42,755 nucleotides of DNA from Alphaproteobacteria bacterium RIFCSPHIGHO2_02_FULL_46_13 (GTDB lineage: Bacteria > Pseudomonadota > Alphaproteobacteria > Micavibrionales > Micavibrionaceae), in the NCBI GenBank assembly GCA_001767915.1, contig MEMI01000047.1, positions 53,455 through 96,209 on the forward strand, in the 5' to 3' direction. Under the pieces are notes generated by a model, which had not been told where the DNA came from, ran no database searches, and worked only from the letters and a program-made list of their open reading frames with translations. How positions within the stretch are numbered: the first letter of the stretch is position 1; each line of letters begins with the position of its first letter. Both the position numbers and the translations under genes were made by a program. Of the stretch, positions 1 through 42,755 are shown piece after piece.

Positions 1-623
1 ACGGCGCTCTCACCATCAATCGATGCCGTCATGATGATTTGCCCAAGGGCGTTCACAAATTCTGACCAGCTATTATCTTCCATACCTTGTTTAAAATCAT
101 CTATGTTTGATAACTGTAACATCTGGATATTGGTGTCTTGGCGTTTGGACATACGTTCGGATAATTTTTTGCGAACGATTTGTTCGAACTCTTTCGCATC
201 CATAATTTTTTTAATACTGGTTCCATTATCCTCAAGCCCCATCATTTTCAAAAGGCTATCGCCTTGCGAAATAGAGATACTGATATTGCCGTCAGGGGAT
301 AATTTAAAACTATTCAAAAAGACATGTTTGATTTTCGTTTTGTCTTTGGGGGATGCAAGCGTCACCAGATAGGGGCCTTGTTTACTGGAAACAGTATCGG
401 AGGTCTGGATGACCGACATTAACCCACGGTCATTTTCCGCGAAAATATCCAGAAAGGGGGTTTCTAAAAGTTCTTTGTCATCAATTCCGAGGAGGGCTTT
501 GGTTGCCCCAAGAGCATAGACGATTTTTCCGGTTTTTTCTATTTCTAATAATAAATCAGCGCTGGCGAACGAAAACGCGAGAAAACGATCCCTCTGAGAT
601 TTAATGTCATTATCGTTAGCCAT
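1..623 (-). CDS. PAS-like sensory/signalling protein, N-terminal part (runs off the window edge)
   Basis: Open minus-strand frame from ATG (CAT at 621-623) to the window edge: MANDNDIKSQRDRFLAFSFASADLLLEIEKTGKIVYALGATKALLGIDDKELLETPFLDIFAENDRGLM... The 'LLLEIEKTGKIVYALGATKALLGID..ELL' pattern is PAS-like. Missing from the ORF track because it is truncated by the edge. Confidence 0.7.
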   Translation of the reverse strand, partial: MANDNDIKSQRDRFLAFSFASADLLLEIEKTGKIVYALGATKALLGIDDKELLETPFLDIFAENDRGLMSVIQTSDTVSSKQGPYLVTLASPKDKTKIKHVFLNSFKLSPDGNISISISQGDSLLKMMGLEDNGTSIKKIMDAKEFEQIVRKKLSERMSKRQDTNIQMLQLSNIDDFKQGMEDNSWSEFVNALGQIIMTASIDGESA

Positions 624-807
624 AGAGACCCTGTAAAAATTATGTCGTAATATTTTAATATATGAGGGAACGCAGATATAAGATTTGCCCACTATAGTTT
701 GAAAAAGCCCCCAAAGGAAGAGTCTGCCATAAATTAGTTAAAAAACCAGCTTGCCTAGGGTTTTTCTTTATCGCAAACTAAGAAAATCAAGCGAATCGGA
801 AATAATT

Positions 808-1851
808 ATGACGACTGCCCTGAAAGAGAATGACCTGTCTGCCGTACCTTTTGAAGAAGAAAAGGGCGATGAAGGTGCTTTGCGTCCGCAAACCATCGAA
901 GAATTCATTGGTCAGAAGGACTTACGCGCCAATCTTAATGTTTTTGTTCAGGCGGCCAGAGGGCGAAAAGAAGCGTTAGATCACGTCCTTTTCTTTGGCC
1001 CCCCCGGTTTGGGGAAGACAACCTTGGCACAGATCGTTGCGCGGGAATTGGGTGTCGGGTTTCGGGCAACTTCGGGGCCTGTGATTGCACGGGCGGGTGA
1101 TTTGGCGGCGTTACTGACCAATTTGCAACCTTTTGATGTGTTATTCATTGATGAAATCCACCGTTTAAACCCTGCGGTTGAGGAAATTCTCTATCCTGCG
1201 ATGGAAGACCGTAAGCTTGATTTGATTATTGGCGAAGGCCCTGCGGCGCGGTCAGTCCAGATTGATTTGCCGCCCTTTACATTGGTCGGGGCGACGACGC
1301 GCAGCGGGTTGCTGACCAATCCGTTGCGGGATCGGTTTGGAATTCCGATGCGGCTTGAATTTTATACGCCTGATGAACTTGTCCTGATTGTGACGCGGAT
1401 TGCGCGCCTGTTAAATATTAATATGACGGATGACGGGGCGATGGAAATTGCCAAGCGTTGTCGCGGAACGCCGCGTCTTGCTGGGCGGTTGACCCGCCGC
1501 GTGCGCGATTTTGCATCGGTGATGGGTGCGGGGGCTGTGATTGATGCCAAAGCCGCCGATATCGCCCTCACGAGATTAGATGTCGATTCCGCGGGGTTGG
1601 ACAGTATGGATCGCCGTTATCTCCGTACCATTGCCGAAAAATACAATGGCGGCCCCGTTGGAATTGAGACATTGGCCGCTATATTGGCAGAGCAAAGAGA
1701 TGTGATCGAGGATGTAGTGGAACCCTATTTATTACAACAAGGCTTGATTAACCGCACCCCGCGCGGGCGCATGGTCTCGCCCGAGGGGTTCAGATATTTG
1801 GGTCTCAATACCCCCAAGAATATTCAAAACGGATTATTTGCAGAGGAATAG
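808..1851 (+). CDS. ruvB: Holliday junction branch migration ATPase RuvB
   Basis: [19 protein letters not shown], Walker [50 protein letters not shown]-terminal [20 protein letters not shown] at 808 fits better than the 751 start in the ORF track. Confidence 0.98.
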
Positions 1852-1852
1852 A

Positions 1853-2257
1853 ATGATCACCCATGATTTCCCTGTTCGTGTTTATTATGACGACACCGAT
1901 GCGGGCGGGGTGGTGTATCATGCCAATTACCTGAAATTTGCCGAACGGGCGCGCACGGAATACTTAAGAAGTCTGGGGTTTGAAAATACGCAAATTCGTG
2001 ACGAACATGGCATCATTATTGTTGTCAAATCGCTTGAAGCCGAGTATTTATCTCCGTCAAGACTTGATGATTTTCTAATTGTTCAAACCCGCCTTTTATC
2101 CGTTAAAAATACCAGTTTTGTGATGGAACAAAAAACCATCCGCGATGGGGCATGTGTGTTCAGCATGAATATCGTTCTGGTCTGTGTGAATGAGGCTGGG
2201 CGACCCAGTAAGATACCAGATGCCGTTAAAAACTCTTTTTTGAATGAGGGACTATAA
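1853..2257 (+). CDS. ybgC: Tol-Pal associated acyl-CoA thioesterase YbgC
   Basis: Hotdog thioesterase motif VYYDDTDAGGVVYHANYLKFAERARTEYLR; lies between ruvB and tolQ. Confidence 0.95.
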   Translation: MITHDFPVRVYYDDTDAGGVVYHANYLKFAERARTEYLRSLGFENTQIRDEHGIIIVVKSLEAEYLSPSRLDDFLIVQTRLLSVKNTSFVMEQKTIRDGACVFSMNIVLVCVNEAGRPSKIPDAVKNSFLNEGL

Positions 2258-2259
2258 AA

Positions 2260-3063
2260 ATGCCAGTACCAGAAACAGCCACAACTCCCGTTAGTTCTGA
2301 CGCTATTACAAATGTTGCAAATGGCGCCGTCTCTGGCGGACATGATTTGTCTATTATCGGGCTATTCATGCATGCCGACTTTGTTGTGCAATTTGTGATG
2401 TTGGTTTTGATTTCGATGTCCGTCTGGTGTTGGACGATTATTATTTCCAAACGCCTCACTCTTAAAAAATTAAACCGCCGTGCGGAAAAGTTTGAAGAGG
2501 CTTTCTGGTCTGGTGAATCCCTTGATAAATTATTCCAGCGCGTCCGTAAATCTGCACCCGACCCGATGTTGGTGACGTTTACCGCAGGGATGGAAGAATG
2601 GCAGGCGGGCGTTGCCGCAGGTATTCCGAAATCGGAAAGCCTTCAGGCCAGTTTGAAACAACGTGTTGAACGCGCCATGTCACTGGCGATTGTTCGTGAA
2701 ATGGACATGATGGAACGCGGCATGACCTTCCTTGCCACCACTGGCTCATCTGCAACCTTTATCGGGTTGTTCGGGACGGTCTGGGGGATTATGAATTCGT
2801 TTACCGCGATTGCGGCAATGAATAATACGTCTCTGGCGGTTGTCGCCCCTGGTATTGCCGAGGCTTTGTTTGCAACGGCGACTGGGTTGGTTGCGGCGAT
2901 TCCTGCGATGGTGTCTTACAACGTGTTTTCAACATCCCTAGGGCGGTATGGCGACAGGCTGCATAATTTCGCAACCGAATTCTCCGCGATCATGTCCCGC
3001 CATCTGGACGGACAAGAAGCCGCAGAGCGCACCAGTGCAAGCACCAAAAAAGTAGGGACATAA
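2260..3063 (+). CDS. tolQ: Tol-Pal system proton channel subunit TolQ
   Basis: MotA/TolQ/ExbB features: FLATTGSSATFIGLFGTVWGIMNSFTAIA and GIAEALFATATGLVAAIPAMVSYN; upstream of tolR. Confidence 0.97.
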   Translation: MPVPETATTPVSSDAITNVANGAVSGGHDLSIIGLFMHADFVVQFVMLVLISMSVWCWTIIISKRLTLKKLNRRAEKFEEAFWSGESLDKLFQRVRKSAPDPMLVTFTAGMEEWQAGVAAGIPKSESLQASLKQRVERAMSLAIVREMDMMERGMTFLATTGSSATFIGLFGTVWGIMNSFTAIAAMNNTSLAVVAPGIAEALFATATGLVAAIPAMVSYNVFSTSLGRYGDRLHNFATEFSAIMSRHLDGQEAAERTSASTKKVGT

Positions 3064-3069
3064 TCAACC

Positions 3070-3525
3070 ATGGGAATGAATATTCAATCAGGGGGCGGCG
3101 GCGGAGGGCGCGGGGGATACCGCAAATCCTATCGCCCTATGTCCGAGATTAACGTCACGCCGTTTATTGATGTGATGCTTGTTTTACTCATCGTGTTTAT
3201 GGTGACTGCTCCGCTTTTAAGTGCGGGGATTCCTGTTGATCTGCCGAAGACTGAGGCCGCATCCGTATCCGAGAAAGATGATAAACCGTTAGAGGTTGCC
3301 GTAAATAAAAAAGGCGATATCTATATCGGGGAAACCAAAGTGACCGCGGCGGAGTTATTAGTCAAGTTAGCCGCGATTACAGGTGATGATAAAGAACGCC
3401 GTGTCTTTATCAAAGCCGACCAAGGTTTGGCGTATGGCAAGGTCATGGAAATTCTCGGTTCTATCAACAAAGCGGGATATAAAAAGGTCGCCTTAATCAC
3501 CGAACCAACACCGTCTAAAAATTAA
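3070..3525 (+). CDS. tolR: Tol-Pal system subunit TolR (ExbD/TolR family)
   Basis: EINVTPFIDVMLVLLIVFMVTAPLL, VDLPKTEA; immediately downstream of tolQ. Confidence 0.97.
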   Translation: MGMNIQSGGGGGGRGGYRKSYRPMSEINVTPFIDVMLVLLIVFMVTAPLLSAGIPVDLPKTEAASVSEKDDKPLEVAVNKKGDIYIGETKVTAAELLVKLAAITGDDKERRVFIKADQGLAYGKVMEILGSINKAGYKKVALITEPTPSKN

Positions 3526-3546
3526 GATATCGAGTAATAGAGTCAA

Positions 3547-4419
3547 ATGGTTGTCGATCACAATAGACCCGAGGTCACCGAGCCTCCCAAATCAAAGAAA
3601 GCGTTGATCATATCGATCAGCCTGCATTTGGTTGTCTTTTTGTTGATCATTTTCGGACTGCCTCATTTCAGAACTGAACCTGTGATTTCCGAGCCCGTAC
3701 CGATTGAATTGGTTGCCGATATTGGTGAGATGACCACCACCAATAAAAAACCGGTGGATGCGCCCAAACCTAAAGAGGAAAAGCCGCCAGAGCCTCCAAA
3801 GAAAACAGAAGAACCCAAAAAACCGCCTGAGCCGAAAAAATCTACGCCTGAGCCTCCGGCTGAAGAAGTGTTGAAAGACCCGCCAAAGCCCGACAAGCCA
3901 GTTGAAAAAGTGGATGATAAGGCTGAGAAAAAGATCGAGAAAAAGCCTGAACCCAAAAAAGAAAAACCGAAAAAAACCGAGCAAAATGATTTTGACTCGC
4001 TTCTGAAAGATTTAACCCCGACCGAAAAGCAACAACCGGATACGGATGAAGTTGCCCAAAAAATGACGGAACCAACCCCAGCCCCGAATGTTAGTCGGTT
4101 CGCGGATACTTTGAGCATGAGCGAGATGGATGCGTTACGTCAACAATTAAGCCAATGCTGGAGCGTCATGGCGGGGGCAGCCAATGCTGCGGATCAAGTG
4201 GTGGAAATTTCTGTCACGGTCAATGAGGATAGAACAGTTGCCAACGCCAAAATTGTCGATCAAGGCAAGTATAATTCAAATCCCTTCTTCCGTGCCGCCG
4301 CGGATTCTGCTATGAGAGCATTGCGTAATCCAATTTGCACACCACTGAACGTGCCGCCCAATAAATATAGCCAATGGCACCAAATGACTATCGTTTTTGA
4401 CCCTAAAGAAATGTTCTAA
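3547..4419 (+). CDS. tolA: Cell envelope integrity protein TolA
   Basis: Single N-terminal TM segment, long Pro/Lys/Glu-rich linker, C-terminal domain LRQQLSQCWSVMAG..VVEISVTVNEDRTV..; position between tolR and tolB. Confidence 0.92.
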   Translation: MVVDHNRPEVTEPPKSKKALIISISLHLVVFLLIIFGLPHFRTEPVISEPVPIELVADIGEMTTTNKKPVDAPKPKEEKPPEPPKKTEEPKKPPEPKKSTPEPPAEEVLKDPPKPDKPVEKVDDKAEKKIEKKPEPKKEKPKKTEQNDFDSLLKDLTPTEKQQPDTDEVAQKMTEPTPAPNVSRFADTLSMSEMDALRQQLSQCWSVMAGAANAADQVVEISVTVNEDRTVANAKIVDQGKYNSNPFFRAAADSAMRALRNPICTPLNVPPNKYSQWHQMTIVFDPKEMF

Positions 4420-4464
4420 CGGATGATCGAATGATCAGATGATCGGAAAAGGAAAGTAAATAAA

Positions 4465-5781
4465 ATGACTAAATTTTTGTACTCGTTCTTGTTTGTTGCT
4501 ATCTCTGTCGTGTCCTCGATGGCACATGCCGAATTGCGTGTTGACGTCAATAAAGGAACGATGGATCCCATTCCGGTGGCGATTACACAATTTGTACCGA
4601 AGGATGGGTCAAACGATCAATTTGCGACCGATATTCCGAAAGTTATTTCGTCTGACCTTGAAAGTACTGGGTTGTTCAAACTGATTAATCCGCAATCCTT
4701 CATTCAAGACGCGGCATCGATGCAAACCCAAATTCGTTTTAACGAATGGAAAGCGATTAATGCACAGGCTTTGGTCAACGGAACTGTCACCAAACTTCCT
4801 GATGGGCGTACCCGCGTTGAATTCCGTTTGTTTGATGTGTTGGGGCAGACCCAGATGTCCGGTATGGCCTATATGACCACTCCGCAAAACTGGAGACGGA
4901 TTGCACACATTATCTCTGACGAGATTTACAAACGTTTGACTGGTGAAAACGGGTATTTTGACTCCCGTATCGTGTATGTTGCGGAATCTGGCCCGGGTGT
5001 AAAACGGATCAAGCGTTTAGCAATTATGGATCAGGACGGTGCAAACCAACGGTTCTTGACCAGTGGTCAGGCCTTGGTGTTGACCCCGCGTTTTTCCCCA
5101 AGCACACAAACGATTACCTATCTGTCATACGGCACAAACAACAAACCACGCGTTTATATCTATGACCTTGAGACCGGTCGCCAAGAAGTTGTCGGCGATT
5201 TCCCCGGCATGACATTCGCGCCACGTTTCTCACCTGACGGGAACAAAGTTGTGATGTCCCTATCACAAAACGGTAATAGCGATATCTATTCCATGAGCCT
5301 TGGTGGTGGGAACCCACAAAAATTGACCAACAGCCCGGGGATTGATACAGCGCCGAGCTATTCGCCAGACGGATCACAAATCGCGTTTGAATCTGACCGT
5401 GGCGGCACACAACAATTATATGTGATGTCTGCATCGGGTGGAAATCAACATCGCATTTCGTTTGGTGAAGGTCGTTATGCATCACCAGTTTGGTCACCAC
5501 GCGGCGATTTGATTGCCTTTATTAAAATGTTAAAAGGCCAATTCTACCTCGGCGTGATGAAACCAGACGGCACAGGAGAGCGTATGATTTCCAGCGCCTA
5601 CCATATCGAAGGCCCAACATGGGCGCCAAATGGTCGCGTGATCGCGTATTTCAAAGAATCCCCAGGGGCAAACGGTCGCACATCCAAAGTCTATAGCATT
5701 GATTTGACAGGACACAATGAACATGTCCTGAAAACCAACGGCGACGGATCAGACCCTGCTTGGTCGCCTTTGAATCCTTAA
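4465..5781 (+). CDS. tolB: Tol-Pal system beta-propeller protein TolB
   Basis: Signal peptide and repeated propeller motifs: PRFSPDGNKVVMSLSQNGNSDIYSMSL, APSYSPDGSQIAFESDRGGTQQLYVMSASGG. Confidence 0.97.
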   Translation: MTKFLYSFLFVAISVVSSMAHAELRVDVNKGTMDPIPVAITQFVPKDGSNDQFATDIPKVISSDLESTGLFKLINPQSFIQDAASMQTQIRFNEWKAINAQALVNGTVTKLPDGRTRVEFRLFDVLGQTQMSGMAYMTTPQNWRRIAHIISDEIYKRLTGENGYFDSRIVYVAESGPGVKRIKRLAIMDQDGANQRFLTSGQALVLTPRFSPSTQTITYLSYGTNNKPRVYIYDLETGRQEVVGDFPGMTFAPRFSPDGNKVVMSLSQNGNSDIYSMSLGGGNPQKLTNSPGIDTAPSYSPDGSQIAFESDRGGTQQLYVMSASGGNQHRISFGEGRYASPVWSPRGDLIAFIKMLKGQFYLGVMKPDGTGERMISSAYHIEGPTWAPNGRVIAYFKESPGANGRTSKVYSIDLTGHNEHVLKTNGDGSDPAWSPLNP

Positions 5782-5788
5782 TTAAAAG

Positions 5789-5809
5789 CCCCTCGAAAGA
5801 GGGGGGGGG
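5789..5809 (+). terminator. Short hairpin after tolB
   Basis: CCCCTC-GAAA-GAGGGG stem (5789-5804) with a GNRA-type loop, just after the tolB stop and running into a 9-G tract. There is no clear U-tract. Confidence 0.5.
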
Positions 5810-5901
5810 TGTTGTAATTTAAGCAATAAACAAATGTTTGACATAATTATATTTTTATGAGAGTCTGTCTTGCAGAATTTAAAAAGATTAGAGATCTCCG
5901 A

Positions 5902-6207
5902 ATGTCCGATAGCAATACACAAACGACTATTCAGCAAGAGAATGAGCGGCAACGAAATGGATATGAGGTTGCAGCTCGAGCAAAATTTTTATCTTCTTTT
6001 AATGCTGTTGCATCGCTATTCAGCCTGAGTGCAGCTTTCTACATCGCAAATCGCTCACTGCCTATGGCGGCTGTATGTGGAACGGTGGCTTGTGTTTGTG
6101 CTGTTCTCTCTGATCTTACTTTAGAGTGGGCTACAAAATCTATTGCAGAAGAAAATGCCAGAAGAGCTTCGGCTGCTAATCGGAATAATTCAGTCAAACT
6201 AGGCTAA
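5902..6207 (+). CDS. Small hypothetical membrane protein
   Basis: MSDSNTQTTIQQENERQRNGYEVAARAKFLSSFNAVASLFSLSAAFYIANRSLPMAAVCGTVACVCAVLSDL...; two hydrophobic segments. The internal ATG at 5902 is a plausible start. Confidence 0.5.
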   Translation: MSDSNTQTTIQQENERQRNGYEVAARAKFLSSFNAVASLFSLSAAFYIANRSLPMAAVCGTVACVCAVLSDLTLEWATKSIAEENARRASAANRNNSVKLG

Positions 6208-6678
6208 TTATTTTATATCCTTAAACAATTCAATAACCTTCGCGTAAGTCTCCCGTTTAAACGGGACGATGGCGTCCACGGTTTCGGATAGTGGAATCCA
6301 TTTCCATGCGTCAAACTCGGGTGGGGTGTGGCTGTTGAGATTGATGTCTGTATCAACGCCTGTGAATCTCAGGGCAACCCATGTTTGTTCTTGTCCGCGA
6401 TATTTTCCGCCCCAATGTTTGGTGGAGAGTTCCATGGGGACGTCATAGCAAATTCTTTGGTCTGCGATGCGGATGATTTCGACTTTATTTGTGCCGACTT
6501 CTTCCTGAAGTTCGCTCAGTGCGGCAGTTTGAATATCTTCGCCTTCGTCAACGCCGCCTTGGGGCATTTGCCATCCATCGGGATTATCAATTCGACGCCC
6601 CATGAAAACATGGCCGTTTTGATTAAAGAGAACCAAGCCAACACAAGGGCGATAGGGGAGATTAGTGTTTTGTGTCAT
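6208..6678 (-). CDS. rppH: RNA pyrophosphohydrolase, Nudix family
   Basis: YRPCVGLVLFNQNGHVFMGRRIDNPDGWQMPQGGVDEGEDIQTAALSELQEEVGT; AWKWIPL-like C-terminus. Start set at MTQNTNLPYRP. Confidence 0.9.
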   Translation of the reverse strand: MTQNTNLPYRPCVGLVLFNQNGHVFMGRRIDNPDGWQMPQGGVDEGEDIQTAALSELQEEVGTNKVEIIRIADQRICYDVPMELSTKHWGGKYRGQEQTWVALRFTGVDTDINLNSHTPPEFDAWKWIPLSETVDAIVPFKRETYAKVIELFKDIK

Positions 6679-7882
6679 TCGATTTTTCTTCGACTTTTTC
6701 AGCTTTTTCAACTGGTGCAGGCTCTTTTTTATCAGGTGCATTTTCAGAGATATGAACGCTGTAAGTGAGCGGAGCCAGTTGAATATGTTTTGCCGCCAAT
6801 GATTTTTGCCATTCCGAAATGATAGCGGCGGTCAGCATCGACGGATGAAACACCGCAACGGCATGACCATTATCCAGAGATATTTTTTCAATGGCACTGA
6901 GGGCATTTGTAATATCTGCTTTTGTAAGGCGACCATCAATCCATAAATCGCCATTAATATAGGGGGCGTTGGTTTGGGTGGCGGCGATACTGATGACAGG
7001 ATCTTTCGGATAGAGTTGCGTAATGCCTAAGCCTCTGAGCGATACGGTATTGAGCAGGGATTTCAAGTCTGGAGAGGCTTCGTCAAAACTTGGTTTTACA
7101 TCAAAGGCAATTCCCGCATACCCTGTGGCTTTGCCTAAATGGGTATTAAGGCGCGCCACATTTTCTTTGGTATTGAGGCCAGAGAGAATGGTATTGGGGC
7201 CCATATTAATAATGCTTGTGTCATTTGCGACACCCTGCATCGGAATGCCCATCCACACTTCCATCCCTTTGGAACGGGCGGCAGATAGCTTTGCCTGAAG
7301 ATTGCTTGAATAGGAAGATGCAACAAAACTTGTGGCGGCGGGCAGAGTTTCAAGGGCATGTTTGGCGAGTTTATCAGACAGGCCATACTCAACCATCACC
7401 AATGATATGACCCCTTTGGTTTCTGGGCTTAATTTGAACGGTGCTTTATATGCATCAAATGATTTTAGTCCGTCCGATGCACGCACAATTGGTAAAAAAC
7501 CGTCAGGTGTTTTTTCGGTGAGCCCCGCAATTGAATCTTCAATTACTATTTCAGTAGGCTCTGGCTCGGTTGCATCGGGAAGGTCTTCGGCGGTCAGAGG
7601 ATGGGCGGTATCCCCTTCATCTGTTGTAGGTTTTGGTGTGTCTTTTGGTTCTTCGACAATTGTCTGGATCGGTTGGTCTTCGACCTTCTTGGCAATTTCA
7701 AGAGTTGCCATGACCTTGCCTGTCGGCGTTATATCTTCAACAGGTTCGGCAATAAATATTTGATAAATACCAACCGTTGCAAATAGAGCAATGATGAGCA
7801 GGGCTAACGAAAGACAAAAGGTTTTTAATGGAAAAATTCCATCAACCGTATCTTTTATCTGTGTAACCGATAGCACTGCCAT
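6662..7882 (-). CDS. Divergent polysaccharide deacetylase family protein (YibQ/DUF610-like)
   Basis: N-terminal TM; ISLVMVEYGLSDKLAKHALETLPAATSFVASSYSSNLQAKLSAARSKGMEVWMGIPMQ; GHAVAVFHPSMLTAAIISEW. Sits between ctpA and rppH, a common alphaproteobacterial neighbourhood. Confidence 0.85.
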   Translation of the reverse strand: MAVLSVTQIKDTVDGIFPLKTFCLSLALLIIALFATVGIYQIFIAEPVEDITPTGKVMATLEIAKKVEDQPIQTIVEEPKDTPKPTTDEGDTAHPLTAEDLPDATEPEPTEIVIEDSIAGLTEKTPDGFLPIVRASDGLKSFDAYKAPFKLSPETKGVISLVMVEYGLSDKLAKHALETLPAATSFVASSYSSNLQAKLSAARSKGMEVWMGIPMQGVANDTSIINMGPNTILSGLNTKENVARLNTHLGKATGYAGIAFDVKPSFDEASPDLKSLLNTVSLRGLGITQLYPKDPVISIAATQTNAPYINGDLWIDGRLTKADITNALSAIEKISLDNGHAVAVFHPSMLTAAIISEWQKSLAAKHIQLAPLTYSVHISENAPDKKEPAPVEKAEKVEEKSNDTKH

Positions 7883-7885
7883 AGA

Positions 7886-9274
7886 TTATTGCTTTCCGGC
7901 TTTGATCAAAGATAGACCGTGCAACAGGTCAAGGGCGCGTGCCAATTGATAATCCTGTTTCGCCTGATCTTTCTCTGCGGCATCTTTATCTTTTGGTGCA
8001 TCTTTTCCGTCTTTGCTGACATTTTCAACAACTGCCGGTGTTGGGACAGGGGTTGATGCTTTTGGTGTGTCAGGGTTGCTGATTGCACCTTTCAGGTCGG
8101 CTTCACCAATACGCATTTCATCCAGTTTTTCAATTTTGGCTGGTTCAACCAGAATGTCCGGCTCAATTCCTTTGGCCTGAATTGAGCGACCAGACGGTGT
8201 GAAGTAACGCGCGGTTGTTAAACGCATCGCGCCATCACCCGGTGTCGGGATTACTGTTTGCACAGAGCCTTTACCGAATGATTTTGTACCCATCAGGACA
8301 GCACGGTGATGGTCTTGCAACGCACCCGATACAATTTCGGATGCAGACGCAGAGCCACCGTTAATCAGAACAACAACAGGAAGCCCATCCGCCAGATCAC
8401 CAGGGAGGGCGTTGTCGCGTTTAATCGCTTCGTCATTGCGTCCGCGTGTGGAGACAATTTCGCCTTTATCAAGGAAAGCATCGGACACGGCAATCGCTTG
8501 GTCAAGCAGACCACCCGGATTGTTGCGCAGGTCAAGAACATAACCCACCAATTTGCCGTTGGTATCTTTTTTGATTTTATCAAAGGCTTCTTTTACACCG
8601 TCATATGTGTTCTGGCTAAATGTAGTGATACGGATATAACCGACATCGCCGCCTTCTACATGGTAGCGCACAGATTTGATTTTAATGGTTTCGCGTTTAA
8701 TGTTGATGAACATCGGCTCACTCACACCTTCGCGGCGGACGGTGAGTTCAATAGATGTGCCGACTTTTCCACGCATTTTATCAACTGCTTCGGCCAAGGT
8801 CATGCCGATGATTGGTTTTTTGTCTAGATGAGTAATAAAATCACCTGCTTGTATACCAGCTTTAAATGCTGGCGTATCATCTATCGGGGACACAACTTTC
8901 ACAAGACCATCTTGCATAGTAACTTCGATCCCCAATCCTCCAAATTCGCCCTTGGTTTGGATTTTCATGTCGTCGAAATCTTTAGCGGTCATGTAATCGG
9001 AATGGGGGTCAAGGTTGGTGAGCATTCCTTTGATCGCGTATTCAATCAATTTTTCATCGGAAATTTTATCAACGTATTTTTCACGAACCGTTTCAAAAAC
9101 TCCACCGAATAGGGAGAGTTGTTTGTAGGTTTCTTCGTTCATCTGTTCTTGGGTTAAAGCTTTCTCAGGCGCAGCCGCAGGAGCATCGGCTTTTTGATCT
9201 TCGGCAACAGCAATATTCGAGAAAGAGAAAAGGGCGATCAGCGCAGTTGATAGTAACAGAGAGCGGTTCAACAT
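7886..9274 (-). CDS. ctpA: Carboxyl-terminal processing protease (S41 family, PDZ domain)
   Basis: Signal peptide, PDZ (GGLGIEVTMQDGLVKVVSPIDDTPAFKAGIQAGDFI), catalytic region INGGSASASEIVSGALQDHHRAVLMGTKSFGKGSVQT. Confidence 0.96.
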   Translation of the reverse strand: MLNRSLLLSTALIALFSFSNIAVAEDQKADAPAAAPEKALTQEQMNEETYKQLSLFGGVFETVREKYVDKISDEKLIEYAIKGMLTNLDPHSDYMTAKDFDDMKIQTKGEFGGLGIEVTMQDGLVKVVSPIDDTPAFKAGIQAGDFITHLDKKPIIGMTLAEAVDKMRGKVGTSIELTVRREGVSEPMFINIKRETIKIKSVRYHVEGGDVGYIRITTFSQNTYDGVKEAFDKIKKDTNGKLVGYVLDLRNNPGGLLDQAIAVSDAFLDKGEIVSTRGRNDEAIKRDNALPGDLADGLPVVVLINGGSASASEIVSGALQDHHRAVLMGTKSFGKGSVQTVIPTPGDGAMRLTTARYFTPSGRSIQAKGIEPDILVEPAKIEKLDEMRIGEADLKGAISNPDTPKASTPVPTPAVVENVSKDGKDAPKDKDAAEKDQAKQDYQLARALDLLHGLSLIKAGKQ

Positions 9275-9295
9275 TAATAATACTCCAGTAATGGT

Positions 9296-10594
9296 TTAAT
9301 CGAGTTTCGAAAATTTCTTGGACGGGTTCACAGGGTCCCCTTGGTATCTGAGTTCGTAATAGAGGCGGCCAGAAGATGAGGGAAGTGTACCAATCGGCTC
9401 ACCCGCTTCAACGCGCTGCCCCACGAATGTATCAACTTTCCCTAAACCTGCAACTAGGCTATGAAATTTATTTTTATGTTCGATGAGAGCGATTTTACCA
9501 TAGTTACGGAATGTTCCCGCATAACGGACGATACCACCGAGCGGAGCAACAACAACCGACCCTTCGCGGGCAGAAAAGATAATACCTTGGCTGGTCGCGC
9601 CGATTTCATCGGCTTCGCCATAGCGGGTTTTAATAATACCGGAAACGGGTAGGCGACCTGTGCCAAGAGCAGGGCCGGTGTCCGATGATTTATCACGCTT
9701 TGAACTATTACCTGTCCGCGCATCAATTTCACGGTTTTTCTTTTCAAGTTTTTTGATAAGGTCACGGAAATCAGTCGCTTCCTTGGTCAGGTTGGCAATT
9801 TCTTGCTGTTTGGCAGCAACTTTTTTCTTTGTGGTTTCCAACGCTTTTGAGCGATCCGCCACCAATTTATCCATTTTATCTTTGTTGGATTTTAATGTGG
9901 CGGTGGCTTTTTCAACTTCGGCTTTTTGGTTATTCAGGTCGGCTTCTACTTCGGACAAGGTTTGCAAATCGGTTTTTAATTGATTGGCGCGTTTATTGAT
10001 CTCGGGCAGAATTGATCCCATGACGGTTGCGGCTTGCGCGGTCTCTAACGGTGCATCGGGGCGGGCGATTAAAGTTTCGGGCGGCAGACGGCGAATACGT
10101 TCCAATGCCAGAATTAAATTGGCGAGGGATGCGCGTTTTGCTTTTAATGTGTCTTCCAGTTCCTGTTTTTGTTTTTGCAGATCGGCAATTTTATTTTCAA
10201 TGTCTTGCAATGTCCGTTCATTTTTCTGAACGGATTTTGTGGTGTCGATCAGGTTGCTTTTCAAACCCTTCATATCTTTTTCGAGTTTGTCGGCCGCGGC
10301 TTTTAATTCTTCCTGATGCGCTTTCTCAGCCTCGACCTTACTCTCGATTTCCTTGAGTTTCTCTTGCTTTGGCGCGATCTTTTCGGCGGCAAGGGCGGGA
10401 TTGGATAGGGTAAGAAAGGCGGACACTAGCAACACTGTCATCCCCGCGAAGGCGGGGATCCGGAATGATCGTTGCAAAATATTTCTTATTTTTTCCTGAA
10501 AAACATCGCCCACCGGATCCCCGCCTTCGCGGGGATGACAGATAAATAAACAGATAAATAAATTTTTCAATTCTGTTGCCATGCTATCCCTCAC
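9296..10594 (-). CDS. EnvC-like murein hydrolase activator, coiled coil plus M23-type (LytM) domain
   Basis: Long coiled coil followed by IKTRYGEADEIGATSQGIIFSAREGSVVVAPLGGIVRYAGTFRNYGKIALIEHKNKFHSLVAGLGKVDTFVGQRVEAGEPIGTL. The N-terminal region carries an inserted palindromic element (see findings). Confidence 0.9.
   Translation of the reverse strand: MRDSMATELKNLFICLFICHPREGGDPVGDVFQEKIRNILQRSFRIPAFAGMTVLLVSAFLTLSNPALAAEKIAPKQEKLKEIESKVEAEKAHQEELKAAADKLEKDMKGLKSNLIDTTKSVQKNERTLQDIENKIADLQKQKQELEDTLKAKRASLANLILALERIRRLPPETLIARPDAPLETAQAATVMGSILPEINKRANQLKTDLQTLSEVEADLNNQKAEVEKATATLKSNKDKMDKLVADRSKALETTKKKVAAKQQEIANLTKEATDFRDLIKKLEKKNREIDARTGNSSKRDKSSDTGPALGTGRLPVSGIIKTRYGEADEIGATSQGIIFSAREGSVVVAPLGGIVRYAGTFRNYGKIALIEHKNKFHSLVAGLGKVDTFVGQRVEAGEPIGTLPSSSGRLYYELRYQGDPVNPSKKFSKLD
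10435..10541. repeat. REP/BIME-like palindromic element, 107 bp, inside the EnvC-like CDS
   Basis: Perfect 29-bp inverted arms: CTGTCATCCCCGCGAAGGCGGGGATCCGG (10435-10463) and CCGGATCCCCGCCTTCGCGGGGATGACAG (10513-10541). Each arm is itself a hairpin (CCCCGC-GAAG-GCGGGG). Confidence 0.95.
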
Positions 10595-11045
10595 GGTGAT
10601 ACGGATGTCCCGCGATGATTTGTTGGGCGCGGTAAATTTGCTCCAGCAACATTACGCGCACCATCACATGCGGCCATGTTTGTTGCCCGAAACTGAGCAT
10701 CATATTGGCTTTGTTCCTGATCTCGTCAGTAAAGCCTTCTGCCCCACCAATCAGAAAGGTGATTTTGTCTGCGCCCGTGCTTTGAATTTTCTGGATGGTG
10801 TGCGCGAAATCCAGACTGCGTAATCCATCCCCGCGTTCGTCCATGACAATAATAAATGAATCTTCATCCAGTTTTTCAAGGATCAGGCGTTGCTCATGCG
10901 CTTGTTGGGCTTTGGCATCGGTGAATTTACTTTCAACCTCAATAACATTTAACGCCCATTTGGTACGGGTCACATAGTCTGCGATCAGGTCATACCATGA
11001 CCCTTTTTTGACTTTTCCAACAACGATGAGATCAATTTTAAACAT
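10584..11045 (-). CDS. rlmH: 23S rRNA (pseudouridine1915-N3)-methyltransferase RlmH
   Basis: FIIVMDERGDGLRSLDFA, ITFLIGGAEGFTDEIRNKANMMLSFGQQTWPHVMVRVMLLEQIYRAQQIIAGHPYHREG. Confidence 0.97.
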   Translation of the reverse strand: MFKIDLIVVGKVKKGSWYDLIADYVTRTKWALNVIEVESKFTDAKAQQAHEQRLILEKLDEDSFIIVMDERGDGLRSLDFAHTIQKIQSTGADKITFLIGGAEGFTDEIRNKANMMLSFGQQTWPHVMVRVMLLEQIYRAQQIIAGHPYHREG

Positions 11046-11130
11046 CCTTTATTCATAGATGATTCTGTTTCGTCTCGAAACATGAAACTATTCTTTAAAG
11101 ATAAGCATTTGCAGATATGACAATTTGGGG

Positions 11131-12171
11131 TTATGCGTATTTTAGCTTCAGTGCAAGAAATTCAGCTTCCCGTCTTTTTTGCTTTTCTATGACATCTGGG
11201 TTTGATGATGATCTTAGTCCTGAATTTAGAACAACATCCAATATAATTGAAAGTATGGTTCTCGTTATGGGTTTCTCAACATCCGCAATCATTGCGCTGA
11301 CTTCATGTTCTGTTCTTTTGAGGGCTGCTTTTATAAACTGCGGAGGGGTCATATCCACTTCTTGTTGCTGGGATAATCTCTCTACGTAGTTTGTAACAAT
11401 GGCATCTTTATCAGAATGTTTTGTTGTATAATCTCCGTTTTCAGACATCTTCAGAACTAGCCAGTTGGATGTAGGAACGCCCTTTTGGATTTCTGCCTCC
11501 ATATCAATTAAAACATCGCGCACATCGTCAAAAATTTGGAGTATGCCTGAGATATGAGCAATTTCAGGCATATGATTGACGGCATCCGCATAATTTAGAT
11601 ATTCTAGGTTGGCTGGAACAGTTTTTGATTTAGTCAAACAGCGAAAAATAAAAATAGTATAAACCTCGCTTATGCGCATATTGGCATCGTGAAGAGCTTG
11701 ACGATTCTCAAGACTAGGGTTTGCCCTAAAATTTTCATCACATTTTGCCCTTTTGAAAAGTTCGTAAGCCAGAATGTTATTAAAGGCATTTCCAACATCT
11801 CTTTGTGTTAATCCTGAATGGACAGCTTTATTAAATGCGTGAGTAAATTCTTTTGGGCATGTCTCCTCAGATGTTAGGAAGGATGATGGGGCTATCCCCA
11901 AATGAGGTTTCCCAATTTTTAGAATCCAATCTGGAGGAGAGGAATCAACCCGATCATCGATCATATTGACGGCGGTTGTCAGATCGTGAACATCTTGATG
12001 GTGAAGAGCGCTTAAAAACGTATTTGTTATAGCTCTCAAGCTATTATTGTTTGCTGACCGTTTAAAATCATCCGTAAGGAAAAGCGTCCCAATCATCAGC
12101 GCCCCACGCAGACCTGTCCGTTGCATGAGTTGGGCTATGGTTTTTTCTAGAATGCCGCATTTTTTATACAT
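11131..12171 (-). CDS. Hypothetical protein; possible divergent class I isoprenoid-synthase fold
   Basis: 346-aa ORF, mostly alpha-helical by eye, with DDRVD (aa 72-76) and QIFDDVRDVLIDMEAEIQKGVPTSN (aa 212-236). Confidence 0.45.
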   Translation of the reverse strand: MYKKCGILEKTIAQLMQRTGLRGALMIGTLFLTDDFKRSANNNSLRAITNTFLSALHHQDVHDLTTAVNMIDDRVDSSPPDWILKIGKPHLGIAPSSFLTSEETCPKEFTHAFNKAVHSGLTQRDVGNAFNNILAYELFKRAKCDENFRANPSLENRQALHDANMRISEVYTIFIFRCLTKSKTVPANLEYLNYADAVNHMPEIAHISGILQIFDDVRDVLIDMEAEIQKGVPTSNWLVLKMSENGDYTTKHSDKDAIVTNYVERLSQQQEVDMTPPQFIKAALKRTEHEVSAMIADVEKPITRTILSIILDVVLNSGLRSSSNPDVIEKQKRREAEFLALKLKYA

Positions 12172-12296
12172 AATTAATCTTATAAATTTTCGAATATTTT
12201 ATGTCAATAAATTAGTTCTGCGAAAAATATGTTCAGTATATTTCTTTATGAATCAATTCGTTACCCTGAAACACCTCTTTGTGATAAACTTTATAA

Positions 12297-13634
12297 ATGG
12301 ACAGATTAGCCAATAAAGCCGCCGCGATAATGAGTACCATTCCCGACCACGAAGTTTATGGTCAGGTGACGAAGGTATTGGGGTTGTTGGTTGAAATTGC
12401 GGGGTTCGGGCGTGATTTGGCGGTGGGGTCGATGGTGCATTTGCGCCCTGAACCAGACCGCGATGTGCCGTGTGAGGTTGTCGGGTTTCGGGATAATCGG
12501 GCTTTACTTCTACCATTCGGTGCGCTGGAAGGCATCGGGTTGGGATGTATGGCGGTTATTCAGACCAATCGCCCTGTTGTTTTCCCGTCCGAGAAATGGT
12601 TGGGTCGCGTCATTAATGCGCTTGGTAAACCGATTGACGGGTTGGGGCCATTGCGGTTGGGCGGGACGGCCATTCCGCTTAAAAACGCAGCTCCGCCCGC
12701 GCATGCGCGGCAACGGGTTGGCGCGAAACTTGATTTGGGCGTTCGTGCCGTTAATACATTTACAACTGTCTGCAAAGGCCAACGTATGGGTATCTTTGCG
12801 GGGTCGGGTGTTGGTAAATCCGTCCTCCTGTCCATGATGGCGCGTTATACCGAGGCCGAAGTGACGGTGATCGGTCTGGTCGGTGAACGTGGTCGTGAGG
12901 TTCAGGAATTTTTAGAAGATGATTTGGGCCCCGAAGGTCTGGCGCGGTCTGTTGTGATTGTGGCAACAGGTGATGAACCTGCCTTAATGCGCCGCCAAGC
13001 GGCCTATATGACCCTTGCCGTTGCAGAATATTTCAGGGCGCAAGGTAAACAAGTTTTATGCATGATGGATTCCGTGACACGCTTTGCGATGGCGCAGCGC
13101 GAGATTGGGTTATCCGCGGGTGAACCGCCAACCACCAAAGGATATCCGCCAACGACATTCGGAGAATTGGCAAGGCTGCTCGAGCGTGCGGGCCCCGGTG
13201 TGGTGGGTGAGGGATCAATTTCTGGGTTGTTCACCGTTCTTGTCGAAGGGGACGATCATAACGAGCCAATATCCGACTCTGTTCGCGGTATTGTGGACGG
13301 TCACATTGTCATGGAACGTGCCATTGCCGACCGTGGGCGATACCCAGCGATCAACGTCCTGAAATCCGTATCCCGTTCGTTACCTGCCGCATTTAATGAA
13401 GAACAAAAAGCCATTTTCAAAAAAGCCAAACAGTTGATTTCATCCTACGAAAACATGGCCGAGCTTATCCGTCTCGGCGCATACCGCAAGGGAAGTGATG
13501 CCCAAGTGGATGAAGCGATCATGTTATATGGCGATATCGAAGAATTCCTCACCCAGAACAAAGGCGACCATACAACCATAGATGAAGGGTTTGCGCGGTT
13601 GGCTGAAATTCTGGGCATGGAATATACCTCATAA
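12297..13634 (+). CDS. fliI: Flagellum-specific ATPase FliI
   Basis: [90 protein letters not shown]; followed by a fliJ-like ORF. Confidence 0.95.
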
Positions 13635-13673
13635 GCAATCCACAAACCTTCAATTTTGTGTTAGAATAGCCTT

Positions 13674-14096
13674 ATGGCTGATTTAAAACCCCTTATCCGT
13701 CTTCGCAAATATCGCGTTGAAGAAAAGCAGAAAGTTCTGGCGGAGTTATTCCGTCAGGCTGAATTGCTTGAGGGGCGGAAGCGTGTTCTGTTTGCTGATA
13801 TGGAGCGCGAGGAGGCTTTGGCAGAACAATCAGATTCCATTGATGCCATGTTTGCCTTCGTGGCCTATGCCGCACGCGTTCATACCGAGATTCAAAAATT
13901 GAATATGCTGGTTGAATTGATGGAGCCGCGTATCCTGAAAGCCCAAGACGAAATGCGCGAAGCTTTCTCGGAACAAAAGAAAGCCGAGATCATTCAGGAA
14001 CAGCGCGAAGACGAAGAGCAAAAAGAAATCGCCCGCAAAGAAAACACCAGCCTTGATGAGATTGGTGTGGAGGTCTTTCGTCGTAAGAAAGACTGA
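13674..14096 (+). CDS. fliJ: FliJ-like flagellar export chaperone
   Basis: 140-aa coiled-coil protein (RLRKYRVEEKQKVLAELFRQAELLEGRKRVL...) directly after fliI. Confidence 0.75.
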   Translation: MADLKPLIRLRKYRVEEKQKVLAELFRQAELLEGRKRVLFADMEREEALAEQSDSIDAMFAFVAYAARVHTEIQKLNMLVELMEPRILKAQDEMREAFSEQKKAEIIQEQREDEEQKEIARKENTSLDEIGVEVFRRKKD

Positions 14097-14113
14097 TCCT
14101 CTCGCGCAGAATT

Positions 14114-15844
14114 TTACTGCGTTAAAAGCTGGAGTTGGGCATCACCGACACGGGATGGATAATATCTGAATTTTTCAATTGTTGAGTTAATGCTTCTGTT
14201 TGATGTAGTGGAATCGCCAATTCTAAGGGTGGTCATAGTCGGAAAGCTTCCGCTTGTGTCTGTTGTAATGCTCCCACCATTAGTACTTGCGGCAAAATCA
14301 TTCAGATTGAAGGCAAAAGCAGATTTAAATATGCTCCCCACGTTAAGCCCTGTAATGCTTGTCCCGACAACTGAAGCGCCTGTTGAGTCAGCAACATTTA
14401 GCACGATTTGAGATCCGGCAGAGCTGTGGTTTATAACTGATACTTCTCCACTCCCAGATGGATACAAGGAGTAAAATCTTGATGATACTCCTCTTGAGAC
14501 AGGTTTTACGGCAGAGAGATAAGCTGTTCCTGCAGAATTATTATACCAAGAGGCCGTAGGAATTGTGAGTGTATCGGCTGATCTTGTTACTGCCGCTGAT
14601 GTTGTTGGAATGTAGGATGTGGGGGCGCTTCCTTTTTCCATCTGGAGCCCCGCAATTCTATATGTAACATCAATAGCAGTATTGTTTGAGAATGTAACGA
14701 TGATATACGGCCAGACATAAGCAGTGGCGGCAGCAGTTAATGTTCGCAACGCAGTTTTTCTCTGAGACGCAAGGCTGGATGCGGAGATTGATACCGAATA
14801 TGTTCCTGCAGCAGTATAGCCTGAAGATGAGTTGAGTTCATATATAGTCAGGCTGGTTGATGCAACGCCCGTAGCTGATCCCGCGGATCTTGTGATATAA
14901 CCTGAAAAGTTCCAATTATCGGCAACTGCGGCGGTAATATGATTGGCGTTTGAGGGGATAATATAGATGTAGGTTGATGTCCCGGTTGTCCCGTTGGTTC
15001 TTATATCGACGTAATTCAGGCCATTCTCAACTCCTGTACCAACAACGGATATGCCAATACTTCCGCCACCTTGATTGATAAATGTTCCCCAGCCGGTAGG
15101 GAGTGTTCCGACTGCTGCTCCAGACATGGTGCTGTTTCTGATAGAATTTGTTCTTTGTTCCTCAATCAAAATGCCTCTTGCTACAAGAGTTGTTGGGTCA
15201 TAATCAAAACGTGGTATTCCTGAGGCGGCGGTCTGAAGTGTGCCTGTACTGTCAAAATATGTGCCTGCGCTTGGTCGAGTATATGAACCTCCTGCGGCAG
15301 TTAGAAATGCAGTCAAATCATTATAGGCTGTCCCGTTCAGAGTATATCGTCCATCTGCATCAGCTATAAAATCCATGCTGAGGGATGGATAATTAACCTT
15401 TACATTTGATGTATTCGGAGGGGTAAAGGTCAAAGGCGTTAGGTCATTACCCGCCAAGTCTTTGATTGTTCCTCCATTCAAATCGATCAGATAAGTGGAG
15501 GTTGGAATGTCCTGAACAATAGTAATTCCATCAAGATCAACATCACCAGCCACCATATTATAAGTAAAAATGAGTGTTGACGTTCCGGTACCCGAGCTAT
15601 AAGTGGCATACCGAGTTGTTCCGCCGACATCAATGGCAATGCGGGGGGAGCCAGTTACATTCACAGGCTTTGATACATTTATAGTAAAGGGGATTGCTGT
15701 CGCGGCCAATGCAAAGGATGAAAAGTACAACAATATGAAGCAAGGAATTGCTATTGCCAGTATGCGCGACATTACTTGCAATCGGGAGTGGAAAAAGAAG
15801 GCAAGGCCTAGCGCCGATTTGTTTAAAGAATTTAAATTATCCAA
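14114..15844 (-). CDS. Exported surface protein B: SwmA/SwmB-like Ig domain plus phage tail/spike-type module
   Basis: Likely start at M25 (position 15772): MSRILAIAIPCFILLYFSSFALAA signal peptide; IPFTINVSKPVNVTGSPRIAIDVGGTTRYATYSSGTGTSTLIFTYNMVAGDVDLDGI; then PRFDYDPTTLVARGILIEEQRTNSIRNS; C-terminus QLQLLTQ. Confidence 0.75.
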   Translation of the reverse strand: MDNLNSLNKSALGLAFFFHSRLQVMSRILAIAIPCFILLYFSSFALAATAIPFTINVSKPVNVTGSPRIAIDVGGTTRYATYSSGTGTSTLIFTYNMVAGDVDLDGITIVQDIPTSTYLIDLNGGTIKDLAGNDLTPLTFTPPNTSNVKVNYPSLSMDFIADADGRYTLNGTAYNDLTAFLTAAGGSYTRPSAGTYFDSTGTLQTAASGIPRFDYDPTTLVARGILIEEQRTNSIRNSTMSGAAVGTLPTGWGTFINQGGGSIGISVVGTGVENGLNYVDIRTNGTTGTSTYIYIIPSNANHITAAVADNWNFSGYITRSAGSATGVASTSLTIYELNSSSGYTAAGTYSVSISASSLASQRKTALRTLTAAATAYVWPYIIVTFSNNTAIDVTYRIAGLQMEKGSAPTSYIPTTSAAVTRSADTLTIPTASWYNNSAGTAYLSAVKPVSRGVSSRFYSLYPSGSGEVSVINHSSAGSQIVLNVADSTGASVVGTSITGLNVGSIFKSAFAFNLNDFAASTNGGSITTDTSGSFPTMTTLRIGDSTTSNRSINSTIEKFRYYPSRVGDAQLQLLTQ

Positions 15845-15870
15845 TCTAAATTGCCTTATTACCTTAGATA

Positions 15871-17490
15871 TTATTGAGTAAGTAATTGAAGTTGGGTGTT
15901 TGAAATTTTTACTGGGTAGATACTAACTTTGCCGATCGCTCGTTGCAATTGGTTATATATACCACATCCGCCAATATAGAGGTTGGAAAATCCCAGTGGG
16001 CCTGTATACGTACCAGTTGTTGCGGCAGCACCATTTATGGATGAGGCAACGCTGGTTGTATTCCAACCATAAGCATTTTTTATGGTCTGATCATCTCCGG
16101 CTACAGTTTTTGACAAGATTGTGCTCGCGCCACCTGTATTGATACGATTCCAAAGATTGGTTAAACCATTTGTGAATATTTGAGCATAAAATGCCCCGTT
16201 ATCAATCATGGTAGGGCATGCAAATCCGTATCCATTATGATAGAAATTAGCGTATATTGTGTTCGTATTGCCATTTGCCCATGATGCACCACCAGATGGT
16301 ATGATCAGGCTATCAATATTGCGAGATACCGTGCTTGTTGTTGTTGCAATATAAGAAGTTGGCTTTGTTGCATAAGCTTCCAGTTGGGTGCCCCAGAAAT
16401 AGACACCAGAAGAGGCATCGCCTGTGAAGGGGGTAATATTGTCACCCGTGGTTACATTTAAGGAAATGTTTGCTGTGGTTCTTGTCGGTGTTGGCATTGA
16501 AAAGCCAATACGACACCATCCATTTCCAATTGTTTCAGTAAAGGTTGTTGTGATGTTAGCCTTTGTTGTGCCTGCCGTACAAGTTGATAGGTTGAAGACC
16601 GCATAACGGTTCAGAGAATTTTCAAACACGTTTATATAAGCATAATTATAGCCCGCAGCTTTTGCAAAAACACTAACGGTAAAGTTGGAAGTGAAACTAA
16701 TATCTACGCCTGAATATGTTACCCCATGGGTATTGTTTGTGCCATCTGGAATAACGGCCTCAGCCGTTGTTGCTGACTTGGGGGACGTTGTTATATTTGA
16801 TGTGACTGTAGCATTTTGTGGAGTCCATAGGGCGTTGTCTATTTCCTCCGATCTTCTCATGTAGTTTGTTGCGTTGGCTTCGATAAGAATTCCCTTAAAA
16901 ACATGAGATACAGGGTCATAAACGAATCTTGGAACATTATTAGATGCCGTTTGCATGACCCCATTTGAATCATAATAGGTGGCTTGTGACCCCCGCCCAT
17001 AAGTTCCCCCTACTGCAGTCAGAAAAGATGAAAGGTCGTTATAGGCTGTTCCATTGAGGGTGTAGCGCCCGTCCGCATCATACACAAAATCCATAGAAAG
17101 TGATGGGTAATTTACTTTGATATTGGTTGTATTGGGGGCCGTGAACGTTAGATTTGCAAGAGCGTTCCCACTTAAATCTTGAACTGTGCCACCATTCAAA
17201 TCAATTGAGTTAGAGGATATGCTGATCCCATTTAAATCGACGTCCCCTATGGTCGCTGTGTAAGTAAATGTTAGTGTGGAGGTTCCTGTTCCTGAAGAAT
17301 ATGTTGCATAGCGTGTGCTGCCGTCAACATCCAAAATAATACGCGGATTACCTGTGATGGCGACAGGTTCAGACATGTTAATGGTAAAAGGTATGGCGGG
17401 AGCAGCAGCATACGCCGTGATCGTTTTTAATAGCAATATTGGTATGAATAAGAAGGAAAAAAGTCTTGTTTTACAGCGAAGCAGAAACAT
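15871..17490 (-). CDS. Exported surface protein A: paralog of the adjacent ORF
   Basis: Signal peptide ending ITAYAA; IPFTINMSEPVAITGNPRIILDVDGSTRYATYSSGTGTSTLTFTYTATIGDVDLNGI; PRFVYDPVSHVFKGILIEANATNYMRRSEEIDNALW; C-terminus QLQLLTQ. Confidence 0.8.
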   Translation of the reverse strand: MFLLRCKTRLFSFLFIPILLLKTITAYAAAPAIPFTINMSEPVAITGNPRIILDVDGSTRYATYSSGTGTSTLTFTYTATIGDVDLNGISISSNSIDLNGGTVQDLSGNALANLTFTAPNTTNIKVNYPSLSMDFVYDADGRYTLNGTAYNDLSSFLTAVGGTYGRGSQATYYDSNGVMQTASNNVPRFVYDPVSHVFKGILIEANATNYMRRSEEIDNALWTPQNATVTSNITTSPKSATTAEAVIPDGTNNTHGVTYSGVDISFTSNFTVSVFAKAAGYNYAYINVFENSLNRYAVFNLSTCTAGTTKANITTTFTETIGNGWCRIGFSMPTPTRTTANISLNVTTGDNITPFTGDASSGVYFWGTQLEAYATKPTSYIATTTSTVSRNIDSLIIPSGGASWANGNTNTIYANFYHNGYGFACPTMIDNGAFYAQIFTNGLTNLWNRINTGGASTILSKTVAGDDQTIKNAYGWNTTSVASSINGAAATTGTYTGPLGFSNLYIGGCGIYNQLQRAIGKVSIYPVKISNTQLQLLTQ

Positions 17491-17491
17491 T

Positions 17492-18244
17492 CTACCTTTT
17501 TCCTAGCAAGTCCGCGGCATTTTTCAACATATCCAACGGAAGTGGCAGAACGATCGTGCTTGCGCCTTTCGAGGTTGCGAATTCGCTGAGTGTTCCCAAG
17601 TAACGGAGTTGCATTGTCTCTGGTCGTTGAGAGAGAATAGCGGCCGCTTCGTCCAATTGTTTAGCAGCTTGAAGCTCGCCTTCGGCGTTGATGATTTTGG
17701 CGCGGCGTTCGCGTTCGGCTTCTGCCTGACGTCCGATGGCTTTGATCATGCTTTGGTCAATATCGACATGTTTGATTTCGATGCTGATGACCTTGATCCC
17801 CGAACCTTCGGTTTGTTGGTCGAGTTCGGCTTGGATGGCTTTGTTCAGCTCGCCACGTTTTTGGAGCATGTCGTCGAGTTCATGTTGACCGAGGATAGAG
17901 CGCAAGGTGGTTTGTGCCAATTGGTTGGTACGGAACAGGAAATCTTCACTGCGGTTAATCGCAAGACCCGGGTCAACCACGCGGTAGTTCAAAACACCGC
18001 TGACGCGGACGGAGATATTGTCTTTGGAAATCAAATCTTGTGCAGGAATATCATCGGTGCGGACGCGAATATCAACGATTTGCATTTGTTGGATGACAGG
18101 CAGTACGAATTGCAGACCAGCTTCACGCGCACCGGTATATTTCCCGAGGGTATAGACAACCCCACGTTCATATTCCTTGATGATACGGATCGAGGCCAAG
18201 GCCAAGACGATAAGGGCTACGAGTACGACTGGAATAAATCCCAT
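17492..18244 (-). CDS. Slipin/stomatin family SPFH protein
   Basis: IIKEYERGVVYTLGKYTGAREAGLQFVLPVIQQMQIVDIRVRTDDIPAQDLISKDNISVRVSGVLNYRVVDP...; AERERRAKIINAEGELQAAKQL. Confidence 0.95.
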   Translation of the reverse strand: MGFIPVVLVALIVLALASIRIIKEYERGVVYTLGKYTGAREAGLQFVLPVIQQMQIVDIRVRTDDIPAQDLISKDNISVRVSGVLNYRVVDPGLAINRSEDFLFRTNQLAQTTLRSILGQHELDDMLQKRGELNKAIQAELDQQTEGSGIKVISIEIKHVDIDQSMIKAIGRQAEAERERRAKIINAEGELQAAKQLDEAAAILSQRPETMQLRYLGTLSEFATSKGASTIVLPLPLDMLKNAADLLGKR

Positions 18245-18245
18245 T

Positions 18246-18695
18246 TTAGGCTCCTGTATTTTTTGAATGAATATGAAGTGACATATCGTGGACGCCGGAG
18301 ATGGTCACAATGTCACCTTCGGCAAAGGGATGTTCGTGGGTGGAATGGGCCGCCCATAATTCGCCCTGAACATGGACGCGGCCAGACTTCCCTGACCAGT
18401 CGATGATTTTGGCGTCATGACCGATCATGGATTCAATGCCTGCCACTGGTTTTTTTCGTCGATGTTTGGCAACAACATAACTTGCAAAAAAGAGGGGAAT
18501 GGCTGTGCCAGTGGCAAGACCCAGAAAGAAAGGCCAGTCCAGTTGATAGCCGAAAATACCGCCCTGTTCGATAATCATGTTCCCGCCAGCCAGCAGGGTG
18601 ATGATGCCCGCAATGCCCAAAATCCCGAAGGACGGGACATGCGCCTCGGCAATAATCAGGGCAAACGCTAAGAGAATGAGAATTAAGCCTTCCAT
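18246..18695 (-). CDS. NfeD family protein (short form, no protease domain)
   Basis: EAHVPSFGILGIAGIITLLAGG transmembrane region, OB-fold part GHDAKIIDWSGKSGRVHVQGELWAAHS..FAEGDIVTISGVHDMSLHIHS; directly upstream of the slipin. Confidence 0.92.
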   Translation of the reverse strand: MEGLILILLAFALIIAEAHVPSFGILGIAGIITLLAGGNMIIEQGGIFGYQLDWPFFLGLATGTAIPLFFASYVVAKHRRKKPVAGIESMIGHDAKIIDWSGKSGRVHVQGELWAAHSTHEHPFAEGDIVTISGVHDMSLHIHSKNTGA

Positions 18696-18805
18696 GTCCT
18701 TAAATATATACTAAACCACTCAAAAATAAAGGCTTATGCATCAAAAGCTTGCATAATCCCGAGAAAAGAATTATTGCCATAAACTTAAAATTATTAGAGG
18801 GTAAA

Positions 18806-19237
18806 ATGAAAGAAATTACATACAGCGTAGCTGATTATAAATCAATTGAAGTTCAATATGGCGTAAGGGCTGCTGTTAATGCTTTCCGTACCAGCCTCCA
18901 AAGTCATGTTCCTGATTTGCCGATTGATCTGGAGCTCAATGGGCCGAATCCTGAGGGCAATAAAGTAGCCTCGCTCCGCTTTGTTCGGGCGGCATCATGG
19001 AATGGTGAAAAGAAAGAATTCAAAGTTAATTTGCTGACCTGTGGTTTTGCTCCCAACGATGACGCATCAATTGCTGATCTGTTTAAAGCTTTGACCAATC
19101 CTCAAGTGCCAGTCACCACCCATCCTGACCATTTGGAAGATGGTGAAGAGGAGCCTCATGTGCAAGAGAAAGAAGTCATTGGGCTGATCGTTGGAAGTCA
19201 TACGCATCCATCGGCGTTTATTACTTTTGAAGCCTAA
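18806..19237 (+). CDS. Hypothetical protein
   Basis: ATG at 18806 preceded by 'gagggtaaa' (RBS-like); 143-aa acidic protein MKEITYSVADYKSIEVQYGVRAAVNAF... No family recognised. Confidence 0.6.
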   Translation: MKEITYSVADYKSIEVQYGVRAAVNAFRTSLQSHVPDLPIDLELNGPNPEGNKVASLRFVRAASWNGEKKEFKVNLLTCGFAPNDDASIADLFKALTNPQVPVTTHPDHLEDGEEEPHVQEKEVIGLIVGSHTHPSAFITFEA

Positions 19238-19285
19238 GAGATAGTCACTTGCCGACTCAGGACGTATCGTTCATAAATATGAACC

Positions 19286-20788
19286 ATGACGTCCGAGATA
19301 TTATCGACCCATCAAATGAAACTGGCCGAACAAGCGGCTTGCACAGGGAAAACAACATCGTTTACCCTGATGCAACGGGCTGGCAAAGCTGTTGCCGAAG
19401 AGATCATATCGCGTTATTCCAAACAGCCTGTTCTTGTCCTGTGTGGCATGGGCAATAATGGGGGGGACGGGTTTATCGTTGCTGCCGCCCTTAAAAAGAA
19501 AAACTGGGATGTTACTCTGGCCTGCGCCGTTGATACCCATGATTTACAGGGCGATGCGTCCCGCGCGGCGGAGACATGGCGCGATGATATTATCACATTT
19601 GAAGATTTGGAAATTCCCGAAGAAGGTTTAATTGTCGATGCTGTGTTTGGCACGGGATTATCGCGTCCTGTTGAAGGGCAAATATATGAAACGCTAATTA
19701 GCCTCCGCGAAACAGACTGCCCGATCATTGCGATTGATGTGCCGTCCGGCATGAATGCGGATACGGGGGAATGTCAGGACTGCACACCGCAGGCCGAAAT
19801 CACCATCACTTTCGCACGGAAAAAACCCGGGCATTTATTATTGCCGGGGCGTCAGGCATCAGGCGAAATTATCGTTGCCGACATTGGTATAGCGGACGAT
19901 ATTTTGCCGCCGATTGGCCCGTTTATGATGGAGAATTCCAGCGAGTTGCCATGGGGTGAGGCGGATTTTGATAAGCCGATTTATGCCCATAAATATCACC
20001 ATGGTCATGTGGTTGTCTTGGGTGGACGCGGCATGACGGGTGCGTCCAGTCTGGCCGCCAGTGCCGCTTTGCGGATGGGGGCGGGGTTGGTGACGGTTGT
20101 TGCCCCCGCAAATACCGCGATCATTCATCAATTACAAAACCCGAGTTTGTTGGTCGAGCCGATTGGGGAACTCGCACGGTTTAAAGAGCATATCAAAGAC
20201 CCACGCAGGAATGCCGTTCTGATCGGATGTGGCGCGGGGTTGGATAATATCGGCGCGCTTAAAAAAATCGTGTTCGATTCTGTTCAGGCGACCCCGCAAA
20301 AAATTTGTGTTCTGGATGCTGATGCGTTGTCGGTGTTCGAGGGCGATACAAAAATCCTGATGTCCGTATTGGGCGCGCATTGTATTTTAACGCCGCATGA
20401 AGGGGAATTTGCGCGGTTGTTTCCTGACATCAAAGGATCAAAGCCCGAACGCGCCTTTGCCGCCGCGAAGCGGAGCGGGGCGGTCATTGTCCTGAAAGGA
20501 GCGGACACGATTATTGCCTCCCCCGATTCTCGTTTGGTGATTAATTCCAATGGGTCAGGCTGGTTGGCCACCGCTGGCACAGGCGATGTGCTGGCGGGGA
20601 TGATTGCGGGGCTTGCCGCCCGTGGGTTGCTCGACCCGTTCGAGGCCGCTTGTGCCGCCGTATGGATGCATGCGCGGGCATCGGAATTGGCGGGGGCAGG
20701 GATGATTTCATCCGACCTTGCAGGGCATATTCCTGCCGTTTGGAAGGAATTGATTGACCCGCAGGAAGAGCCGGAAACCGCGGAATAA
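19286..20788 (+). CDS. nnr: Bifunctional ADP-dependent NAD(P)H-hydrate dehydratase / NAD(P)H-hydrate epimerase
   Basis: Epimerase domain CGMGNNGGDGFIVAAALK, AIDVPSGMNADTGE; dehydratase domain GGRGMTGASSLAASAALRMGAGLVTV, LTPHEGEFARLFP, NGSGWLATAGTGDVLAGMIAGL. Confidence 0.95.
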   Translation: MTSEILSTHQMKLAEQAACTGKTTSFTLMQRAGKAVAEEIISRYSKQPVLVLCGMGNNGGDGFIVAAALKKKNWDVTLACAVDTHDLQGDASRAAETWRDDIITFEDLEIPEEGLIVDAVFGTGLSRPVEGQIYETLISLRETDCPIIAIDVPSGMNADTGECQDCTPQAEITITFARKKPGHLLLPGRQASGEIIVADIGIADDILPPIGPFMMENSSELPWGEADFDKPIYAHKYHHGHVVVLGGRGMTGASSLAASAALRMGAGLVTVVAPANTAIIHQLQNPSLLVEPIGELARFKEHIKDPRRNAVLIGCGAGLDNIGALKKIVFDSVQATPQKICVLDADALSVFEGDTKILMSVLGAHCILTPHEGEFARLFPDIKGSKPERAFAAAKRSGAVIVLKGADTIIASPDSRLVINSNGSGWLATAGTGDVLAGMIAGLAARGLLDPFEAACAAVWMHARASELAGAGMISSDLAGHIPAVWKELIDPQEEPETAE

Positions 20789-20979
20789 CGCCAGAGTTAT
20801 CAGTTCGTTTTTCAATTTCATATTTGCGGTAGCGAAGCTTTTTTTACTTCTCCCCCAAGGGGCGAGGGATGTATCTATCAGTTCGTTTTTGGTTTTTTGT
20901 GAATTTAGGTGAGTGTTTAGATACGGGCTTAATCGTTTGTTAACTTTTGCCCTGTAGAAATGCGGAGGTCAAAAACACA

Positions 20980-21000
20980 AAAGGCCGCAATGCGGCCTTT
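20980..21000 (-). terminator. Intrinsic terminator (possibly bidirectional)
   Basis: AAAGGCCGC-AAT-GCGGCCTTT, 9-bp stem; on the minus strand followed by TGTGTTTTTG. Confidence 0.75.
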
Positions 21001-21034
21001 GAGAAAGAAGCTAAAAAATAGACCTAAGCCAATA

Positions 21035-21130
21035 TTAAGGTTGGCTGGAAGGTGCGTGGGTAGATAGACCCATAGGCACATGTGATACAAAACTTGATCT
21101 TGCTAGGCTGGCTGCGCTTCTAATTCTCAT
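21035..21130 (-). CDS. Putative 31-aa small ORF
   Basis: RBS-like AAAGGGTG upstream of ATG at 21130; encodes MRIRSAASLARSSFVSHVPMGLSTHAPSSQP*; starts 5 nt after the upstream stop codon and ends before the 21000-20980 terminator. Confidence 0.45.
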   Translation of the reverse strand: MRIRSAASLARSSFVSHVPMGLSTHAPSSQP

Positions 21131-21135
21131 ATTAA

Positions 21136-21711
21136 TCACCCTTTTGTTCTAGTTTCATTAACCGTAGTAATTAGTATCTTTCCTAGTTCTTCGTCATTCA
21201 GGCCGGATAAGACACCTTCGTATAGTTTATAATGTCCCAGTTTTTTAACTAAGTCAATTAATTTTGTATTGTTATTCACAAGACTAAACTCATAAGCTAT
21301 TTTACACATTACAGTTAAAGAGTCAAGTGTTTTTCTATAATTCGACCAATCTTTGTCTGCCTGAGGCAGATTAATACTAGTCAAAGGCACGCCGTTATAC
21401 CCTGACTCGCACTCCCGCAGCCCCATAGCGAGGTTACAGGCCATTTCGTCGAGGTCGACGGCTTTGGTGACTGCAGGGCAGATCAAGGTTGTTTCATCGC
21501 GGGTATAAGTCACGTAATTTGGCTCGCGACCTGTAATGACATTAATTTTAATCGAATATTGATTGGCAAATTCAAGGAGGCGTTTGCCCTCATTTGTTTT
21601 TTCGAGAAGTGAAATGCATTCTGCCCGAATCGCATCTGCCATTGGGTGTGACAAAGGGTTCGGGGCTTGAACCGCCCCCGATGACCCGAAATCTTTCAAC
21701 ACATCATTCAT
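21136..21711 (-). CDS. Conserved-looking hypothetical protein
   Basis: 191-aa ORF MNDVLKDFGSSGAVQAPNPLSHPMADAIRAECISLLEKTNEGKRLLEFANQY...; no family recognised. Confidence 0.65.
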   Translation of the reverse strand: MNDVLKDFGSSGAVQAPNPLSHPMADAIRAECISLLEKTNEGKRLLEFANQYSIKINVITGREPNYVTYTRDETTLICPAVTKAVDLDEMACNLAMGLRECESGYNGVPLTSINLPQADKDWSNYRKTLDSLTVMCKIAYEFSLVNNNTKLIDLVKKLGHYKLYEGVLSGLNDEELGKILITTVNETRTKG

Positions 21712-21728
21712 ATAATTAACCTATTATC

Positions 21729-22313
21729 CTATTGCATATTTTCAAGTGTGAGCATGCGTTTCGGGGAGGTGGTGACCTGACCGTCTGCGGACACTGTGAT
21801 TAAAACTTCCATCGGGGAGCTGTCATAGAGGGCGGGCGCCAATACAAGAAAATCGCCGGTTGTAGGGTCTTGTTCGATTTGTACGCCTTCGGGAACAACG
21901 TCCAGATCTTCGCGGCGTTCTTCGTCGTAGAGGTCGATATGCGGGGCTTCGGCGGCATTTTTGAGCAAGATAATCTCACCCTCCGGCAGGCGCACATAGC
22001 AATAATAGAAATTGAGGTACGGCAGAATGGTTTCGGCATTCAGAACCAGTTCACCGGATTCGACCATGTGACGAATCGCTGTATCGGCGCCGTCCATATA
22101 GTGGAAGCTTTCGCCGTTGCTGATGAAATCCATGGAAAAGGTTGGCAGGGACGAGAAATTCGTCAGGCGATAGAGCAGGAAACTATTGAAAAAAGGGAGG
22201 CGCGTGCATTTTGCTTCGCTGGTCACAGGGGTAAAGAGCATCGCTTCGGCCGCGCTTTTTACACGGCCGATCATGTCAATTGTTTGATCCCTGTCTAGTC
22301 TATGCCAAATCAT
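21729..22313 (-). CDS. Hypothetical protein
   Basis: 194-aa ORF MIWHRLDRDQTIDMIGRVKSAAEAMLFTPVTSEAKCTRLPFFNSFLLYRLTN..., upstream of and co-oriented with 21136..21711. Confidence 0.7.
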   Translation of the reverse strand: MIWHRLDRDQTIDMIGRVKSAAEAMLFTPVTSEAKCTRLPFFNSFLLYRLTNFSSLPTFSMDFISNGESFHYMDGADTAIRHMVESGELVLNAETILPYLNFYYCYVRLPEGEIILLKNAAEAPHIDLYDEERREDLDVVPEGVQIEQDPTTGDFLVLAPALYDSSPMEVLITVSADGQVTTSPKRMLTLENMQ

Positions 22314-22386
22314 GTCTACCTATATATATCAAATGATGCAAAAACGGAAGATGTTGCGCCCAAAATATTGAATTTATTGCTAAATA

Positions 22387-23304
22387 TCAGAGATTTTGAT
22401 GGCGGCTATCCAGAATATCGCCTGCGGGGTCAATATGAATCATAATTTCGGAATTGGGGAAGTCGAGCAAAAGGGAGGTCTCAATCTCTCTGGAAATATC
22501 ATGCGCTGCACATAATGATAATTCAGCTGACAATTCAATATCAAAGGAAATCAGGTTTTTCGTGCCTGATTTGCTTGTCCGCAAGTCATGCAACCCCAAA
22601 ACAGACGGATGGGATCTGATCTTGGCGATGATCTGGTCGCGAATTTCTGTCGGTAATTCTTGGTCGAGCAACATGCCGAAGGCATTGAGGACGATTTGGT
22701 AAGCTGTCCGCGCCATAATCCCCGCAACGCCGATGGCACTTAGCGGGTCGAGCCAATGTCCAAAAAGGCCAGTATAGTCAGCAAAAACAACGAGCAAGAC
22801 TGATCCGTTAATCAAAACATCTGCGCTGTAATGTAGGGAATCTGCCTCCACCGCCAAGGATTCCGAATGGTGGGCGCCAGCTTTTTGAACCTTGGCAATC
22901 GCCATGGACAAGATAACGGATGCACCCATAAACAGCATGGTTAGGACATGATCCGTCATTTCAACGGGATGAACAAACCGCCCGATGGCCTCCATCACCA
23001 GAAACATGCCGCCGCCCGCAAGCATCACGGCTTGAATCAGCGCTGCAATCCCTTCGACTTTGCCGTGGCCGTGGCGATGGTCGTCGTCCGCAGGTTTCAT
23101 CGCCCATTGCACGGAAATCAGGGTCATCAGTGACAGGCCGATGTCACTGAGCGAATCGATCAAAGCCGACAAAACCGCCGCCGACCCACTGATATAAACC
23201 GCAATCGATTTGATCACGACAAGGAGCAGGACGAGGATAACAGTGATGGTACTGCTGGTTTTTGCGGGGTTTTCAGTGAATTTGGATGCAATGTATTTTT
23301 TCAT
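22387..23304 (-). CDS. Cation diffusion facilitator family transporter
   Basis: SGSAAVLSALIDSLSDIGLSLMTLISVQWAMKPADDDHRHGHGKVEGIAALIQA; YSADVLINGSVLL; LLDQELPTEIRDQIIAKIRSHPSVLGLHDLRTSKSG. Confidence 0.94.
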   Translation of the reverse strand: MKKYIASKFTENPAKTSSTITVILVLLLVVIKSIAVYISGSAAVLSALIDSLSDIGLSLMTLISVQWAMKPADDDHRHGHGKVEGIAALIQAVMLAGGGMFLVMEAIGRFVHPVEMTDHVLTMLFMGASVILSMAIAKVQKAGAHHSESLAVEADSLHYSADVLINGSVLLVVFADYTGLFGHWLDPLSAIGVAGIMARTAYQIVLNAFGMLLDQELPTEIRDQIIAKIRSHPSVLGLHDLRTSKSGTKNLISFDIELSAELSLCAAHDISREIETSLLLDFPNSEIMIHIDPAGDILDSRHQNL

Positions 23305-23467
23305 GGGCGCAGGATAGGAGATTGAGTGGCAAGAATCAAATTTTTTAAGCTGTGGTGCAGCAATTAGGTGATTGACATATATATAAGTATCGTTGCCCCG
23401 AAACTTCTTCTGAATAGTTTATCCTTTTCCTTTTACTTTTGGGTTCGTTCTTACTAAAACCATCCCT

Positions 23468-24823
23468 ATGACACGAACATATTTTGGAACTGATGGCATT
23501 CGCGGGCGGGCGAACCAGCATCCTATGACCGCCGATATTGCTTTGAAAGTTGCTATGGCGACTGCGCGTGTGCTTGGGCAAAATTCTGGTCATCGTCGTG
23601 TGGTGATTGGCAAAGATACCCGCATATCCTGTTATATGTTGGAACAAGCCTTGACCGCCGGATTTTTGGCGATGGGGATGGATGTTGTTTTGACGGGGCC
23701 GATTCCGACACCCGCCATTGCTGTTCTGACCCGTTCGATGCGTGCCGATGTTGGTGTGATGATTTCCGCGTCCCATAATCCGTTCGAAGATAACGGCATT
23801 AAATTATTCGGCGCAGACGGATATAAATTACCCGACACCACCGAAAAAGAAATTGAAACATGGATTGATAATCCGGCCTTGATGAACGAAGGTTTGGCAA
23901 CGCCCGAAAAAATAGGTCGTGCAAGCCGTATGGATGATGCGGTCGGTCGGATGGTTGAATATGCCAAGGGAAGTTTCCCGCGCAATAAAACTCTGGCGGG
24001 TCTTAAAATCGTGATCGATTGTGCCAATGGGGCGGCTTACAAAGTTGCTCCGCAGGCTTTGTGGGAGCTTGAGGCTACTGTTATTTCAATGGGCGTGAGC
24101 CCCAACGGTAAAAATATCAATCTGGAATGTGGGGCAACCCATACCGATGCGCTGCAGGCGCGTGTGGTGGAAGAGGGCGCGGACATTGGCATTGCGCTCG
24201 ACGGTGATGCTGATCGTTTGATCCTTGTTGATGAACGCGGTCAACGGATTGATGGTGACCAAATTCTGGCATTACTTGCGACTTATATGAAATCTTACGA
24301 CTGTCTCAATCATAATACGGTGGTGACAACGGTTATGTCGAATTTAGGGTTCGAGCGTTATTTGCAATCCAACGGCATGACATTGGTACGCTCTGCTGTC
24401 GGTGACCGATATGTGGTTGAGAAAATGCGCGAGGGCGGATTCAATTTGGGCGGTGAACAATCCGGTCATGTTGTGATGTCCGATTTCGGAACCACGGGCG
24501 ACGGATTGATGGCGGCTTTGCAGGTGTTGGCTGTGTTGAAATATAGCGGTAAAAAAGCGTCGGAATTGTTGAATGTTTATACACCCGTCCCGCAACTTTT
24601 GAAAAATGTCCGCTTTACCAAAGGCGCAAAACCATTGGATAAAGCCGAGGTGCAAGACGCTTTACAACAAGCCGAAAAAACACTCGCTAATTCAGGGCGT
24701 TTATTGGTACGGGCATCCGGAACAGAGCCGTTAATCCGCGTGATGGCCGAAGGCGATGATCAAAAAATGGTCGAAAAAGTGGTTGATGATTTATGCGATG
24801 TCATCACTAAAGCAGCAATTTAA
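23468..24823 (+). CDS. glmM: Phosphoglucosamine mutase
   Basis: [91 protein letters not shown]. Confidence 0.97.
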
Positions 24824-24847
24824 TTAACTAAAAAAAGGAATATAAAA

Positions 24848-26140
24848 ATGGGTAATGTTGCAGTCATTGGGTCTCAATGGGGTGATGAAGGTAAAGGCAA
24901 GATTGTGGATTGGTTGTCCAGTCGTGCCGATGTTGTTGTACGCTTTCAGGGCGGGCATAATGCAGGGCATACGCTCGTTATTGATGGGGTTGAGTATAAA
25001 CTCCATTTGTTGCCATCGGGAATTGTTCGCGAAGGCAAATTATCCATTATCGGCAACGGGGTCGTTGTTAATCCTTGGGCATTGCTTGAAGAAATTGAAA
25101 CAGTGAGCGGAAAAGGCGTGAAAATTTCGTCTGACAGCCTCAAAGTTGCGGAAAACGTCAATCTGATTTTGCCGATCCATAGCCTTCTTGACCAAGCCAT
25201 GGAAGCCGCCCGCGGTGAGGGGAAAATCGGGACGACCGGTCGCGGCATTGGCCCTGCGTATGAAGATAAAGTTGCGCGTCGCGGGATTCGTTTGTGCGAT
25301 TTGAAACATCCTGAATTGGTGCGGGAAAAATTACAAAATCTGTTTATGCATCATAATGCGTTGCTGAAAGGTCTTGGGGCTGAACCATTGGATGTTGGTC
25401 AGGCCTTTGAAGAATTAATGGCGGTTGCGCCGAAAATCATGCCGTTCTCTGCCCCTGTCTGGAAAGTGTTGGACGAGGCACGCCATGCCGGAAAACGTAT
25501 TTTGTTCGAAGGCGCGCAAGGTTTAATGTTGGATGTTGACCACGGGACATATCCGTTTGTCACATCATCCAACACTGTGTCTGGGGCTGCTGCTGTTGGG
25601 TCGGGTGTCGGGCCGAAAGCGATTGGTTATGTTCTGGGGATTACCAAAGCCTATACAACTCGCGTGGGAACAGGGCCATTTCCGACTGAACAATTGAATG
25701 AAGAAGGTGAAACACTCGGACGTCGCGGCCATGAATTCGGAACGACCACTGGGCGCAAGCGTCGGTGCGGTTGGTTTGATGCGGTGATGGTTCGTCAGGC
25801 GATTAAGGTCGGCGGGATTGACGGTTTGGCGCTGACCAAACTTGATGTATTGGATGGATTCGATGAATTAAAGGTTTGTGTTGCTTATGAATTAAATGGT
25901 CAGAGGTTGGATTATTATCCTGCTTCGCAGATCGAGCAAGCGCAAGTCACGCCAATTTACGAAACCATGCCAGGTTGGAAAGAATCTACGCGCGGCGCGC
26001 GGTCATGGGCGGAATTGCCAGCGGAAGCCATCAAATACGTTAAACGTCTGGAAGAACTGGTTGAATCCACAGTGACTTTACTGTCCACCAGCCCTGAACG
26101 TGATGATACGATTTTGGTTCAAGATCCGTTCTTTTCCTAA
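24848..26140 (+). CDS. purA: Adenylosuccinate synthetase
   Basis: [77 protein letters not shown]. Confidence 0.98.
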
Positions 26141-26262
26141 AATAGACTGAATTTACATTTCTTCTTGTAAAGGGTATGATTCAAACTTCTGAATCAAACG
26201 TAGGGCGTCGCCCTGCGTTCTTCCCTTTGCGCAAACCTTGACCCGACTGATGACATTCATTT

Positions 26263-28362
26263 ATGGCCGCTGACCAAGAAAAACCACCCGAAGATACGGC
26301 CTCAATAGCGCCAGCCCCAAAAGTGGAAGAGCCGAAGGCAAAGTCATACCCCATGGTCTTGTTCAAAGGGGAAATTAAAATATTCCCCGACAGGCCTTTG
26401 CCCAAATATAACCAAGGTGCCGTTAAAGCGTATGAGGCCTTAACGGCAAGCGGTAATCAGGCTTTTGCTTTGGTCTGTGAAAAGAACATTGTTCCCCAAG
26501 CAGAAATTGTTCACAAATATGCGGGTATTACTACACCCCATTTGCCAAAGTTATTGGCCTGTGGTGTTGTTGAATGGAGTGTTGATTTTAAAGAGCGGTT
26601 GGTTTTCTTATATGAAGATAAAATGGGCTTGCCCGTTACCGCGGGTAAAAATCCTGCTGCGGTTGGGATAAAAGCAGAGCACGTTATTTCTACAATCTTT
26701 CGCAACCTTCTTGAGATCATGCGGGCAATGCGTGATAAGGGTATTGCACACGGGAATATTCGGGCGACAAATATATTTGATGGCGGTACGGCAACTTTTG
26801 AAAACGCCATGCTGGGAGAAATGCTCTCGACCCCCAGCGGATATGCGCAACCCGTCATTTATGAAACCATTGAACGCGGATTATGCCACCCATTGGGGCG
26901 CGGCCTTGCGGAAATATCGGATGATATATATGCGTTGGGTGTAACGCTTGCGACATTAATCAGGACATATGACCCCGCCGAAGGAATGTCGGATGAAGAC
27001 ATTATTACGGCCAAAATAGAGGTTGGATCATTCAATTTTATTGTCGGTAAAAGCCGCTTTCCGGCCGCTATTTTAGAATTCCTTCGTGGTGCCTTAAATG
27101 ATGACCCCGAGTCGAGATGGACATTTGATGACATCATGACATGGGCAGAAGGTCGCCGCGTATCCGCCAAGCAAACGACGGCACTTGCCACCTTAAAAGC
27201 GTCCCGTCCTTTGGATTTTATGCGGCGTAAATTTCTGAAGCCGGAGTTGTTGGCGGTTGCACTTTCAAAAGACCCTAGCCAAGTTGTGCCATTGGTTGAA
27301 AATGGAGATCTTAGTCTTTGGCTAAACCGTTCCATTCAGGATAAAGAATTGGAAACGAGATATGATGAAGGGTTGATTGAAGCCAAGCGTGAGGTCGGCA
27401 GTAGCAATTATGCCGATAGATTAGCCAGCATCATGGCCATTGCATTAGAACCTGATAACCCGATCTTTTATAAAGATTTAAAATTTTCTCCGATGGGCTT
27501 TGGGTCTTTGTTGGCAGATGCGTCGCAGACTAAAAAAGATTTGGGGCCTTTCGTTGATGTTATGCAGGGCAATATGATTGCATTCTGGGGGAAATCCACA
27601 ACAATGCAAACCCGCGGCGTTTCGGAGTCGATCAACCGTATGGGCAGTTGCAGAAGTTTTATGCAACAAAGTATGATCGGATCAGGGTTAGAGAGATGTG
27701 TCTATTATCTGTCACCTAATGCGCCATGCTTTAGCGAAAAGTTAGAGCAGTTCTATGTGAGATCAGCCGAAGACTTTTTGAATGCTCTGGAGAAAATGTC
27801 GTCTCAGAAGAACAGACCGGAATGGTTTTTAGATAGGCACATCATTGCATTTTTATTGGTGAGAGACAAAAATATTATTGAGCCATTTTTGCCGGATTTA
27901 GCGGCTTCGGAGAAACATCGCCAACGTCAGGGGATGGTGAAGATGCTGGCAACAATCCAGAAACGGGACAAGATGGGCGCCCTGCCAGGGCTTTCACAAT
28001 GGGTTGTCGGGATGCTTGATAATCTGGTTGACCGTTATCATGATCGCGAAAAACGTAAGGCTATACGCGAACAGCTGGAAAAAATGAAAACTTACGGTAG
28101 TCTTGAAAGAATAGCTGCGCTCTTTAATAATTATGAGGAGGCAATGAATGATAAAATTATCTATACCCAACAGATGCAGCAATATCAGGCTTTGAAGAAA
28201 GAATATTTTATGTTGGAGCAAGAGCTGGACAACAACAAGAACTTTGGGATTGAGGCCGGTAAACAGGCTGCGGCTCTTGTGTCTGGGCTTATATCGGCAA
28301 TTGTTGTGGTTATCTATCTCTTTTTTGTACTCACAAATGGTGGCGGGGGAAGTATCTTTTAA
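26263..28362 (+). CDS. Tail-anchored protein with kinase-like (pseudokinase) domain
   Basis: 699 aa; NLLEIMRAMRDKGIAHGNIRATNIFDGG (degenerate catalytic loop), SDDIYALGVTLATLIRT, LRGALNDDPESRWTFDDIMTWAEGRR (kinase C-lobe-like); C-terminal TM SGLISAIVVVIYLFFVLTNGGGGSIF. Confidence 0.75.
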   Translation: MAADQEKPPEDTASIAPAPKVEEPKAKSYPMVLFKGEIKIFPDRPLPKYNQGAVKAYEALTASGNQAFALVCEKNIVPQAEIVHKYAGITTPHLPKLLACGVVEWSVDFKERLVFLYEDKMGLPVTAGKNPAAVGIKAEHVISTIFRNLLEIMRAMRDKGIAHGNIRATNIFDGGTATFENAMLGEMLSTPSGYAQPVIYETIERGLCHPLGRGLAEISDDIYALGVTLATLIRTYDPAEGMSDEDIITAKIEVGSFNFIVGKSRFPAAILEFLRGALNDDPESRWTFDDIMTWAEGRRVSAKQTTALATLKASRPLDFMRRKFLKPELLAVALSKDPSQVVPLVENGDLSLWLNRSIQDKELETRYDEGLIEAKREVGSSNYADRLASIMAIALEPDNPIFYKDLKFSPMGFGSLLADASQTKKDLGPFVDVMQGNMIAFWGKSTTMQTRGVSESINRMGSCRSFMQQSMIGSGLERCVYYLSPNAPCFSEKLEQFYVRSAEDFLNALEKMSSQKNRPEWFLDRHIIAFLLVRDKNIIEPFLPDLAASEKHRQRQGMVKMLATIQKRDKMGALPGLSQWVVGMLDNLVDRYHDREKRKAIREQLEKMKTYGSLERIAALFNNYEEAMNDKIIYTQQMQQYQALKKEYFMLEQELDNNKNFGIEAGKQAAALVSGLISAIVVVIYLFFVLTNGGGGSIF

Positions 28363-28859
28363 TGGCAAAGGGTAAGGCATCTAAAAATAATAAAAGCGGG
28401 CAAAAGAAATTGATGCTCACCTTCATGGTGTTAACTTCGATTGCCTTATTACCGACGACCGTTATTTTCTTCATTGGGATGATGCCGACCATTGCCCTTC
28501 GTTTGTCGGATCGGTCAAAGCAAAAAGCGCGTGTGATGACTGTCGGATTTATGAATTTCGCGAGTTGTTTTCCGTTCTGGTTCAAACTGATGCAACAGGG
28601 GCATAAATTCGATAATGCGGTTGCTATTATATCTGACCCTATGACGATTACTATTATGTATGGCGGCGCACTTGCCGGTTATTTGATTGAATGGACCATT
28701 TCGGGGTTTGTTGCCAGTATGATGGTTCAAAAAGGCCGAAAACGCATGGAGAGTATTAAAAAAGCTCAAGAAGCTATGATCCAAAGATGGGGGAGGGAAG
28801 TCTCTGGTGATATTCCCGTTGATATTCATGGGTTTCCAGTGGAAAGCAGAGAAAAATAA
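28362..28859 (+). CDS. Small membrane protein coupled to the pseudokinase
   Basis: Start codon overlaps the pseudokinase stop (TAATG); Lys-rich N-terminus plus hydrophobic segments LMLTFMVLTSIALLPTTVIFFIGMMP and YGGALAGYLIEWTISGFVASMMV. Confidence 0.7.
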   Translation: MAKGKASKNNKSGQKKLMLTFMVLTSIALLPTTVIFFIGMMPTIALRLSDRSKQKARVMTVGFMNFASCFPFWFKLMQQGHKFDNAVAIISDPMTITIMYGGALAGYLIEWTISGFVASMMVQKGRKRMESIKKAQEAMIQRWGREVSGDIPVDIHGFPVESREK

Positions 28860-28935
28860 GGGGCTTGGGAGTAGTTTTCCTTGACCTCCACCATTTACTG
28901 TATAGGTTAGCTTTTTTATCATTAAAGGCTTTAAA

Positions 28936-29577
28936 ATGACCGTATATACCCAAGATCCAGCCTCTGGTGCTGCCCCAAAATCGCTTGTTATTTTGCTCCA
29001 TGGATATGGATCGAATGGCGAGGATTTAATTGGTCTTGCTCCGTACTGGAAACAAGATTTACCGGACACTGTTTTTGTGTCACCAGATGCACCGAACCCC
29101 TGTGAAATAGGATTCGGTTTTCAGTGGTTTTCTCTGCACGATTGGGCACCGATGGCGTTATTGTCAGGCGCAGAGCATGTCACCAGTTTTCTGAACAAAT
29201 TTATTGATGAACAAATGGCCAAATATAATTTGCCAGCATCGAAAGTTGCGCTGGTCGGATTTTCACAAGGCACGATGATGAGTCTGTATGCAGGCCCGCG
29301 CCGCAAAGAACAATTGGCGGGGATTGTCGGATTTTCAGGTGGGTTAATCGGTGGTGAAAGTTTGATCGGTCAAACAAGTATCACAAGGCCGCCAGTTTAT
29401 TTGGCGCATGGTGAGATGGACACCATGGTTCCTGTCGCCGCGTTTTTCCACGCAAAGGAAACTTTGCGTCAGGCGGGGTTTGACGTATCAGGCCACACCA
29501 CACCGGGTATGGCACACACAATTGATGAACAGGGAATCCACGAAGCAGGGATGTTCCTGAAGAAAGTATTGGCATAG
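28936..29577 (+). CDS. Phospholipase/carboxylesterase family alpha/beta hydrolase
   Basis: LVILLHGYGSNGEDLIGLAPYW, VALVGFSQGTMMSLYAG, LAHGEMDTMVPVAAF, TPGMAHTIDEQGI (Ser-Asp-His triad). Confidence 0.93.
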   Translation: MTVYTQDPASGAAPKSLVILLHGYGSNGEDLIGLAPYWKQDLPDTVFVSPDAPNPCEIGFGFQWFSLHDWAPMALLSGAEHVTSFLNKFIDEQMAKYNLPASKVALVGFSQGTMMSLYAGPRRKEQLAGIVGFSGGLIGGESLIGQTSITRPPVYLAHGEMDTMVPVAAFFHAKETLRQAGFDVSGHTTPGMAHTIDEQGIHEAGMFLKKVLA

Positions 29578-29580
29578 AAA

Positions 29581-31452
29581 ATGTTAAGCATTGCAAACCT
29601 GACATACCGCGTGGGCGGCCGAACGATTTTAGAAGATTGTGCGATGAACGTACAAGACGGATGGCGCGTGGGTGTCGTCGGGTTGAACGGGGCGGGGAAA
29701 TCGACTCTGTTCAAACTGATTACCGGCGAATTGCACAATGATGGCGGATCAATCAGCCTGTCCCCAAAACAAAAATTGGGTCAGGTGCGCCAAGATATGC
29801 CCGAGACGGATGACGCGTTGATTGATGTCGTTCTGGCGGCGCATACCGAGATGGCAGCCCTTTGGAAAGCCACAGAAACCGAAGAAGACCCGAACAAGAT
29901 TGCAGATATTTATCAGGCTTTGGCCGATCTGGATGCGTATAGTGCGCCGTCAAAGGCCGCGACATTGTTGCAGGGCTTGGGGTTTAAAGAGTCCCAATTG
30001 TCCGAGCCGTTTTCATCCTTCAGTGGTGGATGGCAGATGCGGGTGATGCTTGCCGCTGTTTTATTTCTTGAGCCTGATTTCTTGTTGCTGGACGAGCCGA
30101 CCAACCACTTGGATTTAGAAGCCATTATGTGGCTTGAGAATTATTTGATTTCGTATCCGCATACGATGATGATTATTTCACACGACCGTGAACTGCTCAA
30201 CAAATGTACCGATCATATTATTCATGTCGATAAGAAAAAATTGACTCTTTACGGCGGAAATTATGATGCGTTCGAGAAAGAGCGCGCCCTTCGCACCGGC
30301 CTTCAACAAAAAATGTTTGAAAAACAACAGGCCGAACGCGCGCATATGCAAGCCTTTATTGATCGTTTCAAAGCCAAGGCCAGTAAGGCCACACAGGCGC
30401 AAAGCCGTGTCAAGGCGATGGAACGTATGGATTTGGTGGACGCGGTCATCGCAGAACGCGCCGTTAAATTCAATTTCCCAAGCCCCGAGAAAATCCCGTC
30501 ACCGATGCTCACCATTCAAAAGGCGGATGTCGGCTATGTCGAAGGGAAACCGATTTTGCGCGGCGTGCATGAAAGCATTGATAATGATGACCGTATCGCT
30601 TTGCTGGGGGCAAACGGGAACGGTAAATCGACGATGATGAAATTGATTGCGGGAAAATTGGGGATCATGGGCGGGGAAATGTTCCGCTCTGGCAAACTCC
30701 GTATCGGTTATTTCTCGCAACACCAGACGGATGAATTGGATGTCAACAGTACGCCGTATGAAGAATTGATGCGCTTGATGCGCAATACTATTCCCGATAT
30801 TGCCGAACCGCGGGTGCGTGCAAAACTGGGGGCTTTCGGGTTCTCTCGCGATTTGGCAGATAATAAAATTTCTGCCCTGAGCGGGGGCGAGAAAGCGCGG
30901 TTGTTATTTGCGTTTATGAGTTTTGATGCGCCGCATCTGTTGCTTCTCGACGAACCGACCAACCACTTGGATATTGATGCGCGTGAGGCTTTGGTACAGG
31001 CACTCAATAATTACGAGGGCGCTGTTGTTATCGTGAGCCACGATCCGACAATGTTGGAACGTGTGGCTGACCGCCTTTGGTTGGTCAAAGACGGGAAGGT
31101 TACGAATTTCGAAGGTGATCTGGAAGATTACCGTGCATTTACTGTTCAGTCTCGCCGTGAAGAAAAATCGGCTGAGAAAAAAGCGGCACAAAAAGAAAAA
31201 GCAGCCGCCAAAGCTGAGCCAGTGAAAGACGTGTCACCCAAAAACCTGAACGAACTCAAAAAGAAATCAGAGAAAGCCGAAAAAGAAATTGCACGCCTGA
31301 CTGCCGAGAAAGACAGTTTAGAAGTTGTGATGGCAAAACCAGATTTCTATCAGAACAAAGACAAGTCTATCAAAATTCAAAAAGAATATGATGGCGTGAT
31401 TGCCGAACTGGCAAAACAGGAAGAGATTTGGTTAGAAGCACAGGTGGCTTAA
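29581..31452 (+). CDS. ABC-F family ATP-binding protein
   Basis: Two nucleotide-binding domains: GLNGAGKSTLFKLI / FSGGWQMRVMLAAVLFLEPDFLLLDEPTNHLD and GANGNGKSTMMKLI / LSGGEKARLLFAFMSFDAPHLLLLDEPTNHLDIDA; C-terminal coiled coil. Confidence 0.96.
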   Translation: MLSIANLTYRVGGRTILEDCAMNVQDGWRVGVVGLNGAGKSTLFKLITGELHNDGGSISLSPKQKLGQVRQDMPETDDALIDVVLAAHTEMAALWKATETEEDPNKIADIYQALADLDAYSAPSKAATLLQGLGFKESQLSEPFSSFSGGWQMRVMLAAVLFLEPDFLLLDEPTNHLDLEAIMWLENYLISYPHTMMIISHDRELLNKCTDHIIHVDKKKLTLYGGNYDAFEKERALRTGLQQKMFEKQQAERAHMQAFIDRFKAKASKATQAQSRVKAMERMDLVDAVIAERAVKFNFPSPEKIPSPMLTIQKADVGYVEGKPILRGVHESIDNDDRIALLGANGNGKSTMMKLIAGKLGIMGGEMFRSGKLRIGYFSQHQTDELDVNSTPYEELMRLMRNTIPDIAEPRVRAKLGAFGFSRDLADNKISALSGGEKARLLFAFMSFDAPHLLLLDEPTNHLDIDAREALVQALNNYEGAVVIVSHDPTMLERVADRLWLVKDGKVTNFEGDLEDYRAFTVQSRREEKSAEKKAAQKEKAAAKAEPVKDVSPKNLNELKKKSEKAEKEIARLTAEKDSLEVVMAKPDFYQNKDKSIKIQKEYDGVIAELAKQEEIWLEAQVA

Positions 31453-32024
31453 TGACGGGTTGCAAGCGTTGTGCATGGGTGCCAGATGATAAGCCGGATT
31501 ATGCGGCTTATCACGATACAGAGTGGGGCGTTCCTGTCCATGATGATCGGCATTTGTTTGAAATGCTGATACTGGAAGGCGCGCAGGCAGGTTTAAGTTG
31601 GTACACCATCCTGAAACGCCGCGATGGATACCGTAAAGCATTCAAAAATTTCGATGTCAAAAAATGCGCGAAATTTACCGATGACGAATTAGAAAACATT
31701 TTGACGACAGGCGATATTATCCGCAACCGTTTGAAAGTTTTCTCGGTTCGCAAAAATGCAGTGGCGTTTTTGGATATTCAAAAAGAATTCGGGTCATTCG
31801 ATGCGTATCTCTGGGCATATGTGCAGGGAAAACCCATCATCAATCACCCCAAAACACTCAAAAATGTTCCTGCCCAAACCGCAATTTCCGAGGTCATTTC
31901 CAAAGACCTAAAAAAACGCGGCATGACCTTTGTAGGCGCGACGATTATTTATGCGTATATGCAGGCGGTTGGGTTGGTGAATGATCATACGGGCGATTGT
32001 TATTTATCGCCAACGAAAAAATAG
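31452..32024 (+). CDS. tag: DNA-3-methyladenine glycosylase I
   Basis: CKRCAWVPDDKPDYAAYHDTEWGVPVHDDRHLFEMLILEGAQAGLSWYTILKRRDGYRKAF; GMTFVGATIIYAYMQAVGLVNDHTGDC. ATG overlaps the preceding stop (TTAATGA). Confidence 0.96.
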   Translation: MTGCKRCAWVPDDKPDYAAYHDTEWGVPVHDDRHLFEMLILEGAQAGLSWYTILKRRDGYRKAFKNFDVKKCAKFTDDELENILTTGDIIRNRLKVFSVRKNAVAFLDIQKEFGSFDAYLWAYVQGKPIINHPKTLKNVPAQTAISEVISKDLKKRGMTFVGATIIYAYMQAVGLVNDHTGDCYLSPTKK

Positions 32025-32033
32025 ATAAATGAA

Positions 32034-32717
32034 TTATCCGTGGCTCTCGGTTTCTGTCCCATAGTAATGAACACCCAACTCGATTTTTTCGCGGCCTTTG
32101 CTGACGCGCCAGTTGTTGGTGTCGCGGAGGGAGTAGACGCAGCCGCAATATTCTTGTTGGTAGAAATTTTCACGTTTTGAGATTTCGAGCATGCGGGCGG
32201 AGCCGCCGGATTTGCGCCAGTTATAATCCCAATAACTTAAGCCTTCGTATCGGGCGGCGGCGCGTTGGCCGCATCCGTTGATCTGGTTGGCATCTTTCCA
32301 GCGTGAAATGGCAAGGCAGGATGTGAACATCGGGAAGCCGTTTTCATGGGCGTAAAGTGCCGTGCGTTCAAAGCGCATATCGAAACATTCGGTGCAACGC
32401 TTGCCGCGTTCCGGTTCAAACTCCATCCCCTTCACACGCGCGAACCAGTTGGTGGTGTCATAGTCGGCATCAATAAAAGGAATGCCCAATTTTTCGGCAA
32501 AGCGGATATTTTCTTCTTTCCGCAAATCATATTCCTGACGCGGATGAATATTCGGGTTGTAGAAATAGATGGTGATTTCTAGGCCTGATTTTGCCATCGC
32601 CTCAATCACTTCGCCTGAACACGGGGCGCAACAGGAATGCAACAACATCTTCCCCTGTGCCTCGGGCGGCATAGGGATAATCATTCGGTCGTGCATGGTC
32701 GGCGTATCGATTTTCAT
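32034..32717 (-). CDS. queH: Epoxyqueuosine reductase QueH
   Basis: [80 protein letters not shown] (cysteine-rich QueH/DUF208 pattern). Confidence 0.93.
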
Positions 32718-32735
32718 GTCGGATATTTAGCGCAA

Positions 32736-33488
32736 TTATCCAAGCCTTGCAACCGCAAGAGTGACTTCACGGTGCAGGCTATCTGTAAAATCAGTGGCAT
32801 GAGTGCCATCCAGCGCAGTCAGGTCGGTGTAAAAAATTCTATTTGTAGCCATTGCAAAACTGGACATATGGGCGGATGGAGTCAGGTGATCTTTTGTTCC
32901 ATATATAATAGAAGCTGACTCGATTGCGTGGTTATTAGTTAATCTGGCAACACCAGATTTATCGCTGAGCATTCTTGTTGCCCGCTTATCATTCAAATGT
33001 TTAGCGGAGAGAAAAAATGTGTCTTTTAATCCTTCGGCGCTTTCAACAGGCATGGGAGCTTTCGGTATAGAGCCATTTTTAATTCCTGCGACGATTGCAG
33101 GGTTATTGATTTGAAGTTCAATCGCTTTTAGAGGATCGGGAACTGGCTTGAATCCGATCAAGGCGATTGGGGAGGTCGTATTTTGTAATCTTGAAATGGC
33201 GCCAATCAAAACGCCGAAACCAACACTACTGCCAACACAAATCAGGGGGCTACCTTTTGCTTTCATAGCAATGCGGTCGAGCTGGGCGGCAACCTGACAT
33301 TCCATTTGGAACAATGTCGGGTTTTTATGTGCAGGAGATTGATAGGAAAGTTTTTGATATGCGGATTCGGTATCTCTGGCTGCCTTAATAACTGCAGCCT
33401 CGTTCGCTCCGACGGCAGATGTATATGCGTATTTTAATGCTTTTTCGCCTTGGAGGCCTGGTACAAAAATTACTGTGCTCATTTTCAA
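32736..33488 (-). CDS. Alpha/beta-hydrolase-like protein (paralog 1, apparently intact triad)
   Basis: MSTVIFVPGLQGEKALKY; GSPLICVGSSVGFGVLIGAI (GxSxG); IIYGTKDHLTP (Asp); LDGTHATDF (His). Likely start at ATG 33482. Confidence 0.6.
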   Translation of the reverse strand: MKMSTVIFVPGLQGEKALKYAYTSAVGANEAAVIKAARDTESAYQKLSYQSPAHKNPTLFQMECQVAAQLDRIAMKAKGSPLICVGSSVGFGVLIGAISRLQNTTSPIALIGFKPVPDPLKAIELQINNPAIVAGIKNGSIPKAPMPVESAEGLKDTFFLSAKHLNDKRATRMLSDKSGVARLTNNHAIESASIIYGTKDHLTPSAHMSSFAMATNRIFYTDLTALDGTHATDFTDSLHREVTLAVARLG

Positions 33489-33544
33489 TTTCCTTTTTAA
33501 TTTATTTGTTCATTCATTATTTTATCTTGGATTTTCAACGTTCT

Positions 33545-34258
33545 TTATTTCAATTGTTTTGTTGCGCTATAAATACTGCTTCTTAAGACCGCGCTTTCGT
33601 CTTTGTAGGTGCAGCCTTTTTTGAGCTCTGTATTTAGCACTATTCCTTTGGCGGCATTATAAAAATCTAAAATAGAGGCTGAAATCCTTCTATTTTCTTC
33701 ATGCGGAGGGAGGATAAGCTCACAAAAGGAGAGTTTTTGAGCTGCAACACTACAGACGTTTATAAAATCAAATCGGGAATTTCTTGCGCTTTTAAAATAA
33801 GCGGCTCTATCACGCGATTGATAAAGGAGTGGAAAATGGGTATTGCGAGGAACGTATTTACTAAAATCTTCATCGGTTTGGATTTTTTGCTCAAGTTCAT
33901 TTAGTACATCTGATTGGGGATTAAGAGCAATCAGTCCTATACTCCTAGGGGTGCTTTTGAGTTGAGCCAAAGCTTCTACCGTAACGCCAAACGAAAAACC
34001 GTTGGTGACAATAATGATCGAACCATTCCATGCTAATGCCTGACGGGCGGAATAGAATTCACTTTTTAAGCGCAATGCCAGTCTGCGGGGGCTTGGGAGG
34101 GGTTCTTCTTGCCTATCTTGGTAAGATAGGCGCTTAAAGCCAAGTCCTTTGGCCCGAGCTGAATCTTTTACAATGGATTCAAGGTGATTCAGGAACGGAA
34201 GAGTATGTTCCAATTCGTCATATGTCCTTAAGTCTTGCACATAAAAGATGGCGGTCAT
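33545..34258 (-). CDS. Alpha/beta-hydrolase-like protein (paralog 2, possibly degenerate)
   Basis: MTAIFYVQDLRTYDELEH..KRLSYQD..GSIIIVTNGFSFGVTVEALAQLKSTPRSIGLIALNP aligns with paralog 1; the nucleophile and acid positions are not conserved. Confidence 0.55.
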   Translation of the reverse strand: MTAIFYVQDLRTYDELEHTLPFLNHLESIVKDSARAKGLGFKRLSYQDRQEEPLPSPRRLALRLKSEFYSARQALAWNGSIIIVTNGFSFGVTVEALAQLKSTPRSIGLIALNPQSDVLNELEQKIQTDEDFSKYVPRNTHFPLLYQSRDRAAYFKSARNSRFDFINVCSVAAQKLSFCELILPPHEENRRISASILDFYNAAKGIVLNTELKKGCTYKDESAVLRSSIYSATKQLK

Positions 34259-34476
34259 GTTTTTTTTGGGAATCTTTCCGTAAGTTTTGAGGGTTTATAT
34301 AGTTTTTTAATAATTATGGCAATGTTTTTCTCTTAAAAGGCTGTTAACCATTTGGAAGCCTTATTTTGCTACACTTAACGTGGGTAAGGGTCGAAACCAG
34401 AAGGATTCGCGTTTTTTAGCTTTTATATGTTCGGAAGAGAGCAGAGGAAAGCAGATCATGAAAACAGGAGTTCAAC

Positions 34477-35313
34477 ATGGTTTCGGTGAGTTCATCCACA
34501 GTAGGTGGGGTTTATGCGTCACAGGTCAATCGATCAGAGCGCGATGCAACCAAATCATTATTACAGGTGTCCAGCGGCAAGGCGATCAACAAGGCGTCTG
34601 ATAACGCTGCAGGGTTGGCGATTGCCAGTCAGTTATTATCCGATGTGTCGACCTTAAAACAGGTAAGTACAAATTTGGTTCAGGCGTCATCTGTGTTGCA
34701 AACAGCCGATGGATCGCTGGAGCAAACGGGAAATATCCTTAACCGTATGAAAGAATTATCAACACAGGCGGGTTCCGGTTCGCTGGATGTCAATTCACAA
34801 AAGGCTGTGAATGATGAGTATCAGAATCTAAAAACCGAGTTGGATAAAACCAGCAACAGTACAAGTTTCAACGGCCAACAATTGGTCAATGGCACATATA
34901 ACAATGATTTCCAGACAGGAACATCGGCAACCGATGTGTTGAACGTTAATTTAACAGGCATTGATAGTTCATCAACAGGGCTGGGTTTCACCGCAGGCGG
35001 TGCAGGAAGTGCAACAGCATTATCAACCCCGACCGAGGCCAAAGCGGCAAGTGCCGACTTGGATAACGCAATTCGCAAAGTATCATCTTATCGCGCTGAG
35101 GTCGGTGCGCTTCAATCGAATGTTTCCACGCGCTCTGAGGTTGTTGATTCAAATATCGAGAGCGATTTGTCGGCACAGTCCGCTATCATGGATGCAGATA
35201 TCGGTAAATCAATGTCGGAATTCACCAATTCAAAATTGCTGAATGAGGTTGCATTGGCATCAGCCGCGCAGGGCAATAAGATGAATGCGTCGATGTTGAA
35301 ATTGGTTAGATAA
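34477..35313 (+). CDS. Flagellin
   Basis: N-terminal LLQVSSGKAINKASDNAAGLAIASQLLSDVSTLKQVSTNLVQASSVLQTADGSLEQTGNILNRMKELSTQA; C-terminal VDSNIESDLSAQSAIMDADIGKSMSEFTNSKLLNEVALASAAQGNKMNASMLKLVR. Confidence 0.94.
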   Translation: MVSVSSSTVGGVYASQVNRSERDATKSLLQVSSGKAINKASDNAAGLAIASQLLSDVSTLKQVSTNLVQASSVLQTADGSLEQTGNILNRMKELSTQAGSGSLDVNSQKAVNDEYQNLKTELDKTSNSTSFNGQQLVNGTYNNDFQTGTSATDVLNVNLTGIDSSSTGLGFTAGGAGSATALSTPTEAKAASADLDNAIRKVSSYRAEVGALQSNVSTRSEVVDSNIESDLSAQSAIMDADIGKSMSEFTNSKLLNEVALASAAQGNKMNASMLKLVR

Positions 35314-35329
35314 GATTTAAAATTCATTA

Positions 35330-35372
35330 AAAATAAGAAAACCGCACCCTGATGGGGCGGTTTTCTTATTTT
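35330..35372 (+). terminator. Intrinsic terminator after flagellin
   Basis: AAAATAAGAAAACCGC-N11-GCGGTTTTCTTATTTT, perfect 16-bp arms. Confidence 0.92.
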
Positions 35373-35468
35373 CCTTTTATGAATGATATTTTATTTGACA
35401 TATTACATTGTTTTGTGTTAATTCTCATGCATTAAATAATACAGTTTTTTTAGGGGAGTGAGAATAAG

Positions 35469-36104
35469 ATGGCATCAGGATTGAAAACAGTAGCATTTGC
35501 AATGATGGTTGCGGTTGGAGCGGCAGGTTGCTCTTCAGATGATCAGGACAATAAACCTTTACTAATACCTGAGCCAACAGAAGCCCAGCTTCAATTAATT
35601 CGTAAGGAAATTTCGTCGGCGATTCAAACCCGAGACTCATCTTTAAAAGCTGAGTTTGCAGCAATTAAAGATAAATCCATCGATCATCAGGGGCGTATTA
35701 CATACGACAAAGATGCAAATGTAATTACCATCTACCCGAAACCAGCCTACATAAAATTGGCAAGCGCACAATATGGTGATGTTGCCGGCAAAGCAAAACA
35801 AGAATTCCTTTATGCGTATCAACGAGCAAACGGTGTTTTCGGAACGCAAGATACAAAGGTTGAAATGACTGCTGACACACTCACAAAATCACTTAATTTA
35901 AATGATAGATTTATCTATGGAGGGCATTATGGAGAAACCAGTTACGATCATTCTGCGGGACATGCAGTGGTGAATGTGACATCTGGACGCGTATGTATTT
36001 TCAATGAGGCTCATAAAGAAGATTGTGTAAACAATAGCACAATTTCACCCCATACAGCTCTCGGCAAAGATATTGCCTTGGCTTATCGTGAATTGAAACT
36101 GTAG
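35469..36104 (+). CDS. Hypothetical lipoprotein-like exported protein
   Basis: MASGLKTVAFAMMVAVGAAGCSSDDQDNK: hydrophobic leader followed by Cys (imperfect lipobox); rest of the 211-aa ORF unrecognised. Confidence 0.6.
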   Translation: MASGLKTVAFAMMVAVGAAGCSSDDQDNKPLLIPEPTEAQLQLIRKEISSAIQTRDSSLKAEFAAIKDKSIDHQGRITYDKDANVITIYPKPAYIKLASAQYGDVAGKAKQEFLYAYQRANGVFGTQDTKVEMTADTLTKSLNLNDRFIYGGHYGETSYDHSAGHAVVNVTSGRVCIFNEAHKEDCVNNSTISPHTALGKDIALAYRELKL

Positions 36105-36171
36105 TTATTTGAAGCACGGCAGAGAAAAAGAAACTGGTTAGATAAGGTTACCAAAAAAGCTGAAACCAAAG

Positions 36172-36199
36172 CCGCTCCCATATGGGGGCGGTTTTTTTT
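36172..36199 (+). terminator. Intrinsic terminator
   Basis: CCGCTCCC-ATAT-GGGGGCGG (one U-G pair) followed by TTTTTTTT. Confidence 0.85.
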
Positions 36200-36265
36200 A
36201 ATATGTATTAAGTGGGATTGTATGTTACAATTTACCAACGAAATTTTTACTTTCAAAGCAATGCC

Positions 36266-37351
36266 ATGGATGTTTCGCCCGTTATAAAAAGACAGTTTGA
36301 AGGGGGATGGTTAAGAGATGCCCCTTTTGATCTGTTCTTCATATTTGGAGTGTTGGCTCTTGCCTTGACCAGTGGGTTGGTTGTGGCTCATAAACCAGAC
36401 TTGTTTCCAATCGTAATTTTTCTGGATCTATGGTTTCTAGGGTATCACCACGTCATATCCACCTTTACAAAGTTAGCGGCCACCGTTGAGGATCGTAAAG
36501 AAAATAAATTTCTGATCTATTACTTGCCGTTGATTGTTTTTGCGGCTGTCCTTGCTGTTGGTCTGACAATTGGGGTTTGGCTCATTGTTACCATTTATAT
36601 TTTCTGGCAATGGTATCATTATACACGCCAATCTTACGGTATATCTGCCTATTATCGCCGCAAAGCGGTTCATCAGGTTCCAGAAAATCAATTTTTATCT
36701 CAGGCGATTATTTGGTCAATCCCTATCTGGGGGATACTTCATCGGTGTCAGCAAGGGTGGACTCATTTTCTGGGGCTGGAAATATGGCTTCCTCCCGTAC
36801 CATATGAGGCCGTGTATCTAGCGTCTTTTGTTTCGTGTGCGCTTTTTATGTGTTGGGCGGTCAGTAGAATCGCCGCGTGGGTGAGTGGCACATTGCCTGT
36901 GGCGCAAACACTTTTTCAACTTTCACATTTCGTCGCTTTTTATGTGGGGTATATCTATATATCAGATATCAGCATCGGTTGGCTTACCATCAATATTTGG
37001 CACAATGCCCAGTATATATTGTTTGTTTGGTTGTATAATTCTAACAAATATCGCAAGGAGCCACTCCCAAGTTTTAATTTGATCTCATGGGCTTCTCAAA
37101 AAGGATATACCAAACTTATTGCTTATTTTGGAACGTGTTTATTGGTAACCACTGTTTTTTATGGGGCTATTCAACTGACTTACGATACAATTTTTGTAAA
37201 TCAACCTGCGACTATTGCGATGCTTTATGTCCTGACTTTTCAGGCTGTTAATTTTCATCACTATATAGTCGATTCCATGATCTGGAAATCACGCATTAAG
37301 AAGAATCAGCAAGTCATGAATATTGAACCCTCTCAAACCGCAAATGGATAA
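36266..37351 (+). CDS. Polytopic membrane protein with conserved-looking histidine motifs, function unknown
   Basis: Multiple TM segments and LGYHHVISTFTK, FWQWYHYTRQSYGISAYYRR, NIWHNAQYILFVWLYNSNKYR, VNFHHYIVDSMIWKSR. ATG at 36266 (MDVSPVIKRQ) preferred over 36212. Confidence 0.65.
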   Translation: MDVSPVIKRQFEGGWLRDAPFDLFFIFGVLALALTSGLVVAHKPDLFPIVIFLDLWFLGYHHVISTFTKLAATVEDRKENKFLIYYLPLIVFAAVLAVGLTIGVWLIVTIYIFWQWYHYTRQSYGISAYYRRKAVHQVPENQFLSQAIIWSIPIWGILHRCQQGWTHFLGLEIWLPPVPYEAVYLASFVSCALFMCWAVSRIAAWVSGTLPVAQTLFQLSHFVAFYVGYIYISDISIGWLTINIWHNAQYILFVWLYNSNKYRKEPLPSFNLISWASQKGYTKLIAYFGTCLLVTTVFYGAIQLTYDTIFVNQPATIAMLYVLTFQAVNFHHYIVDSMIWKSRIKKNQQVMNIEPSQTANG

Positions 37352-38474
37352 GTCTTTGCCCAGAATACCCGCCCTCGATTTTCTGAGGGCGTTGGCGGTC
37401 ATGCTGGTTGTCTTTCGACATGCCTTACATATGTTTAGCGTCTATTCTCCCGATACAGCTACATATAAATGGATAACCGAGCATCTGTCATTTTTCTTGA
37501 ATGGCTGGGTGGGGGTGGATTTATTTTTCACGATATCCGGCTTTCTGATTTCGCGACCATTTATTTATAATGACCAACAAAGTATTAAATCATATTTTAT
37601 AAGGCGGGGGCTTAGAATTATTCCCGCTTATTATTTTGTTATGATTTTATGCTTGGTGGGATTTTTTCCGGCATATACCAGTGCGATACCTGAGGGAGAG
37701 TATTTCAAGACCATATTGTATCATATGCTTTTTCTGCAAGATTATTTGCCTTCGAATATAAATATTGTTTTTTGGTCTCTCGGGAGTGAGGAAAAGTTTT
37801 ATATATTAGCCCCAATTCTGGTGAGCGGCATAATTTTTCTGAGCCGTAAGAATAATAAAACATACTATCTAATAATTCTTTTATTGCTTGTTATGAGTCT
37901 GATCTCTCGTATTACATCATATTATTTTGCGGGTATGCCGTCAGACTATGCGGCTTTCTTTATATCTACAAGATCTCCGTTTCATTGCTGCTTAGACCCA
38001 TTTTTATTCGGTGTCGGAATTGCTTTTTTTGAAAAGTATAATCATCAAAAAAAGCTCGATCTTAAAAAGTCAGCGGAAATAGTCTTTATTATTTCGCTTG
38101 TTTTGTTGATGGCACTTATGGCGCAAGGATACATGCTTGAGAATATTAATTTCTATAGTGCGTCATTGCAGCCATTTTTAATTTCATTGGCTATGGCCGG
38201 TCTTGTGTGGTCTGGGGTCATGGGGGGGATTCCTAAGAAACTTTCGGTTTCACCGATCAGATACTTATCAAGAATCTCTTATAGTCTCTATCTCATTCAC
38301 TTGCCTTTATGGCCACTTACTTTTCTAATCACATTGAAAATATTTGGTATTCAGTGTGATTACTCATCTATTCTATTCTTTACGTCTCTCTACTTAATGT
38401 TAAGTTTAGGCCTGTCATCCTTACTTTACTATTTTGTAGAGGCGCCGTTCTTAAAACTCAGAGAAAAGTTCTAA
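37344..38474 (+). CDS. Acyltransferase family 3 membrane protein (OafA/NodX-like)
   Basis: RIPALDFLRALAVMLVVFRHALHMF, GWVGVDLFFTISGFLISRPF, ISYSLYLIHLPLWPLTF, YYFVEAPFLKL. Start overlaps the end of the preceding ORF by 8 bp. Confidence 0.93.
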   Translation: MDKSLPRIPALDFLRALAVMLVVFRHALHMFSVYSPDTATYKWITEHLSFFLNGWVGVDLFFTISGFLISRPFIYNDQQSIKSYFIRRGLRIIPAYYFVMILCLVGFFPAYTSAIPEGEYFKTILYHMLFLQDYLPSNINIVFWSLGSEEKFYILAPILVSGIIFLSRKNNKTYYLIILLLLVMSLISRITSYYFAGMPSDYAAFFISTRSPFHCCLDPFLFGVGIAFFEKYNHQKKLDLKKSAEIVFIISLVLLMALMAQGYMLENINFYSASLQPFLISLAMAGLVWSGVMGGIPKKLSVSPIRYLSRISYSLYLIHLPLWPLTFLITLKIFGIQCDYSSILFFTSLYLMLSLGLSSLLYYFVEAPFLKLREKF

Positions 38475-38483
38475 TCTGAATCT

Positions 38484-38561
38484 TTACTCTGAGGCCACTT
38501 TTTTCGTTGGTTTTTTAGGGGCGGCTTTTTTAGTGGTCGCTTTCTTTGCTGCTGGTTTTTT
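38484..38561 (-). pseudogene. Detached fragment of the topA 3' end (lysine-rich tail)
   Basis: Minus strand reads KKPAAKKATTKKAAPKKPTKKVASE*, matching the intact TopA C-terminus ...KKPAVKKTTTKKVASE*, with no start codon. Overlaps the last codons of the MFS ORF in a different frame. Confidence 0.8.
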
Positions 38562-39735
38562 GTTCGATGCGCATTAATAATAAGGAAATGGCACCCAGAA
38601 CGGCAAATCCTCCTGCAATTGGGATGAGTGTATTATTATACATTTGGCCGGTTACTGTGCCGAGGGTGATGGAGAGGATGGAGGATACGCTGCCGATGAT
38701 TGCGGAGGCCATTCCGGCGACGTCGCCCATTGGTTCCATGGCGATAGCATTTAGATTCCCGAACATCAGGCCGAACATAAAAAATAGCGGGATGGCATAA
38801 GCAATAAACATCGGCAAGGTAACACTATCAACGACGAAATGAAGGACTACAAAAAGAGCGGAGATAAGAATGACTATCCCCATCGACCATTGGCAAATTG
38901 TGCGCATTCCAAATTTGCTGACGATTTTTGCATTGACCAGTGAAGCTCCGCCAAAAACAAGAGCAAGGCCACCGAAATAAAGTGCAAAATCTTCGCCGAC
39001 ATTGAATTGCACCTGAAAGATTTGTTGCGATGCGCCGAGGTAGCCAATAAAGCTCCCGAACAACAACCCCATGCATATCATGTAAAGGCATGTGGTGCGG
39101 TTGCTGATAACTGTTTTGAATTCACGAATGAAGGATTTTAATTCAACCTTACTGCGTTTATCCGCGGGTAAAGTTTCTTCCAGCCGTATGGAGATCCAGA
39201 TTCCGATGGTAATGGAATAAATAATATAGAGGCCGAAAATCGCCCGCCATCCCGCCAGATGCATCACAAATTGTCCAAGTGTCGGGGCGATGGCGGGGAC
39301 AATAATAAAAATCATCATCACAATCGACATAACACGCGCCATGTTTTGCCCGCTATATTTGTCACGGACAACAGAGACTGACGTGACATACGGCGCAGAA
39401 ACACCCAACCCTTGAATAAAACGTCCGACAAGTAACCAATGAAAATCGCTCGCAAAATAGCAAAAGACACTACCCACAAGATAGAGGGCGATGCCCGCAT
39501 ATAATATCGGTTTGCGCCCGAGGGCGTCGGACGAAGGCCCCGCAATCATTTGCCCGATGGCCATGCCACCAAAGATAGAACCGATAATAAGTTGGACATC
39601 ATTTTCATGAGCCACTTTCATCTCGTTCCCAATTTGGCCAAGTGCGGGGAGGAGCGCATCAATCGAGATGGCAACAATCGACATCATCAACGCCATCAGG
39701 ACGGTGAATTCTTTACTGGGTATAGAGTGAGACAT
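38530..39735 (-). CDS. Bcr/CflA-type MFS multidrug efflux transporter
   Basis: MALMMSIVAISIDALLPALGQIGNEM, IAGPSSDALGRKPILYAGIALYLVGSVFCYFA, LLVGRFIQGLGVSAPYVTSVSVVRDKYSGQNMARVMSIVMMIFIIVPAIAPTLGQ. Confidence 0.92.
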   Translation of the reverse strand: MSHSIPSKEFTVLMALMMSIVAISIDALLPALGQIGNEMKVAHENDVQLIIGSIFGGMAIGQMIAGPSSDALGRKPILYAGIALYLVGSVFCYFASDFHWLLVGRFIQGLGVSAPYVTSVSVVRDKYSGQNMARVMSIVMMIFIIVPAIAPTLGQFVMHLAGWRAIFGLYIIYSITIGIWISIRLEETLPADKRSKVELKSFIREFKTVISNRTTCLYMICMGLLFGSFIGYLGASQQIFQVQFNVGEDFALYFGGLALVFGGASLVNAKIVSKFGMRTICQWSMGIVILISALFVVLHFVVDSVTLPMFIAYAIPLFFMFGLMFGNLNAIAMEPMGDVAGMASAIIGSVSSILSITLGTVTGQMYNNTLIPIAGGFAVLGAISLLLMRIEQKTSSKESDH

Positions 39736-39738
39736 CTT

Positions 39739-42282
39739 TTATTCCGAAGCCACTTTTTTGGTTGTCGTTTTCTTGACGGCTGGTTTCTTTACCGTCGTGG
39801 TTTTTTTAGCCGCTGGCTTTTTCGCGGCAGCTTTTTTGACCGTGGTTTTCTTTTCAGCAGGCTCTTTTTTGGCTGCGGTTTTTTTAGCGGGCGCGACTTT
39901 GGCTTTGCGGGTGAATGCTTTTTTCTCACCCATTAAGGCGCACAGTTCGACGGCGCGGTTCATGCCGATTGTTAAGACGTCTTCGTCTTTTGGAATCGAT
40001 TTGAATTTGCTTTGATATTTGACGTAGGGGCCGAAACGTCCGATGCCGGCCTCGATCTTATCCCCTGTTTCAGGGTGCAGGCCGATGAGGCGCGGAAGTT
40101 CCAGAAGTTTCAAAGCGGATTCCAAGGTCACGGTATCCACCGGAACATTTTTCGGGACGCCTTGGCGTTTTGGTTTGTCTTTTTTATCTTCTGTTCCCTC
40201 AGGCACGTCAATTTGAACGTATGGGCCGTAAGGGCCTTTGCGGAGGGTGACGGTGCGGCCTGTGCCCGGGTCAGTACCGAGAACTTTCGGGGCGTTATCA
40301 AGTGATGCGCCGCCGTTGGCTTCGTCCAATGCTTCGCCGCTTTGAACGACGAGCGGGCGGGTGTGGCGGCAATCAGGATAGTTTGAACATCCGATAAACG
40401 CACCGAATTTACCGACCTTCAGAGACAAGCGACCATCCGCACAGGAAGGGCATTTGCGTGGGTCAGGGTTTTCAGGTGTGGTTGGGAAAAAGTGGGGGCC
40501 GAGTTCTTCGTCCAGCGCGTCCAGAACCAATGTAATGGTCAGGTCTTTGGTGCCGTCAATTGCGGTTTTGAAACCTGTCCAGAAATCACGCAGAGCCGCT
40601 TTCCATTCCACTTGGCCTGATGAAATGGCGTCCAGTTCATCTTCCAGATTTGCGGTGAAAGCATAGTCCACATATTTCTCGAAAAACTTTTTGAGGAAGG
40701 TGGTGACCAAACGACCACGGTCTTCGGGAATGAAGCGGCGTTTATCAATGGTCACATAACTTCTGTCTTGCAACACTTGCATGATGGAGGCGTAGGTGGA
40801 CGGGCGACCAATTCCCATTTCTTCCAGTTTCTTCACGAGCGATGCTTCGGAATAGCGTGGAGGAGGTTGGGTGAAATGTTGTTCGGGTGTCACATCATTG
40901 GTGCGTAAATCCATACCTTCGTTGAGGTGAGGAAGGCGGCGGTTTTCGTCGTTGTCTTCGCCTGTTGTCGTATCGGGTTCATCGGTATCTTCTTTATAAA
41001 GAACAAGGAAGCCGTCAAAGGCAACGGTTGATCCGTTGGCGCGGAGGACGACATCATCTGTTCCGTCAGAAATATCGGCGGAGACTTGATCCATGATCGC
41101 GTTTTCCATCTGGCAAGCGATAGTACGTTTCCAGATCAGATCGTAAAGGGCGAATTGTTTATCATCCAGATATTTGCGGACATCTTGCGGGCGGCGTGAC
41201 AGGTCGGTCGGGCGGATCGCTTCGTGGGCTTCCTGTGCATTTTTTGCTTTGCTCTTATACATGCGCGGACTATCAGGCAGATATTTCTTGCCGAAATCTT
41301 TTTCGATTTGTGCGCGGGATTGGAAGATGGCGTCGTCGGACAATGTGATCCCGTCGGTACGCATATAGGTGATCAGACCGACCGTTTCGCCGCCAATGTC
41401 CACACCTTCGTAGAGTTGTTGGGCGAGGCGCATGGTTTGGCTCGCGGAAATATGAAGTTTCCGTGATGCTTCCATTTGGAGGCTGGAGGTAATGAATGGC
41501 GGGTACGGATTGCGGCGAACTTGTTTCTTTTCGATTTTTTGAATCGATAAAGATTTATTGAGGATGCGTTTGACGGCGGCCTCGGCAACCTCTTGTGAAG
41601 GGATATCCAGCTTTTCGAGTTTGTTGCCCGCAAGATGGGTCAAACGCGCCATGAAGGTTGCGCCTTCAGGGGTTTGCAATTTGGCATGGATTGACCAGAA
41701 TTCATCGGTTTTAAACGCTTCGATCTCTGTTTCGCGGTCGCAGATAATGCGGAGAGCAACAGATTGCACACGCCCCGCAGATTTAGAACCCGGGAGTTTA
41801 CGCCACAAAACTGGGGACAAGGTAAAGCCCACTAAAAAATCAAGCGCGCGGCGTGCAAGATAGGCATCCACCAACGGCATATCCACCTGACGCGGTTTAT
41901 CGAATGCGGCTTTGATTGCGGATTTCGTGATCTCGTTAAAGGTCACGCGGTGAACGGTTTTATTTTTCAGTAAATTTTTTTCATTCAAAACTTCTTGGAT
42001 GTGCCAAGAAATCGCCTCTCCCTCTCTATCAGGGTCGGTGCAGAGATAAACAGTATCGGCTGCCTTTACTGCGGAGGTGATATCTTTCATGGTTTTGCCC
42101 GCACGTTCGGACAATTCCCATGTCATTGCAAAATCGTCGTCTGGCTTAACCGCGCCGTCTTTGGCGAGGAGGTCACGGACGTGTCCGAAGGATGCCAATA
42201 CGGTATAATCATTCCCCAGATATTTATTGATGGTCTTTGCCTTTGCAGGGGACTCAACGATGACGACGTTTGATGCGCTCAT
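39739..42282 (-). CDS. topA: DNA topoisomerase I
   Basis: VIVESPAKAKTINKYLGNDYTVLASFGHVRDL, YLCTDPDREGEAISWHI, GRVQSVALRIICDRE, ITYMRTDG, zinc-finger-type segment KCPSCADGRLSLKVGKFGAFIGCSNYPDCRHTRPL, Lys/Ala-rich tail. Confidence 0.98.
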   Translation of the reverse strand: MSASNVVIVESPAKAKTINKYLGNDYTVLASFGHVRDLLAKDGAVKPDDDFAMTWELSERAGKTMKDITSAVKAADTVYLCTDPDREGEAISWHIQEVLNEKNLLKNKTVHRVTFNEITKSAIKAAFDKPRQVDMPLVDAYLARRALDFLVGFTLSPVLWRKLPGSKSAGRVQSVALRIICDRETEIEAFKTDEFWSIHAKLQTPEGATFMARLTHLAGNKLEKLDIPSQEVAEAAVKRILNKSLSIQKIEKKQVRRNPYPPFITSSLQMEASRKLHISASQTMRLAQQLYEGVDIGGETVGLITYMRTDGITLSDDAIFQSRAQIEKDFGKKYLPDSPRMYKSKAKNAQEAHEAIRPTDLSRRPQDVRKYLDDKQFALYDLIWKRTIACQMENAIMDQVSADISDGTDDVVLRANGSTVAFDGFLVLYKEDTDEPDTTTGEDNDENRRLPHLNEGMDLRTNDVTPEQHFTQPPPRYSEASLVKKLEEMGIGRPSTYASIMQVLQDRSYVTIDKRRFIPEDRGRLVTTFLKKFFEKYVDYAFTANLEDELDAISSGQVEWKAALRDFWTGFKTAIDGTKDLTITLVLDALDEELGPHFFPTTPENPDPRKCPSCADGRLSLKVGKFGAFIGCSNYPDCRHTRPLVVQSGEALDEANGGASLDNAPKVLGTDPGTGRTVTLRKGPYGPYVQIDVPEGTEDKKDKPKRQGVPKNVPVDTVTLESALKLLELPRLIGLHPETGDKIEAGIGRFGPYVKYQSKFKSIPKDEDVLTIGMNRAVELCALMGEKKAFTRKAKVAPAKKTAAKKEPAEKKTTVKKAAAKKPAAKKTTTVKKPAVKKTTTKKVASE

Positions 42283-42366
42283 TTATTCTTTTTCCTATCC
42301 ATATACTAAGCAAACTTAATTGCCCGGGAGGCGTTGGATGACGCCTTCATTGTTATATAAAAATTT

Positions 42367-42755
42367 TTAGGCTGCACAACATTTGCGCGGTGGCATTGCG
42401 TGGAGGCCTAGGTCATTTAGCAGATTATTATCGGCATTAAATTGTGGGTTAGGTGTTGTTAAAAGTTTTTCGCCGGTAAAGATGGCGTTTGCGCCAGCGA
42501 GGAAGGCCAAGGCTTGGGCTTCTTTGCTAATTGTCAAACGACCCGCGGATAATCTGACCATGGATTGAGGCATTAAAATGCGCGCGGTGGCAATGGCGCG
42601 GATCCATTCGAAAATATCTAACGGTTCTTGGTTGGCCATTGGTGTTCCCTCAACGGGCACTAACATATTGATAGGCACGGATTCAGGTTGCGGGTTTAAA
42701 TTCGCAAGACGTTGAAGGAGGGCGATGCGATCTTCCTTGGTCTCACCCATGCCCA
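42367..42755 (-). CDS. bioB: Biotin synthase, C-terminal part (runs off the window edge)
   Basis: [70 protein letters not shown]...[34 protein letters not shown]. Confidence 0.96.

Follow-up and report, generated by a model that had tools for sequence, protein, structure and literature searches.

An EnvC-like gene of a Micavibrio-like alphaproteobacterium carries, inside its predicted signal peptide, a head-to-head dimer of CGTC-1-type REP sequences, a short non-autonomous palindrome that is mobile by its distribution. The dimer adds 35 codons and leaves the gene unbroken, and the nine congeneric orthologs with readable N-termini lack it. We consider it likely that this CGTC-1 REP dimer inserted into the core of the envC signal peptide, is read through in frame in a protein that is still exported, and is tolerated without serving a function.

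The gene occupies positions 9296..10582 on the minus strand of the window, by which we mean the whole 42.8-kb stretch of DNA that was analysed, and encodes 428 amino acids with a Peptidase_M23 match (E 2.9e-17). We term it EnvC-like only, because its best match in the NCBIfam library, murein hydrolase activator EnvC, scored 57.5 bits against a cut-off of 270, and its features are a coiled coil and an M23 domain. It lies in the gene order rlmH-envC-S41 peptidase, between rlmH upstream (10584..11045, minus strand; SPOUT_MTase, E 9.9e-46) and the gene for an S41 C-terminal processing peptidase downstream (7886..9274, minus strand; profile matches). As the initial annotation had stated, the palindrome has perfect arms around a 49-bp centre: two inverted copies of 29 nt (10435-10463 and 10513-10541), 100% complementary and 49 nt apart; the window has no other inverted pair of 20 nt or longer. 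With the TGTC tag taken as boundary, the outermost C/G of either arm is flank, outside the REP proper, and the element runs from 10436 to 10540, that is, 105 bp or exactly 35 codons on the minus strand. That strand reads MATELKNLFICLFI-CHPREGGDPVGDVFQEKIRNILQRSFRIPAFAGMT-VLLVSAFLTLSNPALAAEK across it, the middle part being element-coded; both the open frame and the split of the hydrophobic leader by about 35 residues were therefore correctly described.

In the coding sense, the first REP unit (10513..10540, minus strand) is made up of the tag TGTC, a stem ATCCCCGC/GCGGGGAT closed by the loop GAAG, and the tail CCG, and codes HPREGGD. The 49-bp spacer (10464..10512) and the second, inverted unit (10436..10463) follow on the same strand, the latter coding IPAFAGMT and containing an ATG (Met48) at 10439-10441. 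The 16-nt core gave two exact matches and one with three mismatches where 0.35 would be expected, and the element as RNA has a predicted folding energy of -68.4 kcal/mol, compared with -32.5 (sd 3.9) for shuffled sequences (z = -9.3). A search for the spacer, made to trace a source copy, found no second occurrence in this genome and none in the 99 genomes of the family. At one edge there is a 12-bp tandem repeat (10538..10562, no strand; 2.1 copies, 100% match) whose unit includes the final 3 bp of the element. The duplication had been taken as a possible insertion scar; it is real but is not a target-site duplication, because it is one-sided and copies element bases, from which we infer an origin during or after the insertion.

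The assignment to the CGTC-1 class follows the features listed by Di Nocera, De Gregorio and Rocco (2013, PMC3733652), namely a terminal unpaired CGTC tag with TGTC (a frequent variant) and CCTC allowed, an 8-bp stem with leading A-T pairs, a 4-nt loop and a short unpaired tail with the consensus CCA. Both units here have the TGTC tag, the stem and loop agree, and the tail is CCG, of the CC-N form, with CCA in the other copies of the genome. Head-to-head dimers with spacers of 20-100 bp predominate in the class, and the envC copy is such a dimer, with tags outside; the other copies in the genome are mostly single units. The same REP occurs at 7-9 further sites in the 2.13-Mb genome (8-10 units in all, none with a control pattern), so it is not a single-occurrence sequence. 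It is also present in 10 of 11 genus genomes, where a reversed control pattern gave no match, and in half of those sampled from the family (49 of 99; Micavibrio-like Alphaproteobacteria), with stems that vary yet stay paired, e.g. ATTCCGGC/GCCGGAAT. The published class is found in Alphaproteobacteria, with Micavibrio aeruginosavorus named as a host, includes known intragenic copies and has no dedicated transposase (PMC3733652). In agreement with this, a search for a Y1_Tnp transposase partner found none in the organism's own genome, which is 97% complete; among 11 congeneric genomes just two carry the gene, and the flanks examined in these held no REP.

The initial annotation had thus rightly called this a REP/BIME-type element inserted in frame and likened it to the Rickettsia palindromic elements, one of which, RPE-6, is itself counted among CGTC-1 REPs (PMC3733652). 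RPE-4, RPE-6 and RPE-1 are likewise in-frame palindromes within genes, although RPE-1 is longer and of other sequence (PMC3733652), and here the host is Micavibrio-like and the copies in the genome are few. With the REPINs and BIMEs mobilised by RAYT the element shares its organisation as paired inverted REPs forming a non-autonomous mobile unit, but those carry GTAG tags and go with a RAYT gene, whereas here the tag is TGTC and Y1_Tnp is absent. The remaining copies in the genome appear intergenic by inspection of reading frames, their flanking genes being unannotated, which leaves envC as the single clear intragenic copy. As a side observation, the dimer matches the Rfam model of the Wolbachia sRNA WsnRNA46 below threshold (45.3 bits; cut-off 65.3), and WsnRNA46 may itself be a REP dimer.

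Comparison with relatives indicates an insertion. An envC ortholog was found in all 10 congeneric genomes, and the element is in none of the nine with readable N-termini, the match to the tenth (G007) beginning only at residue 68. The closest orthologs, in G005 (87% identical) and G006 (82%), start right after rlmH and have short, ordinary signal peptides. Removing the element joins the flanks into MATELKNLFICLFIVLLVSAFLTLSNPALAAEK, which by hydropathy and motif is also an ordinary signal peptide. G005 reads ATC|GTG across the junction and matches the joined flanks, although the exact element-free site would be fixed by only a few bases, as the relatives' n-regions appear too diverged for base-by-base alignment. 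Because the joined flanks form a normal leader and G005 agrees at the junction, we conclude that the element split the predicted hydrophobic core of the envC signal peptide. The insertion reading had been open to the objection that close relatives might share the upstream region and start at the internal Met; the relatives lack the element and the upstream region is not shared. The h-region left after the element, VLLVSAFLTL, has a hydropathy of 2.67, inside the ortholog range of 2.0-3.65, and together with the c-region it forms VLLVSAFLTLSNPALA (10388..10435, minus strand), with cleavage predicted after ALA from hydropathy and motif only. Purifying selection acts strongly on the mature part (dN/dS 0.056 against G005), whose rate of change does not exceed that in G005. 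Separately, in the envC copy of G005 (L022, C10), which lies on a short contig of a 68%-complete genome, a TAA interrupts the frame a little ahead of the usual C-terminus; this could be a sequencing error or a truncation.

Which start codon serves envC bears directly on whether the element is translated. The original ATG (10580-10582) and its Shine-Dalgarno site GAGGG (10588-10592, in the end of rlmH) lie on the minus strand, and in this genome as in G005 and G006 the gene starts 1-5 nt past the rlmH stop, with GAGGG or GAAGG in the last rlmH codons. An unlikely alternative is a translation start at Met48, the ATG within the REP itself, in which case the element would have brought a new start and a short signal peptide, MTVLLVSAFLTLSNPALA, and what lies upstream would be an untranslated leader. 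That ATG is suitably placed, G005 has a Met at the aligned position, and, in the view of Di Nocera et al., N-terminal REPs often precede the true start (PMC3733652). Moreover, in a peptidase S11-like gene of G028 (L312, C50:15500-17464; D-Ala-D-Ala carboxypeptidase-like by motif) the good leader MTFQKKALFLAVLL begins at the REP ATG, so that the REP may supply the start codon. Against a start at Met48 in envC, the codon is wholly base-paired in the predicted fold of the transcript (probability of being unpaired 0.00), touches a GGGG at zero spacing, and would open a leader with no K or R, that is, without a basic n-region; the start region upstream is conserved in the two closest relatives; and the corresponding Met in the G055 copy of this REP frame is now Val (GTG, L190), with the leader retained. 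The first ATG is itself only partly open in the predicted fold (0.29-0.35).

Of the two possibilities raised initially, a tolerated long leader and a restart at the internal Met, the former is thus favored and the latter loses ground. Translation through the element is most likely, given that the start and Shine-Dalgarno site are conserved upstream, the internal ATG is buried and the mature domain is under purifying selection, although the putative n-region of 49 residues, five of them acidic, would be unusual for a Sec signal and counts against read-through. This placement also sets the envC copy apart from the picture drawn by Di Nocera et al., in which most N-terminal REPs are probably extragenic (PMC3733652); here the element lies inside the signal peptide and a conserved start site lies upstream.

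A plausible scenario is therefore available in which a CGTC-1-type REP dimer inserted precisely into the hydrophobic core of the envC signal peptide and, thanks to a length of 105 bp and the absence of stops in this phase, added 35 codons without disrupting the gene. Ribosomes would initiate at the original ATG beside the rlmH stop and traverse the element, giving a preprotein with an n-region of about 50 residues in which the REP-coded SFRIPAFAGMT would run into the leftover h-region and the signal peptidase site, so that the mature protein would be unchanged. The element would have no needed function in envC and would be tolerated because, of the REP frames in reverse orientation, IPAFAGMT alone is open and also mildly hydrophobic. 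We give little credence to the possibility that the element instead acts as RNA, its hairpin serving in the rlmH-envC-S41 peptidase transcript as a processing or attenuation site that lowers expression of envC and the gene downstream. The hairpin is very stable, REPs are known as mRNA-processing and stability elements (PMC3733652), and the Wolbachia sRNA model matches, albeit below its cut-off; yet ribosomes would open this hairpin, situated as it is in a translated region, and it starts 42 nt into the gene, beyond the initiation site, and is not conserved in relatives. An assembly error or a non-functional allele is very improbable. The genome is a 56-contig assembly, but the element is far shorter than ordinary reads and sits inside a 147-kb contig, and the 428-codon frame is intact, with strong purifying selection on the mature part.

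The same REP frame recurs in other signal peptides. A REP-peptide search of the family found 14 ORFs of eight gene families in which IPAFAGMT stands immediately in front of the h-region of a signal peptide that has an A-x-A or lipobox site, signal peptides being judged by hydropathy and the A-x-A motif and, beyond envC, also by eye. Besides envC (G000), these are seven families elsewhere in the order, namely SBP_bac_5 (G077, G038), CcmH (G037), FliP (G024, G038), four SBP_bac_3-type paralogs in G028 (one assigned by Pfam, two by NCBIfam below cut-off and one only from its position and likeness), a LysM-M23 lipoprotein (G039), a short lipoprotein (G082) and a family of unknown function (G060, G055) whose relatedness was judged by eye. 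In most, an ATG with a Shine-Dalgarno-like site lies upstream, and several of the 14 hold a whole dimer in frame, e.g. MKHNNNSRHPGEDRDLPASKNKIPAFAGMTLLCVLLLTGC after AGGAGG. A REP-free ortholog is available in G064, which has MRFLAAALLALLPLSAHAQE at the place of MMKSANKKKNRIPAFAGMTILLSFISFTAHAQE in G077. Between the SBP_bac_5 genes of G077 and G038, all four nucleotide differences in REP-coded residues are synonymous (chance about 0.004) and an upstream indel is 6 nt long; in this pair the palindrome appears to be being lost and the predicted peptide to be being kept.

Other occurrences in the family were of several kinds. The FliP signal peptides of two genera (L176 and L178) follow a REP-like PAFAGM stretch, by common ancestry or independent insertion, and an alanyl-tRNA synthetase frame in G028 (L271:1-2499; REP pair C1:6291-6358) has a dimer in frame mid-gene (HSRESGNLSNDEQEDPRLRGDD), another intragenic CGTC REP dimer. 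We set aside REPs in frame before tsf- and etfB-like genes, named by eye (L179, L188, L189), as intergenic with the gene's own start following, and one upstream of rbfA in a congener (L062), where the start is later; also dropped were a match in G081 without a REP (L186) and long frames over REPs in congeners that have no Pfam family (L061, L068, L072, L073).

The query for the family search was signal-peptide-shaped and hence biased by design. With the other open reverse frame, DPRLRGDD, as control in a query of the same shape over the same 142 genomes, none of 15 long frames had a REP-led signal peptide, compared with 14 of 36 for IPAFAGMT (Fisher p = 0.005, or p = 0.04 with the 14 collapsed to eight gene families), a comparison in which the ORFs are non-independent, signal peptides were called from hydropathy, motif and visual judgement, and the control query was possibly less sensitive. 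In two genomes, 139 REP units sampled without this bias point weakly in the same direction, as a trend only: 5 of 139 versus 0 of 139 (p = 0.06) in a hand-set count that adds a case missed by the filter (L181), drops a doubtful one (L293) and discards two spurious-looking control hits (L249, L315), the raw automatic counts being 5 versus 2. The simplest account of the recurrence is a filter on frames. In reverse orientation the REP offers a frame with a stop, a charged frame and a hydrophobic one, IPAFAGM, and beside an h-region the hydrophobic frame alone survives.

The envC insertion is real and of a known kind, as intragenic and N-terminal REPs have already been described. The new part, and one worth following, is the recurrence of one REP frame across signal peptides; a literature search on REPs in signal peptides and on the peptide PAFAGM found no description of it. 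We give roughly even chances to the broader proposition that REP palindromes are a recurrent source of signal peptides in Micavibrio-type bacteria, with IPAFAGMT, an open and hydrophobic frame that often follows basic residues, coming repeatedly to lie at the n/h junction of unrelated Sec and lipoprotein signals, where it would be translated and selected as protein while the palindrome decays. Set against its orthologs without the element, the envC gene is a clear case in which a mobile palindrome has put extra codons into a conserved gene and left it intact, and the case bears on the doubt in the REP literature as to whether N-terminal REPs are truly translated. It also advises caution in annotating the start sites of secreted proteins beside REPs. 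If the family-wide pattern is true, REPs would be repeated raw material for export signals, beyond being merely tolerated in genes.
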